A stretch of 64,000 bases of DNA, taken from positions 1-64,000 of the forward strand of contig NZ_JAHRCY010000008.1 in NCBI RefSeq assembly GCF_019083965.1, read 5' to 3'. The translations under genes and the position numbers were made by a program. Below the pieces are notes generated by a model. That model ran no database searches, had not been told where the DNA came from, and saw only the letters and a program-made list of their open reading frames with translations. Below are positions 1 to 64,000 of this stretch, piece after piece; position 1 is the stretch's first letter; each line of letters begins with the position of its first letter. The DNA is from Catellatospora tritici (GTDB lineage Bacteria; Actinomycetota; Actinomycetes; Mycobacteriales; Micromonosporaceae).

Positions 1-3
1 CAC

Positions 4-65
4 GGGCGCGGGGCGCGGGGCCCGGCGCGGGCGCGGGCGCGGGGCGCGGGGCCCGGCGCGGGCGC
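4..65. repeat. 31-bp GC-only tandem repeat, two copies
   Basis: Positions 4-34 and 35-65 are two head-to-tail copies of a 31-base unit made only of G and C (GGGCGCG-type runs with one CCC). The array abuts the 3' end of the polymerase gene on the minus strand. It continues to the window edge, so the real copy number is unknown. It could act as a structured 3' end, but no function is shown. Confidence 0.7.
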
Positions 66-68
66 GGG

Positions 69-1727
69 TTACTTGGCCTCGGCGTAGGAGGTCGTCACCG
101 CGATGGTCAGCGGGAAGCGCACCGGGGACTGCCCGAAAAGCATCTCCGCCGTCGCCGTGGCCGCGTCCTCCAACGCCGACACGACCTGCTCCGCCTCGGC
201 CACCGGGCAGTGCACGATCACCTCGTCGTGCTGGAAGAACACCAGCTCGGCGGCGCTGTCCCACAGCCGGGTCCGCAGGGTCGCGAGCAGCGTCGCCGCC
301 CATTCGGCGGCCGTGGCCTGGATGACGAAGTTGCGGGTGAACCGCCCCCGCGACCGCCCCGACGCCCCCTCGTCGGCCCACGACGACTCCAGCGCCGACG
401 GCGGGCAGGTCCGGCCGAGCCACGACCGCACCAGCCCACCGGTCTCCCCCGCCCGCGCGGCGGCCTCGACGTACGCCCAGGCGCGGGGGTAGCTGCCGCG
501 CAGCACCGCGATGGCGGGGGCGGCGGCGCCGCCGGTCTGGCCGTACATGGCGCCGAGCAGCGCGAGTTTGGCGGCGGCACGGTCGCCCTTGAACGAGTCG
601 GCGGCCAGGGCGGCGTAGAGGTCGCCGGTGCCCGCGGCGCGGGCGAGCCGGGTGTCGGCGGAGACAGCGGCCAGGATCCGTGGTTCGAGCTGGCCCGCGT
701 CGGCGACGACCAGGCGCCAGCCCGGTGCGGCGCGCACCGCGCCGCGGACGGCCTTGGGGATCTGCAGCGCCCCGCCGCCCCGGGTGGCCCAGCGGCCGGA
801 GACGACACCGGCGGGCACGTACGCGGGCCGGAAGCGGCCCTGCTGCACCCATTGTTCGCGCCAGCTCCAGCCGTGCGCGGTCCAGATCCGGTACAGCTCC
901 TTGTACTCCAGCAGCACCGGGATGACCGGGTGGTCGACCTGTTTGAGCACCCAGGAACGGGTGTTGGGCACGTCGTGCCCGGCCCGGCGCAGCGCCTTGC
1001 GCACCTCGGCGGGCGAGTCGGGGTGCAGTCCGGGCGCGTCCAGCAGCTCGGCGATGCGGGCTGACAGTTCGGCCAGGCGCCGGGGCGGGGTGAGTCCGGT
1101 GCGCGAGCGGACGGCTGAGGGCTCGCCGAGCAGGCTGGTAAGAATTTCGTCGTGCGCGGCGGCGTCCCAGGGCAGCCCGGTGTGGCCCATCTCGGCGGCG
1201 ATGAGCGCGCTGGCGGACTCGGCCGCGATCAGCAGGCGCATGCGCGCCGGGTGCTCGCCTGCGGCCAGGCGGGTGCGCTGGTCCCGGTAGACCGCGGCGA
1301 GCAGGTCGAGCTGGGGGATGTCGGCGACGATCGGGGCGGGGCCGTCGCCGAACAGGGTGCCCTGCCGGTCGCCGGGCGGCTGGGCCTGGCGGGCGGCCTG
1401 GTCGGCGGGGACGGGGGTGCCGGTGAGCCGGGCGTACGCGGCGGCGGCGGAGCGGGGTTCGCCGTAGCGGCCGTCGTACGCCAGGAGCAGGGCTTCGGCG
1501 AGTTCGAGGTCGTGGCAGCGGTGCACCCGTACGCCCGCCTCCAGCAGGCGTGGGTAGACCTGGTCGACGGCCGCCCAGAGCCAGCGCGGCCGGGTCGCGT
1601 CGCGGGCGGCCATCGCCGCGGCGAGGTCGGCGACGTGCTCGTCGGGCCCGCTGGGGTGCCCGGTCTCGTCCAGCGGCCGCAGCACGCCGCCGCCGGAGGA
1701 GTCCGCCACCACCGCGATCACCGACAC
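69..1727 (-). CDS. Bifunctional 3'-5' exonuclease/DNA polymerase, family A
   Basis: This is a Pol I-like replication/repair enzyme without a 5' nuclease domain, about 552 aa. The N-terminal half is a 3'-5' exonuclease-like fold. The C-terminal half carries the family A polymerase motifs: A (DAGQLEPR), B (KLALLGAMYGQTGG) and C (QHDEVIV, the catalytic HDE). The open frame extends to 1832, into the divergent methyltransferase. I chose the GTG at 1727 because the conserved-looking sequence begins there (VSVIAVVADSSGG) and it leaves a 113-bp promoter region. Actinobacterial proteins of this class are normally about 550-570 aa. They exist beside the main PolA, and their exact role is not settled. 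Confidence 0.85.
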   Translation of the reverse strand: MSVIAVVADSSGGGVLRPLDETGHPSGPDEHVADLAAAMAARDATRPRWLWAAVDQVYPRLLEAGVRVHRCHDLELAEALLLAYDGRYGEPRSAAAAYARLTGTPVPADQAARQAQPPGDRQGTLFGDGPAPIVADIPQLDLLAAVYRDQRTRLAAGEHPARMRLLIAAESASALIAAEMGHTGLPWDAAAHDEILTSLLGEPSAVRSRTGLTPPRRLAELSARIAELLDAPGLHPDSPAEVRKALRRAGHDVPNTRSWVLKQVDHPVIPVLLEYKELYRIWTAHGWSWREQWVQQGRFRPAYVPAGVVSGRWATRGGGALQIPKAVRGAVRAAPGWRLVVADAGQLEPRILAAVSADTRLARAAGTGDLYAALAADSFKGDRAAAKLALLGAMYGQTGGAAAPAIAVLRGSYPRAWAYVEAAARAGETGGLVRSWLGRTCPPSALESSWADEGASGRSRGRFTRNFVIQATAAEWAATLLATLRTRLWDSAAELVFFQHDEVIVHCPVAEAEQVVSALEDAATATAEMLFGQSPVRFPLTIAVTTSYAEAK

Positions 1728-1840
1728 CCGCCCATTCTGCGGCCACCCTCCGACACCGGCACCGACACCGGCGCAAACTCTCTTGACCAACGTGGGCAAG
1801 GCCCGGCGGCGCGGGCCGCCGCCCGCCGACAATGGGGGGT

Positions 1841-2503
1841 ATGACCGAATCGCGCGCCGTGTTCGATCGGATCGGGGCGACCTACAGCGAGGCGTTCGCA
1901 GACAAGCCGGGCCAGCTCGCGGCCGGGCAGTGGCTGCTCGACCGGCTGGCCGGGCGGCACTATCCGCTGGTGCTGGACGTGGGCTGCGGCACCGGCTCGC
2001 CGACCGCCCGCCAGCTGGTCGACGCGGGCTGCCACGTCGTCGGCATCGACACCTCGCCGGTGATGCTGGAGCTGGCGCGGCACACCGTGCCAGAGGCGAT
2101 TTTCGTGGAGCGGGACCTGTTCGACCTGGACGGCCTGCACCCGACCCAGCAGCGCTTCGACGGCGTGGTCGCCTTCTTCTCGCTGCTGATGCTGCCTCGG
2201 GTCGACGTCGAGCGGGCGCTGGACGACGTCAGGCATGTGCTGGCCACCGACGGGGCGTTCGCGCTGGGGATGGTCGAGGGCGACAGCGACCACCTGGAAC
2301 GCGACTTCCTGGGGGCGAAGGTGCCGCTGACGGCGTACTCGCGCGACGCGCTGCGCGAGCTGCTGCAGCGGCACGGGTTCCGGGTGGAGGACCTGCGGGT
2401 GGAGGACTGGCAGCCGAACGCCGAGGCGACGTCGCGCCTCGGCGGTCAGCTGGGCGGTGTGCAGGCGCAGACCCATCTCTACGCCTGCTGCACCGTCGTC
2501 TGA
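1841..2503 (+). CDS. Class I SAM-dependent methyltransferase
   Basis: A 220-aa soluble protein with a Rossmann-type SAM-binding core. Motif I is VLDVGCGTG (about residues 45-53), followed by the acidic motif II strand VVGIDTSP. The substrate cannot be deduced; small-molecule methylation is the default guess for this family. The ATG at 1841 follows a G-rich stretch (GGGGGGT) that can serve as a ribosome-binding site. A second ATG at 1832 is in frame but would place the SD inside the coding region. The gene ends 4 bp from the convergent permease gene, with no room for a classical terminator. Confidence 0.85.
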   Translation: MTESRAVFDRIGATYSEAFADKPGQLAAGQWLLDRLAGRHYPLVLDVGCGTGSPTARQLVDAGCHVVGIDTSPVMLELARHTVPEAIFVERDLFDLDGLHPTQQRFDGVVAFFSLLMLPRVDVERALDDVRHVLATDGAFALGMVEGDSDHLERDFLGAKVPLTAYSRDALRELLQRHGFRVEDLRVEDWQPNAEATSRLGGQLGGVQAQTHLYACCTVV

Positions 2504-2507
2504 GTCC

Positions 2508-3374
2508 CTACTTCACCGCACCGGCGGTGAGGCCGCTCTGGATCTGCCGCTGGAAGATCGTGTACACGATGATCATCGGGATGATCGCGATGCTCAGCGC
2601 CGCGAACAGCGCCGGCCAGTCGGCCTGGTAGCCCGCCGACGTCGAGATGGCGGCGATGCCCTGGGTGAGCAGCCACTTCTTCTCGCCCTCCTCGCCGCCC
2701 GGCAGCAGCGACACCGGCAGCACGTACTGGTTCCACTGGCCGATGATGTTGAAGATCGTGATGCTCACCAGACCCGGCTTGGCCATCGGCATCATGACCC
2801 GGAAGAACAGCCGGGTGTGCGAGGCACCGTCGATCATCGCGGCCTCGGCCACGGCGTTCGGCAGCGTCTTGAAGAACGCGGTCAGGAAGAACACCGTGAA
2901 CGGCAGGGAGTACGCGATGTAGACCAGGATCAGGCCGAAGTGGGTACCCAGCAGGCCCAGCTGATCCACCACGAGGTAGAGCGGGGTGAGGGTGAGGAAC
3001 ACCGGGAACGCCAGCCCCGCGATGAACAGGAAATAGATGACCCGGTTGCCGACGAACTCATACCGGGCCAGCACGTACGCCGCCATCGCGCCGAACAGCA
3101 TCGTGCCGGCGGTGGAGAAGACCACCACGATGACACTGTTCAGGAAGTAGCGACCGATGTGCGCCTCGTTCCACGCCCGCGCGAACGAGTCCCAATCCCA
3201 GTTGCTCGGAAACGCGAACGGGTTGCCGACGAAGATCTCGGTGTTGCTCTTGAACGCCGCGAGGAACGTGAAGATCAGCGGGTAGATGATCAGGATCGCC
3301 CACACGACCAGCGCGACGTGCGAGAGCTTGTTGAGGATGCCGAAGCTGCGCTGCTTCTCGGTAATGGTTGCCAC
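2508..3374 (-). CDS. ngcG: Carbohydrate ABC transporter permease (NgcG-like)
   Basis: This is the inner-membrane permease of a sugar importer of the MalG class, 288 aa with six predicted membrane segments. The cytoplasmic EAA loop, which contacts the ATPase, is visible as EAAMIDGASHTRLFFRVMMP. It is the third gene of the operon binding protein - permease - permease and starts (GTG) 11 bp after the upstream permease. The symbol rests on the resemblance of the binding protein to NgcE; the permease alone would only support 'sugar permease'. No ATPase lies in the operon. A shared MsiK-type ATPase elsewhere is usual for such systems in actinomycetes. Confidence 0.8.
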   Translation of the reverse strand: MATITEKQRSFGILNKLSHVALVVWAILIIYPLIFTFLAAFKSNTEIFVGNPFAFPSNWDWDSFARAWNEAHIGRYFLNSVIVVVFSTAGTMLFGAMAAYVLARYEFVGNRVIYFLFIAGLAFPVFLTLTPLYLVVDQLGLLGTHFGLILVYIAYSLPFTVFFLTAFFKTLPNAVAEAAMIDGASHTRLFFRVMMPMAKPGLVSITIFNIIGQWNQYVLPVSLLPGGEEGEKKWLLTQGIAAISTSAGYQADWPALFAALSIAIIPMIIVYTIFQRQIQSGLTAGAVK

Positions 3375-3385
3375 GCCTGCCCCGC

Positions 3386-4291
3386 TCAGTGCTCGATCGC
3401 GTCGCGCTTGCCGCCCCGCAGGGACAGCACGGCGAAGATGATGGTGAAGACCGCCAGCGCCACACCCAGCGCCGACGCGTAGCCGTACTGGGACTTGAGG
3501 ATGCCGGCCTGGTAGATCTGGACCGGCAGCACCGAGGTGGCGCCGTCCGGACCGCCCTGGTCGATGGTGAGCACCATGACCAGCGCGAACGCGTCCATGG
3601 CGAGGATGCCGAGATAGACCCAGGCGACCTTGACCGTCTCCTTGAGCATCGGGATGGTGACCCGGAAGAAGATGGTGACCCGGCTCGCGCCGTCCATCAC
3701 CGCCGCCTCGTAGATCTCACCCGGGATGCTGGACATGCCCGCGGCGAACAGTACGACGTAGAAGCCGACCGCCTGCCACACCAGCACGCCGAGGATCGCC
3801 CACATGCCGTAGTCGGCCATCCAGTACACGTCCGTCACCCCGAAGAGGTGCAGGAACCGGTTCAGGATGCCGGAGCCGTCCGGCGCGTACACCCGACCGA
3901 AGATGACACCGACGATGACCACGGCCAGGACCTGGGGGAGGAAGAACACCACGCGGTAGAACTTCGACCCCCAGACCCCGGTCATGACGCCACCCCGGGT
4001 GCCCCCGCCCATGTTCAGCAGGAACGCGAAGAACAGGGCGAGGGCGATCGTGATCACCGGCAGGGTGACCAGCAGGAAGATGTGGTGCTTCGCCGCCAGC
4101 CATACCTTGTCGTCCGCCAGCAGCTTGCTGAAGTTGTCCAGCCCGACGAAGTCGCGCTTGGGGGACAGACCGCTCCAGTTCATGGTGGACACCTGGGCCG
4201 CCCCGAAGATCGGCCACAGCACGAACACGCTGTACAGCAGTACTGGAGCGAGCAGGAACCCAATGACGAACGGGTACTTACCTTGCCGCAT
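3386..4291 (-). CDS. ngcF: Sugar ABC transporter permease (NgcF-like)
   Basis: A MalF-class permease of 301 aa, partner of the downstream MalG-class protein. Hydrophobic segments are spread over its length. The EAA loop reads YEAAVMDGASRVTIFFRVTIP near residue 205. It begins 34 bp after the binding-protein gene, so the three genes are almost certainly one transcript. The start is the ATG of MRQGKYPFVIGF. In NgcEFG systems the two permeases form the channel for N-acetylglucosamine and chitobiose. Here the substrate is inferred from the binding protein only. Confidence 0.8.
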   Translation of the reverse strand: MRQGKYPFVIGFLLAPVLLYSVFVLWPIFGAAQVSTMNWSGLSPKRDFVGLDNFSKLLADDKVWLAAKHHIFLLVTLPVITIALALFFAFLLNMGGGTRGGVMTGVWGSKFYRVVFFLPQVLAVVIVGVIFGRVYAPDGSGILNRFLHLFGVTDVYWMADYGMWAILGVLVWQAVGFYVVLFAAGMSSIPGEIYEAAVMDGASRVTIFFRVTIPMLKETVKVAWVYLGILAMDAFALVMVLTIDQGGPDGATSVLPVQIYQAGILKSQYGYASALGVALAVFTIIFAVLSLRGGKRDAIEH

Positions 4292-4325
4292 GATCGTATG
4301 ACTCCCGGTCTAACGGAGGCTCAGG

Positions 4326-5765
4326 TCAGCGCGAGAACTTCGGGATCGAAGAGTCGGCCTTGATCTTGTCAGCCGCGGCCTGGATGCGGGTGACGAACTT
4401 GTCCGCGTCGCCGCCCTGGAACATCAGCTCGTTGGTCGCGGAGCGGGCCTCGAGGTCGAGGTCCTTGTACCAGGCGTCGAAGCGGAAGTTGAAGTTGTTC
4501 GCACCGGCCGCGGTCAGCACCGCGTTGGCCGACGACAGACCGGGCGAGAGGGTCAGACCCTCAGCCGCGCCCTGCACGACGGTCAGCGACTTGGTCAGCT
4601 CGGTGAAGCCCTTCGCGCCCGCCTTCGACAGCATGTGACGCAGGTACTCCTTGCCCGCCTGCGGGTGCTTGCCCTTGCTGGCGGCGAAGTACATCTCACC
4701 CGCGGCGGCGTACAGGCCGGTGGCCGGCAGCTTGTCCGCGGCGGTGACCGACGGCAGCGCCGCGACCTGGTACTTGAAGTCGGCCGGGGTGTCCTTGGCC
4801 TGCTCGTTCTCCAGCCACGAACCCGACGGGTAGAAGCCGACCTTGTACTGGTCCTGCAGCAGCTGGACCTCGGTGTGCTTCAGGCCCAGGTGCGCCTTGT
4901 CGCCGTACTTGGCGGAGAACTCGCCCCACGCCTTGGCGGCCTGCTTGACGGCGTCGTTGGTCCACGCGCCGGGCTCGAGGTTGTCGATCGCCTTGAGCAC
5001 GTCCGGGCCGCCGATCTTGGCGGCGCTGGTCAGGATGACCGTGTACATGTAGTAGGCCGCGTTGGCACCCGCGTACGAGAACGGGGTGATGCCCTTGGCC
5101 TTCATCTTGTCGGCCAGCGCGGTGAACTCGGCCCAGGTGGTCGGGGCGGTCCAGCCGTTGTCCTGGAACAGCTTGCCGGAGTACCACAGACCGAACACGG
5201 TGTAGGCGTAGTTCAGCACGTACGGCTTGCCGTTGTAGGTGCCCGCCTCGACCGTGCCGGGGACCAGGGTGTCCTTGACGGTCTTGCCCGCGATGTCCAC
5301 CGACGGGGCGGCGAACAGGTCGGACAGGTCGGCCACCTGGCCGGCGCCGACGAGCGCGCCCATGTCCATCAGCTTCGAACCGGCGTTGTTGACCATGTCC
5401 GGCGGGGTGTTGCTGGCGAAACGCGGCTGCAGTGTGGTCGAGACCTCCTGCGTCGAAGAGAACGTGATCTTCGAGTTCGGCCACTTCGCCGTGTACGACG
5501 GCATGTGCACGTCGGTGGCGTACTTGGTGCCCAGACCGCCGTCGAAGATCACGATCTCGACCGGCTTGTCGGTGGCGATACCCAGCGGGTTCTCCGCGGA
5601 CACCGTACCCGAGTACTGGGTGGGGGCCTCCGGCTCGTCGCTGCTGCCGACGCAGGCCGAGAGCAGGCCGGCGGCCGGGAGGGCGAGCAGACCAGCGGCG
5701 GCCGTCCGGCGCAGCAGCGTACGCCGGGTGAGGTCCGACGGGCTGTCGGTGTGGTTGGACATCAT
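4326..5765 (-). CDS. ngcE: N-acetylglucosamine/diacetylchitobiose-type solute-binding lipoprotein (NgcE-like)
   Basis: The extracellular binding protein of the importer, 479 aa. The N-terminus has a twin-arginine-type signal (TRRTLLRR), a hydrophobic stretch and a lipobox (LLSAC), so it is probably Tat-exported and lipid-anchored. The segment NPLGIATDKPVEIVIFDGGLG and the later VPGTVEAGTYNGKPYVLNYA closely match my memory of Streptomyces NgcE, the high-affinity GlcNAc/chitobiose receptor. Start: ATG at 5765 (or the next ATG at 5762) behind GAGGAG. The longer open frame to 5903 lacks a signal and an SD. Which aminosugar is bound is inferred, not shown. Confidence 0.82.
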   Translation of the reverse strand: MMSNHTDSPSDLTRRTLLRRTAAAGLLALPAAGLLSACVGSSDEPEAPTQYSGTVSAENPLGIATDKPVEIVIFDGGLGTKYATDVHMPSYTAKWPNSKITFSSTQEVSTTLQPRFASNTPPDMVNNAGSKLMDMGALVGAGQVADLSDLFAAPSVDIAGKTVKDTLVPGTVEAGTYNGKPYVLNYAYTVFGLWYSGKLFQDNGWTAPTTWAEFTALADKMKAKGITPFSYAGANAAYYMYTVILTSAAKIGGPDVLKAIDNLEPGAWTNDAVKQAAKAWGEFSAKYGDKAHLGLKHTEVQLLQDQYKVGFYPSGSWLENEQAKDTPADFKYQVAALPSVTAADKLPATGLYAAAGEMYFAASKGKHPQAGKEYLRHMLSKAGAKGFTELTKSLTVVQGAAEGLTLSPGLSSANAVLTAAGANNFNFRFDAWYKDLDLEARSATNELMFQGGDADKFVTRIQAAADKIKADSSIPKFSR

Positions 5766-5885
5766 TGTCTCCTCAGAATCGGATCGCGGTCTGCGACACG
5801 AAGGTGTGGTGAGGCGGAGAGGCGGTGACGGGGGCGAGGCCTCCGCCGGCCGTTGCGGACCCGACCGCACTGGGAGGCAGTGCGG

Positions 5886-5946
5886 CACCACACCGGGCGG
5901 CACTGCCCGATGTGGTGTCGGCCCAGTGCTCGATCGAGTCGAGCAC
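5886..5946. other. Two hairpins between rpiR-like gene and ngcE
   Basis: The 207-bp gap (5766-5972) holds two stem-loops. The first is CACCACA/TGTGGTG at 5886-5892 and 5911-5917, extended inward by CGGGC/GCCCG after one mismatch. The second is GTGCTCGA/TCGAGCAC at 5926-5933 and 5939-5946 with a 5-nt loop. They follow the regulator's stop codon on the minus strand, so they may reduce read-through. They could equally be operators for the ngc genes. No T-run follows. Confidence 0.5.
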
Positions 5947-5972
5947 AGTCTTCGAGGTCAAGGCCTGGGCGA

Positions 5973-6941
5973 TCACGAGTCGCCCTCCCGGCCCTGGCCG
6001 TTGCTGAACCGGTGCGCGTCGACGGCACGCGCGGTGCGCTGAAACGCCGTGTGCGACCGGTCGTGGGTGCGCTGGGCGACCGCGATGTACAGCAGGTCCA
6101 GCACCACCAGCTGCGGGTGCCGGGCCGACAGCGCGTCGGGCCGGAACGAGGTGGCCTGGCTGGCGGTCAGCAGCACGATGTCGGCGAGCTCGGCCAGCGG
6201 CGAGCGCGGGAATCCGGTCAGCGCGATGGTGGTCGCGCCGTGCGAGCCCGCCTCGGCCAGCATCTCGACCGTCTCGCGGGTCTGGCCGGTGTGCGAGATG
6301 CCCAGCGCGACGTCACCGGAGCGCAGCAGGGCGGCGCTGGCCAGGCCGTTGTGCACGTCGGGCCAGGTCCACGCGGCGATGCCGATGCGGTGCAGCGAGA
6401 ACTGCATCTCGGCGCCGACCAGGGCCGAGCCGGAGGCGCCGTAGATGTCGACGCGGTTGGCGGCGGCGATGGCCTCCGCGGCGCGCTCCACCTCGCGGAG
6501 GTCGAGCATGGCGGCGGTGTCGCGCATGGCCTGGGTGTCGGCGGCCATGATCTGCCCGAGCACCCGCTCCAGCGGGTCGCCGGGCTCGATGGCCCGGCCG
6601 ATGTCCTCGGCCCAGCCTGCCGAGCGGGCGGCCCGGCCGGTCTCCCCGGCGATGGCCAGCCGCAGGTCCGCATAGCCCTCGAAGCCCAGCGCGCGGCAGA
6701 AGCGGGTGATGGTGGCCGGCGAGGTGCTGGAGCGCTCGGCGAGTTCCACGATGGTGGCGCGGGCGGCGCCGGCCGGGTCGGTGAGGACCTGGTCGGCCAC
6801 GCGCTGCAGGGCGCCGGTGAACTCGGGCAGCTGCGCGCGCACGCGCACCAGGACGCTGTCGGGGCGGTCGAGGCTGAGCCAGGACGGCGCAGGCTCCAGC
6901 GTCGCGGCGTCGGCCGCGGCCGGTTCCCGGCGGTCACCCAT
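5973..6941 (-). CDS. MurR/RpiR family transcriptional regulator (HTH + SIS)
   Basis: A sugar-phosphate-sensing repressor/activator of 322 aa. Residues about 33-105 form the RpiR-type HTH (VELAERSSTSPATITRFCRALGFEGY). Residues about 140-280 form a SIS phosphosugar-binding domain (VDIYGASGSALVGAEM; ALGISHTGQTRETVEML). It lies just upstream of the ngc-like importer on the same strand, so control of aminosugar uptake by a hexosamine phosphate is the natural inference. The start at 6941 leads straight into the conserved N-terminus. An inverted repeat 28-56 bp upstream may be its own operator. Confidence 0.85.
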   Translation of the reverse strand: MGDRREPAAADAATLEPAPSWLSLDRPDSVLVRVRAQLPEFTGALQRVADQVLTDPAGAARATIVELAERSSTSPATITRFCRALGFEGYADLRLAIAGETGRAARSAGWAEDIGRAIEPGDPLERVLGQIMAADTQAMRDTAAMLDLREVERAAEAIAAANRVDIYGASGSALVGAEMQFSLHRIGIAAWTWPDVHNGLASAALLRSGDVALGISHTGQTRETVEMLAEAGSHGATTIALTGFPRSPLAELADIVLLTASQATSFRPDALSARHPQLVVLDLLYIAVAQRTHDRSHTAFQRTARAVDAHRFSNGQGREGDS

Positions 6942-7315
6942 TGACTCGCTCCTACAGCTCAGGATCTGAACAGTTAGCCGAAAGGTAGTTAACTGTTAGT
7001 GGTAAAAGTTCTTACTGATGACCCCTGGTTGTCAAGTCTGCGGGCGAATTTTTTAAGTTCGTTACCGCACCGGAACATTGCCGAAGGTGCCACGGTGACT
7101 CAGCCCACCGCCACTGAGCAGGCAAAATGGCCGCGTAGACCACACCCGGGGAGGCCGTCAGATGACGGGAATGCATTTAACTCCTGAAAAGGACAATCGC
7201 CGCGAGGGAGGCGCCGCCGCATCCCGGCCCGATTGGTCCGTATAACCTCGTCGAGTGCGCCGCCGGGCAGGCCGGGCGCGCCCCAGCCGCCGCGACGACG
7301 AGGGAGAACGCTGCG
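6942..7315. promoter_or_regulatory. 374-bp divergent intergenic region with operator-like repeats
   Basis: This segment is clearly AT-richer than its surroundings. AACAGTTA (6969-6976) and TAACTGTT (6990-6997) are perfect inverted arms centred 21 bp apart, two helical turns. The palindrome AGTTAACT (6987-6994) overlaps the second arm. They sit 28-56 bp before the RpiR start, fitting an autoregulatory site. At the other end, TATAAC at 7241-7246 could be the -10 element for the DUF6300 gene, whose ATG follows GAGGGAGAA. I see no gene in between. Confidence 0.6.
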
Positions 7316-7633
7316 ATGAACGCGGTCGAGGTCCGCGCCGCCGGAGACGCCCGCTGCGGCAGCTGCACCGAGCGGCTGTACCTCACGGCCAGCATCCCGG
7401 TGCCCCAGTCGCGCCGTAGCCGCGTCGTGCAGCTGTGCCCAGGGTGCGACGCCGGGCGACCCGAGGCGCAGGGGCTGCTGGCGTACTTCGCGGAGCACCA
7501 GCAGGTGCGACCCGAGGACATGCAGCGGGTCTCCGATCTGGTGGGGCGCTGGCTGGAGGCGGCGACCAGGCCCGATCCGCAGGAGAACTCGCTGGCCGCC
7601 GACGTCGCGGCGTGGTGGTCCGGCCGCGGCTGA
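7316..7633 (+). CDS. DUF6300 family small protein with two Cys pairs
   Basis: A 105-aa protein of unknown function. The N-terminal half contains CGSC (residues 14-17) and CPGC (41-44), a zinc-ribbon-like arrangement. The C-terminal half is an acidic helix-rich segment ending in AADVAAWW. The pattern matches what I recall of the actinobacterial DUF6300 family. The start ATG is preceded by GAGGGAGAA. It is 54 bp upstream of the acetyltransferase gene on the same strand, so co-transcription is possible. Confidence 0.75.
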   Translation: MNAVEVRAAGDARCGSCTERLYLTASIPVPQSRRSRVVQLCPGCDAGRPEAQGLLAYFAEHQQVRPEDMQRVSDLVGRWLEAATRPDPQENSLAADVAAWWSGRG

Positions 7634-7687
7634 ACGCATTCGGGTAAACGTGTTGCCGACCGGCGACCCGGCCGATAGGAACCACCT

Positions 7688-8902
7688 ATGGTGACTTTCC
7701 GCAACGCCGCGCCGCAGGACTGGGCCGCGATCCTGCATACCGTCCGACGGACCTTCCTCAACGAGGACGACCAGGGCACCCCGGTCGACGAGGCGCTGTT
7801 CGAGCCCGCGCGCGCCGTCGTGGCGATCGACGGTGCGGACATCGTCGCCCATGCGGGCACTTACACCCGCGACCTCAGCGTGCCCGGTGGCACTGTCGCG
7901 GCCGGCTTCGTCACCGCGGTCGTCGTCGCGGGCACGCACCGGCGCCGTGGCATCGCCTCGACGATGCTGACCCGCCAATTGGAGGAGATCCGCGACCGCG
8001 GTGAGGCGCTGGCGGTGCTGTGGGCCAGCGAGGCGAGCATCTACCGCCGCTTCGGCTACGGCCAGGCCAGCCATCGCATCGGCTTCACCATCGACCGTCG
8101 CGAGGTGCGCGTGGTCGGCGCGGACAAGCACGCGCTGTCCCTGCGCGTCGACACCCCCGGGCAGCTGCGGGCCGAACTCGGTGCCGTGTACGAGCGCGTC
8201 CGGCCCGCCCGGCCGGGCTACGCCACACGGGACGACCGCTGGTGGACCTGGCGGCTGCACGACGACCCGGGCCACCGCGCCGGTGCCGGGCCGCTGCTGG
8301 CGCTGGTGTGCCGCGACGGTGACGCCGTGCTCGGGTACGCCCTCTACCGCACCCGCAGCGAGTGGGAGAACGTCGGCCCCAAGGGCGAGGTCAACATCCT
8401 GGAGGTCGTCACCGACTCGCCGGCCGCGTACGCGGCGATGTGGGACCACCTGCTCAACGTCGACCTGACCCGGCAGGTCTCCTACTGGCTCGCCGCCGTC
8501 GACGAGCCGCTGCTGCACATCGTCACCGACACCCGGCGCCTCGGCGGCCGGTACGGCGACGGCCTGTGGGCCCGGCTGCTGGACATCCCGGCCGCCCTGT
8601 CGTCCCGCCGCTACGCCGCCCCCGTTGATGTCGTCCTCGAGGTCGAGGACCCGGTCCTGCCCGGCACCGGCGGCCGGTTCCGCCTGGCCGGATCACTCGA
8701 CGGCGCCACCTGCGTACGCACCGACGACGCCCCCGACCTGCGCCTGGACGTCGCCACCCTGAGCACCGTCTACCTCGGCGGCAACAGCCTCGGCTCCCTG
8801 GCCGCCGCGGGCCGGGTGACGGAACTGACCTCCGGCGCCCTGGCCGCCGCCGACCCCGCGTTCGGCTGGCTCCGCGCCCCGGCCGCCATCGAGATCTTCT
8901 GA
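7688..8902 (+). CDS. Eis-like GNAT family N-acetyltransferase
   Basis: A 404-aa protein built like Eis. It has an N-terminal GNAT domain with the acetyl-CoA loop (VVVAGTHRRRGIASTML, about residues 79-95), a second GNAT-like domain, and a C-terminal sterol-carrier-like domain ending in an acidic, hydrophobic tail. The carboxylate C-terminus (IEIF) fits the Eis family, where it acts as general base. Eis enzymes acetylate amines, including aminoglycosides. The natural substrate here is unknown. The start codon lacks a good SD. The sequence TAGGAA six bases before the ATG could be a weak -10 of a leaderless transcript. Confidence 0.82.
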   Translation: MVTFRNAAPQDWAAILHTVRRTFLNEDDQGTPVDEALFEPARAVVAIDGADIVAHAGTYTRDLSVPGGTVAAGFVTAVVVAGTHRRRGIASTMLTRQLEEIRDRGEALAVLWASEASIYRRFGYGQASHRIGFTIDRREVRVVGADKHALSLRVDTPGQLRAELGAVYERVRPARPGYATRDDRWWTWRLHDDPGHRAGAGPLLALVCRDGDAVLGYALYRTRSEWENVGPKGEVNILEVVTDSPAAYAAMWDHLLNVDLTRQVSYWLAAVDEPLLHIVTDTRRLGGRYGDGLWARLLDIPAALSSRRYAAPVDVVLEVEDPVLPGTGGRFRLAGSLDGATCVRTDDAPDLRLDVATLSTVYLGGNSLGSLAAAGRVTELTSGALAAADPAFGWLRAPAAIEIF

Positions 8903-8920
8903 CCAGGGCCCAAGACCACT

Positions 8921-8980
8921 CAAGTTGCCGGGCAATCGGGGGTATTCCGAGCCCGAAAACCCCGATTGCCCGGCAACTTG
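8921..8980. repeat. Family 1 dispersed palindrome, copy A
   Basis: A perfect 21-bp inverted repeat: arm 8921-8941 (core GTTGCCGGGCAATCGGGG) pairs with 8960-8980 around an 18-nt loop that begins GTATTCCGAGC. It lies between the Eis-like gene and ligB. Three relatives are at 17370, 20534 and 26651. The flanks also mirror each other (CAAGACC outside the left arm, GACCTTG outside the right). Confidence 0.9.
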
Positions 8981-9056
8981 AATGACCTTGACGCGCGGTG
9001 CGCGGGACGGGGCGGACGGGCGGGTGGTGTCGGGGGGCGCTGGGAGGATGGGGGGC

Positions 9057-10571
9057 ATGCGATTCGCTGAGCTGGCCGCCACGTCCGCCGCTGTCACCGC
9101 CGTGTCGGGGCGCAAGGCGAAGATCGAGCTGTTGGCCGGGGCATTGCGGACGTTGGCGGCGGGCGGGGATCCGGTCGAGCTGGCGGCGGGGGCGGCGTAC
9201 CTGAGCGGGGAGCTGCGGCAGCGGCAGATCGGGGTGGGGTACGCGGCGCTGCGCGAGCTGCCCGCACCCGCCTCGACCGCCACGCTCAGCGTGCGTGCGG
9301 TCGACCGGGCGCTGGCCGCGATGGGCGACATCAGCGGGCAGGGCTCGCAGACGCGGCGGCGCGACGCGGTCGCCGCACTGTACGGCGCGGCCACCGCCGA
9401 CGAGCAGCGGCTGCTGACCGGCCTGATCGGCGGCGAGCTGCGCCAGGGCGCGCAGGCCGGGCTGCTGGCCGACGCGGTGGCGCGGGCGGCCGACGTGCCG
9501 GTGGCCTCGGTGCGGCGCGCGCTGCTGCTCACCGGGGATCTGAAAGCGGTGGCGGTCACCGCGCTGACCGGTGGCGAGGCGGCGCTCGGTGAGCTGCGGC
9601 TGGCGGTCGGACGGGGGCTGGCGCCGATGCTGGCCCAGTCGGCCCCGGATCCCGCGCAGGCCCTGGTCGCGACCGGGGTGCCCGCCGCGGTCGACGCCAA
9701 GCTCGACGGGGTGCGGGTGCAGGCCCACCGCGACGGTGACGACGTGGTGCTGTTCAGCCGCAGCCTGGACGACCTGACCGGGCGGATGCCGGAGATCGTG
9801 GCGGCGGTGCGGGCGCTGCCGGTGCGCTCGGCGGTGCTCGACGGCGAGGTGATCGCGGTGGACGACACCGGGCGGCCGCGGCCTTTCCAGGAGACGTCGG
9901 GGCGGGCCGCGCAGCGGGCTTCGGGGCTGCTGACGCCGTACTTCTTCGACCTGCTGCACCTGGACGGCACGGACCTGATCGACGAGCCGGGGACCGTGCG
10001 GTGGGCGGCGCTGGACGAGCTGCTGCCCGACGCGATGCGGGTGGACCGGGTGCTGGTGGACGGGCCGGAGGTGGCGCAGGAGGCGTTCGCGGCGGCGCTG
10101 GCGGCCGGGCACGAGGGCGTGGTGGTGAAGGCCGCGGGTGCGCCGTACGAGGTGGGGCGGCGCGGGGCGGGGTGGGTGAAGGTGAAGCCCCGGCACACGC
10201 TGGACCTGGTGATCCTGGGGGCCGAGTGGGGCCACGGGCGGCGGCGCGGCTGGCTGTCCAACCTGCACCTGGGCGCCCGCGACCCCGACGGCGGCTTCGT
10301 GATGCTGGGCAAGACGTTCAAGGGCCTGACGGACTCGATGCTGGCCTGGCAGACCGAGCGCCTGCTGGGTCTGGCCGTCAGCCGCGACGACTTCATGGTG
10401 ACGGTGCGCCCCGAACTGGTGGTCGAGATCGCGTTCGACGGGGTGCAGCGCAGCACCCGCTACCCCGGCGGGGTGGCGCTGCGCTTCGCGCGGGTGCTGG
10501 GCTACCGCGAGGACAAGTCCGCCGCCGAGGCGGACACCATCGACGCGGTGCGGGCCCTGGGCACGCCCTAG
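9057..10571 (+). CDS. ligB: ATP-dependent DNA ligase (LigB type)
   Basis: A 504-aa ligase matching mycobacterial LigB in size and layout. It has an N-terminal DNA-binding domain, an adenylation domain with the nucleotidyl lysine in AKLDGVRVQ (Lys215), motif III-like AVLDGEVIAV, and a C-terminal OB-fold with motif VI-like residues. It seals nicks as an accessory to the NAD ligase. The ATG at 9057 follows a G-rich stretch containing GGGAGGATGGGG; another ATG at 9048 is possible. The open frame back to 8982 runs into the family 1 repeat and is not the real start. No Ku or NHEJ gene is near. Confidence 0.88.
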   Translation: MRFAELAATSAAVTAVSGRKAKIELLAGALRTLAAGGDPVELAAGAAYLSGELRQRQIGVGYAALRELPAPASTATLSVRAVDRALAAMGDISGQGSQTRRRDAVAALYGAATADEQRLLTGLIGGELRQGAQAGLLADAVARAADVPVASVRRALLLTGDLKAVAVTALTGGEAALGELRLAVGRGLAPMLAQSAPDPAQALVATGVPAAVDAKLDGVRVQAHRDGDDVVLFSRSLDDLTGRMPEIVAAVRALPVRSAVLDGEVIAVDDTGRPRPFQETSGRAAQRASGLLTPYFFDLLHLDGTDLIDEPGTVRWAALDELLPDAMRVDRVLVDGPEVAQEAFAAALAAGHEGVVVKAAGAPYEVGRRGAGWVKVKPRHTLDLVILGAEWGHGRRRGWLSNLHLGARDPDGGFVMLGKTFKGLTDSMLAWQTERLLGLAVSRDDFMVTVRPELVVEIAFDGVQRSTRYPGGVALRFARVLGYREDKSAAEADTIDAVRALGTP

Positions 10572-11017
10572 TCCTCGGTATGGCTGTCCAGCAGCCGCTT
10601 GAGGTTGGCGTGACTGAGCGGGGCACCCTTGGCCGCCGCCTTGCGCACCAGCGGCAGCAGGGCGACGCCGAGGCCGCTGCCGCGAAACGTCAGGGTGAGG
10701 GTGAGCCGGGTGCGCGCCCCGCCGTCCAGCGAGGTGACGGTGACCGTGGCGTCGGGCCGGATCGGACCGTCGACGCCCCGGGCGGCCCAGCTCACGCCCG
10801 GGACAAGATCGGTGATCTCCTGGGTGGTCGCCCGGTCGGCGGAGCCGATGCGGCGCACGGTGGTGAAGCGGGAACCCAGGCCGATGGGGCCGGGCACGGC
10901 CGGGGTGACGCTGACGACGTCGAGCTGCCAGCGCGGGAACCGCAGCGGGTCGGTGACGTAGGCGTACACCTCGGCGGGCGGGCGGTCGATCTCCAGGACG
11001 GCACTGCTGTCGCTCAC
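10568..11017 (-). CDS. SRPBCC (polyketide cyclase-like) family protein
   Basis: A 149-aa START-like protein of the SRPBCC group, which binds hydrophobic ligands. The opening DSSAVLEIDRPPAEVYAYVTDP is typical, with the helix-grip strands continuing through TRLTLTLTFRGSG. Ligand and role are unknown. The GTG start follows GAGGAG. The 3' end overlaps the convergent ligB stop by 4 bp. Confidence 0.8.
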   Translation of the reverse strand: MSDSSAVLEIDRPPAEVYAYVTDPLRFPRWQLDVVSVTPAVPGPIGLGSRFTTVRRIGSADRATTQEITDLVPGVSWAARGVDGPIRPDATVTVTSLDGGARTRLTLTLTFRGSGLGVALLPLVRKAAAKGAPLSHANLKRLLDSHTED

Positions 11018-11108
11018 GGCTGCTCCTCGGCGGTCGGGGGTGCGGGTCGCACCGGTACCGGTGCGACCCGCCGCGAGCGGCGTCTGTGACGGGCTCAGCG
11101 TGACCGGC

Positions 11109-11306
11109 TCAGTACGCGTCCTCCGGGATCATGATCCACAGGACGAGGTAGATGATGAACTGCGGGCCCGGGAGCAGGCACGACAGCACGAACAGGAAGC
11201 GGACGAGCCAGGCGGGCAGGCCGAAGCGCACCCCGAGACCGGCGCAGACACCGGCGATCCAGCGGCCGTGGCGCGGGCGGGTCAGTCGGTGCGGCTGGCT
11301 GGCCAT
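11109..11306 (-). CDS. PspC domain-containing small membrane protein
   Basis: A 65-aa protein that is essentially one PspC domain: RWIAGVCAGLGVRFGLP followed by hydrophobic stretches WLVRFLFVLSCLL and FIIYLVLWIMIP. PspC domains sense or transmit envelope stress. The start at 11306 is preceded by GAGGAG eight bases upstream. The frame open to 11378 has no SD. Confidence 0.85.
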   Translation of the reverse strand: MASQPHRLTRPRHGRWIAGVCAGLGVRFGLPAWLVRFLFVLSCLLPGPQFIIYLVLWIMIPEDAY

Positions 11307-11458
11307 GCGATCAACTCCTCGGTACGGGCGGCGAACTGGTCCGCCGCGGCTGTCTTCGACGGTAGGAGCGGCGCGCACGCCCTCCCTCGATCGCGGGGAC
11401 GATTCGCGCCCGCGGCCGCCCTACGGGCATCCCCGATGGCGCGGCTGTGCTAACGCGA

Positions 11459-11492
11459 GGAGGACCCGGTGAGAATTTTCACCGGATCCTCC
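11459..11492 (-). terminator. Strong stem-loop after mmsA
   Basis: GGAGGA (11459-11464) plus CCGGTGA (11466-11472) pair with TCACCGG (11479-11485) and TCCTCC (11487-11492). This gives 13 base pairs, one mismatch and a 6-nt loop. It lies 19 bp beyond the mmsA stop codon on the minus strand and is probably its transcription terminator. Confidence 0.75.
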
Positions 11493-11510
11493 GAAAGTAC
11501 TATCGCTGCG

Positions 11511-13010
11511 TCAGTGCTGGGTCGGGAAGCCCAGGTTGACGCCGCCGTGGCGCGGGTCGAGCCAGCGGCTGGTGACCACCTTGCCCCGGGTGAAGAAGTG
11601 CACGCCCTCGGCGCCGTGGGCGTGGGTGTCGCCGAACAGCGACGCCTTCCAGCCGCCGAAGGAGAAGTACGCCATCGGCACCGGGATGGGCACGTTCACG
11701 CCGATCATCCCGACCTCGACCTCGTGCTGGAAGCGCCGGGCGGCCCCGCCGTCGTTGGTGAAGATCGCCGTGCCGTTGCCGTACGGGTTGCCGTTGACCA
11801 GCGCCAGCGCCTCGTCGTAGGACTCGGCCCGGACCACGCTGAGCACCGGCCCGAAGATCTCGTCCGTGTAGATCGACATCTGCGGGGTGACCCGGTCGAA
11901 CAGCGTCGGCCCGAGCCAGAAGCCGTCCCGCTCGCCGTCGGCGTCCACGGCCCGCCCGTCGACCACGAGCTTGGCCCCGGCCCGCTCCCCCGCGTCCACG
12001 TACGACGACACCTTGTCCCGGTGCACCTTGGTGACCAGCGGGCCCATGTCGCAGTCGCGACGGCCGTCACCGGTGCGGATCTTCGCGACCCGTTCAGTGA
12101 TCTTGTCGACCAGCTCGTCGCCGACCGGGTCCACCGCCACCACGACCGAGATCGCCATGCAGCGCTCGCCCGCCGAGCCGAAGCCCGCACTCACGGCCGC
12201 GTCAGCGGCCAGCTCGAGGTCAGCATCGGGCAGCACCACCATGTGGTTCTTCGCCCCACCCAGCGCCTGCACCCGCTTGCCGTGCGCGGTGCCGGTCTCG
12301 TAGACGTACCGGGCGATCGGGGTGGAGCCGACGAACGACACCGCCTTGACCAGCGGATGCGTCAGCAGGCCGTCGACGGCCTCCTTGTCGCCGTGCACCA
12401 CGTTGAACACGCCGTCGGGCAGGCCCGCCTCGGCGAACCACTGCGCCAGCAGCACCGCCGCGCTGGGGTCCTTCTCGCTGGGCTTGAGCACCACCGCGTT
12501 GCCGCAGGCGATCGCGATCGGCACGAACCACAGCGGCACCATCGCCGGGAAGTTGAACGGCGAGATCACCGCCACCACGCCCAGCGGCTGCCGGATCGAG
12601 TACGAGTCCACCTCGGTCGACACGTTCTCGCTGAAGAAGCCGCGCTGGGAGCTGGGGATGCCGCAGGCGAACTCGACCACCTCCAGGCCGCGCTGCACCT
12701 CCCCGGCCGCGTCGGACAGCACCTTGCCGTGCTCGGCGGTGATCGCCGCGGCCAGCTCCGCCCGCCGCTCGTGGATCAGCTGCCGCACGGCGAACATGAC
12801 CGCGGTGCGCTTGGCCAGCGACGCGTCCCGCCAGGCCCGCGCGGCCCGGTCGGCGGCGCGCACCACGGCGTCCACGTCGGCGGACGAGGCGAAGTCGACC
12901 AGGGCGCTGACGCGGCCGGTGGCCGGGTCGAAGACCTCGCCCTGCCGGGTCGCGCCGTGCTCCCACGGCTTGCCGTCGACGAAATGGGTGATGTATCCGA
13001 GCTCGCTCAT
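11511..13010 (-). CDS. mmsA: CoA-acylating methylmalonate-semialdehyde dehydrogenase
   Basis: A 499-aa aldehyde dehydrogenase that converts methylmalonate or malonate semialdehyde plus CoA and NAD+ to propionyl-CoA or acetyl-CoA. Used in valine, thymine, beta-alanine and myo-inositol breakdown. The catalytic cysteine is in GSAGERCMAIS. The MmsA-type start (ITHFVDGKPW) and end (FFTRGKVVTSRW) are present. It follows the aminotransferase gene by 11 bp, so the pair forms an operon that makes and then oxidises a semialdehyde. A strong stem-loop follows. Confidence 0.9.
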   Translation of the reverse strand: MSELGYITHFVDGKPWEHGATRQGEVFDPATGRVSALVDFASSADVDAVVRAADRAARAWRDASLAKRTAVMFAVRQLIHERRAELAAAITAEHGKVLSDAAGEVQRGLEVVEFACGIPSSQRGFFSENVSTEVDSYSIRQPLGVVAVISPFNFPAMVPLWFVPIAIACGNAVVLKPSEKDPSAAVLLAQWFAEAGLPDGVFNVVHGDKEAVDGLLTHPLVKAVSFVGSTPIARYVYETGTAHGKRVQALGGAKNHMVVLPDADLELAADAAVSAGFGSAGERCMAISVVVAVDPVGDELVDKITERVAKIRTGDGRRDCDMGPLVTKVHRDKVSSYVDAGERAGAKLVVDGRAVDADGERDGFWLGPTLFDRVTPQMSIYTDEIFGPVLSVVRAESYDEALALVNGNPYGNGTAIFTNDGGAARRFQHEVEVGMIGVNVPIPVPMAYFSFGGWKASLFGDTHAHGAEGVHFFTRGKVVTSRWLDPRHGGVNLGFPTQH

Positions 13011-13021
13011 GTCGTACCCCC

Positions 13022-14314
13022 TCAGGCCTGGCGCTGCGCGGCGGCGATGGCGCCGGTCAGGATGTCCAGGCCCTCCTTGGCCTCGGCCTCGGTCAGTGTC
13101 AGCGGCGGGCCCATCCGGATCACGTTGCCGTAGAGGCCGCCCTTGCCGACCAGCAGCCCGTTGGCCTTGGTCTCCTCCAGCACCCGCAGGGCCAGCTCCG
13201 GCGCCGGGTCCAGGGTGCCGGGCCGGACGAACTCCAGCGCCAGCATCAGGCCCTTGCCGCGCACCTCGGCCACGATCGGGCTGTGCAGCCCGCGCAGGCC
13301 CGAGTGCAGCAGGTCGCCCAGCCGGGCGGCGTTGGCCTGCAGATCGTGGTCGAGCACGTAGTCCAGCACGGCCGACCCGGCCGAGGCGCTGATCGGGTTG
13401 CCGCCGAAGGTGTTGAACGAGATGGCGCCCAGGCAGTCCATCACCTCGGCGCGGGCGACCACGCCGCCCAGCGTGAAGCCGTTGCCGACGCCCTTGGCGA
13501 AGGTCAGCATGTCCGGCACGGCGTCGTGCGCCTGGTAGCCCCAGAAGTGCTCGCCGGTGCGGCCCCAGCCGGTCTGCACCTCGTCGGAGACCCAGAGGAT
13601 GCCGTACTCGTCGAGGACCTCCTTGACGGCGGCGAAGTAGCCGTCGGGCGGGGCGACGAAGCCGCCGACGCCCTGGATCGGCTCGGCGATCAGGCAGGCC
13701 ACGTCCCCGGCGGTGGTGGTGGCCAGCACCTCGCGCAGGTCGGCCACGGCGAGGCGGATGTACTCGGCGTCGGACAGGCCCGCGAACACCCCGCGCAGCC
13801 GGTCGCCGGAGTGCAGGTAGCTGACGTTCACCGGCGACAGCGACGTCGCCGACCAGCTGCGCTGCCCGGTCACGGCCAGCGCGGCGAAGCTGCGGCCGTG
13901 GTAGCTGTTGCGCATGGCCAGGATCTGGTTGCTGCGCCGGAACTGGGTCGCCAGCAGCAGCGCCGTGTCGTTGGCCTCGGTGCCGGAGTTGGCCAGGAAC
14001 ACCTTCGGGTTCGGGATGCCCGACACCTTGGCGATCTTCTCGGCCAGCTCGACCTGCTTGCGGATCAGGTACAGCGTCGAGGAGTGCGCGATCCCCTTGT
14101 CGAGCTGCCGCCGCACCGCGTCGGAGATCTCCGGGATGTCGTAGCCGATCATCGTGGTGAGCACGCCGCCGAAGAAATCAAGGTACGTGCGTCCCTCGCC
14201 GTCCGTGACCCGGCAGCCGGTGCCGGAGACCAGCTCGATCGGTTCGGCGTAGAGCGGGTTGATCCAGTTCGGGAGCACCGCGCGGTGCCGCGCGAGCAGG
14301 TCTTCGGTGGTCAT
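13022..14314 (-). CDS. Class III PLP aminotransferase (omega-amino acid type)
   Basis: A 430-aa fold-type I aminotransferase of the class III family. The PLP lysine is in MLTFAKGVGNGFTLGG, and the SDEVQTGWGRTG motif before it is diagnostic. Coupled to mmsA, it probably transaminates beta-alanine or 3-aminoisobutyrate (pyrimidine or valine catabolism) to the semialdehyde that MmsA uses. Other family members are alanine-glyoxylate and 4-aminobutyrate aminotransferases, so the substrate is an inference. The start is the ATG of MTTEDLLARH. Confidence 0.85.
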   Translation of the reverse strand: MTTEDLLARHRAVLPNWINPLYAEPIELVSGTGCRVTDGEGRTYLDFFGGVLTTMIGYDIPEISDAVRRQLDKGIAHSSTLYLIRKQVELAEKIAKVSGIPNPKVFLANSGTEANDTALLLATQFRRSNQILAMRNSYHGRSFAALAVTGQRSWSATSLSPVNVSYLHSGDRLRGVFAGLSDAEYIRLAVADLREVLATTTAGDVACLIAEPIQGVGGFVAPPDGYFAAVKEVLDEYGILWVSDEVQTGWGRTGEHFWGYQAHDAVPDMLTFAKGVGNGFTLGGVVARAEVMDCLGAISFNTFGGNPISASAGSAVLDYVLDHDLQANAARLGDLLHSGLRGLHSPIVAEVRGKGLMLALEFVRPGTLDPAPELALRVLEETKANGLLVGKGGLYGNVIRMGPPLTLTEAEAKEGLDILTGAIAAAQRQA

Positions 14315-14351
14315 CTGGAGACACGTCCTTCAACGATGATTCGCGGCTGTG

Positions 14352-14455
14352 TGTCAGGTCACCATGACGCTCTCAGTACGCCGGTGGCCGGGCAAGCTAC
14401 ATCCTGCCAGGTGCCGCCGTGTCGACCTGACAGGTCGTCAACCCGCCGGCCACCG
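14352..14455. promoter_or_regulatory. Operator-like palindromes upstream of aminotransferase-mmsA operon
   Basis: The 177-bp gap holds GACCTG-A-CAGGTC, a perfect palindrome at 14424-14436. An outer inverted pair is TGTCAGGTC (14352-14360) with GACCTGACA (14424-14432). A second pair is CGGTGGCCGG (14382-14391) with CCGGCCACCG (14446-14455). They lie between the operon start (14314) and the end of the PucR gene. They are candidates for PucR binding or for a terminator of pucR. Confidence 0.5.
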
Positions 14456-14491
14456 TACCCACCAGTTGACCTACGAATCGAAGGTGCGGGG

Positions 14492-16210
14492 TCAGTCCCG
14501 CAAGGCATCCCTCGCCAGCAGCGCCACATGCAGTGACAGGCACGACTGCACCGAATCCAGGTCTACTCCGAGAATCCGCTCGATGCGAGCCAGCCGCTCA
14601 TAGAACGCCGGGCGGGACAGGTGCGCCGCGCTCGCCGCGATCGACTTGTTGCGACCGCACTCCAGGAACACCCGCAGCGTCGGCAGCAGCACGTCCTTCG
14701 GGTGCGCGTCGTCGTGCGCCAGCAGCGCCCCGAGCTGGCGCTCCACGAACGTCTGCAGCCGCGGCTCGTCGCGCAGCAGGTGCAGCAGCCCGGCCAGGCC
14801 GAGATTGGGCAGCCGGTGCACCAACGCCCCGCCCAGGTCGTGCCGGGCCGCCTCGGCCACCTGCCGCGCCTCCACCAGCGACCGCCGCGCGTCACGCGGG
14901 CTGTCCACGCCGGTGCCCGCCGCGACCAGCACCTCCGGCCGCCCCCGGTGCAGCGCCGTCGCGAACGTCTCCAGCGCCTGCTGCTCCTCGCCCCGGATCG
15001 CCAGCAGCGCGCCGACCGCGCGGTCGTCGATGGTGCTGGTCAGAGCGGTCAGCTTCGCGTCGCGTACCGCCTGGGAGACGGCGTCGGCCAGGTCGCGCAG
15101 CTGCGTCTGCGCCGCCTCGGTGCCCGCCGGGAACTGCTCCCCCCGCTGGCGCACCACCACCCCGACCAGGCGGCGCCGCTCCAGGGTCACCCCCAGCGCG
15201 CCCGCGCGCAGCGCCACCTCCGACACCGGCAGGCTGTGGTCCAGCAGCGCCGACAGCAGGGTCGCGTGCAGCTGCCGCTCCAGCCCCTCGGCGTCGCGCC
15301 GGATCAGGCGACCCAGCGCCAGCGTCGAGGCGGCGCGCTCCAGCAGGATCACCAGGCGCGTCGGCGGCTGGAGCGCAGCGGTCGGGGCTTCGCCGGGTAT
15401 GGCGTCAGGGGCGCCGGCGTCGTCGCGTACCCCCGCGTCGTCCACGGCCCGGTCCCCCTCGCTGCCGGAGGCGGGCCAGCGCAGCATGAGCCGCCCCCAG
15501 TCCTGCCCCCGCGCGCCCACGGTCGTCACCAGCCACCCGGTGTCCGGGTCGTAGCCGGTGCGGCCCGCACCCGCCTGCTGCGGGCGGACCCGGCGCGAAT
15601 GCTGCTCCCAGCTCTCCAGCAGCAGCTCCGCCCGGTCCCCGGCCGCGTCGTAGGCCAGCACCTGCCGGGCGAGGTTCTCCAGCACCACCGGGCAGCCCGC
15701 CAACTGCGCCGCCTGGTGCACCACCTCGGCGGGCTCGGCGCCCTCCACGCTCAGCTCGGTGAACCGCTGATGGATCTCCTCGGTGGCGCGCAGCTCGGCC
15801 AGCTGCGCGTCCACGATCAGCGCGTGCACCGCTTCGGTGATCCGCACGAACGGGGTCGGGCGGCGCAGCTCGATCAGCGGCAGGCCCGCCTTCTGCGCGG
15901 CCGCCGCCATCACCCGGGGCACGCTGGCCGTGTAGCGCCGCCCCAGCTCCACCACCAGGCCGGAGACGCCCACCTCGGCCAGGTCGTTGACGAAGGCGCG
16001 CACCCCGGCGTCGTCGGCGGGCAGGCCGATGCCGGTGGTCAGCACGAGTTCACCGCCGCGCAGCAGGGTCGCGATGTCGGGCACCTCGGCCGAGTGCACC
16101 CAGCGCACCGGGCGGTCCAGCCCCGCCTCCCCCGCCACCAGGCGCGGGGCACCCACCCGGACCGGATCCAGCGCGATCACCTCGCGCACGGTCGGGAAGA
16201 CAGCGGTCAC
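14492..16210 (-). CDS. PucR family transcriptional regulator
   Basis: A 572-aa regulator. It has an N-terminal purine-catabolism domain (TVREVIALDPVRVGAPRLVAG through about residue 130), a middle GGDEF-like region, and a C-terminal PucR HTH_30 (FLECGRNKSIAASAAHLSRP). Family members activate nitrogen-compound catabolism. It sits directly upstream of the aminotransferase-mmsA operon on the same strand, which is its likely target. The GTG at 16210 is one base from the methyltransferase stop and opens the conserved domain. The longer frame to 16495 overlaps that gene. Confidence 0.85.
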   Translation of the reverse strand: MTAVFPTVREVIALDPVRVGAPRLVAGEAGLDRPVRWVHSAEVPDIATLLRGGELVLTTGIGLPADDAGVRAFVNDLAEVGVSGLVVELGRRYTASVPRVMAAAAQKAGLPLIELRRPTPFVRITEAVHALIVDAQLAELRATEEIHQRFTELSVEGAEPAEVVHQAAQLAGCPVVLENLARQVLAYDAAGDRAELLLESWEQHSRRVRPQQAGAGRTGYDPDTGWLVTTVGARGQDWGRLMLRWPASGSEGDRAVDDAGVRDDAGAPDAIPGEAPTAALQPPTRLVILLERAASTLALGRLIRRDAEGLERQLHATLLSALLDHSLPVSEVALRAGALGVTLERRRLVGVVVRQRGEQFPAGTEAAQTQLRDLADAVSQAVRDAKLTALTSTIDDRAVGALLAIRGEEQQALETFATALHRGRPEVLVAAGTGVDSPRDARRSLVEARQVAEAARHDLGGALVHRLPNLGLAGLLHLLRDEPRLQTFVERQLGALLAHDDAHPKDVLLPTLRVFLECGRNKSIAASAAHLSRPAFYERLARIERILGVDLDSVQSCLSLHVALLARDALRD

Positions 16211-16211
16211 G

Positions 16212-17297
16212 TCAGCCCCGGTCCTCGCCGCCGAGCAGCAGCTCCCGCTCGCGCCCTGGCCCTGGCTCAGAGTCGGCCCGCCACCTCGTCGCGAGCAGGC
16301 GCTCGGCATCGGCCGCCGCGATCCGCCCCGCCCGGTCCTCGTCCGGCACGCTCCAGGCCGCCCGTGCGGCGGCGGCCCGCGCGTCCTCGACGGTCTCCTC
16401 CGCCGAGACCCCGTGCCGACCGACCATCTCCTCGGCGCCAGCCTCATGACGGCCCTCGTAGGTATCAGCCGACATCGCGTGCGCTCCAGCCGCACCGGGA
16501 TCGAGGTCGTCCTCGCGGCTCAGCTCCCAGCAGGCCACCGCCGTCGCGGCCGCGACGTTGAGCGAGTCCACGCCCCGGCGCATGGGCAGCTTCACCCGCA
16601 GGTCGCTGGCGGCCAGCGCCTGGCGGGACAGGCCGGGGCCCTCCGCGCCCATCAGCAGGGCGGGACGCAGGCGCTGGTCGGCGGTCAGCCGCTGCATCGC
16701 CACCGCGTCAGCGGCCGGAGTCATCGCCAGGACGGTGTAGCCCGCGTCGCGGACCTGCGACAACGCCTCCGGCCACGGCTCCAGCTTCGCGTACGGGATC
16801 GCGAAGACCTCGCCCATGCTGACCCGGACACTGCGGCGGTAGAGCGGGTCGGCGCAGGTCGGCGAGAGCAGGACGGCGTCGACGCCGAGCGCGGCCACGC
16901 CCCTGAAAATCGCGCCGAGATTGGTGTGGTTGTTGATGTCCTCGAGGATCACCACGCGGCGGGCCTGTGCCAGCACCTCCGAGGCCGGTGGCAGCGGGCG
17001 GCGGTGGAAGCTCGCCAGCACGCCCCGGTGCACGTGGAAGCCGGTCACCTGCTCCAGCACGTCGGGGTCGGCGCCGTACAGCGGGGCGCCGACGAGGTCG
17101 GCGATCTGGTCGGCGCGCTTGGCCTCGACCAGGAACGAACGCGGCTGGTATCCGGCGCGCAGCGCCCGCCGCAGGACCAGCTCACCCTCGGCGATGAACA
17201 GCCCGTGCGGCGGCTCCCACCTGGTCCGCAGCTCGACGTCGGTCAGCGCACGGTAGTCGGCGATGCGCTCGTCGCCCGGATCGGTGATCAGCTCCAC
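16212..17297 (-). CDS. SpoU/TrmH family RNA 2'-O-methyltransferase with C-terminal extension
   Basis: A 361-aa rRNA/tRNA ribose methyltransferase. It has an N-terminal substrate-binding domain and then the knotted SpoU fold with motifs VVILEDINNHTNLGAIFRG, LLMGAEGPGLS and LPMRRGVDSLNVAAATAVAC. These end near residue 262. The remaining 100 or so residues are low-complexity, rich in Ala, Glu, Asp and Arg, and unusual for the family (about 265-275 aa). The GTG at 17297 opens a typical start (ELITDPGDERIADYRALTD). The target nucleotide is unknown. Confidence 0.82.
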   Translation of the reverse strand: MELITDPGDERIADYRALTDVELRTRWEPPHGLFIAEGELVLRRALRAGYQPRSFLVEAKRADQIADLVGAPLYGADPDVLEQVTGFHVHRGVLASFHRRPLPPASEVLAQARRVVILEDINNHTNLGAIFRGVAALGVDAVLLSPTCADPLYRRSVRVSMGEVFAIPYAKLEPWPEALSQVRDAGYTVLAMTPAADAVAMQRLTADQRLRPALLMGAEGPGLSRQALAASDLRVKLPMRRGVDSLNVAAATAVACWELSREDDLDPGAAGAHAMSADTYEGRHEAGAEEMVGRHGVSAEETVEDARAAAARAAWSVPDEDRAGRIAAADAERLLATRWRADSEPGPGRERELLLGGEDRG

Positions 17298-17369
17298 GTC
17301 CTGATTCTGCCGGACCACCCCACCCACCCGTCACCGGACGCGTCCGCCGGTCGACTCTCAAGATCATCG

Positions 17370-17428
17370 GAGTTGCCGGGCAATCGTGCGTATCTTGGGC
17401 TCGAATTCCCCCGATTGCCCGGCAACTC
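17370..17428. repeat. Family 1 dispersed palindrome, copy B
   Basis: Arm 17370-17386 (GAGTTGCCGGGCAATCG) pairs perfectly with 17412-17428. The intervening loop starts TGCGTATCTTGGGC. GATC-containing flanks (17363 and 17433) extend the symmetry. It lies between the SpoU methyltransferase and the SPFH gene. Confidence 0.88.
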
Positions 17429-17529
17429 GAACGATCAACGTCCACGTTGTGGGATCGGGGCGGAAAAGAGTGCGGGCCGGGGCGCTTCGCGACCCCGGCC
17501 CCAAAGGTAGAAAACGGCCGACAGAGAGT

Positions 17530-17542
17530 GGGGGGGGGGGGG
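17530..17542. repeat. 13-nt poly-G tract
   Basis: An uninterrupted run of 13 G residues, followed within about 30 bp by a run of 7 C residues. It lies about 60 bp beyond the SPFH gene stop. It is prone to replication or sequencing slippage and could form a G-quadruplex with nearby GGGGG runs. Confidence 0.8.
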
Positions 17543-17601
17543 CGAACCGGGTGGGGGCCGGGGCCGCGGCCCCCCCCGCCCCGCACTGGTCGACCCGGCC
17601 G

Positions 17602-18609
17602 TCACTCCTTGGGGAGGCGGCTGGTCTCCATCTCGATCTCCTTGACCGCCTGGGCGGCCTGCTGGGCCACCCGCTGCGCCTCGGCCTCGACCTCGGCGCC
17701 CGAGTCACGCGCCGCGGCGGCCGCGGCCGGGTCGGGCACGAGCCCGCCGAACGTGGACGCGATGCCGTCCAGCGCCCGGGTCAGCTCGGCCGGGACGATC
17801 CACAGCTTGTTCGACGCGCCCGCGGCGATCTGCGGCAGCGCCTGCAGGTACTGCCACGCCATCACCTTGTTGTCGGGGGCGGACACGTGGATGGCGTCGA
17901 CGACCAGCTTGATCGCCTTGGCCTGGCCCTCGGCCTGCAGGATGCGGGCCTGGCGCTCACCGTCGGCGCGCAGCACCGCCGCCTGCTTCTCACCCTCGGC
18001 GGTGAGAATCTGCGACTGCTTGTGGCCTTCGGCGGTGAGGATCGCGGCGCGGCGGTCACGCTCGGCGCGCATCTGCTTCTCCATCGAGTCGCGGATGCTC
18101 GGCGGCGGCTCGATCGCCTTGATCTCGACGCGGGTCACCTTGACGCCCCAGCGGCCGGTGTTCTCGTCGAGCACCGCCGACAGCTGCCGGTTGACCTCCT
18201 CGCGGCTGGTCAGCGACCGCTCCAGGTCCATCGAACCGATCACGTTGCGCAGAGTGGTGACGGTCAGCTGCTCGATCGCCTGCAGGAAGTTGGCGATCTC
18301 GTAGGTGGCCCGTACCGGGTCGGTGACCTTGAAGTAGAGCACGGTGTCGATCGACACGACCAGGTTGTCCGAGGTGATCACCGGCTGCGGCGGGAAGCTC
18401 ACCACCTGCTCACGCAGGTCCACCTTGGTACGGATGGCGTCGATGAACGGCACCAGGATGTTCAGACCGGGCGTCAGCGTACGGTTGTACTTGCCCAGTC
18501 GCTCGACCACGTCGTTGCGCTGCTGCGGCACGATCTTGACCATCTTGATCAGGGTGATCAGGACGATCAGCGCCACGATGGCGACGAAAGCCGTGATGAT
18601 TGGTTCCAT
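17602..18609 (-). CDS. SPFH/band 7 (stomatin-like, QmcA type) membrane protein
   Basis: A 335-aa flotillin/stomatin-like scaffold protein. It has an N-terminal membrane anchor (IITAFVAIVALIVLITLI), the band 7 domain (KIVPQQRNDVVERLGKYNRTL onward), a long charged coiled-coil (AEGHKQSQILTAEGEKQAA) and a low-complexity C-terminus. The ATG at 18609 follows GGAGGG and overlaps the nfeD stop by one base (TGATG). NfeD-stomatin pairs form membrane microdomain or quality-control complexes. The pairing here strongly supports that assignment. Confidence 0.88.
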   Translation of the reverse strand: MEPIITAFVAIVALIVLITLIKMVKIVPQQRNDVVERLGKYNRTLTPGLNILVPFIDAIRTKVDLREQVVSFPPQPVITSDNLVVSIDTVLYFKVTDPVRATYEIANFLQAIEQLTVTTLRNVIGSMDLERSLTSREEVNRQLSAVLDENTGRWGVKVTRVEIKAIEPPPSIRDSMEKQMRAERDRRAAILTAEGHKQSQILTAEGEKQAAVLRADGERQARILQAEGQAKAIKLVVDAIHVSAPDNKVMAWQYLQALPQIAAGASNKLWIVPAELTRALDGIASTFGGLVPDPAAAAAARDSGAEVEAEAQRVAQQAAQAVKEIEMETSRLPKE

Positions 18610-19043
18610 CAATCCCTCCAGACCAGCGCCGTGGCGCCGTCCACTTTCACTACTCGGACCCGGTCGCCCGGGACATAGGACTTGGTCGCGTCGTAAGGCC
18701 GGGCGCGCCACAGCTCGCCACCGATCTTCACGAGACCGTTCTCGCTGTCGACCCGCTCGACCACCAACGCGTCGGCGCCTTCGACGGCGGACAGCCCCAT
18801 CGTGACGTTGTCGGCGTCACCCCTGAACCAGCGGGTCTTCAGCCAAGGGCGCACCACGACCAGCGACAGCGTGGAGACGACGATGAAAACGATCCCCTGG
18901 ACCCAGCCCGGAAACCCGACCAGGCCCGTCAGTGAGGCCGCGAACGCTCCGGCTGCGATCATCAGCAGCACGAAGGTCATCGTGAACAACTCTGCGATCA
19001 CGAGCGCGGCGGCGAGGAGGAGCCACCACATCCAATCTTCCAC
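18609..19043 (-). CDS. NfeD family membrane protein
   Basis: A 144-aa short-form NfeD. Three or four N-terminal membrane helices (WWLLLAAALVIAELFTMTFVLLMIAA; GIVFIVVSTLSLVVV) are followed by a soluble OB-fold C-terminus (GELWRARPYDATKSYVPGDRVRVVKV). It partners the downstream SPFH protein with translational coupling through the one-base overlap. It starts divergently from the serine hydrolase gene. Confidence 0.88.
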   Translation of the reverse strand: MEDWMWWLLLAAALVIAELFTMTFVLLMIAAGAFAASLTGLVGFPGWVQGIVFIVVSTLSLVVVRPWLKTRWFRGDADNVTMGLSAVEGADALVVERVDSENGLVKIGGELWRARPYDATKSYVPGDRVRVVKVDGATALVWRD

Positions 19044-19208
19044 GTGCTGATCGTGTCACGTCCGCGCCAGTGGTGGGGGGTGTGGATCAGGTCGTACGTT
19101 CGGACAGATCGAGCGGTCCGTAGAGCCGACGGCGGTAACGGACACAACGGGACGGCGTTGTCCGGTTAGGTTGGCGAGCACCACTGACCGCCGGAGGTTT
19201 AGCACGTC

Positions 19209-20525
19209 ATGACACTGCTGGCACACACCGCGGCCCACGTCGACGACCTGGTGGCCCGGACACAGGCGCAGGGTCGTACCCCCTGTCTGGCCGCGGCCGT
19301 GCTGCGCGACGGCCGGTCACTGCACCTGGCCGCCGCCGGGACCGACCCGGCGACCGGCGCCATGCCCGGCCCCGACACCCACTTCCGGATCGGGTCCATC
19401 ACCAAGACCATGACCGCGGTGCTGCTGCTGCAGCTGCGCGACGAGGGCCATCTGTCCCTGGACGACCTGCTCTACCGGCACCTGCCCGGCACGCCCGTGG
19501 GCAGCGCGATCACGCTGCGGCAGCTACTCGGGCACGTGTCGGGTCTGCAGCGGGAGCCGGACGGCCCGTGGTGGGAGCGGCACGACGGCGGCGACCTGGA
19601 CAGCCTGCTCACCGCACTGACCCCGGACAAGATCGCCTACCCGCCGCACCGGAGCTACCACTACTCCAACCTCGCCTACGGGCTGCTCGGCGGCGTCGCG
19701 CAGCGCATCACCGGGCTGAACTGGCCCGAGCTGGTCACCAAGCGGCTGCTGGAGCCGCTGGGCATGCGGCGCACCGGCTACACCGCGACCGAGCCGTTCG
19801 TACGCGGCTACGTGGTGCATCCGTGGACCGGGGTGCTGCGCGAGGAGCCGCGCACCGACACCGGGGCGATGGCCCCGGCCGGGCAGCTCTGGTCGACCGT
19901 CGAGGACCTGGCGGTGTGGGCGGCGTTCCTGGCCGACCCGGACCCGGACGTGCTCGCCCCGGCGACGCTGGCCGAGATGTGCGCCCCGGTGGTCATCAGC
20001 GACCTGGACGCCTGGACCACCGGCCACGGGCTGGGCCTGGAGCTGATGCGGCACGGCGAGCGGGTGTACGTCGGCCACGGCGGCTCGATGCCCGGCTACC
20101 AGGCGCACCTGATCGTGCACCGGCCCAGCCGCACCGGCAGCGTCGTCTTCGGTAACGCGTACACCCTGTACGGCACCAAGACTTCGGAGCTGAACCAGCG
20201 CCTGCTCACCAGCGTGCTGGACGCCGAGCCGGTCCGCCCCTCACCCTGGCGGGCGGCGGTGCTCGCCGAGCCGCACGAGCTCGAGGGCGCGTGGTGGTGG
20301 ATGGGCCGGGAGTTCGCCGCCCGCTACGACGCGGTCGCCGGTGAACTGGTCGTCAGCCCGGTGACCGTGCCCGCGACGCCGTGGCGATTCACCACCCACG
20401 GCGCCGACGTGTGGCGCTGTCACAGCGGCAGCAACGACGGTGAGCTGCTGCGGGTTCGCCGCGACGCCGACGGCGCCCCGGTGGAACTCGACATCGCCAC
20501 GTTCGTACACACCCGACGCCCCTAG
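19209..20525 (+). CDS. Serine hydrolase, class C beta-lactamase/penicillin-binding fold
   Basis: A 438-aa cytosolic-looking hydrolase. The nucleophile motif is SITK (Ser63-Lys66) and the second motif YSN lies in YHYSNLAYG. The third (KTG-like) triad occurs as HGG in VGHGGSMPGY. No signal peptide is visible. Members act as D-aminopeptidases, esterases or PBP4*-like peptidases; the substrate cannot be told from sequence. A C-terminal lipocalin-like domain (about residues 340-438) is suggested by alternating strands. Confidence 0.82.
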   Translation: MTLLAHTAAHVDDLVARTQAQGRTPCLAAAVLRDGRSLHLAAAGTDPATGAMPGPDTHFRIGSITKTMTAVLLLQLRDEGHLSLDDLLYRHLPGTPVGSAITLRQLLGHVSGLQREPDGPWWERHDGGDLDSLLTALTPDKIAYPPHRSYHYSNLAYGLLGGVAQRITGLNWPELVTKRLLEPLGMRRTGYTATEPFVRGYVVHPWTGVLREEPRTDTGAMAPAGQLWSTVEDLAVWAAFLADPDPDVLAPATLAEMCAPVVISDLDAWTTGHGLGLELMRHGERVYVGHGGSMPGYQAHLIVHRPSRTGSVVFGNAYTLYGTKTSELNQRLLTSVLDAEPVRPSPWRAAVLAEPHELEGAWWWMGREFAARYDAVAGELVVSPVTVPATPWRFTTHGADVWRCHSGSNDGELLRVRRDADGAPVELDIATFVHTRRP

Positions 20526-20533
20526 CTCCCGCG

Positions 20534-20590
20534 AGTTGCCGGGCAGTCGGGCGTATCTTGACCGCCGACGTGCCCGATTGCCCGGCAACT
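20534..20590. repeat. Family 1 dispersed palindrome, copy C
   Basis: Arm 20534-20552 (AGTTGCCGGGCAGTCGGGC) pairs with 20572-20590. The single difference gives a G-T type wobble in the stem. The loop begins GTATCTTG, as in copy B. It lies between convergent genes, so it may work as a bidirectional 3' end. Confidence 0.88.
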
Positions 20591-20606
20591 TGAACGATCT
20601 TGCGGC

Positions 20607-20654
20607 CGGGCGGGCGGAACGATCCGGGCGGGCGGAACGATCCGGGCGGGCGGG
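20607..20654. repeat. 18-bp tandem repeat
   Basis: Two full copies of an 18-base unit (CGGGCGGGCGGAACGATC) at 20607-20624 and 20625-20642, followed by a 12-base partial copy. It sits directly after palindrome copy C, whose flank also ends in GAACGATC. The unit may therefore have grown from the repeat's edge. Confidence 0.8.
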
Positions 20655-21473
20655 TCAGTCCGCCGCGGGGGTGGTGACGAAGTCGATGAGGCGTTCCACC
20701 GAGTTGACCAGCGGGGTCTCCAGGTCGTGGTACGTGCTCACCCGCCCCAGCAGGCGGCGCCAGAACCGGGCCGGGTGGTCCACGCCCAGCGCGGCGCACA
20801 CACCCTCCTTCCACGGCTGGCCGTACGGCACCACCGGCCACTCCTCGATGCCCAGCCGGGACGGCTTCACCGCCTGCCACACGTCCACGTACGGGTGCCC
20901 CGCCACCAGCGCGTACCGGCTGTCCACCGCCGCCGCGATCCGCGCCTCCTTGGTGCCGGAGACCAGGTGGTCCACCAGCACGCCCAGCCGCCGCTCCGGC
21001 CCGGGGGCGAACCGGCGCACCAGCGCCGCCAGGTCGTCCACGCCGTGCAGCGGCTCCACCACCACCGCCTCGGCCCGCAGGTCGTCGCCCCAGATCCGCT
21101 CCACCAGCTCGGCGTCGTGCACGCCCTCGACCCAGATCCGGCTCGCGCGGGCCACCTGGGCGCGCGTCGGCGCCGCCGCGACCGAACCCGAGGCGGTCCG
21201 CCGGGGCGCGACCGGCCCGGCGGCGGGCTTCGGACGGCGCAGCGTCACCACGGCGCCCTCCAGCAGGAAGGCGGCCGGTTCCAGCGGGAACAGGCGGCGG
21301 CGGCCGTGCCGGTCCTCCAGCACCACCAGGCCGTGCTCGAAGCCCACGATCTCGCCGCAGAAGCCGCTGTCGACGTCTTCCACCACCAGTCCCGGCTCGG
21401 CGTCGTGCTCGGGCACGACCCGGCGCGGGGAGTTGCGGTGGAATCCGGACAGCACATCGTCGCCGTAGCGCAT
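20655..21473 (-). CDS. DUF3097 domain-containing protein
   Basis: A 272-aa conserved actinobacterial protein of unknown function. The features that identify it are the basic/acidic N-terminal beta-rich part (VVEDVDSGFCGEIVGFEHGLVVLED) and the C-terminal segment VLVDHLVSGTKEARIA...YVDVWQAVKPSRLGIEEWP. The latter has a toprim-like look and includes a primase-like acidic motif (VEGVHDAELVE). A nucleic-acid role is plausible but unproven. Start: ATG at 21473; TAAGGT lies 8 nt upstream, suggesting leaderless mRNA. Confidence 0.85.
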   Translation of the reverse strand: MRYGDDVLSGFHRNSPRRVVPEHDAEPGLVVEDVDSGFCGEIVGFEHGLVVLEDRHGRRRLFPLEPAAFLLEGAVVTLRRPKPAAGPVAPRRTASGSVAAAPTRAQVARASRIWVEGVHDAELVERIWGDDLRAEAVVVEPLHGVDDLAALVRRFAPGPERRLGVLVDHLVSGTKEARIAAAVDSRYALVAGHPYVDVWQAVKPSRLGIEEWPVVPYGQPWKEGVCAALGVDHPARFWRRLLGRVSTYHDLETPLVNSVERLIDFVTTPAAD

Positions 21474-21563
21474 GGGTCGGCACCTTAGCCGCAGCGCAGC
21501 TGCCGCGCGGCATGACGCGCCGGTTCGGGACAAACCTGCGGTATGGCACGTACGCTGGTCGGC

Positions 21564-22349
21564 ATGTCCCCCGCAGCGCAAGCGGTGACCCTGACCGCGC
21601 GCCGGTCCGCCCGGTTGGTGACCTGGGCCCGCGCGTGGCGCGCCGGCCTGGTCTCCTTTGACGAGATCGTTGACGACCTCACCGCCGAGGAAGAGCAACA
21701 CGTACGCGACCTGCCCGGCACCTGGCGGGAAGAGGTCGAACTGCGCGAGGCGCTGCCCGTGCTCGCCAAGCTGCACCCCGACGAGATCCGGCTGGTCCTG
21801 CCCGCCCCCGGCGACCCGCGCGGACTGCCCGGCCCCGGCCCGTTCACCAGCCACGCGCTACTGGCCGGGGAAGGGGTGATCGCCAGTCGGCTCGGGCTGG
21901 TGCCCGAGGCCCGCCAGCACGTGTCCGGCTCCGGCGTCAGCTTCACCACCGTGGTGTGGCGGGCCTTCGAGCTGCCGGAGGCGCCGTCGGGATACCAGGT
22001 CGGGGTGCGCGAGGCCGACGGGGCGCTGACGATCGCGCTGACCGAGACCACCACCCGCCTGGTCCGGCTCGACGTGGCGCAGTGGCGCCCGGAGCTGGCC
22101 GGGGCGCTGGCCGCGCTGCGCAAGCCCGACTCGGAGACCGACCTGCCGCCCGGCTACGACCCGCGCGCCCGGCGCCTGTACGCCCGCGCCTGCGTCGTCG
22201 ACCGGGTGCTGTCGCTGGCCGGGCAGGCCGCCCCCGGCGGGGCGCTGAACAGCCACGAGGCGCAGCAGCGGGACGAGGCGCTCCGGCCGCTGGCCGTGGC
22301 CTGCCGCAACGCTCTGGTCGCCGCCTGCAACGCCCCCTTCGAGGGCTGA
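21564..22349 (+). CDS. Conserved hypothetical protein
   Basis: A 261-aa soluble protein I do not recognise. It is Ala/Leu/Arg-rich, with a helical N-terminus (TARRSARLVTWARAWRAGLVSFDEIVDDL), a central beta-rich part (VSFTTVVWRAFEL; GALTIALTETTTRLVRLDV) and a helical C-terminus. No catalytic motif is evident. The frame opens at 21543, but TACGCT at 21551-21556 sits 7 nt before the ATG at 21564. I therefore take the second Met as start of a leaderless message. It is divergent from the DUF3097 gene. Confidence 0.7.
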   Translation: MSPAAQAVTLTARRSARLVTWARAWRAGLVSFDEIVDDLTAEEEQHVRDLPGTWREEVELREALPVLAKLHPDEIRLVLPAPGDPRGLPGPGPFTSHALLAGEGVIASRLGLVPEARQHVSGSGVSFTTVVWRAFELPEAPSGYQVGVREADGALTIALTETTTRLVRLDVAQWRPELAGALAALRKPDSETDLPPGYDPRARRLYARACVVDRVLSLAGQAAPGGALNSHEAQQRDEALRPLAVACRNALVAACNAPFEG

Positions 22350-22455
22350 GGCCGACCCGCCCGTTAAACATTGACGCCAGCCTATCCGGCGGGCAGCTTT
22401 CGACTGTCCGTACGCTGGATGGGCTGGCGTGTGTGCGAAGCGGGGTGGCGGGGGG

Positions 22456-23235
22456 TCAGATCTCGTCGGTCAGGTCCGCGACGGAGTTGACCACGCGGGA
22501 CGGGAGGTACGGGTAGCGCTCCAGGTCGGCCTTGCTGGAGATGCCGGTCAGCACCAGGATGGTGTGCAGCCCGGCCTCCAGCCCGCACAGCACGTCGGTG
22601 TCCATCCGGTCGCCGATCATCGCGGTCGACTCCGAGTGCGCCCCGATCCGGTTCAGCGCCGAGCGCATCATCATCGGGTTCGGCTTGCCCACGAAGTACG
22701 GCTCGATCCCGGTCGCCTTGGTGATCAGCGCCGCCACCGACCCCGCCGCGGGAAGCGCGCCCTCATTGGACGGTCCGGTCGCGTCCGGGTTGGTGCAGAT
22801 GAACCGCGCACCCTTGTTGATCAGGCGGATCGCGGTGGTGATCGCCTCGAAGCTGTAGTTGCGGGTCTCGCCCAGCACCACGTAGTCGGGGTCGTAGTCG
22901 GTCATGATGTAGCCCGCCGCGTGCATCGCCGTGGTCAGGCCCGCCTCGCCGATGACGTACGCGCTGCCGCCGGGCCGCTGGTCGGCCAGGAACTGCGCGG
23001 TGGCCAGCGCCGAGGTCCAGATGGCGCTCTCGGGCAGCTCGAAGCCGAGCCGGGTCAGCCGCGCGTGCAGGTCACGCGGGGTGTAGATCGAGTTGTTCGT
23101 CAGCACCAGGAACGGCACCCCGGCCGCGCCCAGCCGCCCGATGAACTCCGGCGCGCCGGGCACCGGCTCGCCTTCGTGCACCAGTACGCCGTCCATATCG
23201 GTGAGCCAGGCGGCGATCGGCTTACGCTCGGTCAT
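22456..23235 (-). CDS. HAD-IIA family hydrolase (NagD-like)
   Basis: A 259-aa phosphatase. Motif I is WLTDMDGVLV, motif II is LVLTNNSIY, and the C-terminal GKPNPMMM plus MIGDRMDTDVLCGLEAG are motifs III and IV. The C2 cap of this subfamily handles nucleotide or sugar phosphates such as UMP and GMP; the exact substrate is unknown. The start codon overlaps the ferrochelatase stop by 4 bp (ATGA), so translation is coupled. Confidence 0.87.
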   Translation of the reverse strand: MTERKPIAAWLTDMDGVLVHEGEPVPGAPEFIGRLGAAGVPFLVLTNNSIYTPRDLHARLTRLGFELPESAIWTSALATAQFLADQRPGGSAYVIGEAGLTTAMHAAGYIMTDYDPDYVVLGETRNYSFEAITTAIRLINKGARFICTNPDATGPSNEGALPAAGSVAALITKATGIEPYFVGKPNPMMMRSALNRIGAHSESTAMIGDRMDTDVLCGLEAGLHTILVLTGISSKADLERYPYLPSRVVNSVADLTDEI

Positions 23236-24272
23236 CGGGTTACCTCTCTCGAGCCGCGCACGGGCGGCGGGCAGCAGTGGCTTGGGCAGACATCCCAGTG
23301 ACCGAGCGTACCGAGCGCGGCGCGCCGGTGCGTGCCGGGCTCCATCCGCTCCCGTACCAGGTCGCGCACCATCGCAACGAAGCGCGGGTCGGCGCCGGGG
23401 GTGCCCGCGCGGGCGAACCCGAGGCCGAGCTGGCGCGCGGTCGCCGCCGCCTCCTCATCCAGGTCCCACAGCACCTCCAGGTGGTCGGAGACGAACCCGA
23501 TCGGGCTCACCACCACCTGGGTGACGCCCTCCTTCGCCAGCACCTTCAGGTGCTCGTTGACATCGGGCTCCAGCCAGGGGATGTGCGGGGCACCGGACCG
23601 GCTCTGCCACACCAGGTCCCAGGCCAGCCCCGGGGCGCCCCGCTCGGCGACCAGGCCGGCGGTCTCGCGCAGCTGCGCCTCGTATCGGCCGCCGGTCGGG
23701 CCGCTGGACTCGGCCATCGACACCGGGATCGAGTGCGCCGTGAAGACCAGCCGGGTGGTGTCGTGCGCGGAGACGTCCAGGCTCGCCAACGCGCTCGCGA
23801 CCGCGTCGGCGAACGGCTCCACGTACCCGGGGTGGTCGTGGAAGTGCCGCAGCTTGTCCACCATCGGCGCCCGGGGACCCACCGCCGCCCGCGCCGCCGC
23901 GATGTCCTGCAGATACTGCCGACACGACGAGTACGACCCGTACCCGCTGGTCGCCAGCGCGATCGCCCGCTGGATCCCGTGGTCGCGCATCTGCGCCAGG
24001 GTGTCGGCCAGCATCGGCCGCCAGTTCCGGTTCCCCCAGTACACCGGCAGGTCGACCCCGTTGGCCGCGAAGTCCCCCCGGACCGCGGCGACCAGCTCCC
24101 GACACTGCGCGTTGATCGGTGACACCCCACCGAACCGCTGATAGTGCTCGGCCACCTCAGCGAGCCGCTCCGGCGGCACCCCCCGCCCCCGCGTCACGTT
24201 GTGCAGGAACGGCAGCACCTCATCCGGGTGCTCCGGCCCCCCAAACGACAGCAGCAAAAAGCCGTCATACAT
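23232..24272 (-). CDS. hemH: Ferrochelatase (coproporphyrin III type)
   Basis: Inserts iron into coproporphyrin III (actinobacterial route) or protoporphyrin IX, 346 aa. Recognisable parts are LLSFGGPEHPDEVLPFL, the metal-site region VFTAHSIPVSMAES and VVSPIGFVSDHLEVLWDLD with the conserved His/Glu. Cys117, Cys329, Cys333 and Cys334 resemble the widely spaced cysteines that bind a [2Fe-2S] cluster in mycobacterial ferrochelatase; this is an inference. TAGGCT lies 6 nt before the ATG, so the mRNA may be leaderless. It is upstream of and overlaps the HAD gene. Confidence 0.9.
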   Translation of the reverse strand: MYDGFLLLSFGGPEHPDEVLPFLHNVTRGRGVPPERLAEVAEHYQRFGGVSPINAQCRELVAAVRGDFAANGVDLPVYWGNRNWRPMLADTLAQMRDHGIQRAIALATSGYGSYSSCRQYLQDIAAARAAVGPRAPMVDKLRHFHDHPGYVEPFADAVASALASLDVSAHDTTRLVFTAHSIPVSMAESSGPTGGRYEAQLRETAGLVAERGAPGLAWDLVWQSRSGAPHIPWLEPDVNEHLKVLAKEGVTQVVVSPIGFVSDHLEVLWDLDEEAAATARQLGLGFARAGTPGADPRFVAMVRDLVRERMEPGTHRRAALGTLGHWDVCPSHCCPPPVRGSREVTR

Positions 24273-24348
24273 GCGAAAAGCCTAGATCCCACCCCCGCCC
24301 ACCCGCACCCGCCCCCATGCCCCTGTGGACAACCCCACCCCCCTCCTA

Positions 24349-24414
24349 GTTGATCATGAACTTGTGGCACGGCTCGACGGCGTGTCCCGTGCACAGCTTC
24401 CTGATCGACGCGAA
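24349..24414. repeat. Family 3 dispersed element, copy 1
   Basis: A 66-bp element with left end GTTGATCATGAACTTGTGGC and right end AGCTTCCTGATCGAC, which form an imperfect inverted repeat. It is nearly identical to 39411-39476 and shares its left half with the reversed copy at 25265-25327. It lies between hemH and fabI. Confidence 0.88.
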
Positions 24415-24420
24415 GACAGA

Positions 24421-24452
24421 AGCCCGGCCGTCCCTCGTGGGACGGCCGGGCT
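24421..24452 (-). terminator. Terminator after fabI
   Basis: AGCCCGGCCGTCCC (24421-24434) and GGGACGGCCGGGCT (24439-24452) form a perfect 14-bp stem with a TCGT loop, 26 bp beyond the fabI stop. It is symmetric, so it can also stop plus-strand transcription. Confidence 0.88.
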
Positions 24453-24478
24453 CCGCTGGACCGAGTGGGCTGGGCCCG

Positions 24479-25240
24479 TCAGGCGCCGGTGGCGTGGTAG
24501 CCGCCGTCGACGTGGATGATCTCGCCGGTGGTGGCGGGGAACCAGTCGGACAGCAGGGCGAGCACGGCCTTGGCGGTCGGCTCGGTGTCGGTGAGGTCCC
24601 AGCCCAGCGGGGCGCGGTCGGACCAGGACTCCTCGAACGCCTTGAAGCCGGGGATCGACTTGGCGGCCATGGTACGCAGCGGGCCGGCCGACACCAGGTT
24701 GGTGCGGATGCCCTGCTCACCGAGGTAGCGGGCCAGGTAGCGGGAGGTGGACTCGAGACCGGCCTTGGCCACGCCCATCCAGTCGTACACCGGCCAGGAG
24801 ACGGTGGCGTCGAAGGTCAGGCCGACCACCGAGCCGCCCCGCTGCATCAGCGGCAGCGTCGCCATCGCCAGCGCCTTGTACGAGTACGTCGACACGTGCA
24901 CCGCCGTGGCCACGTCCTCCCACGGCGTCTCCAGGAACGTGCCCCCCAGCGCGGTCGGCGGGGCGAAGCCGATCGAGTGGACCACGCCGTCGAGGCCGTC
25001 GACGTGCTCGCGCACCTTGTCGGCCAGACCGGCCAGGTGCTCGGTGTTGGTCACGTCGAGTTCGATCACCGGGGCCGCCTGCGGCAGCCGCTTGGCGATC
25101 CGCTCGACCAGCGACAGCCGGCCGAACCCGGTGAGCACGACCGTGGCCCCCTGCTCCTGGGCCAGCTTCGCGACGTTGAACGCGATCGACTGCTCCGTGA
25201 TCACACCGGTGACCAGGATGCGCTTGCCTTCCAGCAGCAC
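24479..25240 (-). CDS. fabI: Enoyl-ACP reductase (NADH), InhA-like
   Basis: Last reductive step of type II fatty-acid elongation, 253 aa. The SDR variant typical of FabI/InhA is clear: LVTGVITEQSIAFNVAKLAQEQGA at the N-terminus, VHSIGFAPPTALGG, and the active-site Tyr and Lys in YDWMGVAKAGLES. The end HVDGGYHATGA is also characteristic. It lies 99 bp downstream of fabG on the same strand, the classic actinobacterial mabA-inhA arrangement. A repeat element occupies the gap. Confidence 0.93.
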   Translation of the reverse strand: MLLEGKRILVTGVITEQSIAFNVAKLAQEQGATVVLTGFGRLSLVERIAKRLPQAAPVIELDVTNTEHLAGLADKVREHVDGLDGVVHSIGFAPPTALGGTFLETPWEDVATAVHVSTYSYKALAMATLPLMQRGGSVVGLTFDATVSWPVYDWMGVAKAGLESTSRYLARYLGEQGIRTNLVSAGPLRTMAAKSIPGFKAFEESWSDRAPLGWDLTDTEPTAKAVLALLSDWFPATTGEIIHVDGGYHATGA

Positions 25241-25264
25241 GTCTCTACTCCTCTACGAACTATT

Positions 25265-25327
25265 TGTTGATCACGGTGCCAGGACCACGACACGCCGTCG
25301 AGCCGTGCCATAAGTTCATGATCGACG
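25265..25327. repeat. Family 3 dispersed element, copy 2 (reversed)
   Basis: On the minus strand this reads GATCATGAACTTATGGCACG and continues through GCTCGACGGCGTGT, matching the other two copies. It then diverges and ends in GGCACCGTGATCAAC. It fills the fabG-fabI gap, so it lies inside a presumed operon. Confidence 0.85.
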
Positions 25328-25339
25328 AGAAAGAACGGG

Positions 25340-26140
<801 letters not shown>

Positions 26141-26294
26141 CTAACATCTTTGGAGGAACCCTCCAAACCACGACGGCACACCCCGACCGGGTGGACACCA
26201 CCGGCATGGCGGGTCGGCCGATGCGGGGCGCCGGTGACGGTGCTGTACGATCACTGCGGTTGCGGACTGAGATCCGCCTGTCGGACCCCGGCTT

Positions 26295-26325
26295 AAGGAG
26301 GTGATCGCTATGCGAGATAGCGATC
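26295..26325 (+). promoter_or_regulatory. Perfect anti-SD complement inside a start-codon hairpin
   Basis: AAGGAGGTGATC (26295-26306) is fully complementary to the usual 3' end of 16S rRNA. Its last bases belong to GATCGCTAT (26303-26311), which pairs perfectly with ATAGCGATC (26317-26325) around a 5-nt loop. CTCC after the right arm can also pair with GGAG in the SD. The ATG at 26310 is buried in the stem. A -10-like TACGAT is at 26246-26251. This looks like a translational switch; no ligand class is recognised. Confidence 0.6.
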
Positions 26326-26366
26326 CTCCGAGTCATGCCCGGGTTCTGCGAAGCGCAACCATCTGA
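26310..26366 (+). CDS. 18-aa leader-like ORF
   Basis: A short frame, MRDSDPPSHARVLRSATI, directly behind the exceptionally strong SD described above. It is basic in its second half and has no hydrophobic stretch. It could be a leader peptide whose translation controls downstream RNA, for example the small membrane peptide ORF 155 bp on. A further stem (GCGGTC/GACCGC, 26391-26407) follows. I do not recognise the peptide. Confidence 0.5.
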   Translation: MRDSDPPSHARVLRSATI

Positions 26367-26520
26367 CACGCGCTTGCCTGATTCTGCCGTGCGGTCCAGC
26401 TGACCGCGGCGGTGGGCGCCCCGCGTGCCTCATGCCTTCGCCAGCACATTTCCCGGTCATGACTCTGAACCCGCGTGCCCCTCTGTTGCCCCGAAACGAC
26501 AGCAGCCACCGGAGATCGTC

Positions 26521-26601
26521 ATGAGCCGTTACCTCGCTCCCCTGGGCTTCACCCTTGCCGCGACCTGGGTCGGTGCCCTGTTCATCCTGCTCAGCAAGTG
26601 A
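26521..26601 (+). CDS. 26-aa single-pass membrane peptide
   Basis: ATG at 26521 behind CGGAG encodes a 26-residue peptide: a short basic start (MSRY), one hydrophobic helix (LAPLGFTLAATWVGALFILL) and a Ser-Lys end. Such peptides often regulate a membrane protein, as KdpF does, but no partner gene follows. The palindrome D and a convergent VWA gene lie downstream. Whether it is expressed is unknown. Confidence 0.55.
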   Translation: MSRYLAPLGFTLAATWVGALFILLSK

Positions 26602-26650
26602 GCCGCTGAGCCCCGCCGCGGCAGTGCCGCCGCGGCCCGCACGCGCGGAG

Positions 26651-26703
26651 TTGCCTGGCAATCGGGCGTATCACCCACCCGGGTACGCCCGATTGCCAGG
26701 CAA
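26651..26703. repeat. Family 1 dispersed palindrome, copy D (compensated variant)
   Basis: Arm 26651-26670 (TTGCCTGGCAATCGGGCGTA) pairs perfectly over 20 bp with 26684-26703, loop 13 nt. Compared with copies A-C, one base is changed in the left arm (G to T) and the partner base in the right arm (C to A). The stem is thus preserved. Confidence 0.9.
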
Positions 26704-26727
26704 ACCGTCGACCGCACCGGCGACGCT

Positions 26728-27687
26728 TCAGGGCAGACGCGAAGTCCACAGCAGACTCAGCGTGCCCGCGCCGAGGCAACACAGCAGCGCCGCGGCCGCG
26801 AACCACTGTCCGATCTCGCGCGGCACGGTCCGATACCCGATGGACGAGCCCATGTCCTGGTACACCTGGGTCAGCTCGGCCGCCGACGCCGCCTCGTAGA
26901 AGAAGCCGCCGGTCGTCTCGGCCAGCCCGGCCAGCGCCTGCCGATCCACCGGCACCCGCTGCAGCTGACCCGCGATGTCGACCACCCCGGCGTCGGTGCC
27001 GAAGGCGATCGTGGTGACCGGCACGTTCGCCTCCACCGCGGCCGCCGCCGCCTCGTCGATCGAGCGGCCGTATGTCCGGTACCCGTCCGACAGCAGCACG
27101 ATCCGGGCCGGCGGCGGCTCGTCGGCCCCGTTGTCGGGCACCGACCGGATCGCGTCGAGCGCGGTGAACACCGCCTCCCCGGTCGCGGTCGCCTCGGCCA
27201 ACTGCAGCCCGTCGATCGCCTCCCGCACCGCGGCCCGGTCCTTGGTCGGCGCCACCAACACGTTGGCCGACTTCGCGAACGACACCAGACCCAGGTTGTA
27301 CGAGCCCGGCAGCTCGTCCACGAACGACTTGGCCGAATCCTGCGCCGCCTCGATCCGGGTCGGCGTCACGTCGTCGGCCTGCATGGACAGCGACACGTCG
27401 ATCGCCAGGATCACGGTGGCCCGCTCCAGCGGCTCCTCCGTCTGCACCGACGGCCGCGCCAGCGCGGTGACCAGCGCGAACAGCCCGGCCAGGAACAGCC
27501 CGGCGGCCACGTGGCGGCGCCAGCCCAGCCCGCGCGGCACCAGCGAGCGCAGCAGCTCCAGGTTGCTGAACGGCACCGCGGTGTCGCGGCGCCACCGCCG
27601 CAGCAGGTGCCGCCCCAGGTACGCCGCGGTCAGCCCGAGCACCGGCAGCAGCCCCACCAGCCACCACGGCGACAGGAACGTGATCAT
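26728..27687 (-). CDS. VWA domain membrane protein (BatA-like)
   Basis: A 319-aa protein. Two N-terminal membrane helices (WWLVGLLPVLGLTAAYL and HVAAGLFLAGLFALVTALA) are followed by a von Willebrand A domain with MIDAS motif DVSLS (AIDVSLSMQADDVTP). A C-terminal helix (WFAAAALLCCLGAGTLSLLW) ends the protein. Last gene of a moxR-DUF58-VWA operon; it starts at the ATG 27687 behind GGGAGG and overlaps DUF58 by 4 bp. Such operons are thought to assemble or activate a metalloprotein or membrane complex. Confidence 0.88.
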   Translation of the reverse strand: MITFLSPWWLVGLLPVLGLTAAYLGRHLLRRWRRDTAVPFSNLELLRSLVPRGLGWRRHVAAGLFLAGLFALVTALARPSVQTEEPLERATVILAIDVSLSMQADDVTPTRIEAAQDSAKSFVDELPGSYNLGLVSFAKSANVLVAPTKDRAAVREAIDGLQLAEATATGEAVFTALDAIRSVPDNGADEPPPARIVLLSDGYRTYGRSIDEAAAAAVEANVPVTTIAFGTDAGVVDIAGQLQRVPVDRQALAGLAETTGGFFYEAASAAELTQVYQDMGSSIGYRTVPREIGQWFAAAALLCCLGAGTLSLLWTSRLP

Positions 27688-28628
27688 CGGCTGCCTCCCC
27701 CGGCCCGGCGGTGCCGCTGCGCGGCAACGAAGCGCACCAGGTCCAGCAGCCAGTCCGAGTCGGTGCGCAGCCGCAGCTGCCGGGCCCCGGCCGCCCGGAT
27801 CGCGGCGGCGACCCGCTCGCGCTGGGCGGCGGCCGCCGCGCGGTAACGCTCTCGCAGTCGGGCGTCGCCGGTCTGCACCTCGTGCCGCGCACCGGTCTCG
27901 GGGTCGACCAGTTCCAGCACACCCGCGTCGGGCAGCTCCAGCTCGTACGGGTCCAGCACCTCCACCGCGAGCACCTCGTGGCGTACCGCGAGCTTGCGCA
28001 GCGGCCAGCCCCAGCGCTCCGGCGGATCGAGGAAGTCCGAGACCACCACGGCCAGGCCGCGCCGCCGGGGCGGGGCGTTCAGCGCGTCGATCAGCCCGGC
28101 CAGGCTGTCCGGCGCCCCGCCCGCCCATTCGCCGCTCTCCGCCTCGATCAGGCGCGCCACCGTACGCAGCAGCCCCTGCGCCTCCCGGCGTCCGGGCAGC
28201 GCGGGACGGCGGACCAGGTCCCCGGCGCGGGTGGCGATGACGGCGCCGACGCGGTTGCCGCCGCGTACCGTCAGGTGGGTCATCGCGGCGGTCGCCGCCA
28301 GCACCAGGTCGCGCTTGAGCAGGCGGGCGGTGCCGAAGTCGAGGCTGCCCGACAGGTCCAGCGCCAGCCAGGTCTCCAGCTCGCGGTCGGCGACGGTCAG
28401 CCGCACGTGCGGCACGGTGGTGCGCGCGGTCACCGGCCAGTCCATCCGGCGTACGTCGTCGCCGGTGCGGTACTCGCGCGACTCGCCCGCCTCGCTGCCG
28501 GGGCCGGGCAGCAGCCCCAGATAGTCACCCTGCAGCAGCCCGTCCAGACGCCGGTTGACCAGCAGCTGCAACCGGCTGAGCGCCGCCGAGCCGGTGTCGC
28601 CCGCGGTCGGGGCGGCCGCGCCGGTCAT
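27684..28628 (-). CDS. DUF58 domain-containing protein
   Basis: A 314-aa soluble protein. The DUF58 hallmark is the segment DDVRRMDWPVTART...LETWLALDLSGSLDFG near residues 50-100, a degenerate VWA-like fold. It overlaps moxR upstream and the VWA gene downstream by 4 bp each, so all three are translated as a unit. Molecular function is unknown; family context is MoxR chaperone systems. Confidence 0.88.
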   Translation of the reverse strand: MTGAAAPTAGDTGSAALSRLQLLVNRRLDGLLQGDYLGLLPGPGSEAGESREYRTGDDVRRMDWPVTARTTVPHVRLTVADRELETWLALDLSGSLDFGTARLLKRDLVLAATAAMTHLTVRGGNRVGAVIATRAGDLVRRPALPGRREAQGLLRTVARLIEAESGEWAGGAPDSLAGLIDALNAPPRRRGLAVVVSDFLDPPERWGWPLRKLAVRHEVLAVEVLDPYELELPDAGVLELVDPETGARHEVQTGDARLRERYRAAAAAQRERVAAAIRAAGARQLRLRTDSDWLLDLVRFVAAQRHRRAGGGSR

Positions 28629-29674
28629 GTCGCCTGCTGGCGCGGGGCGACTGCGGGCAGCGGCACCGCCGCCAGCACCCGGCCCACCACGTAGTCGGCG
28701 GGCACCTCATCGGCCAGCGCGTCGTAGGACAGCACCAGCCGGTGGCGCAGGATGTCCGGCGCGATGTCCTGCACGTCCTGCGGCAGCGCGTAGTCACGCC
28801 CGCGCAGCAGCGCCAGCGCACGGGTGGCGCGCACCAGGCCCAGCGAGGCACGCGGGCTGGCGCCGTACTGGATGAGCTGGGCGACGTCGGGCATGCCGTG
28901 CTCGCCGGGGTCCCGGGTGGCCAGCACGAGCCGTACCGCGTAGTCGACCAGCGCGTTGTGCACGAACACCTGGTCGGCCCGTTGCTGCAGGCCGATCAGG
29001 TCGGTGGTGGTCAGGATGGGCGCCGCGCGCGGCGGGGTCACCCCCATCCGGTACACGATCTCGCGCTCCTCGACGTCGGTCGGGTAGCCCACCAGCACCT
29101 TGAGCAGGAAGCGGTCCCGCTGCGCCTCCGGCAGCGGATAGACGCCCTCCTGCTCGATCGGGTTCTGCGTCGCCATCACCAGGAACGGATCCGGTACGGC
29201 ATGGGTGCGGCCGCCCAGCGACACGTGCCGCTCGGCCATCACCTCCAGCAGCGCCGACTGTACCTTGGCCGGTGCCCGGTTGATCTCGTCGGCGAGCAGG
29301 AAGTTGACGAACACCGGGCCCAGTTCGACGTCGAACGTCTCGCTGCTGGCCCGGTAGATGCGGGTGCCGACGATGTCGGCGGGCACCAGGTCCGGGGTGA
29401 ACTGGACCCGGGCGAACGAGCCGCCGACCACGGTCGCCAACGTCTCCACGGCCAGGGTCTTGGCCACCCCGGGTACGCCCTCCAGCAGGCAGTGCCCGCG
29501 CGCCAGCAGGGCCACGAACATGCGCTCGACCAGCCGGTCCTGACCGACGATCACCTTCTTGACCTCGAACAGGGCACGTTCGAGGAGGGTGGCGTCCTGG
29601 GCGGGACTGACCGGCGGCGCCTGCGCGGGCGGCGGCGGAGTGTCGACGGGGTCGTCGTAGGTGGTCGGGTGCAC
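28625..29674 (-). CDS. MoxR family AAA+ ATPase
   Basis: A 349-aa AAA+ ATPase. Walker A is GVPGVAKT, Walker B LLADEINR, and sensor 1 MATQNP. The first 30 residues are Pro-rich. I placed the start at the GTG 29674, five bases after GAGGAG; the adjacent GTG at 29677 is equally possible, and the frame open to 29758 is not needed. Head of the moxR-DUF58-VWA operon. It probably acts as a chaperone for a VWA-domain partner. Confidence 0.88.
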   Translation of the reverse strand: MHPTTYDDPVDTPPPPAQAPPVSPAQDATLLERALFEVKKVIVGQDRLVERMFVALLARGHCLLEGVPGVAKTLAVETLATVVGGSFARVQFTPDLVPADIVGTRIYRASSETFDVELGPVFVNFLLADEINRAPAKVQSALLEVMAERHVSLGGRTHAVPDPFLVMATQNPIEQEGVYPLPEAQRDRFLLKVLVGYPTDVEEREIVYRMGVTPPRAAPILTTTDLIGLQQRADQVFVHNALVDYAVRLVLATRDPGEHGMPDVAQLIQYGASPRASLGLVRATRALALLRGRDYALPQDVQDIAPDILRHRLVLSYDALADEVPADYVVGRVLAAVPLPAVAPRQQAT

Positions 29675-29905
29675 CACGGCTCCTCTACGTGCTGTCCGGA
29701 CGCGGTCCAGCCGCCCGCCGAGCCGTGCCGTACCCGCGGCTGGACCCCAGCCTCGCACGACAAGCCCGACGTATGCGGCAAACCTGTGTGAAAACCGCTT
29801 ATGACAGCATCACAGACAACGATCTTTCGGGTCCGTGATTTCATCCGAATGGATGCGCTCCGCACTCTTCCCTCGGCGCCCGGCGCGTGGTTAATATTTC
29901 GGCGT

Positions 29906-29970
29906 TGCCGGGCGGCTTCCCCCGTGGCCGCCCGGCACGCCAAACATCTCGGCCGAGCCCTCGCTCGGCC
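29906..29970 (+). ncRNA. Candidate structured RNA with terminator-like end
   Basis: TGCCGGGCGGC (29906-29916) pairs perfectly with GCCGCCCGGCA (29927-29937) around a 10-nt loop. Then GGCCGAG (29951-29957) pairs with CTCGGCC (29964-29970), followed closely by GCGCTTTT. Two consecutive stems ending in a T-run, in DNA without a gene, suggest a small RNA or the end of an untranslated leader. Its 5' end is not defined. Confidence 0.35.
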
Positions 29971-30015
29971 GTTGCGCTTTTCCAGGCCGATTCCGGCGGC
30001 GCCCGCATCCGCCGC

Positions 30016-30113
30016 GGCTGGCGGCTGGCGGCTGGCGGCTGGCGGCTGGCGGCTGGCGGCTGGCGGCTGGCGGCTGGCGGCTGGCGGCTGGCGGCTGGCG
30101 GCTGGCGGCTGGC
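30016..30113. repeat. 14 x 7-bp simple sequence repeat (GGCTGGC)
   Basis: Exactly 98 bp made of 14 perfect copies of GGCTGGC. A 7-bp period shifts reading frame with each copy number change. There is no gene across it, so it is more likely a promoter-spacing or neutral slippage locus than a phase-variable coding tract. Confidence 0.95.
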
Positions 30114-30119
30114 GCGCAA

Positions 30120-30188
30120 CGATGATCGCCGTCTTCGGTCACTATCTCGGCTGCACAGCGCCCTTTTGACCGACGACAGCGATCATCG
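30120..30188. repeat. 22-bp inverted repeat next to heptamer array
   Basis: Left arm 30120-30141 (CGATGATCGCCGTCTTCGGTCA) and right arm 30167-30188 match at 20 of 22 positions around a 25-nt loop. It directly follows the heptamer array. Confidence 0.8.
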
Positions 30189-30201
30189 ACCGAAACAGGC
30201 C

Positions 30202-30327
30202 CGAAGATCGCCACTACCGGTCAAAACACTGCACGGCGCCAAAGCCGAAACCCACTTTCCGACCGCAAACGCCGATCATCCACCACTGCGAACGCCGAAG
30301 ATCACGACCTCCGGTCACAACACTGCA
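30202..30327. repeat. Imperfect 32-bp direct repeat, 94 bp apart
   Basis: Positions 30202-30233 and 30296-30327 (both CGAAGATC...CCGGTCA.AACACTGCA) match at 27 of 32 bases. Pieces of the same sequence (GATCATC, CGGTCA) also occur in the neighbouring inverted repeat, so this region may have grown by repeated duplication. Confidence 0.7.
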
Positions 30328-30483
30328 ACCGCCACCCCCGAAACCCGGCATCCGGCATCCGGCCGAAAAGGGCCGTCACCTCAGGAAGATCGCATCCCGG
30401 CTCGACTCCGCACCGGTAGACAAGGCCCCGCCCGCAGCGGGTGATCTTCGCGGGACAACCCCGGCTCCGGTACGCTGCCAGCC

Positions 30484-30690
30484 GTGACCGAGGACGCGGC
30501 CCCGCTGACCTGCTCGCGCAAGGGCTGCCGTGCCCTGGCCACGTGGGAGCTGCGCTGGAACAACCCGAAGCTGCACACGCCCGACCGGCGCAAGTCCTGG
30601 CTGGCCTGCGACGAGCACCGCGAGGTCCTGTCCGACTTCCTGACCGCACGCGGTTTCCTCCGCGAGACCCTGCCGCTGCCGCGCCCCTGA
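30484..30690 (+). CDS. Small Cys/His protein (often labelled acetone carboxylase in databases)
   Basis: A 68-aa protein with the pattern C-x4-C (TCSRKGC) and C-x2-H (ACDEH), which may bind zinc. RWNNPKLHTPDRRK in the middle is the conserved core I associate with a family that databases often name 'acetone carboxylase'. At this size that name is almost certainly wrong. The GTG start is 7 nt after TACGCT (30471-30476), so the message is probably leaderless. Function unknown. Confidence 0.75.
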   Translation: MTEDAAPLTCSRKGCRALATWELRWNNPKLHTPDRRKSWLACDEHREVLSDFLTARGFLRETLPLPRP

Positions 30691-30820
30691 CCGTCACCGC
30701 GCCCGCCGACCAGGGGCAGTCACCGCGCCTGGCACCCTCGATCTCGCTGGCACCGTGCGCGGCGGGCGGTGATCGCTTCAGGAGGCGCTGGCGGTGCCCT
30801 GATCGTCTATCGTCGAACGC

Positions 30821-31366
30821 GTGAGCGAGCCGTCAGCCGCACTGCCCGTCGGTGATCCGGTCCCGTCCGGCGGGCCGGTGACCAGTGCCCTGGATCCGGG
30901 GCCCCAGCGCGGCTGGCACCCGGTCTCGCCCCGGCTGGCCTGGCTGGAGTTGACCCGCATCGCCATCGACACCGCGCTGCTGGTCGGCGCGTGCGGGGTG
31001 GCCTGGTCGTTTCTCGGTTACCGCTGGCTGCCGGTGGCGGCGGTGGCGCTGCTGGTCGTCAACACCTTCCGGACCGTCGTCGCGGTGCGGGCCGCCCGGT
31101 CGTACGGCTATGCCGAGCGCGAGCGCGACCTGCTCGTACGCCATGGCCGAATGGTGCGCCACCTGTCGATCGTCCCGTATGCCCGGATGCAGTTCGTCGA
31201 CGTCACCGCCGGTCCGCTGGAGCGGATGTTCGGCCTGGCCACGGTGCAGTTGCACACCGCCGCGGCGGGCAGCGACGCCACCGTGCCGGGGCTGGCGCCG
31301 CCGGAGGCGATCCGGCTGCGCGACCGCCTGGCCGCGCTCGGTGAGAACGCCGGTGAGGGCCTGTGA
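30821..31366 (+). CDS. bPH2 (YdbS-like) membrane protein
   Basis: A 181-aa protein. A Pro-rich N-terminus precedes two membrane helices (IAIDTALLVGACGVAWSFLGY and LPVAAVALLVVNTFRTVVAV), then a bacterial PH-like domain (ERDLLVRHGRMVRHLSIVPYARMQFVDVTAGPLERMFGLATVQLHT). The GTG start is 7 nt after TATCGT (30808-30813), fitting a leaderless transcript. It overlaps the next gene by 4 bp, forming a YdbS-YdbT-like pair of unknown function. Confidence 0.85.
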   Translation: MSEPSAALPVGDPVPSGGPVTSALDPGPQRGWHPVSPRLAWLELTRIAIDTALLVGACGVAWSFLGYRWLPVAAVALLVVNTFRTVVAVRAARSYGYAERERDLLVRHGRMVRHLSIVPYARMQFVDVTAGPLERMFGLATVQLHTAAAGSDATVPGLAPPEAIRLRDRLAALGENAGEGL

Positions 31367-32841
31367 CCGAGCCCGGCCCGTCGGGCACCACCCCGGCCCT
31401 GCCCGACGACCCGGCCGATGGAGCAGGCGTCGACGGGCCGAACGGTGGGCCGGGTGGCGCTGCGGCGGGTGCGCAGGTGCTGCCGCGTACGCGGCTGCAT
31501 CCGCTGACCCCGGTGCTCAAGAGTGTGCGGACGCTGGCGCTGATCGTGGCGGCGGTGTCCTGGCGCGGCCTGCAGAATCTCGGCCTCGCGCACTACGCCG
31601 AGGCGCTGCTGGCGCTGCTGGTGCTGGTGTTGCTCTATTCGGCGCTGGCCTGGCGTTTCACCGGGTACGAGGTGGTGGGGCGGGAGCTGCGGGTGCACGA
31701 GGGGGTGCTGTCGCGGCGGGTGCGCGCGGTGCCGCTGGAGCGCCTGCAGTCGATCGAGGTGGTACAGCCGCTGCTGGCCCGCCTGGCGGGCCTGGCCGAG
31801 CTGCGGCTGGACATGGCCGGGGGCGCCAAGTCGGAGGCGCCGCTGGCGTTCCTGCCGCTGGCGGAGGCGACCTCGCTGCGCACCAGGTTGCTCGCGATGA
31901 CCGCGGTCGGGCACCCCGCGGCCACATCAGTGCAGGCCGGGGAGGTGCAGGCCGGGGAGGTGCGGGCCGGGGAGATGCCCGCCGGGCAGGTCGAACCCGC
32001 GGCGGTCCGGCCCGAGGCCGAGCCCGCCGACGTGTACCGGGTGGACAACACCGACGTGCTGCGCAGCCAGCTGCTCACCCCACCGGTGATGTTCACGCCG
32101 CTGGCGGTGCTGTTCATCCTCGGGCAGCTGATGTTCAACCGCGACTTCGGCCTGTTCGCGCTGGCCAGCATGGTGACCGCGGTGGCGGGCACCATCGGCG
32201 CGCCCGCGATGCGGGTGCTGAACTTCTGGAACTTCCGACTCGGCCGCACCGCCGACGGGCGGCTGCGGATCCGGCACGGGCTGCTGGAGACACGCAGCCA
32301 ATCGGTGGCGCCGCACCGGGTCCAGTCGTTGTCAGTGACCTGGCCGCTGCTGTGGCGGGCCAAGGGCTGGCTGCGGGTGACGCTGGCGGTGGCGGGGCAG
32401 CGCGGGCGCGAGCCGGGCCAGGAGAACCGGGCTGAGACCGACCGGCTGCTGCCGGTGGGCACCGTCGACACCGCCCGCGAGCTGATCCCCTTGGCGGTGC
32501 CGGGCGTGGATCTGCTGGCGCTGACGCTGGAGCCGGTACCGGCCGCGGCCGGGTGGCTGGCGCCGCTGCGGCAGCAGGTGCTGCGGGCGGGGCTGCTCGA
32601 CGGGGCGTTCGCCTCGGTGGACGGGCTGATGACGCGGGTGCTGACCGTGGTGCCGTACGCCCGGATCCAGAGCGTGCGGCTGCGCCAGGGCCCGCTGCAG
32701 CGCCGGCTGGGCCTGGCCACGGTGCTGGTGGACGTGGCGGGCGGGTCACCGGCCGTGGCCGCGCACCGTGGCCTGGCGCAGGCGCTGGCCTGGGCCGACG
32801 AGCTGACCGCCCGCGCCCGAGCCGCCCGGGAGGCGGCGTGA
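31363..32841 (+). CDS. Multi-bPH2 (YdbT-like) membrane protein
   Basis: A 492-aa membrane protein with three PH-like segments: VGRELRVHEGVLSRRVRAVPLERLQSIEVVQP, then GRLRIRHGLLETRSQSVAPHRVQSLSV, then LMTRVLTVVPYARIQSVRLRQGPLQRRLGL. These are separated by hydrophobic helices. A linker near residue 190-210 is a 5-residue tandem repeat. It is translationally coupled to the upstream YdbS-like gene and the downstream SPOR gene (GTGA overlaps). Biochemical role unknown; in Bacillus the pair affects envelope and antibiotic sensitivity. Confidence 0.85.
   Translation: MTEPGPSGTTPALPDDPADGAGVDGPNGGPGGAAAGAQVLPRTRLHPLTPVLKSVRTLALIVAAVSWRGLQNLGLAHYAEALLALLVLVLLYSALAWRFTGYEVVGRELRVHEGVLSRRVRAVPLERLQSIEVVQPLLARLAGLAELRLDMAGGAKSEAPLAFLPLAEATSLRTRLLAMTAVGHPAATSVQAGEVQAGEVRAGEMPAGQVEPAAVRPEAEPADVYRVDNTDVLRSQLLTPPVMFTPLAVLFILGQLMFNRDFGLFALASMVTAVAGTIGAPAMRVLNFWNFRLGRTADGRLRIRHGLLETRSQSVAPHRVQSLSVTWPLLWRAKGWLRVTLAVAGQRGREPGQENRAETDRLLPVGTVDTARELIPLAVPGVDLLALTLEPVPAAAGWLAPLRQQVLRAGLLDGAFASVDGLMTRVLTVVPYARIQSVRLRQGPLQRRLGLATVLVDVAGGSPAVAAHRGLAQALAWADELTARARAAREAA
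31930..31989. repeat. 4 x 15-bp in-frame repeat
   Basis: Four 15-base units (GTGCAGGCCGGGGAG and variants) encode VQAGE, VQAGE, VRAGE and a diverged MPAGQ in the linker of the bPH2 protein. The length is a multiple of three, so expansion would keep the frame. Confidence 0.85.
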
Positions 32842-33002
32842 CCGGCCGGGACACCCCGACGCCGTGGATCGTCTGGCGGCAGGACGACAACGGCAACCGG
32901 TACGTGGTGCGCCGCTGCGCCACCCGGGCCGAGGCCGACGAGCTGGCCGAGACCATGCAGGCCCGAGGCCACAAGCAGGTCTACTGGGTCGCCGAGGCCT
33001 GA
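32838..33002 (+). CDS. Small SPOR-like protein
   Basis: A 54-aa protein whose body, WIVWRQDDNGNRYVVRRCATRAEADELAETM followed by GHKQVYWVE, matches the small actinobacterial proteins annotated as SPOR domain. The GTG at 32838 overlaps the preceding stop (GTGA), so it ends the bPH2 operon. There is no signal peptide. SPOR domains bind denuded peptidoglycan glycan, but a cytosolic mini-protein may do something else. Confidence 0.8.
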   Translation: MTGRDTPTPWIVWRQDDNGNRYVVRRCATRAEADELAETMQARGHKQVYWVAEA

Positions 33003-33070
33003 CCCGAGTCCGGAAAGGATCATGGCCGCGCGGAGCGCGGGCGGGCGGGCCAGGCCTTAGGCTTGGGCAC

Positions 33071-33460
33071 ATGGCTGCGCAGCTCACGGCGGGACTCACG
33101 GCGAAGGTGCAGTTGACGGTCGGCGACGCCGACACGGCACAGGCGCTGGGCTCCGGCGATGTGCCGGTGCTGGCCACGCCGCGGGTGGTCGCGCTGGTCG
33201 AGGCGGCCACGGTCGCGGCGACGGCGCGGGCGCTGGAGTCGGGCCAGACCACCGTGGGGGTACGGGTGGAGCTCGAGCACCGGTCGGCCACCCCGATCGG
33301 ACGCCAGGTGACCGCCGAGGCCCTGCTCGCGAAGGTCGACGGCCGCCGCCTGTTCTTCGAGGTGACCGTGCGCGACGGCGAGACGGTCGCCGCCGAGGGG
33401 AAAGTGGAGCGGGTGCTGGTCGACCGGCACCGCTTCCTGGAGAAGGCGATGCAGCCATGA
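33071..33460 (+). CDS. FlK-like hotdog thioesterase
   Basis: A 129-aa hotdog-fold protein resembling fluoroacetyl-CoA thioesterase FlK: a substrate helix (VLATPRVVALVEAATVAATA), then TTVGVRVELEHRSATPIGRQVTAEA and a final strand FEVTVRDGETVAAEGKVERVLVD. The conserved Thr-Glu-His catalytic set is plausibly T, E and H in these segments. The ATG at 33071 follows TAGGCT by 7 nt (leaderless). The stop overlaps the MBL gene by 4 bp. Confidence 0.82.
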   Translation: MAAQLTAGLTAKVQLTVGDADTAQALGSGDVPVLATPRVVALVEAATVAATARALESGQTTVGVRVELEHRSATPIGRQVTAEALLAKVDGRRLFFEVTVRDGETVAAEGKVERVLVDRHRFLEKAMQP

Positions 33461-34308
33461 CCGACTTCACCGAGGTGGCCGACGGCGTCTTCGTGCTGGT
33501 GTATCCGACGCTGCGGGTCAACTGCACCCTCATCGTCGGCGGCACGGGCGCGCTGCTGGTGGACACGCTGTCGACCGGTGCGCAGGCGCGCGAGCTGGCC
33601 GACGCCGCCGCACGGATCACCGCCAAGCCGCTGGGCCTGGTCAACACGCACTTCCACTTCGACCACTGCCTGGGCAACGCCACCCTGGCGGGTCCGGCGA
33701 CCCCGATCTGGGGCCACACCGAGTGTGTGCGGGAGCTGCGCGACCACGGTGCCGCCTGGCAGCGCGCATGGGAGCAGGAGCTGCTCACCGAGGACGAGAC
33801 GCTGGCCCGCGAGGTGGGACGTACGCCGATCGTGCCGCCGAACCGGCCCGTGCCGCGCCGCGACGTGGTGGACGTGGGCGGGCGGACCGCGACGCTGGAG
33901 TGGCACGGGCGCGGGCACACCGCGGGTGACCTGGTGGTCACCACCGGGTCCGTGGTGGTCGCGGGCGACCTGGTCGAGGAGGGGGCGCCGCCCGCGTTCG
34001 GCGACGCGTTCCCGCTGGACTGGCCCGAGACGCTGGCGGCCCTGGCGCGGGCCGTGCCCCCGGACGCGATGATCGTGCCGGGCCACGGCGAGCTGGTCGA
34101 CGTGGAGTTCCTGGGCATCGCGCACGAGGAGCTGGCCGCGCTGGACTGGCTGATCCGCGAGGCGCACGGCGACGGGGCCGACGTGGCGAAGGTGGCCGCG
34201 GCGAGTTCGCTGGCCCGCTGGGGCGGGCCGGGCCTGCGCGAGGCCGAGCTGGCGGTCCGCCGTGGTTACGCCCAGTTGGACGCCACCACGGCGAACACGC
34301 TCGGCTGA
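33457..34308 (+). CDS. MBL-fold metallo-hydrolase
   Basis: A 283-aa metallo-beta-lactamase-fold enzyme with the zinc motif HFHFDH (NTHFHFDHCLGN), a later His in GHTAGDLV and Asp in AGDLVEEG, and VPGHGE near the end. Family members hydrolyse thioesters, lactones or nucleic acids. Coupling to a hotdog thioesterase hints at acyl-thioester chemistry, but this is inference. The Cys after the HxHxDH motif is unusual. Confidence 0.85.
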   Translation: MTDFTEVADGVFVLVYPTLRVNCTLIVGGTGALLVDTLSTGAQARELADAAARITAKPLGLVNTHFHFDHCLGNATLAGPATPIWGHTECVRELRDHGAAWQRAWEQELLTEDETLAREVGRTPIVPPNRPVPRRDVVDVGGRTATLEWHGRGHTAGDLVVTTGSVVVAGDLVEEGAPPAFGDAFPLDWPETLAALARAVPPDAMIVPGHGELVDVEFLGIAHEELAALDWLIREAHGDGADVAKVAAASSLARWGGPGLREAELAVRRGYAQLDATTANTLG

Positions 34309-34309
34309 C

Positions 34310-34897
34310 TCACTTGATGGCGTAGCCCCGCTTCAGCAGTTGGTAGGCGTCGCCCTTGAGGCCCTTGTCGTCGGGCACGGCGAAGTCGACCGCGTCGGCG
34401 ACGCGGTTGATGGTGCAGAAGATGCCGCAGATGTGGATCACGTCGCGCACGCCGCGCTCGGTGACGCCCGCCTGGTACGCCGCCTCGATCAGCTCCGGCC
34501 CCACCTCGCCCGGCTTGAGCGTGAGCACCTCCAGCAGCGCGAACGCGGCCCGCAGCCCGGGACGCAGCGGGGCGGTGCGCCAGTCGGCGAGCACCGCCTC
34601 GGTCAGCTCCGGCCCCAGCGTCACCTCGACGATGGCGGCGTGGCTGCCCTCGCAGAACCGGCACTGGTTGAGGTGCGACACGAATGAGGCCATCAGCTCC
34701 CGCTCGCCGATGCTCCACTCCGACGGCCCGCGCAGCACCTGGTGCACCCACTCGGTGAACGGCTCACCGAAGAACTCGCGCCGGTAGTGCAGGATCTTGA
34801 GGATGTCCGCCGGGGGGCGACCGCTGGCGATCCGGATGAGCTTCAGCTTCACCCGGTCGCTGAAGCGCCAGGAGCGGGACAGGCTAGGCAGCCGCAC
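34310..34897 (-). CDS. AhpD/carboxymuconolactone decarboxylase-like peroxidase
   Basis: A 195-aa protein of the CMD/AhpD superfamily. The redox motif C-x2-C-x3-H is at Cys79, Cys82, His86 (NQCRFCEGSHAA), typical for alkylhydroperoxidases. C-terminal half ITVERGVRDVIHICGIF-type helices complete the fold. The GTG at 34897 lies inside the upstream gene's end (14-bp overlap), indicating coupled translation. Physiological peroxide substrate unknown. Confidence 0.85.
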   Translation of the reverse strand: MRLPSLSRSWRFSDRVKLKLIRIASGRPPADILKILHYRREFFGEPFTEWVHQVLRGPSEWSIGERELMASFVSHLNQCRFCEGSHAAIVEVTLGPELTEAVLADWRTAPLRPGLRAAFALLEVLTLKPGEVGPELIEAAYQAGVTERGVRDVIHICGIFCTINRVADAVDFAVPDDKGLKGDAYQLLKRGYAIK

Positions 34898-35294
34898 TGG
34901 TCACCGCCCCGGTGACGGTCGGGCGGGCCTGCGGCGGCACCGTGGGCGGCGAACCGGCGGCCAGCCGCGCCTCGGCGCGGGCCAGCGCGGCCAGTCCGGC
35001 GTCGACGCGGCGCTGCCCGGCGCCCACCGCCACGGCGATGGTCAGCTCGTACACCTGGTCCTCGGACCAGCCCGCGGCGAGCAGCTCCCGCACCTGCTCG
35101 TCGGTGCTGCGCCAGGCGTGCTCGCGCAGAGTGGAGACGTATTCGCGCAGCTCCTGCGAGATCTCGTCGAGTTTGGCGGCGGCGACCGCCTGACGCACCC
35201 GCGCCGGGGTGGAGCCGGGACCGTCGAGGACCGCGTGCCGCAGCGCGGCGAAGAGGTCCTCGGGTCGGGAAGAATCATCGTTTTGCAGGGGCAC
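34884..35294 (-). CDS. CMD-like partner protein lacking the redox cysteines
   Basis: A 136-aa helical protein. The segment VRELLAAGWSEDQVYELTIAVAVGAGQRRVDAGL looks like the core helices of a CMD/AhpD domain, but there is no Cys in the protein. It overlaps the cysteine-containing AhpD-like gene by 14 bp, suggesting a hetero-oligomer of a catalytic and a structural subunit. TAAGGT lies 6 nt before the GTG start (leaderless). The C-terminal 25 residues are Pro/Ala-rich. Confidence 0.7.
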   Translation of the reverse strand: MPLQNDDSSRPEDLFAALRHAVLDGPGSTPARVRQAVAAAKLDEISQELREYVSTLREHAWRSTDEQVRELLAAGWSEDQVYELTIAVAVGAGQRRVDAGLAALARAEARLAAGSPPTVPPQARPTVTGAVTSAAA

Positions 35295-35303
35295 GAAGGC
35301 ACC

Positions 35304-35804
35304 TTAGGTCGCGTTCGCCTTGTCCGCCAGATCCAGCCACCCGGTCGCGTCCAACGGCACACCTTCGCGGGTCAACGCCGCTTGAAGCTGGGATGTCGAG
35401 GGTGTGACGGCGAGTCCGAACAGGATGTCGGAGGGTCCGTCGGCCCGGATGCGGCCGGACGGATCCTCGCAGATGAGCACCGAGACGACGCCGCCGGAGG
35501 GGACCGGGCAGCGCAGCAGGACCGCACCGCTGCCGCTGGCGCGCAGCCGGCGGGCCAGCCGCAGTGGTGGAATCGTCGGTCCGTACAGGACGGCGAGGTC
35601 CGGACTGCCGATCACGAGCAGGTCGGCTCGCCAGGCGAACTCCTCGACCAGGTCGCGCAGGTACGGCAGCGCCGCGACCGAGGCCGCGCTGACGTCGGCG
35701 TCGAACAGCCGCGGCGGCCCCGGCACCTGCCAGGACCCTCGGGCGGTGACGAGCAGATCCGGTCTGAGCAGCGACGACACTCCACACAGGATCGCCTGCG
35801 TCAT
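35304..35804 (-). CDS. Hypothetical protein
   Basis: A 166-aa protein I do not recognise. The ATG at 35804 follows GGGGAGG; the frame extends to 35843 without an SD. Alternating hydrophobic strands (ADLLVIGSPDLAVLYG; GSGAVLLRCPVPSGGVVSVLICED) suggest an alpha/beta fold. The C-terminal LQAALTREGVPLDATGWLDLADKANAT is helical. It lies between asnB and the AhpD-like pair on the same strand. Confidence 0.65.
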   Translation of the reverse strand: MTQAILCGVSSLLRPDLLVTARGSWQVPGPPRLFDADVSAASVAALPYLRDLVEEFAWRADLLVIGSPDLAVLYGPTIPPLRLARRLRASGSGAVLLRCPVPSGGVVSVLICEDPSGRIRADGPSDILFGLAVTPSTSQLQAALTREGVPLDATGWLDLADKANAT

Positions 35805-35859
35805 CGCGCCTCCCCGGCCGGTATCGGTACCGAGGCTCAGCATGGCACGCTGTTCACAC

Positions 35860-37890
35860 TTACGAAACCATCGAGCCGACCACCGGCTTGGTCAGCAGCG
35901 CCGAGGCGTTGCGACCGACGCCCGGGTCGAGTGTGCGCGCGACGAAGATCGCGTGCCACACGCAGAACACCAGCACGGTCCAGATCTTGCGGGAGTTGTC
36001 GGCGGCCCCCGCCCGGTGCGCCTTGAGCAGCCCGTCCACGTAGGTGAGGTCGAGCAGGTCGTCGGCGCCGGAGGTGTGCAGGATCTCGCGGGCCCAGTCG
36101 TACATCTCCCCGGCCAGCCAGACCCGGGTCGGGGTGGGGAAGCCGAGCTTCGGGCGGTGCACGATGGCGGGCGGGACGATCCCGGCCAGGGCCTGGCGCA
36201 GCGCGTACTTGGTGGTGTGCGAGCGCGGCGGCACCTTCAGCTCGCGCGGGATCTTCGCGGCGACGTCGAACACCGCCCGGTCCAGGAACGGCACCCGCAG
36301 CTCCAGCGAGTGCGCCATCGACATGCGGTCGGCCTTGACCAGGATGTCGCCGCGCAGCCAGGTGTGGATGTCGACGTACTGCATGGTGGCGACGTCGTCG
36401 AGGCCGTCGGCGCGGGCCTGGGCGAAGTAGGGCGCGGTCACGTCGGTGTACTTGGCGGCGGCCTCGGCCGCCTCGGGGCGGCGCAGCAGGCGGCGGATCT
36501 CGGCCTCGTCGGTGAAGATGCGCGAGTTGCCGCAGAACCGCTCGGTGAGCGGGGTGGTGCCGCGTTCGAGATAGCTCTTGCCGCGTACGCCCTGCGGGAT
36601 GGCCTTGGAGATGGCGCGCAGCCCGCGGCGCATCCCGGCGGGCAGCCGGGTCACCGGGGCCAGCGACAGCGGCTCGCGGTAGATGCCGTACCCGCCGAAG
36701 AACTCGTCGGCGCCCTCGCCCGACAGCACTACCGTGACGTGCTCGGCGGCGGTCTGGGCCACGTGGTAGAGCGGCACCAGCGACGGGTCGGCCACCGGGT
36801 CGTCCAGGTGCCACACGATGCGCGGCAGCGCCCGCATCATGTCCTGCGCGGTGATCTTCGTCGGGATGGTGGTGACGTCCAGGGCCCGCGCCGAGTCCTG
36901 GGCCACCTCGATCTCGGAGTAGCCGGGCACGTCGAAGCCGACGGTGAAGGTCAGGATCTCCGGGTTCCACTCCCGGGCCATCGCGACCACGGCGGTGGAG
37001 TCGATGCCGCTGGACAGGAACGCGCCGACGGGCACGTCGGAGCGCATGTGCAGCCGTACGCTCTCGCGCAGCGTCTCGCGGATCTCCTCGAACAGCCGCT
37101 GCTCGTCGCTGACCGGCCGCGGCCGCAGCACCGGCCGGAACCACCGCCGCACGGTCAGCTCCCCGCCGGTACGCGCCCCCGGATCGGCCCCGGGCCGCCA
37201 GGTCAGGCACTCCCCCGACCCGATGCGCTCGATCCCCCGGTGCAGGGTGTGCGGCTCCGGGACGTACTGGAAGGTGAGCAGGTGGGACAGCTCGACCGGG
37301 CCGATGCCCGCGTTGCCCGCGGTGGCGCTGGCCGCGAACGGCAGCAGCGACTTCTTCTCGCTGGCCAGGTAAAGCCCGTCGACGGTCTGCAGGTAGTGCA
37401 TGGGCTTGATGCCGAACGGGTCGCGGGCGCCGAACGCGACCCGCTCCTGCCGGTCCCAGATGACGAAGGCGAACATGCCGCGCAGGCGGTCCAGCACCGC
37501 CTCGCCCCAGTAGTGGTATCCCGCCACGACCGTCTCGCCGTCGCCCAGGGTCGCGAACGGGGCGCCGAACTCGGCCGCCAGCTCCTCGCGCAGCTCGACG
37601 TAGTTGTAGATCTCGCCGTTGAAGGTCAGCACGTACCGGCCGGGCTGTGCCCCGTCGACCACTGCGCCGTCGACGTTCGATTCAGCCGGGGGCCAGGGCA
37701 GCGGCTCCTTGGAGAACTCGACGTCGATGATGGCGAGCCGCTTGTGGGCGAAGATCGCATCGCGGTCGACGACCTCCAGGCCGGTGTCGTCGGGGCCGCG
37801 GTGGTGCATCCTTTCCAGCGCCTCGGCGAGCGGTCTGGCGAAGGCATCAACCGTGGCATGGCTACTGAAAAAGGCTAAAAGTCCACACAC
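35860..37890 (-). CDS. asnB: Glutamine-hydrolysing asparagine synthase
   Basis: Makes asparagine (or an amidated product) from aspartate, ATP and glutamine, 676 aa. It has an N-terminal class II amidotransferase domain (CGLLAFFS, MHHRGPDDTGLEV, FNGEIYNYVELREEL) and a C-terminal synthetase with the PP-loop SSGIDSTAVVAMA. The open frame starts at 37935, but the catalytic Cys must be residue 2 after Met removal. That fixes the GTG at 37890 (GTG-TGC). It is divergent from aminopeptidase P. A natural-product amidase role is possible; no cluster is visible. Confidence 0.9.
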   Translation of the reverse strand: MCGLLAFFSSHATVDAFARPLAEALERMHHRGPDDTGLEVVDRDAIFAHKRLAIIDVEFSKEPLPWPPAESNVDGAVVDGAQPGRYVLTFNGEIYNYVELREELAAEFGAPFATLGDGETVVAGYHYWGEAVLDRLRGMFAFVIWDRQERVAFGARDPFGIKPMHYLQTVDGLYLASEKKSLLPFAASATAGNAGIGPVELSHLLTFQYVPEPHTLHRGIERIGSGECLTWRPGADPGARTGGELTVRRWFRPVLRPRPVSDEQRLFEEIRETLRESVRLHMRSDVPVGAFLSSGIDSTAVVAMAREWNPEILTFTVGFDVPGYSEIEVAQDSARALDVTTIPTKITAQDMMRALPRIVWHLDDPVADPSLVPLYHVAQTAAEHVTVVLSGEGADEFFGGYGIYREPLSLAPVTRLPAGMRRGLRAISKAIPQGVRGKSYLERGTTPLTERFCGNSRIFTDEAEIRRLLRRPEAAEAAAKYTDVTAPYFAQARADGLDDVATMQYVDIHTWLRGDILVKADRMSMAHSLELRVPFLDRAVFDVAAKIPRELKVPPRSHTTKYALRQALAGIVPPAIVHRPKLGFPTPTRVWLAGEMYDWAREILHTSGADDLLDLTYVDGLLKAHRAGAADNSRKIWTVLVFCVWHAIFVARTLDPGVGRNASALLTKPVVGSMVS

Positions 37891-37951
37891 GTGGGCAATC
37901 ATGCCACCCCCGAGCGGGCGATAGGCTTCAAACACACAAGGAGGCAGTCAG

Positions 37952-39400
37952 ATGAACGACCAAGAGAAGAAGGGCACCGAGTCGCACGACCCCGCGTACC
38001 CGGAGAAGTTCCTTCAGTTCATGCGGGCCGGGTGGAGCGACACCGAGCTTCCGGTGACGCTGAGTGACGGCGCGCCCAACCACGCCAAGCGGCGGGCCGC
38101 GCTGTCGGCGGCGTTCACCGGCGAGACGCTGGTCATCCCGTCGGGCCATGAGATGGTGCGCGCCAACGACACGGACTTCCCGTTCCGTCCCGGCAGCGAC
38201 TTCGTCTACCTGACCGGTGAGCACGACCCCGAGAGCGTGCTGGTGCTGCGCCCCAACGGCTCCGGCCACGACGCCGTGCTGTACGTGCGCCCCCGCTCCC
38301 CGCGCGACACCGACGAGTTCTTCAAGGACCGCCGCTACGGCGAGCTGTGGATCGGCCGCCGCCACACGCTGCGTGAGAAGGCCACCGAGCTGGGCATCGA
38401 GACCGCGCACCTGGACACCCTGCCGGGCGTGCTGGACGAGCTGGCCCCCTCCCGCACCCGGGTGCTGCGCAACCTGGACCCGAGCGTGGACACGGCCGTC
38501 CGGCAGACCAGCCCCGACCGCGACCGCGAGCTGGCGTACGTCATCTCGGAGATGAAGCTCGTCAAGGACGAGTGGGAGATCGCGCAGCTGCAGGACGCCA
38601 TCGACGCCACCATCCGCGGCTTCGAGGACGTCGCCCGGATCATCCCGGCCGACCGGCCGGTCTCCGAGCGCCTCATCGACGGCGTGTTCGGCCTACGGGC
38701 CCGCCACGACGGCAACACGGTCGGCTACAGCTCGATCGTGGGCAACGGCGCGCACGCGGCGATCCTGCACTGGATCCGCAACGACGGCCGCACCAAGCCC
38801 GGCGAGCTGCTGCTGATGGACATGGGCGTGGAGAACCGCCACCTCTACACCGCCGACGTCACCCGCACCATCCCGGTCAACGGCGCGTTCACGCCGCTGC
38901 AGCGCCAGGTCTACGACGTGGTGTACAAGTCGCAGCAGGCGGGCATGGACTTCATCAAGCCCGGCGTCAAGTTCCACGACGTGCACCTGACCTGCATGCG
39001 CGTGCTCGCCGAGGGCCTGCACGACCTCGGCATCCTGCCCGGCAGCGTGGACGAGGCGATGGACAAGGACTCCGGCGTCTACCGCCGCTGGACCCTGCAC
39101 GGCTTCGGCCACATGCTCGGCATCGACGTGCACGACTGCGCGCACGCCCGCAACGAGAAGTACCGCGACGGCGAGCTCGGCGAGGGCTACGTCCTCACCG
39201 TCGAGCCGGGCCTGTACTTCCAGCCCGAGGACGAGATGGTCCCGGCCGAGCTGCGCGGCATCGGCATCCGCATCGAGGACGACGTCCAGGTCACCGCCAC
39301 CGGCTGCCGCAACCTGTCGGCAGGCCTGCCCCGCACCAGCGCCGAGGTCGAATCCTGGCTCGCCACCCAACGCGAGGCAGGCCCCCGCCTCCCCGGCTGA
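37952..39400 (+). CDS. Xaa-Pro aminopeptidase (aminopeptidase P)
   Basis: A cytosolic M24B metallopeptidase, 482 aa, removing N-terminal residues before proline. It has a creatinase-like N-domain and a pita-bread C-domain with the two-metal ligands: Asp and Asp in LLLMDMGVENRHLYTADVTRTIPV, His in LHGFGHMLGIDVHD, Glu in LTVEPGLYF and Glu in GIRIEDDVQV. The start ATG follows AAGGAGG. It ends before a shared bidirectional terminator. Confidence 0.92.
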   Translation: MNDQEKKGTESHDPAYPEKFLQFMRAGWSDTELPVTLSDGAPNHAKRRAALSAAFTGETLVIPSGHEMVRANDTDFPFRPGSDFVYLTGEHDPESVLVLRPNGSGHDAVLYVRPRSPRDTDEFFKDRRYGELWIGRRHTLREKATELGIETAHLDTLPGVLDELAPSRTRVLRNLDPSVDTAVRQTSPDRDRELAYVISEMKLVKDEWEIAQLQDAIDATIRGFEDVARIIPADRPVSERLIDGVFGLRARHDGNTVGYSSIVGNGAHAAILHWIRNDGRTKPGELLLMDMGVENRHLYTADVTRTIPVNGAFTPLQRQVYDVVYKSQQAGMDFIKPGVKFHDVHLTCMRVLAEGLHDLGILPGSVDEAMDKDSGVYRRWTLHGFGHMLGIDVHDCAHARNEKYRDGELGEGYVLTVEPGLYFQPEDEMVPAELRGIGIRIEDDVQVTATGCRNLSAGLPRTSAEVESWLATQREAGPRLPG

Positions 39401-39410
39401 CCCAAACCCC

Positions 39411-39476
39411 GTTGATCATGAACTTATGGCACGGCTCGACGGCGTGTTCACGGCACAGCTTCCTGATCGACAAAGC
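39411..39476. repeat. Family 3 dispersed element, copy 3
   Basis: Nearly identical to 24349-24414: left end GTTGATCATGAACTTATGGC, middle GGCTCGACGGCGTGT, right end CAGCTTCCTGATCGAC. As in copy 1, a terminator stem begins within a few bases of its right end. Confidence 0.88.
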
Positions 39477-39513
39477 GAAAGGGGCGGCCCGCATCGAGCG
39501 GGCCGCCCCTTTC
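39477..39513. terminator. Bidirectional terminator
   Basis: GAAAGGGGCGGCCCGC (39477-39492) pairs with GCGGGCCGCCCCTTTC (39498-39513), a perfect 16-bp stem with a 5-nt loop ending in T-run/A-run on either strand. It serves both the aminopeptidase gene (+) and the amylopullulanase gene (-), which converge here. Confidence 0.92.
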
Positions 39514-39523
39514 GCCATACCGC

Positions 39524-45280
<5,757 letters not shown>

Positions 45281-45349
45281 GGGGGCTTCTTCCGTGTGGA
45301 TGTGAGGGGTCACACGAGCATCAGCCGCAACATACGGGTAACTGAAATG

Positions 45350-45370
45350 TTTCCGCAAGAGCTTGCAAGA
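45350..45370 (-). promoter_or_regulatory. MalR/LacI-type operator upstream of amylopullulanase
   Basis: On the minus strand this reads TCTTGCAAGCTCTTGCGGAA, combining the palindromes CTTGCAAG (45362-45369) and GCAAG-AG-CTTGC (45355-45366). Repeated CTTGCA-type units are the known binding pattern of MalR/Reg1-like LacI repressors at Streptomyces amylase and maltose promoters. A TTGCGG -35-like box overlaps it, with TATGTT 18 nt further. It lies 70-90 bp before the start codon. Confidence 0.65.
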
Positions 45371-45420
45371 TCTGACAGCACCGAGCATCACCCCGCAACG
45401 ACATCCAGCTCCCCCGAGCA

Positions 45421-45468
45421 AAGGAAGGGCCCCTTCTTATCGCTTTGCGAGGTAGAAGGGTCCCTTCT
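45421..45468. repeat. GAAGGG-N-CCCTTC double palindrome
   Basis: Two copies of GAAGGG-N-CCCTTC (45424-45436 and 45455-45467) in a 48-bp element that is itself roughly symmetric around TTTGC. From memory, very similar elements are abundant between genes in Micromonospora genomes. Only one is seen in this window. Confidence 0.7.
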
Positions 45469-45579
45469 CAACCCTTTGGCGGGTCGCCTGAACGTAGGGC
45501 TGGTCTTGCCCTTGGCCGACAATTCGCCTGCAATGGACATATGGGTCGTTGCCGCGGCGACCTTGTTAGGGGGTGGGAT

Positions 45580-45705
45580 TTGGATATCGTCGGAGGCCTG
45601 CTGGGCAGCCTGGGCGATGTGCTGAACGGCCTGCTGTCCATCCTGCTGGGGGGCGGTGTCGCTCCCCCCGCGCTACCGCCTCTGCCACCCGTTCCACCGG
45701 TATAG
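45580..45705 (+). CDS. 41-aa hydrophobic, Pro-tailed peptide
   Basis: TTG at 45580 follows GGGGGTGGGA and opens a 41-residue frame: an amphipathic or hydrophobic Leu/Gly-rich helix (DIVGGLLGSLGDVLNGLLSI), a GGG hinge and a Pro-rich tail (PPALPPLPPVPPV). The stop is two bases before a perfect 19-bp palindromic terminator, which strongly suggests a real transcript ending here. Function unknown; it could be a membrane-active or membrane-inserted peptide. Start codon choice is uncertain because the frame stays open upstream to 45445. Confidence 0.55.
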   Translation: MDIVGGLLGSLGDVLNGLLSILLGGGVAPPALPPLPPVPPV

Positions 45706-45707
45706 GC

Positions 45708-45745
45708 GAACGGGGTGGGGCACCCGCGGGTGCCCCACCCCGTTC
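45708..45745 (+). terminator. Perfect 19-bp palindromic terminator
   Basis: GAACGGGGTGGGGCACCCG (45708-45726) is the exact reverse complement of 45727-45745, followed by CGTTTCC. It begins two bases after the TAG of the 41-aa ORF. Confidence 0.85.
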
Positions 45746-45819
45746 CGTTTCCCCACCCTCACCTCACGCCGCTCACTGCGACCGTGTGACCGTGTGACCG
45801 CGCGACGGTGTAGCCGCGC

Positions 45820-45889
45820 AGTCTCGGGGAAACTGCAGGAATCATGGCCGAGATTGGTGCAGTTTCCCCGAAACTGCACCAATCTCGGC
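45820..45889. repeat. Family 2 dispersed element, copy 1
   Basis: This element shares about 65 bp with 59093-59158 (CAGTCTCGGGGAAACTGC, GGAATCA.GGCCG and TTTCCCCGAAACTGCACC). Here it can form two mutually exclusive stems: 45824-45837 with 45858-45871 (14 bp), or 45847-45865 with 45871-45889 (19 bp, 5-nt loop). It lies just past the end of the first pirin gene. Confidence 0.85.
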
Positions 45890-45899
45890 GAGGTCGTCC

Positions 45900-46904
45900 T
45901 CAGAGGACGTCGTGGCCCGGGTGATCGGCGTCGCCGACATCCACCCGGCGCGGCTCGCTCGGGATCACACCGAGCTTGCCCGCCTGGTAGTCCTCGAAGG
46001 CCTGGATCAGCTCGGCCTTGTTGTTCATGACGAACGGCCCGTACGCCGCGACCGGCTCGCGGATCGGCTGACCGCCCAGGATCAGCACATCCATCCCGGC
46101 CGCGTTGCGGCTGTCCTGGGTCGGATCGGCCGCCACGGTGAGCACGTCACCGGGGCCGAACACGGCCAGATCGCCGAGCTTGACCGGCCGCTTCTCCTCA
46201 CCCACGGTGCCCGCACCCGCCAGGGTGTAGACGAGGGCGTTGAAGTCGGGCCGCCAGGGCAGCCGCAGCTGGGCGCCCGGTGCAAGCGTGGCGTGCACCA
46301 GCGCGATCGGCGTATGGGTGATGCCCGGCCCCGGGTGGCCGCCCACCTCACCGGCGATGACGCGCAGCAGCACGCCGCCGTCCGGGGAGCTGAGCAGGGA
46401 CACCTGCCCGGCCCGGATGTCCTGGTAGCGCGGCGGCGACATCTTCTGCCGCGCGGGCAGGTTCACCCACAGCTGGAAGCCGTGGAACAGGCCGCCGGAG
46501 ACGACCAGCTCCTCCGGCGGGGCTTCGATGTGCAGAAGTCCGCTGCCGGCGGTCATCCATTGAGTGTCGCCGTCGCTGATCAGGCCGCCGCCGCCGTGCG
46601 AATCCTGGTGGCGGAAGGTGCCGTCGAGCAGGTACGTGACGGTTTCGAAGCCGCGGTGCGGGTGCCACGGCGTGCCCTTGGGCTCGCCGGGGGCGTACTC
46701 GACCTCGCCCATCTGGTCCATGTGGATGAACGGGTCAAGGGCGCGCAGGTCCACGCCCGCGAAGGCGCGGCGCACCGGGAAGCCCTCGCCCTCGAAGCCG
46801 GACGGGGCGCTGGTGACGGAAGTGACCTTGCGGGGCACGGCCGCCTCACCGGGCTCGGGGACCCGGGGCAGCACTAGCAGGTCATCCACGGTGACGGCGG
46901 GCAT
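45900..46904 (-). CDS. Pirin family protein (first of two)
   Basis: A 334-aa bicupin. The N-cupin metal motif is HPHRGFETVTYLLDG, with a further His/Glu in GLLHIEAPPEE. The C-terminal half is the Pirin_C cupin. Pirins are Fe-dependent redox sensors or quercetin 2,3-dioxygenases. The ATG follows AGGAGG. An inverted repeat overlaps its promoter (46920-46958). The C-terminal VRRVDVGDADHPGHDVL-like tail is short and acidic. Confidence 0.88.
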   Translation of the reverse strand: MPAVTVDDLLVLPRVPEPGEAAVPRKVTSVTSAPSGFEGEGFPVRRAFAGVDLRALDPFIHMDQMGEVEYAPGEPKGTPWHPHRGFETVTYLLDGTFRHQDSHGGGGLISDGDTQWMTAGSGLLHIEAPPEELVVSGGLFHGFQLWVNLPARQKMSPPRYQDIRAGQVSLLSSPDGGVLLRVIAGEVGGHPGPGITHTPIALVHATLAPGAQLRLPWRPDFNALVYTLAGAGTVGEEKRPVKLGDLAVFGPGDVLTVAADPTQDSRNAAGMDVLILGGQPIREPVAAYGPFVMNNKAELIQAFEDYQAGKLGVIPSEPRRVDVGDADHPGHDVL

Positions 46905-46919
46905 CTCTTGCCTCCTGTA

Positions 46920-46958
46920 GTCGTTGACGTCTTACACAATAGTTGAACAGTCAACGAC
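46920..46958 (-). promoter_or_regulatory. Operator-like inverted repeat at first pirin promoter
   Basis: GTCGTTGAC (46920-46928) and GTCAACGAC (46950-46958) are perfect inverted arms 21 nt apart. An inner TTGAAC-TCAA motif is also present. It begins 16 bp before the pirin ATG, and TTGACT/TAAGAC on the minus strand resemble promoter elements. MarR-type regulators often use such TTGAAC boxes, but no regulator gene adjoins. Confidence 0.6.
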
Positions 46959-47007
46959 TTTCCATCATTCCCGGCCCGGAGTAGTCGTCACCACATCCAC
47001 CGCCCGG

Positions 47008-47373
47008 TCAGGGGGTGGGCGGGTTGAGGAATTCGAGGCGGTTGCCGTTGGGATCCTCGGTATGGAAACGGGGTGTGCCGGGGATCTCGGTGGGGTCGGC
47101 CCAGGTGACGGGGTGACCGGCGGCGGTCAGTCGCTCGGCCAGGGCGTCGAGGTCGGGGCGAACCAGGGCGGGGTGCGCCTTGCGGGCGGGGCGGAAGTCG
47201 GCCTCGACGCCCAGGTGCAGCTCGGCACCGTACGGGTCGACGAACCAGCACCCGCCACGGACCGCGAGCTTGGGCGGCTTGGGTTTCTCGGTCATGCCGA
47301 GGACTCCGACGTAGAAGGCCCGCAGCGCGTCCTCGCTGCCCTCGGGGCAGGCAATCTGCACGTGGTGAAGCAT
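47008..47373 (-). CDS. VOC (glyoxalase/bleomycin resistance) family protein
   Basis: A 121-aa one-domain-pair VOC protein: LHHVQIACPEGSEDALRAFYVGVLGM at the start, ELHLGVE in the middle and FHTEDPNGNRLEFLN at the end. His and Glu metal ligands are in place. The ATG at 47373 is preceded only by a G-rich stretch; the frame open to 47457 lacks support. It is divergent from acnA, with one AcnR-like site 32 bp upstream. Substrate unknown. Confidence 0.82.
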   Translation of the reverse strand: MLHHVQIACPEGSEDALRAFYVGVLGMTEKPKPPKLAVRGGCWFVDPYGAELHLGVEADFRPARKAHPALVRPDLDALAERLTAAGHPVTWADPTEIPGTPRFHTEDPNGNRLEFLNPPTP

Positions 47374-47404
47374 GCCCCGCAGTCTGACACGCGCCCGCGC
47401 ACAT

Positions 47405-47502
47405 AACAAGACGTACGTACGGTTTCCAAAACGCCACCCGGTCGCATGGCTGCCCACAATCCGGGTGCGGCTTGCGCGAGAAACAAGACGGACGTACGGT
47501 TT
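47405..47502. promoter_or_regulatory. Two copies of an AcnR-like operator upstream of acnA
   Basis: CAAGACGTACGTACGGTTT at 47407-47425 and CAAGACGGACGTACGGTTT at 47484-47502 differ at one base and lie 77 bp apart (preceding AA also shared). A third copy (CAAGCCGTACGTACGGATT) is at 55371-55389 before the acnR gene. They sit in the divergent VOC/acnA promoter region, 100 bp or more before the acnA start. Confidence 0.75.
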
Positions 47503-47602
47503 AGTGGCGGGCCGCCAGGAGTAAGTCTTGCCTTACCTGCGCGTGCTCGGACCTCTGCGAAAGACTTCAGCTTGTAACAGACCTGCTGTGAAGGAGTACG
47601 AC

Positions 47603-50338
<2,736 letters not shown>

Positions 50339-50356
50339 GCACACGCAACATCACCC

Positions 50357-50383
50357 GGGGCCGGTCACATGGTGACCGGCCCC
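50357..50383 (+). terminator. Terminator after acnA
   Basis: GGGGCCGGTCAC (50357-50368) and GTGACCGGCCCC (50372-50383) form a perfect 12-bp stem with a 3-nt loop, 18 bp after the acnA stop and before the second pirin's promoter. Confidence 0.88.
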
Positions 50384-50410
50384 GTGCCGTGTCCGGCGTA
50401 GTGTCGCTGC

Positions 50411-51370
50411 ATGAGCAACGTGGAGGCGGCGCCGGTCGAGATCGAGTGCGGGCGCGAACAGCAGCCCGAGGGCGCGGTGCACGAACTGCTGCCCGGCCGC
50501 GAGGTGGTGCTCGGCGGGACACGGGGCATGGCGGTCAGCCGTACGCTGCCGCACCGCGACCGACGGATGGTCGGCGCGTGGTGCTTCGTCGACCAGTACG
50601 GCCCCGCCGACCACGACATGCGCGTGCCGCCCCACCCGCACACCGGCCTGCAGACGGTCACCTGGCTGCTGGCGGGCGACGTGCTGCACCGCGACAGCCT
50701 GGGCAGCCAGGCCCTGATCCGCCCCGGCCAGCTGAACCTGATGACGGCCGGGCACGGCATCGCGCACTCCGAGGAGTCCCCCGCCGACCGCAGCGGCCCA
50801 CTGCACGGGGTGCAGCTGTGGGTGGCCCTGCCCGAGCACGCCCGCCAGACCGCGCCGCACTTCGAGAGTCACCGCGAGCTGCCGGTGCTGTCGCTGCCCG
50901 GTGCGACGGTGACGGTGCTGATGGGCGAGCTGGGCGGGGCGATCTCGCCCGCGAAGGCGTACACCCCGATCGTGGGCGCCGAGGCCTCGGTCTTCGCCGA
51001 CACCACCGCGGTCCTGCCGCTGCGCCCCGACTTCGAGTACGCCGCTCTGATCCTCGACGGCGCCGCCGCCGTCGACGGCGTCGCCCTGACCTGCGGCACG
51101 CTGCTCTACCTGGGCCACGGCCGCGACTGCCTGGAGATCACCACCGGCGCGCCGACGCGGGTGCTGCTGCTGGGCGGCGAGCCGTTCGCCGAGGAGATCG
51201 TGATGTGGTGGAACTTCGTCGGGCGCAGCCACGACGATGTCGCCGCCGCCCGCGCTCAGTGGATGGCCGCCGACGCCCGCTTCGGCGAGGTCACCGGCTA
51301 CGACGGCGACCCGCTGCCCGCCCCGATCCTCCCGGTGACCCCGCTCAAGCCGCGCGGGCGGGTGCGCTGA
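50411..51370 (+). CDS. Pirin family protein (second)
   Basis: A 319-aa pirin. The N-cupin motif is VPPHPHTGLQTVTWLLAGDVLHRDS and the later His is in GHGIAHSEES. A C-cupin (LRPDFEYAALILDG) follows. It has only moderate resemblance to the other pirin in this window, so they are probably not a recent duplication. TAGTGT (50399-50404) lies 6 nt before the ATG: probable leaderless transcript. The N-terminal 30 residues are acidic. Confidence 0.88.
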   Translation: MSNVEAAPVEIECGREQQPEGAVHELLPGREVVLGGTRGMAVSRTLPHRDRRMVGAWCFVDQYGPADHDMRVPPHPHTGLQTVTWLLAGDVLHRDSLGSQALIRPGQLNLMTAGHGIAHSEESPADRSGPLHGVQLWVALPEHARQTAPHFESHRELPVLSLPGATVTVLMGELGGAISPAKAYTPIVGAEASVFADTTAVLPLRPDFEYAALILDGAAAVDGVALTCGTLLYLGHGRDCLEITTGAPTRVLLLGGEPFAEEIVMWWNFVGRSHDDVAAARAQWMAADARFGEVTGYDGDPLPAPILPVTPLKPRGRVR

Positions 51371-51371
51371 C

Positions 51372-51959
51372 TCAGTCCGCGCGGGGCGCACCCAGCGGCG
51401 CCTGGCCGACGGCGACGCCGGTCACGTCGATCACTGCCACGTCGGGGGCGTAGGCGGCCACCGCCGCGGTGAATGCCGCGCGGTCCAGCCGGTAGCCGTA
51501 GGTCGGGCGGCTGGCCCGCACCACCTCCAGCGGGACGTGCCAGAACGTGCGCGCCACGCTCTCGGGCAGCACCGAGCGAAGCGGCGCGGGCTGCCCGTCC
51601 CGGCCCGTCAGACCGATGTAGGTGGTCACCACGAGCAGGTGGTGGGTTCGGAACAGATAGATCTCGCCGATACCCGACCAGGGAACGAACGCCGAGGTGC
51701 GGGCCTGGATGGGCGGACGGCCGCCGAACAGGATGCCGGTCTCGTCGACCCGCAGCGCCGGACGGCGCAGCAGGATCAGCGGGCCGTACAGCGCGAGCAG
51801 GGTGAGCGGCACGGTGATCCCGACCACGATCAGCAGCATGGTCGGGTCTTCGGGCAGGTCGAGCAGCATGCCTGCGGCGGCGGCGAGCACACTGAGCGCC
51901 ATGACGGTCAGCGTGATCAGTCCGAACCGGTACCGGGCGAGATAGGGCGTCGAAGGCAC
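51372..51959 (-). CDS. PH-domain-like membrane protein
   Basis: About 195 aa. Two membrane helices (FGLITLTVMALSVLAAAAGMLL and PTMLLIVVGITVPLTLLALYGPLILL) precede a PH-like beta domain (LRVDETGILFGGRPPIQARTSAFVPWSGIGEIYLF...) found in actinobacterial STM3941-like proteins. The GTG at 51959 begins VPSTPYLARYRF; the ATG at 51992 is an alternative, and neither has a clear SD. It is convergent with the second pirin (1-bp gap). Function unknown. Confidence 0.7.
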   Translation of the reverse strand: MPSTPYLARYRFGLITLTVMALSVLAAAAGMLLDLPEDPTMLLIVVGITVPLTLLALYGPLILLRRPALRVDETGILFGGRPPIQARTSAFVPWSGIGEIYLFRTHHLLVVTTYIGLTGRDGQPAPLRSVLPESVARTFWHVPLEVVRASRPTYGYRLDRAAFTAAVAAYAPDVAVIDVTGVAVGQAPLGAPRAD

Positions 51960-52006
51960 CGCGAGATCATGACGGCTCGCCCGACATCGCACAAGACCCG
52001 GTCCGC

Positions 52007-52035
52007 CGGCGCCGCCCGGTGCTCGGGCGGCGCCG
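52007..52035 (-). terminator. Stem-loop after RIO kinase
   Basis: CGGCGCCGCCCG (52007-52018) pairs with CGGGCGGCGCCG (52024-52035), 12 bp with a GTGCT loop, 13 bp beyond the kinase stop on the minus strand. Confidence 0.75.
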
Positions 52036-52047
52036 CCGGGCCACGGG

Positions 52048-52974
52048 TCAGCGCAGGCCTGCCTCGGCGAGCAGTTCGGCGGTCAGGGCCGCCTCGTCGA
52101 GGCCGGTCAGGCCGCGGGCGGTGAACCAGGTCGCGACGTTGTGCACGTCCCGGGCCAGGAACCGCTTGCCCTGCGGGTTGGCGACCATGTCCACGATCTG
52201 CGGTAGATCGATGATGACCAGCCGCCCCTCGTGCACCAGGATGTTGTACGGCGACAGGTCGCCGTGGGCATACCCGGCGCGGGCCAGCACGGTCAGGCCC
52301 AGCACGAGTTGCCGCCACAGATCGGCCAGCTCCTTCTCGTCGGCGCGCACCTGCGCCAGCCGGGGCGCCGCCGTGCCGTCGGGACTGCCGATGAACTCCT
52401 GCAGCACCTCGGTGCCCAGGATCTGCACCGGGTACGGCGTGAACGCGGGCACGTCCAGCTGCTTGGCGATCTCCCACAGCCGGACCAGGGCGTTGAACTC
52501 CGCCCCGGCCCAGGTGCCGGCGATCGCCTCCTTGCCGAACGAGCTGCGGCTGGCCATGGCCCGGTTGACCCGGGACTCCTTGACCCGCCGCCCCTCCAGG
52601 TAGCCCGCGTCGCGGTGGAACATCCGGTGGTCGTGGCTGCGGTAACGCTTGGCGGCCAGCAGGCAGCCGCGCTCGGTGTGCGGGATGTGTCGGTGCAGGA
52701 GGAAGACGTCGGCTTCCTTGCCGGTCTTCAGCACTCCGCGCTCGACGTCGACCGCGGCCAGCTCGGTGACGAGCCAGTCCGGGTGCGGTTCAGGACCGCG
52801 TTCGAGCGGGGTGGACAGGTCCCAGGTGGACCAGCGATCGCCGAACTCCGGTTTGTCGGGAGTCTCGTCCCACTCGGGTTCCGCGTCGAGGTACTTCTCG
52901 TAGGTCAGTTCGTCGTCGTCGAAACGGTTCCGGCTCTTGCCACGGCCGGTACGCGGGAAGTCGTGCTCTCGCAC
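52048..52974 (-). CDS. RIO-type serine protein kinase
   Basis: A 308-aa atypical kinase of the RIO1 group. Nucleotide loop region VLKTGKEADVFLLHR, catalytic loop HGDLSPYNILV with the base Asp, and metal-binding IDLPQ in place of DFG are all present. In archaea and eukaryotes RIO kinases work in ribosome maturation; the role of bacterial members is unknown. The GTG at 52974 has AAGGAG 8 nt upstream. An overlapping upstream ORF with a stronger SD may affect its translation. The acidic N-terminal 60 residues are outside the kinase fold. Confidence 0.85.
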   Translation of the reverse strand: MREHDFPRTGRGKSRNRFDDDELTYEKYLDAEPEWDETPDKPEFGDRWSTWDLSTPLERGPEPHPDWLVTELAAVDVERGVLKTGKEADVFLLHRHIPHTERGCLLAAKRYRSHDHRMFHRDAGYLEGRRVKESRVNRAMASRSSFGKEAIAGTWAGAEFNALVRLWEIAKQLDVPAFTPYPVQILGTEVLQEFIGSPDGTAAPRLAQVRADEKELADLWRQLVLGLTVLARAGYAHGDLSPYNILVHEGRLVIIDLPQIVDMVANPQGKRFLARDVHNVATWFTARGLTGLDEAALTAELLAEAGLR

Positions 52975-53048
52975 TGGAAGGGCTCCTTGACGGATACGAA
53001 GTCAATGAAGAAGGGAGAAGACGGGCAGCACACAGCGACGGCAACCAT
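52905..53048 (-). CDS. 47-codon upstream ORF overlapping the RIO kinase start
   Basis: ATG at 53048 (or in-frame GTG at 53051) lies behind a full AAGGAGG (53059-53065). The peptide opens MVAVAVCCPSSPFFIDFVSV and continues past the kinase start in another frame, stopping at kinase codon 23. There is no known family. It may be a regulatory uORF or chance. The strong SD with nothing else to serve is the main support. Confidence 0.4.
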   Translation of the reverse strand: MVAVAVCCPSSPFFIDFVSVKEPFQCESTTSRVPAVARAGTVSTTTN

Positions 53049-53161
53049 CACGACTCGACCTCCTTCTGACTCCGCCCGGCATCCAGCCGGGCCCTGCGGC
53101 ACAACGCGACCGATTCTGCCAGCCACGCCCCGGCCGGTGTCAACTCTTTTTCCGCCCGAGG

Positions 53162-53830
53162 TCAACCCCGCATGCGGTGGGGCGGGTCGGCGGCCAGCAC
53201 GGCGGCGACCGCCTGGATGGCGCCGTCGGCGATGCGGGTGGGGCCGAAGCGGCGCTCGGTCCACTTGCGGCCGCGGTGGATCCACACGCTGGGGATGCCG
53301 ATGGTGGTGGCGCCGCCGATGTCGGCCTCGGGGCTGTCGCCGATCATCCACGCGCCGCGCAGGCGCATCCGGGCCCGTTCGGCCGCGATCTCGAAGATGC
53401 GTGGGTTGGGCTTGCGACAGTCGACCTCCTGGGACACCACCCAGTCGGCGACGAACCGGTCCAGCCCGGTACGGCGGATCTTGCCCTCCTGCTGGCGGGT
53501 CTCGCCGTTGGTGACGATCACGGGAATCCAGCCGGCGTCGGCGGCGATCCGCAGCGCCGCGCCGACCATCGGATCGAGCCGGGTGGCCTCGATCTGCCCC
53601 TCGTGCAGCTCGTCCACCAGGTCCACGACCGAGTTGCGCAGCCGGTAGCGGTCCCGGATGGCATCGGCCAGATCCCACCGGGAGGTCAGGCCGTCGGCGT
53701 CGGCGTCGACCAGCCAGTCGATGTCGTACGGCGGGGCGGCTATCTCGGACAGGAACCGAGTACCCCAGGTCCGGAAAGCGCCCGCGCGGTCGACCAAGGT
53801 GTTGTCGAGGTCCAACAGCAACAGAGGCAC
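53162..53830 (-). CDS. HAD superfamily hydrolase
   Basis: A 222-aa phosphatase. Motif I LLLDLDNTLVDR, motif II IPVIVTNGETRQQ, motif III Lys in CRKPNPRIF, motif IV MIGDSPEADIGGA. The cap between motifs I and II is helical (C1 type). The GTG start at 53830 is 6 nt after TAAGGT (53837-53842 on the plus strand), so it is probably leaderless. Substrate unknown. Confidence 0.87.
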   Translation of the reverse strand: MPLLLLDLDNTLVDRAGAFRTWGTRFLSEIAAPPYDIDWLVDADADGLTSRWDLADAIRDRYRLRNSVVDLVDELHEGQIEATRLDPMVGAALRIAADAGWIPVIVTNGETRQQEGKIRRTGLDRFVADWVVSQEVDCRKPNPRIFEIAAERARMRLRGAWMIGDSPEADIGGATTIGIPSVWIHRGRKWTERRFGPTRIADGAIQAVAAVLAADPPHRMRG

Positions 53831-53912
53831 GCGGGCACCTTACGTGACGGGGGACACGCTGGTGAAGCCCCCTGCGGTCCGGGAAACCTGCCAGAAACGA
53901 AATCTACTCGTA

Positions 53913-55226
53913 TCACACCAAGTCTGCGTCGACGCCGAACGTGTCCCGCGACCGCGCCGCCTTTATCTGCTGGCGGGCCCAGTTCTCGCTGGGCGTGCGG
54001 CCGTACTCCCGGGTGGCCCACTCACGTACGCCGCCCACGGTGACCTCCTCGCCGCGCGACAGCGCGGCGGCGATCATCTGCTGCACCGGCTCCTGGATGT
54101 GGTTGAGCATGCCGCGCGCGGTGATTTCGGAGGTGTCCGACAGCGGGCGGTGGCCCATCGGCTCCCGGCCGGACGGGGCGCTCCACACCGACTCCAGCGT
54201 GGCGCGCAGCTCCGGGTCGAGGAACGAGCCGCGCTCGTCGCGCTCCGGCACCAGCTCCTGCGACATCGGCTGCGGCTCCGGCTGCGGCGCGGGCGGCGGG
54301 GGCGGCGGCGCGACCGGAGCGGGGTGGTGCTGGACCGGCTGGTGATGGTGCTGCACCGGGACGCCGTTGCGGGGCGGCTCGCCGCCGCGCCAGGCGGCGC
54401 TGCGGGCCCGGCGCACCTCGGCACGCGCCTGTACCTCGACCAGCTTGGCCTGCTGCTCCTCGCGCACCAGCAGCGCGCCGTGCAGGCGGCGCTGGCGCTT
54501 GGCCTCACGGACCTCCTCCAGGTGCGCCAGCGCGTTGCGCACGCTGGGGCGGATTCCCTCCAGCGGCGGGTACACCACCCAGGCGCGGCGGGCGGCGAAC
54601 GTCGACAGCGGCGCGTAGAGCCAGCGCTGGCCGAAGCGCGGGTAGCGGGTCTTGAGCGCCACCTCGTCGTCGTACGCGGCCATGAACTGGTCCAGCAGCT
54701 CGTGGAACATCGCCATCCCCGCGAAGGAGAGGAAGGCCAGGTAGAGGCCTGCCCACAGGGACCACTCGTCGCGCCCGTGCACGAAGTTCAGCGTCGCCGA
54801 CACCGTCGCGGCGGCGAGCACGATCTTGTACGCCCGGCCTGGGTGCCGACCGCGCTTGACCGCCACGAACGCCCAGGCGCCGAACGAGATGCTGATGCCG
54901 TCCAGGCTGAGCGGCACCAGGATGTTGGTCCAGTGGTCCCACGACATCACGTCCCGGGCGAAGCCGGTCAGACCGATGAAGGACACCCCCATCACCGACA
55001 GCCAGACCAGCACCGTCGGGATCAGCGCGGCCAGGAAGGTCGCGGTGTCCTTGGCCTTCTCCCGGCGCGTGGTGAACGCGCCCGGGTGGGCCAGCCGGTG
55101 CCCCCGGCGGCGCCCCGCGGCCCGCGCCAGCGGCAGTCCCGCGAACAGCGAGATTGTCAGCACCGACACGACGAGCACCATGACCCAGGTCGGCACCCAG
55201 GTCGTCGTCAACAGGTTGAGATCCAC
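53913..55226 (-). CDS. DUF2637 domain-containing membrane protein
   Basis: A 437-aa protein. Four to five membrane helices in the first 220 residues form DUF2637 (WVMVLVVSVLTISLFAGLPL; FLAALIPTVLVWLSVMGVSFIGL; LVPLSLDGISISFGAWAFVAV). Then come a charged helical stretch, a His/Pro-rich low-complexity linker and a short C-terminal domain (ATREYGRTPSENWARQQIKAAR), which looks like a small DNA- or protein-binding helix bundle. DUF2637 proteins occur in actinobacterial conjugative elements and chromosomes. Start GTG 55226 after GGGGAGGG. Confidence 0.82.
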   Translation of the reverse strand: MDLNLLTTTWVPTWVMVLVVSVLTISLFAGLPLARAAGRRRGHRLAHPGAFTTRREKAKDTATFLAALIPTVLVWLSVMGVSFIGLTGFARDVMSWDHWTNILVPLSLDGISISFGAWAFVAVKRGRHPGRAYKIVLAAATVSATLNFVHGRDEWSLWAGLYLAFLSFAGMAMFHELLDQFMAAYDDEVALKTRYPRFGQRWLYAPLSTFAARRAWVVYPPLEGIRPSVRNALAHLEEVREAKRQRRLHGALLVREEQQAKLVEVQARAEVRRARSAAWRGGEPPRNGVPVQHHHQPVQHHPAPVAPPPPPPAPQPEPQPMSQELVPERDERGSFLDPELRATLESVWSAPSGREPMGHRPLSDTSEITARGMLNHIQEPVQQMIAAALSRGEEVTVGGVREWATREYGRTPSENWARQQIKAARSRDTFGVDADLV

Positions 55227-55370
55227 AGCGCGCACCCTCCCCGGTGAACCGGGCACGCGGCGTCCGCCGACCCACCCGACCGCTTCCGTCGCGCGACGCG
55301 ACGGCAGCCGCGAGGATTCTTCCATGCCGAGGTGTCAAGCGCGACGCGTCGCAGCCACGTCACCCATGGT

Positions 55371-55389
55371 CAAGCCGTACGTACGGATT
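55371..55389 (+). promoter_or_regulatory. AcnR-like operator upstream of acnR
   Basis: CAAGCCGTACGTACGGATT contains the 12-bp palindrome CCGTACGTACGG (55375-55386), 37 bp before the acnR start. It matches the two sites before acnA at 16 of 19 consensus positions. Confidence 0.75.
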
Positions 55390-55422
55390 GCATGTGGCCG
55401 GGCGACCTGCGAAGATCGCCTT

Positions 55423-55995
55423 GTGCCCAGGGTGAGTCAGGACCAGCTAGATGCCCGCCGCCACGAGATCCTCGCGGCGGCCCGCGCCTGCTTCGCCCGC
55501 TACGGCTACGAGGGCGCCACGGTGCGCCGCCTGGAGCAGGCCACCGGGCTGTCCCGGGGCGCGATCTTCCACCACTTCCGCGACAAGGACTCGCTGTTCC
55601 TGGCCGTGGCCGAGGACGACGCGGTGGAGATGGCCGCGACCGTGGCCGCCAACGGTCTGGTGCAGGTGATGCGCGACCTGCTGGCCCACGCCGGGGACCC
55701 CGACGCGGCAGGCTGGCTGGGCACCCAGTTGGAGGTGGCCCGACGGCTGCGTACCGATCCGGCCTTCGCCAAGCGATGGGCGCAGCACTCCGACGCGATC
55801 GACCGCGCCACCCGCGAGCGTCTGCAGCGCCAGGCCGGGGCGGGCGTGCTGCGCGAGGACGTGCCGCTGGACGTGCTCACGCACTTCCTGGAGCTGGCGT
55901 ACGACGGGCTGGTCAAGCGGCTGGCGATGGGCGGCTCGGCCGACGACTTCGGCCCGGTGCTGGACCTGATCGAGGAAACGGTCCGCCGGCGCTGA
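55423..55995 (+). CDS. acnR: TetR family regulator, AcnR-like
   Basis: A 190-aa repressor. The N-terminal HTH (ILAAARACFARYGYEGATVRRLEQATGLSRGAIFHHFRDKDSLF) and the ligand domain (NGLVQVMRDLL; EVARRLRTDPAFAKRW; VLDLIEETVRRR) closely follow Corynebacterium glutamicum AcnR as I remember it. That protein represses acn and binds citrate. In corynebacteria and mycobacteria acnR adjoins acn. Here it is 5 kb away but shares the operator motif. The GTG at 55423 gives the usual PRVSQDQLDARR start. Confidence 0.87.
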   Translation: MPRVSQDQLDARRHEILAAARACFARYGYEGATVRRLEQATGLSRGAIFHHFRDKDSLFLAVAEDDAVEMAATVAANGLVQVMRDLLAHAGDPDAAGWLGTQLEVARRLRTDPAFAKRWAQHSDAIDRATRERLQRQAGAGVLREDVPLDVLTHFLELAYDGLVKRLAMGGSADDFGPVLDLIEETVRRR

Positions 55996-56369
55996 CGCCG
56001 GGGCGGCGTCCCGAGGAACGGGACCGAGCGTGGCGGGGCCGAACATGTGGCGGGGCCGGACATGACGAACCCCGGGGTTTCGCGCGGGTGCGCGAGCCGG
56101 TCGGACAAAACCGGACATCCCCCGGGGCTCGGGTGGCTACCTGGAATTCGCCGGGCCGCTGACACACGGCCTCGACCATTCCATCGAGCCTGATGGTCTC
56201 GACGAAGATCAGTCGATGACAGCCGCCTAGCGGGCAGCCACCTCACGTGTCCTGTAGCTACTCAAAGCTGGACCACCTCCTTTCCCGTGTACCGCGAATC
56301 TATCCACGCGATCGGGGCATCGGCAAGAGCATTTTCCTGGGTGGCGAGCCGCGACTACCGTACGGCCCC
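55996..56369. other. 374-bp interval after acnR
   Basis: There is no conventional gene. The acnR-proximal part carries GC-rich repeats (CCCCGGGG; GCGCGGGTGCGCG). On the minus strand there is a strong SD and a 12-codon ORF (56227-56265), followed by an imperfect stem around 56170-56200 (CTCGACCAT...ATGGTCTCGA). TACCGT (56356-56361) lies 8 nt before the next gene. Confidence 0.5.
56227..56265 (-). CDS. 12-codon orphan ORF behind a strong SD
   Basis: On the minus strand GAAAGGAGGTGGTCC (56270-56284) is followed by a TTG at 56265 opening SSYRTREVAAR and a TAG stop. The SD is far better than those of most genes in the window, yet no minus-strand gene follows before acnR's antisense strand. It may be a leader peptide of an RNA element or a relic. 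I cannot assign it. Confidence 0.35.
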   Translation of the reverse strand: MSSYRTREVAAR

Positions 56370-56486
56370 ATGACAACATCCTTGCGTCCCTGGCACGTGC
56401 TGCTGCTCGGCTGCGTCTGCGCGGTCATCGTGATCGTCGCCGTGGTCGTCACGCTCGTGGTCGTCAACGTCAACAAGAAGAAGTGA
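56370..56486 (+). CDS. 38-aa single-TM protein
   Basis: A short membrane protein: basic N-terminus MTTSLRPWH, one hydrophobic helix (VLLLGCVCAVIVIVAVVVTL) and a KKK end, so the tail probably stays inside. TACCGT is 8 nt before the ATG (leaderless). It is 4 bp upstream of the DDAH gene and presumably co-transcribed. Function unknown. Confidence 0.7.
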   Translation: MTTSLRPWHVLLLGCVCAVIVIVAVVVTLVVVNVNKKK

Positions 56487-56490
56487 TCGC

Positions 56491-57255
56491 TTGACCGGCA
56501 CCGCACTGCTGCGCCGCCCCGGCCACCGCCTGGCCGAGGGCATCGTCACCCACATCGACCGCTCCCCCGTCGACCTCGACCTGGCCCTGGCCCAGCACGA
56601 GGCGTACGGGCGAGCGCTGGCCGAACACGGCTGGGCCCCGCGCTACGCGCCGGAGGCCGACGACTGCCCCGACGCCGTGTTCATCGAGGACCAGGTCATC
56701 GTCGTCGACGACCTCGCGGTGCTCGCCCACTCCGGGGCGGTGACGCGGCGGGCGGAGGCGGCCGGGGCCGAGGCGGCCGTGCGGGAGCTCGGCCTGCGCG
56801 TGGCGCGCATCGCCGAACCGGGCACCCTCGACGGCGGTGACGTGCTGCAGGTCGGCTCGACCGTCTACGTCGGACGCGGCGGGCGTACCAACGGCGAGGC
56901 GATCCGGCAGCTGCGCGAGCTGCTGGCACCGCTGGGCCGCACCGTGGTCGCGGTGCCGCTGGGCGAGGTGCTGCACCTGAAGTCGGCGGTGACCGCGCTG
57001 CCCGACGGCACCTTCCTGGCCCTGCCGCACCTGGTGCCGACCGGGCTGTTCCCGGCCGTACGCCCGGTGGCCGAAGAGGGCGGCTGCCACGTGGTGCCGC
57101 TGGGCGGCGACCGGATCCTGCTGGCCTCCTCCGCCCCGCGTACCGCCGAACTGCTGGTGGACCTGGGTTTCCGGCCGGTGGTCGTCGACATCGGCGAGTT
57201 CGAGAAGCTCGAAGGCTGCGTGACCTGCCTGTCGGTCCTGGTTCCCGGTAGGTAG
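56491..57255 (+). CDS. ddaH: Dimethylarginine dimethylaminohydrolase-like amidinotransferase
   Basis: A 254-aa guanidine-group-modifying enzyme of the DDAH class, hydrolysing methylated arginines to citrulline. Substrate loop DCPDAVFIEDQVIV, EPGTLDGGDVL, catalytic His in EVLHLKSAVTAL and nucleophile Cys in KLEGCVTCLSV are all in place. The TTG start at 56491 lies 4 bp after the TM peptide stop, with AGAAG upstream. Arginine-deiminase relatives are longer; DDAH fits in length. Confidence 0.88.
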   Translation: MTGTALLRRPGHRLAEGIVTHIDRSPVDLDLALAQHEAYGRALAEHGWAPRYAPEADDCPDAVFIEDQVIVVDDLAVLAHSGAVTRRAEAAGAEAAVRELGLRVARIAEPGTLDGGDVLQVGSTVYVGRGGRTNGEAIRQLRELLAPLGRTVVAVPLGEVLHLKSAVTALPDGTFLALPHLVPTGLFPAVRPVAEEGGCHVVPLGGDRILLASSAPRTAELLVDLGFRPVVVDIGEFEKLEGCVTCLSVLVPGR

Positions 57256-57269
57256 CACGCAGGGCGCAT

Positions 57270-57304
57270 CATGAAGGCCCCTCTCGACGAAGGAGACCTT
57301 CATG
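57270..57304 (+). promoter_or_regulatory. Start-codon-covering hairpin of the TIGR04222 gene
   Basis: CATGAAGG (57270-57277) is the exact complement of CCTTCATG (57297-57304), which contains the ATG start. The 19-nt loop holds the SD (GAAGGAG). It may tune translation of the downstream operon. Confidence 0.5.
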
Positions 57305-58222
57305 GACGACGGTGCCACCTGGGGCATCCCCGGGCCCACGTTCCTGTGGCTCTACCTCGGCCTGATCGCGGTGGTGCTGGTCGGCACGCTGGTCCGCCGG
57401 CGGCGGCTGTTCGCCGGACCGGACTCGGTGCGCGTCGACCAACTCACGCCGCAGCAGGCCGCGTACCTCAGCGGCGGGCCGCGCATGGCCATCTACGCGT
57501 CGCTGGCGTTCCTGCGCCAGTCCCACGTGATCGAGACGACCCAGGACGGTCGCCTGCAGCGGCGCGGCGGCCTGCCCGCGGGGTCGACCTCGCTGGACGC
57601 CGCGGTGCTGCATGCGACGAGCAACAGCGCTCGGACCAGCCAACTGAGCGCCGACCGGGCCGTGGCCGCGGCGCTGGAGGAGCTGCGCTCCTCGCTGGAG
57701 CGGGCGGGCCTGGTGGTCTCCCCCGACGTCGCCCGCAGTGCCCGGCGCGGCGCCCACGTGCTGCTCGCGCTGTTCGCGCTGGGGCTGCTGCGGGCCTGGT
57801 CGGGCATCCGCAACGACCGGCCCATCGTGTACCTCGTGCTGGTCATGGTCCCGCTGCTGGTCGTGGGCCTGATTCTGCTGCTGCGCCGCCCGACCCGCAC
57901 CAGGGCCGCCGACCGGGCGCTGGTCGACGCCCGTCGCCACTACTTCCACCTGTCCCCCGGCCAGCAGCCCTCCTGGGCCACGTACGGCGCGACGAGCGCG
58001 GCCATGGGCGTGGGCCTGTTCGGGGCGGCCGCGCTATGGAGCGCCGACCCGGCGTTCGCCGCCGAGGCCCAGATCGAGCAGGTCCGCCGGACGACCGGCG
58101 CCGACGGCAGCACCACCTACTCGTGCAGCACCGGCTCCTCCTGCAGCGGCGGCTCGTCGTGCGGCGGCGGCTCGTCCTGTGGCGGTGGCTCGTCCTGCGG
58201 CGGCGGTGGGTGCGGCGGATGA
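57302..58222 (+). CDS. TIGR04222 membrane protein with periodic Cys-rich tail
   Basis: A 306-aa protein with membrane helices near residues 13-32, 150-166, 174-195 and 231-246 and a conserved segment VDQLTPQQAAYLSGGPRMAIYASLAFL typical of TIGR04222. The last 35 residues are an SSCxGG hexad repeat: Cys at 275, 281, 287, 293 and 299 (every six residues) and then 304. The gene overlaps a DUF692 enzyme by 4 bp. DUF692 enzymes modify peptide cysteines, so this tail is a strong candidate substrate. A metal-binding tail is the alternative. Confidence 0.85.
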   Translation: MDDGATWGIPGPTFLWLYLGLIAVVLVGTLVRRRRLFAGPDSVRVDQLTPQQAAYLSGGPRMAIYASLAFLRQSHVIETTQDGRLQRRGGLPAGSTSLDAAVLHATSNSARTSQLSADRAVAAALEELRSSLERAGLVVSPDVARSARRGAHVLLALFALGLLRAWSGIRNDRPIVYLVLVMVPLLVVGLILLLRRPTRTRAADRALVDARRHYFHLSPGQQPSWATYGATSAAMGVGLFGAAALWSADPAFAAEAQIEQVRRTTGADGSTTYSCSTGSSCSGGSSCGGGSSCGGGSSCGGGGCGG

Positions 58223-59049
58223 CCCCGCTGGCCGGGCGCGGGGTCGGCATCGGCTGGCGGCCCGAGATCGCCGGATTCGTGGCGGAGCTGCCCGGACTGC
58301 GCTTCGTCGAGGTGGTCGCCGAGTCGGTGCCGCACCGCGGCCACGGCGAGCCGCACCCGGCACTGGCCGACCTGGCCCGCGCCGGGGTGGCCGTGGTGCC
58401 GCACGGGGTGAAACTGTCCCTCGGCGGCGCCGAACCGGTCGACCCGCACCGCGTCGAGCACCTGGCCCACTGCGCGCGGGTGCTGCGGGCGCCGCTGGTC
58501 AGCGAGCACATCGCGTACGTGCGCGCGGGCGGGTTGGAGGCCGGGCACCTGCTGCCGGTGCCGCGCAGTCGGGCGGCGGTCGCGGCGATCGCGGCCAACG
58601 TCGCCCGGACCACCGCCGAACTGGACGTGCCGCTGGCGCTGGAGCCGATCGCGGCCCTGTTCGACTGGCCCGACGACGAGCTCACCGAGGCCCAGTTCCT
58701 GACCGAGGTGCTGGACCGCACCGGCGCGCTGCTGCTGCTCGACATCGCCAACGTGTATGCCAACGCCCGCAACCGCGGCACCGACCCGCTGGCCCTGCTC
58801 GCCGAACTCCCGCTCGACCGGGTGGCCTACGTCCACGTCGCGGGCGGTTCCGAGCGCGGCGGCCACTACCACGACACGCACACCGACCCGGTGCCGTGGG
58901 AGGTGCTGGAGCTGCTGCGCGAGCTGTGCGACCGGTCCCGGCCGCCCGCGCTGCTGCTGGAGCGTGACGGCGACTACCCGCCCGCCGACGCCCTGCGCGC
59001 CGACCTCGATGGCATCGCTCACGCCGCCGGCTACCCGGTGATCACGTGA
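58219..59049 (+). CDS. DUF692 family multinuclear-iron enzyme (MbnB/TglH/BufB relative)
   Basis: A 276-aa TIM-barrel enzyme. Metal ligands expected for the family are visible: His97 (VSEHIAY), Glu142 (LALEPIA), Asp175 and Asn178 (LLLDIANVYANARN), His206 (YVHVAGG), His218/Asp219/His221 (HYHDTHTDPV) and Glu248 (LLLERDGDYP). Characterised members oxidise cysteine residues of peptides (oxazolone/thioamide in methanobactin, beta-carbon excision in 3-thiaGlu) with a partner protein. It overlaps the Cys-tailed gene (ATGA). A partner-like gene follows after 145 bp. Confidence 0.88.
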   Translation: MTPLAGRGVGIGWRPEIAGFVAELPGLRFVEVVAESVPHRGHGEPHPALADLARAGVAVVPHGVKLSLGGAEPVDPHRVEHLAHCARVLRAPLVSEHIAYVRAGGLEAGHLLPVPRSRAAVAAIAANVARTTAELDVPLALEPIAALFDWPDDELTEAQFLTEVLDRTGALLLLDIANVYANARNRGTDPLALLAELPLDRVAYVHVAGGSERGGHYHDTHTDPVPWEVLELLRELCDRSRPPALLLERDGDYPPADALRADLDGIAHAAGYPVIT

Positions 59050-59092
59050 CCCCCGCCGCCGGGCGAACGCCCGCCGCGAGGCGCCGGCCGAG

Positions 59093-59158
59093 GGTGCAGT
59101 CTCGGGGAAACTGCGGGAATCACGGCCGGAGTTCGCGCACTTTCCCCGAAACTGCACC
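59093..59158. repeat. Family 2 dispersed element, copy 2
   Basis: GGTGCAGT-C-TCGGGGAAA (59093-59110) pairs with TTTCCCCGA-A-ACTGCACC (59141-59158) at 17 of 18 positions. It is homologous to 45820-45889. It is inserted between the DUF692 gene and its presumed partner gene, so it interrupts an operon. Confidence 0.85.
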
Positions 59159-59194
59159 GACCAACGGCACGCGAGGGCGGCGCGGGGGGATGGC

Positions 59195-59632
59195 GTGACG
59201 GGCGAGGCGTGGCGGGACGAATTGGCGCGGCGGCAGGAGGAGCTGGTCCGGGCGCTGGTGGGCGGGGGTGAGCTGCCCGGTGGGTTCGTGGCGCGGGACG
59301 TCGGCGCCACCCGTGACGCGCTGCTGCGCAAGCGGGCCGGTGAGGTGGCCCGGGTGTGGCCGCTGCTGGCGGCTTCGGCCGGTCCGGGCCGGTGGGCGGC
59401 GGAGTTCGGCGCGTGGGCGGCGGGACGGCCGCCGCAGGGCTCGCTGCGTGACGGCTGGGACTACGCGCGGGCGCATCCGCCGACCGGGGCGGCCGCGCTG
59501 GAGCTGGCAGAGCGGGAGCTGCTGTGGTCGTACGACAGCAGCTCCGCGCCCCGTCCCCGCCGGGGTCTCGGCCTGCGCCGGGTCGGCGGGGTGTTCCTGG
59601 TCCGCTGGCGCGGACGTGTCCACCGCTGGTGA
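59195..59632 (+). CDS. Putative DUF692 partner protein (MbnC/BufC/DUF2063-like)
   Basis: A 145-aa protein: a helical start ARRQEELVRALVGGGELPGGF, the segment VGATRDALLRKRAGEVARVWPLLA, and a C-terminal basic strand pair (GLRRVGGVFLVRWRGRVHRW). N-terminal helices of this look precede DUF692 genes in many genomes and belong to the DUF2063-like recognition partner. Assignment rests on position, size and this pattern, so it is moderate. The GTG at 59195 follows a GGGGGG stretch. No Cys is present. Confidence 0.6.
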   Translation: MTGEAWRDELARRQEELVRALVGGGELPGGFVARDVGATRDALLRKRAGEVARVWPLLAASAGPGRWAAEFGAWAAGRPPQGSLRDGWDYARAHPPTGAAALELAERELLWSYDSSSAPRPRRGLGLRRVGGVFLVRWRGRVHRW

Positions 59633-59650
59633 CGGTAGCCCAGCCCCACG

Positions 59651-61633
59651 TTAGCCCAGCGCGACGGCCTGTGGATCGGCCGCCGGCCCCGGGCCCGTGG
59701 CCGAATCGGTGACCGAGTCCAGCTCCCCGGCTCGCGGTGACCCTGTCGCGAGAAACTGCGTGCGGTAGAGGTCGGCGTACAGCCCACCCGCGGCGAGCAG
59801 CTGCTCGTGCGTACCGCGCTGGACGATGCGGCCGCCGTCGAGCACCAGGATCTGGTCGGCCTCGCGCACGGTCGACAGCCGGTGCGCGATGACCAACGAG
59901 GTGCGGCCGGTCAACGCGGTGGTGAGCGCCTGCTGCACCGCGGCCTCGCTCTCGGAGTCCAGGTGCGCGGTGGCCTCGTCGAGGATGACGATGGACGGGG
60001 CCTTGAGCAGCAGCCGGGCGATGGCGATGCGCTGCTTCTCGCCGCCGGAGAAGCGGTAGCCTCGCTCGCCCACGACCGTCTCGAGGCCGTCGGGGGTGTT
60101 GCGGACCAGGGTCTCGATCTGCGCGGCGCGCAGCGCGGCCCACAGCTCGTCGTCGGTGGCGTCGGGCTTGGCGTAGCGCAGGTTCTCGGCGATGGTCTCG
60201 TGGAACAGGTGGGCGTCCTGGGTGACCACGCCGATGGTGTCGCGCAGCGACTGCTGCGTCGCGTCGCGCACGTCGACGCCGCCGACGAGCACGGCGCCGG
60301 AGGTGGCGTCGTACATCCGGCTGACCAGCATCGAGGTGGTGGACTTGCCCGCACCGGACGGCCCGACCAGCGCGACCAGCTGCCCCGGCTCGACCGTGAA
60401 CGAGACGCCGCGCAGCACCGGCTCGGTGGCGACCCGGTCGAGGACGGCCACGTCTTCGAGCGAGGCCAGCGACACCTCGCTGGCGGTCGGGTAGCGGAAC
60501 ACCACGTCGCGGAACTCGACGCGGGCCGCACGGGGCGGCAGGTCGACCGCGTCGGGCTTCTCGGCGATGGCCGGGTCCAGGTCGAGGACCTCGAAGACCC
60601 GGTCGAAGGAGACCAGGGCGCCCATCACGTCGACGCGGACGTTGGACAGGGCGGTGATCGGGCCGTACAGGCGGGTCAGCAGCAGGGCCAGGGCGACCAC
60701 GGTGCCCGCCTCGATCTGGCCCTGGACCGCGTACCAGCCGCCCAGGCCGTAGACCAAGGCCTGGGCCAGCGCGGCGACCAGCATCATGGCGGCGAAGAAG
60801 GTGCGCGAGTACATGGCGCTCTCCACGCCGATGTCGCGCACCCGCCCGGCCCGCCGGGCGAACCGGTCCGCCTCCACCTCGGGGCGGCCGAACAGCTTCA
60901 CCAGCAGCGCCCCGGCCACCCCGAACCGTTCGGTCATGGTGGCCTGCATGCGGGCGTTGAGGTCGTACGACTCCTTGGTGATCTCCGCCAGCCGGTGTCC
61001 GACCCGGCGCGCGGGCAGGATGAAGATCGGCAGCAGGACCAGGGACAGCACCGTGATCTGCCAGCTCAGCGTGAGCATGACGCCCGCGGTCAGCACGAGC
61101 TGGATGATGTTGCCGACGACGCCGGACAGCGTGCTGGTGAACGCGCGCTGGGCGCCGAGCACGTCGTTGTTGAGCCGGCTGACCAGGGCACCGGTCTGGG
61201 CCCGGGTGAAGAACTGCACGGGCAGCCGCTGCACGTGGTCGTAGACCTGGGTCCGCAGGTCGTAGATGAGGCCCTCGCCGATGCGGGCCGAGTAGTAGCG
61301 CTCGGCCAGCGACAACAGCGCGCTGAGCACGGCCAGGGCCGCGATGTACAGCGCGATCCGGATCACCGTCGCGGCCGCGTCGGGGTCGGGCGCGGCTCCG
61401 CGCGGCGGCGCGATCACGTCGACGACGTCCTTGGCCAGCAGCGGGGTCGCCACGCCGATGACCGCGCCGAGCACGATGGTCACCAGGAACACCGTGATCT
61501 CGGTCCGGTACGGGCGGGCGAACCCGAGGATCCGCTTGGCGGTCTGCCGACCTATCTTGCGGTCCTCGACACTCTGCCCTCTTCGCATGGAACGCATCAG
61601 CTGTTCCATGCCCCCCGCGCCACCTGGATGCAT
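59651..61633 (-). CDS. ABC exporter, fused permease-ATPase
   Basis: A 660-aa type IV ABC half-transporter. Six membrane helices lie in residues 40-340 and an ATPase with Walker A GPSGAGKST, signature FSGGEKQRIAIAR, Walker B IVILDEATAHLD and His-loop AHRLST follows. It works as a dimer exporting lipids, peptides or drugs. Start ATG 61633 follows GAGAGG. It converges on the DUF692 cassette; export of a modified product is only a guess. Confidence 0.9.
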   Translation of the reverse strand: MHPGGAGGMEQLMRSMRRGQSVEDRKIGRQTAKRILGFARPYRTEITVFLVTIVLGAVIGVATPLLAKDVVDVIAPPRGAAPDPDAAATVIRIALYIAALAVLSALLSLAERYYSARIGEGLIYDLRTQVYDHVQRLPVQFFTRAQTGALVSRLNNDVLGAQRAFTSTLSGVVGNIIQLVLTAGVMLTLSWQITVLSLVLLPIFILPARRVGHRLAEITKESYDLNARMQATMTERFGVAGALLVKLFGRPEVEADRFARRAGRVRDIGVESAMYSRTFFAAMMLVAALAQALVYGLGGWYAVQGQIEAGTVVALALLLTRLYGPITALSNVRVDVMGALVSFDRVFEVLDLDPAIAEKPDAVDLPPRAARVEFRDVVFRYPTASEVSLASLEDVAVLDRVATEPVLRGVSFTVEPGQLVALVGPSGAGKSTTSMLVSRMYDATSGAVLVGGVDVRDATQQSLRDTIGVVTQDAHLFHETIAENLRYAKPDATDDELWAALRAAQIETLVRNTPDGLETVVGERGYRFSGGEKQRIAIARLLLKAPSIVILDEATAHLDSESEAAVQQALTTALTGRTSLVIAHRLSTVREADQILVLDGGRIVQRGTHEQLLAAGGLYADLYRTQFLATGSPRAGELDSVTDSATGPGPAADPQAVALG

Positions 61634-61749
61634 TACGTGCCTCTCGCTATTCCGCTCGGTCAGCCGGATTTAACGCGACCCGGAAACGGAAAATTCCTTA
61701 GCGGGGCTAATGATATCGCGAACGCAATTCGAGGACGAAAGCGGAATGC

Positions 61750-62511
61750 CTACTCGCCCAGTCCGGCCAGATCTCGAATACGGCGGGTCTGCGCTTCGCG
61801 TTCGGCCCGTTCCTGTTCCGGATAACCGCGCCCGGAAGCGCCGGACAGGAGCGCCTTGATCTCGATCACCGCGTCGCGCTGCCCGGCGAGCACCGCCTGC
61901 GCCAGGTCAGCGGCGGCCGCGTCCAGCTCGTCGCGCGCCACGACCAGGTTCACCAGGCCGATCCGCTCGGCCTCGGCCGCGCCGACCTTCCGGCCGGTCA
62001 CGCACAGCTCCAGGGCCCGGCCGTAGCCGACCAGCTCGACCAGCCGCTTGGTGCCGGTGAGGTCGGGCACCAGCCCGAGGGTCACCTCGGCCATCGCGAA
62101 CACCGCGTCGTCGGCGGCGATCCGCAGGTCACAGGCCAGCGCCAGCTGGAATCCGGCGCCGATGGCATGCCCCTGCACGGCCGCGACGGTGATCAGGTCA
62201 GGGCGCCGCAGCCACGAGAAGGCCTGCTGGAACTCGGCGATCCGGTCGGCGCACGCCTCCGGACTGATCCGGGCCAGTTCCTGGAACTCGCCCCCGGCGA
62301 CCACGCTCAGGTCCAGGCCCGCGGAGAACGACCGCCCCTCCCCGCGCAGGACCACCACCCGCACATCGCCGGACAGGCCACGCGCGAACTCGCTCAGCGC
62401 CGCCCACAGGGCCGGGGTCTGCGCGTTGCGCACCTGCGGACGGTCCAATGTCACCGTCGCGACTGGACCCTCGACAAGTACGCGAAAGCCGGTCGCTGTC
62501 TCGTCAGACAT
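61750..62511 (-). CDS. Enoyl-CoA hydratase/isomerase family protein
   Basis: A 253-aa crotonase-fold protein. Oxyanion-hole segments are EGRSFSAGLDLS (first) and VAAVQGHAIGAGFQLALACDLRIA (second). The usual catalytic Glu positions are partly kept (AMAEVTLGLVPDLTG). Substrate unknown. ATG at 62511 follows GGGAG; the frame to 62541 is unsupported. The C-terminal helix ends REAQTRRIRDLAGLGE. Confidence 0.87.
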   Translation of the reverse strand: MSDETATGFRVLVEGPVATVTLDRPQVRNAQTPALWAALSEFARGLSGDVRVVVLRGEGRSFSAGLDLSVVAGGEFQELARISPEACADRIAEFQQAFSWLRRPDLITVAAVQGHAIGAGFQLALACDLRIAADDAVFAMAEVTLGLVPDLTGTKRLVELVGYGRALELCVTGRKVGAAEAERIGLVNLVVARDELDAAAADLAQAVLAGQRDAVIEIKALLSGASGRGYPEQERAEREAQTRRIRDLAGLGE

Positions 62512-62547
62512 CGGCCGGCTCCCACTGCTGCCTTGGTGCAAGCGGAA

Positions 62548-62775
62548 TCATGCCTTCTTCCGCCGCCTGGCTCCGCCGCGCTGCCGCAGCGCCACACCGG
62601 ACTCGGTGAGCACGCGGTGGATGAATCCGTACGAGCGACCAGTAGACGCTGCCAGCGCGCGGATGCTCTCACCCGACGTGTAGCGCTTCACGAGGTCCTT
62701 GGCGAGCGTCTGGCGTTCGGTGCCGACGATCCGGCGACCCTTCTCGGTGGCGGTAGCTGTACCGGTGGCTGCCAT
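62548..62775 (-). CDS. Small helix-turn-helix protein conserved in actinobacteria
   Basis: A 75-aa basic protein. LAKDLVKRYTSGESIRALAASTGRSYGFIHRVL is a compact HTH and RQRGGARRRKKA a basic tail. The family is strongly conserved among actinobacteria but its role is unproven; a nucleoid or transcription role is likely. ATG at 62775 follows GAGGAAG. Confidence 0.85.
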   Translation of the reverse strand: MAATGTATATEKGRRIVGTERQTLAKDLVKRYTSGESIRALAASTGRSYGFIHRVLTESGVALRQRGGARRRKKA

Positions 62776-62922
62776 GTTGACTTCCTCACGTCCCGGACGA
62801 TGCGGTTGCGGTCCCACCTATTAGACCGCCTCCGACGATCATGCGCTAGATATCAATTCCATGCCAACCGACACGCAAGGTGCTGTCGGGTACCCGATAG
62901 CCCGCATATAGCGTATGGCGCC

Positions 62923-64000
62923 ATGACGGCTGAACCCGCGAGCGACCGCGCCAGGCAGTGGCGAGACCTGTTGGGCTGGTCCCTGCTGGTCGGCATCGGC
63001 CTGCTCGTGACCTGGGTGGCGGTGCGCGCCGGGGCCCGGCTCGGCACCGCCAGCGCCCCGTTCCTCGGCAGCTTCCGGCTCAAGGTCTCACCGCTGTCGG
63101 TCCTCGCGCCCATGGTCGCCGGGGCCGTCCTGGTGGCCGCCTGGCGCGGTTGGATCCATCGACTGCCGTGGTGGGCGATCAGTTCCGGCTCGGCGGTGGC
63201 GATGTTCGCCTGGGCGGCCGCGCTGGCTCTGGTCGACGGGGCCGACGGGTTCACCCGTTCGCTGTCGCCGGACAGCTACCTGGGCGACGTGCAGGAGGTC
63301 GGCGACCATCCGTTGGACTACCTGCGTACGTTCACCAGCCGCTCGGCCGAGCACACCACCGCCACCCGCGGCCATCCGCCCGCGCCGGTGCTGCTGCTGT
63401 GGGCGGTGCAGCGGCTCGGCGTCAGCAGCCACCTGACGCTGGCGCTACTGGTCACCGCGGTCGGGGCGCTGTCGCTGCCGCTGATCCTGGCGGCGGTGCG
63501 GGACATGGGCGGCGAGGTGACCGCGCGGGCGTACGCGCCGGTGCTGGTGCTCGCGCCGTACGCGGTGTGGGTGGCGGTGTCGATGGACGCGGTGGTCGCC
63601 ACGATCGGGGCGGCGATGACGCTGGCCGGGGTGCGCGCGACGCGACGGCACGGCTGGCGCGCGGCGCTGTGGGCGGTGGCGGCCGGGCTGCTGCTCGGGG
63701 TGGCGGCGCTGTTCTCGTACGCGGCGGCGTGGCTGGGGCTGTCGGTGGTGTGCCTGTACTTCGCGCGCCGCCGGGCCGCCCTCAACCTGTTCAGCGGACT
63801 CGGCGCGCTGCTGCCGGTGCTGGGCGCGGCGCGGCTGGGCTTCACCTGGACCGACGGGCTGGGCGCGGCGTACGACGACTTCAACCAGCGCATCGAGCCG
63901 CATCGCTCGGTGCTGTGGTGGAGCCTGATCAGTGTGTGCGCGCTGCTGCTGGCGGCCGGTCCGGCGCTCTATCCGAGCCTGCGCAAGGTGCGCAACACCC
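62923..64000 (+). CDS. Multi-pass membrane protein, GT-C-like, truncated by window end
   Basis: At least 359 aa with no stop before the edge. Eight or more hydrophobic helices, an early acidic loop with SPDSYLGDVQEVGDHPLDYL and HPPAPVLLLWAVQRLG. The H-P-P and acidic-loop pattern suggests a polyprenyl-phosphate-sugar glycosyltransferase of the GT-C/GT39 or GT87 type; this is an inference. TAGCGT (62909-62914) is 8 nt before the ATG (leaderless). The rest of the gene lies outside. Confidence 0.75.
   Translation, partial: MTAEPASDRARQWRDLLGWSLLVGIGLLVTWVAVRAGARLGTASAPFLGSFRLKVSPLSVLAPMVAGAVLVAAWRGWIHRLPWWAISSGSAVAMFAWAAALALVDGADGFTRSLSPDSYLGDVQEVGDHPLDYLRTFTSRSAEHTTATRGHPPAPVLLLWAVQRLGVSSHLTLALLVTAVGALSLPLILAAVRDMGGEVTARAYAPVLVLAPYAVWVAVSMDAVVATIGAAMTLAGVRATRRHGWRAALWAVAAGLLLGVAALFSYAAAWLGLSVVCLYFARRRAALNLFSGLGALLPVLGAARLGFTWTDGLGAAYDDFNQRIEPHRSVLWWSLISVCALLLAAGPALYPSLRKVRNT

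Follow-up and report, generated by a model that had tools for sequence, protein, structure and literature searches.

The question raised by this locus is whether the cysteine-rich tail of a membrane protein may serve as the substrate of the peptide-modifying enzyme encoded directly behind it. MNIO enzymes are known for acting on small or secreted precursors, and a membrane-protein substrate, if true, would extend their chemistry to resident proteins. The window (the whole stretch of 64,000 nucleotides from Catellatospora tritici that was analysed) carries at 57302-59632 a module of three plus-strand genes, encoding a TIGR04222 membrane protein, an MNIO (DUF692) enzyme and a protein of 145 aa. 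From the sequence comparisons described below, the module is real and conserved and is most likely a membrane-protein Cys-modifying system; the reading that the three genes form one module which modifies the tail cysteines of the TIGR04222 protein is given a probability of about 75%.

The first gene (57302..58222, plus strand) encodes the putative substrate, a protein of 306 aa that scored 158 bits against the NCBIfam model TIGR04222 (cut-off 43). Its Cys/Ser/Gly tail, which runs from the first of six cysteines to the terminal CGG (58124..58219, plus strand), would hold the modification sites. The MNIO gene (58219..59049, plus strand; 276 aa) overlaps the TIGR04222 gene by 4 nt, the ATGA at 58219-58222 being shared in such a way that the MNIO start lies inside the TIGR04222 stop. 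The third gene (59195..59632, plus strand), which begins with GTG, is separated from the MNIO gene by 145 nt, about half of them taken up by a repeat element, and ends 18 nt before a convergent ABC gene, while the gap upstream of the TIGR04222 gene is 46 nt. As observed in the list of open reading frames of at least 60 aa, the operon of the window has little room for another precursor gene. The genome of the host contains a single match each to TIGR04222 and PF05114. The repeat element between the MNIO and partner genes (59093..59158) is an inverted repeat with arms of 27 nt that recurs genome-wide: an 18-mer of its arm occurred 311 times with up to two mismatches (152 forward, 159 reverse), a backward-read control gave 0 occurrences, and several of the listed copies are paired about 46 nt apart. 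By its sequence, it is classed as a REP-like family. A dimethylargininase gene (56491-57255; NF045660, 385 bits) ends 46 nt before the module, and its cluster was found in 4 of 27 loci compared.

The assignment of the second gene rests on PF05114, which matched the 276-aa product with 264 bits (gathering cut-off 25), and on phmmer matches to 8hci_D and 3bww_A; the protein is 96% identical to the MNIO of Catellatospora sp. KI3. Nine residues (H62, H97, E142, D175, N178, H206, D219, H221, and E248) all exceed 95% conservation among 148 MNIO matches, a set in which some loci are counted twice. Mapped through the HvfB relative 3bww, in which the equivalents of HvfB D242 and H244 stand at chain positions 241 and 243, N178, D219, and H221 correspond to N175, D242, and H244 of HvfB site 3, and the other conserved residues presumably belong to iron sites 1 and 2. 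Changes in the site-3 residues of HvfB are reported to abolish activity (PMC13419390). The product is thereby regarded as a putative iron-dependent peptide oxidase that keeps the iron-binding residues of its superfamily, and the DUF692 gene with retained iron ligands and a 4-bp overlap that the earlier note had read from the DNA is confirmed. Among the NCBIfam models of characterised enzymes, BufB gave the best score (179 bits, cut-off 310); HvfB gave 149 bits (cut-off 360) and MbnB 26 bits (cut-off 325). The four family loci with the highest PF05114 scores (L003, L004, L005, and L006; 280-314 bits) had no partner relative and perhaps represent other MNIO systems; likewise, the MNIO matches of the class genomes G488, G449, and G429 reached 366-370 bits, the next in the list being 274, and perhaps form another MNIO subfamily.

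The conservation of this arrangement was followed in three sets of genomes. The family sample comprised 200 genomes of the host's family, in which PF05114 was found in 134 and TIGR04222 at E 0.001 or better in 150 (137 over the TIGR04222 cut-off); 140 regions were fetched, covering the stronger TIGR04222 matches, which were the ones listed, with the exception of two listed places (G037 at 7393025 and G092 contig 12). The class sample comprised 394 genomes, from which 60 regions were picked by hand, and the named set comprised 80 MNIO loci, overlapping with the family sample. Among the family matches listed, 127 of 152 distinct TIGR04222 proteins had an MNIO gene on the same strand less than 2.5 kb downstream, and none had one upstream; in the named loci, all 75 TIGR04222 matches were followed by an MNIO. 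In the 8 of 80 named loci with no TIGR04222 match, the MNIO match begins at base 3-64 of the sequence. Five class MNIO loci (L259, L262, L266, L290, and L291) gave no TIGR04222 match with the profile built from the family, and were matched by the NCBIfam model.

The third gene follows the same distribution. Although the 145-aa protein had no Pfam or NCBIfam match, relatives detected by its profile followed the MNIO in 114 of 116 linked family loci, at 4-221 nt from the MNIO stop, and in the remaining two the contig edge lies 123 and 6 nt after the MNIO. The partner was also present in 79 of 80 named MNIO loci (the sequence of the exception, L213, ends about 120 nt after the MNIO) and in 38 of 39 class MNIO loci (the exception being L287, an MNIO without a partner match), and the profile search detected none in family loci with only unlinked TIGR04222 copies. 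The position after the MNIO and the lack of a DUF2063 signature are the features of PME-type 2 partners; DUF2063 was touched by just 2 of 49 partner relatives, with a best E of 0.0033. The partner profile had 0 matches among PDB sequences up to E 10. For the AlphaFold2 model of the protein (pLDDT 96), Foldseek gave no match at E 0.001 or better, the best being 7dz9_C from the MbnABC complex (E 0.096). VIA-align, which covered the 276 chains ranked highest by Foldseek, placed first 8hi7_A of TglHI (Z 6.8, 131 aligned, 3.9 A), then 3dee, NGO1945 (Z 5.4, 101 aligned, 4.0 A), and 7dz9_C (Z 4.2, 121 aligned, 5.2 A), the next row having 2.5; we infer that chain A of 8hi7 represents TglI and that chain C of 7dz9 represents MbnC. 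Each of these Z values is middling, and it is the presence of three MNIO-partner entries on top that we find telling for the predicted fold. This finding and the linkage support the earlier suggestion that the small gene encodes a partner of the MNIO, and the 145-aa protein is considered a probable, PME-type 2 like MNIO partner. MNIO and partner share a single stop-free open frame in 16 class loci, divided equally between the families f20 and f21 (eight each), and in f21, represented by a single genus in the sample, the TIGR04222 gene follows the MNIO-partner fusion. As judged from the gene order, TIGR04222, MNIO, and partner are co-directional, closely packed and kept together in the sampled actinobacterial genomes, which bears out the TIGR04222-DUF692 adjacency that the earlier note had asked to be surveyed.

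In the window, the tail contains six cysteines with a spacing of 6,6,6,6,5, as previously described, and the protein ends in GGGGCGG. For the 115 TIGR04222 copies located at most 250 nt from an MNIO, hereafter the nearest copies, tail cysteines were found in every one (from 2 to 6 per tail, with six in 7 of the 115), so that the conservation of tail cysteines beside DUF692, on which the earlier reading depended, was observed. Of the 340 intervals, 171 had a spacing of 6; every one of the 456 cysteines stood in the context [GST]C[GSN], and 110 of the 115 tails ended in CGG, as compared with a mean of 3.0 and a maximum of 8 over 200 shuffles. The tail Cys pattern exceeds chance. Since Ser, Gly, and Cys are encoded by varying codons, the pattern is kept at the protein level. 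Among linked copies, whose counts come from a sampling that favours strong and linked matches, the -CGG end was found in 119 of 127 from the family, 18 of 37 from the class and 62 of 75 from the named loci, which overlap with the family; 13 of the 75 named copies do not end in CGG and 2 lack a Cys array, defined as two or more tail cysteines in the [GST]C[GSN] context. In locus L153 (from 4553), the TIGR04222 tail is a long Ala/Arg-rich frame, as though a Gly/Cys tail had been shifted out of frame, through decay or a sequencing error. Two TIGR04222 copies precede one MNIO in L066, L068, L070, L076, L095, L118, L127, L130, L142, L150, and L155, and in L068, L070, L076, and L095 the copy adjoining the MNIO ends in GGGS or GGGQ and the upstream copy in CGG.

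The distribution of the array bears on the rival explanation that survives best, namely that the cysteines work unmodified, as a metal-binding or disulfide-forming tail, and that the MNIO and its partner target a substrate elsewhere. Linked copies carried the array in 161 of 164 cases, and at the other end it occurred in 0 of 9 copies whose genomes lack PF05114, these copies belonging mostly to distant subfamilies; the counts leave aside L059, L110, L128, L157, and L168 (unlinked, contig-end or open-frame) and the open-frame class row L253. The three linked copies lacking it (L066, L118, and L284) share their locus with another array-bearing copy. Such a contrast would not be expected of a tail that has nothing to do with the MNIO, nor would the scarcity of room for a precursor gene in the operon of the window or the string ATGA or GTGA that occurs at the TIGR04222 stop in 107 of the 115 nearest copies. 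Nevertheless, the linkage is not strict, because of the 33 unlinked copies in genomes that bear an MNIO 12 retain the array, and the Gly-rich tails without a Cys array in relatives from genomes lacking PF05114 (L311 and L312) would also agree with an unmodified tail. In genus g4, twelve unlinked paralogues have in common a short, charged tail without cysteines; 11 of the 12 genomes that carry them encode a separate linked copy with cysteines, and the remaining one (G116) has its MNIO at the start of a contig. A tree-based test of independent pairs for linkage versus Cys yielded just 2 starred pairs (12 with unsupported branches), too few to be informative, with a median p of 1 for Cys and 0.5 for CGG. 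Considering both sides, we judge it unlikely that the array functions unmodified.

A more restricted alternative concerns the -CGG end alone, which could be a by-product of the ribosome-binding site and start codon of the MNIO lying within the tail codons. It would account for the ATGA or GTGA string at most stops and for the last TIGR04222 codon being mostly GGA. However, the CGG end is kept by all 8 nearest copies in which the string is missing and by 4 of the 6 distant tandem copies that likewise lack it, which makes this end independent of the overlap with the MNIO start, and 6 of the 12 unlinked array-bearing copies also end in CGG, so that we regard the by-product explanation as improbable. 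Still less probable is that the TIGR04222 protein serves in the membrane as the adaptor or exporter of a small, remote and unannotated precursor peptide, its tail being a spacer. The wider occurrence of TIGR04222 than of MNIO in the class (135 versus 94 of 394 genomes) speaks for it; the strongly fixed Cys context and terminus, and again the little room for a precursor in the operon of the window, speak against it.

The reading of the tail as substrate requires attention to where the tail lies. As seen by eye, the N-terminus of the TIGR04222 protein (MDDG, a hydrophobic stretch and then RRRR) resembles an N-out anchor, and charge counts in 46 linked proteins of 53 aligned place residues 33-148 and 197-226 inside and both the N-terminus and residues 169-175 outside. 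The last segment, 227-247, is weakly hydrophobic (mean best 19-residue value of 1.39 versus 2.12 to 2.66 for the others) and is split into short helices in the AlphaFold2 model, whose mean pLDDT is 86 and falls below 50 at residues 264-277 and 279-301; no informative match to this fold was found in the PDB. Going by the charge counts and by the tail being nearly devoid of Lys and Arg, the tail probably, though not certainly, lies outside the membrane. Position counts in the 115 nearest-linked copies revealed a family motif, DPxFAxxAEIQR, adjoining the last hydrophobic segment, of which the juxtamembrane stretch ADPAFAAEAQIEQVR (codons 248-262; 58043..58087, plus strand) is a relative. An EIQR-like pattern was found in 86 of the 115 nearest copies, in 7 of the 12 tandem ones and in 6 of 25 that are unlinked, and is absent from the twelve Cys-less paralogues of g4, and the DPxFA part occurs in Cys-less copies too. 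The stretch could possibly act as a recognition peptide. Release of the tail by signal peptidase at DPxFA was also considered, as 111 of 115 copies have an A where the -1 residue would be, which resembles an embedded cleavage site; it was not adopted because D, E, Q, and K are among the residues at position -3 and because Cys-less paralogues have the motif as well.

We hypothesize a sequence of events in which the partner would help to recruit the TIGR04222 protein, perhaps through DPxFAxxAEIQR, and the iron site of the MNIO would oxidise several of the Gly/Ser-flanked tail cysteines. The products would most likely be thiooxazole-type groups, as in bufferins; since BufB was the best NCBIfam match, such a group is a better guess than the oxazolone/thioamide pair of methanobactin. 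Modification may take place in the cytoplasm, while the fourth segment, which is weakly hydrophobic, is being inserted or earlier than that. Because the MNIO shows no export signal by eye, cytoplasmic modification with the last segment inserted afterwards is the simplest order. The outcome would be an array of modified cysteines tethered to the membrane, which at the cell surface might bind metals or buffer stress. Many of the recurring flank clusters in 27 selected loci are shadow ORFs, and the recurring flanks presumably include housekeeping-like genes (aconitase-like, HAD-like, kinase-like and ABC exporter, named without a family search). The metal role is weak, as no metal genes were recognised among the recurring flanks of these loci. 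The wider proposal, that a polytopic membrane protein is the substrate of the MNIO and its partner, with the membrane domain as permanent leader and anchor and the oxidised Cys array, positioned from a fixed -CGG terminus and exposed at the membrane, as a built-in metal or redox buffer in numerous actinobacteria, is in our view about an even call. If true, a large actinobacterial family, present in the class at the frequency given above, would gain a role.

Among the known systems, methanobactin has a precursor that is a small free peptide. The fold predicted for the partner in the window resembles chain C of MbnABC, and the MNIO matches the MbnB model at just the 26 of 325 bits mentioned. Bufferins likewise depend on an MNIO and a partner acting on Cys-rich proteins, and BufB gave the best NCBIfam match; however, bufferin precursors carry Sec signal peptides and have PME-type 1 partners (PMC12452194), whereas here a TIGR04222 membrane protein with no DUF2282-type Pfam match takes the place of the precursor. 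In oxazolins (HvfA/B/C), an MNIO and its partner are described to make 5-thiooxazole from Cys (PMC13419390); the site-3 residues correspond, but the EGKCG motif of oxazolins is absent from the TIGR04222 protein, and the scores of the MNIO lie below the equivalog cut-offs of both BufB and HvfB. The closest likeness is to the clusters of TIGR04222, MNIO, and PME-type 2 genes of Antoine et al. (2025; PMC12452194), which comprise the same three gene types, include Micromonospora examples and lead to the same proposal: there, TIGR04222 proteins are put forward as candidate substrates of MNIO enzymes, their Cys-rich tails being periplasmic and their partners of PME-type 2. The idea of the tail as substrate is thus not novel. 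The reading given in the earlier note is supported in part, by the conserved adjacency, the tail cysteines and the partner. The article also mentions TIGR04222 proteins without MNIO linkage and large periplasmic domains, whereas our charge counts would put residues 33-148 inside. It puts the share of TIGR04222 clusters with a PME-type 2 gene at 10% or more, many MNIO-bearing clusters appearing to have no partner gene, whereas nearly every linked locus here has one. The near-universal partner, the -CGG terminus, the EIQR motif, the Cys-less unlinked paralogues and the MNIO-partner fusions were not found in the text accessible to us. With the -CGG end, the EIQR motif, the near-universal partner and the natural fusions, the published hypothesis would be testable with a few co-expression constructs. 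The TIGR04222 module is a further case of the kind already predicted in 2025.
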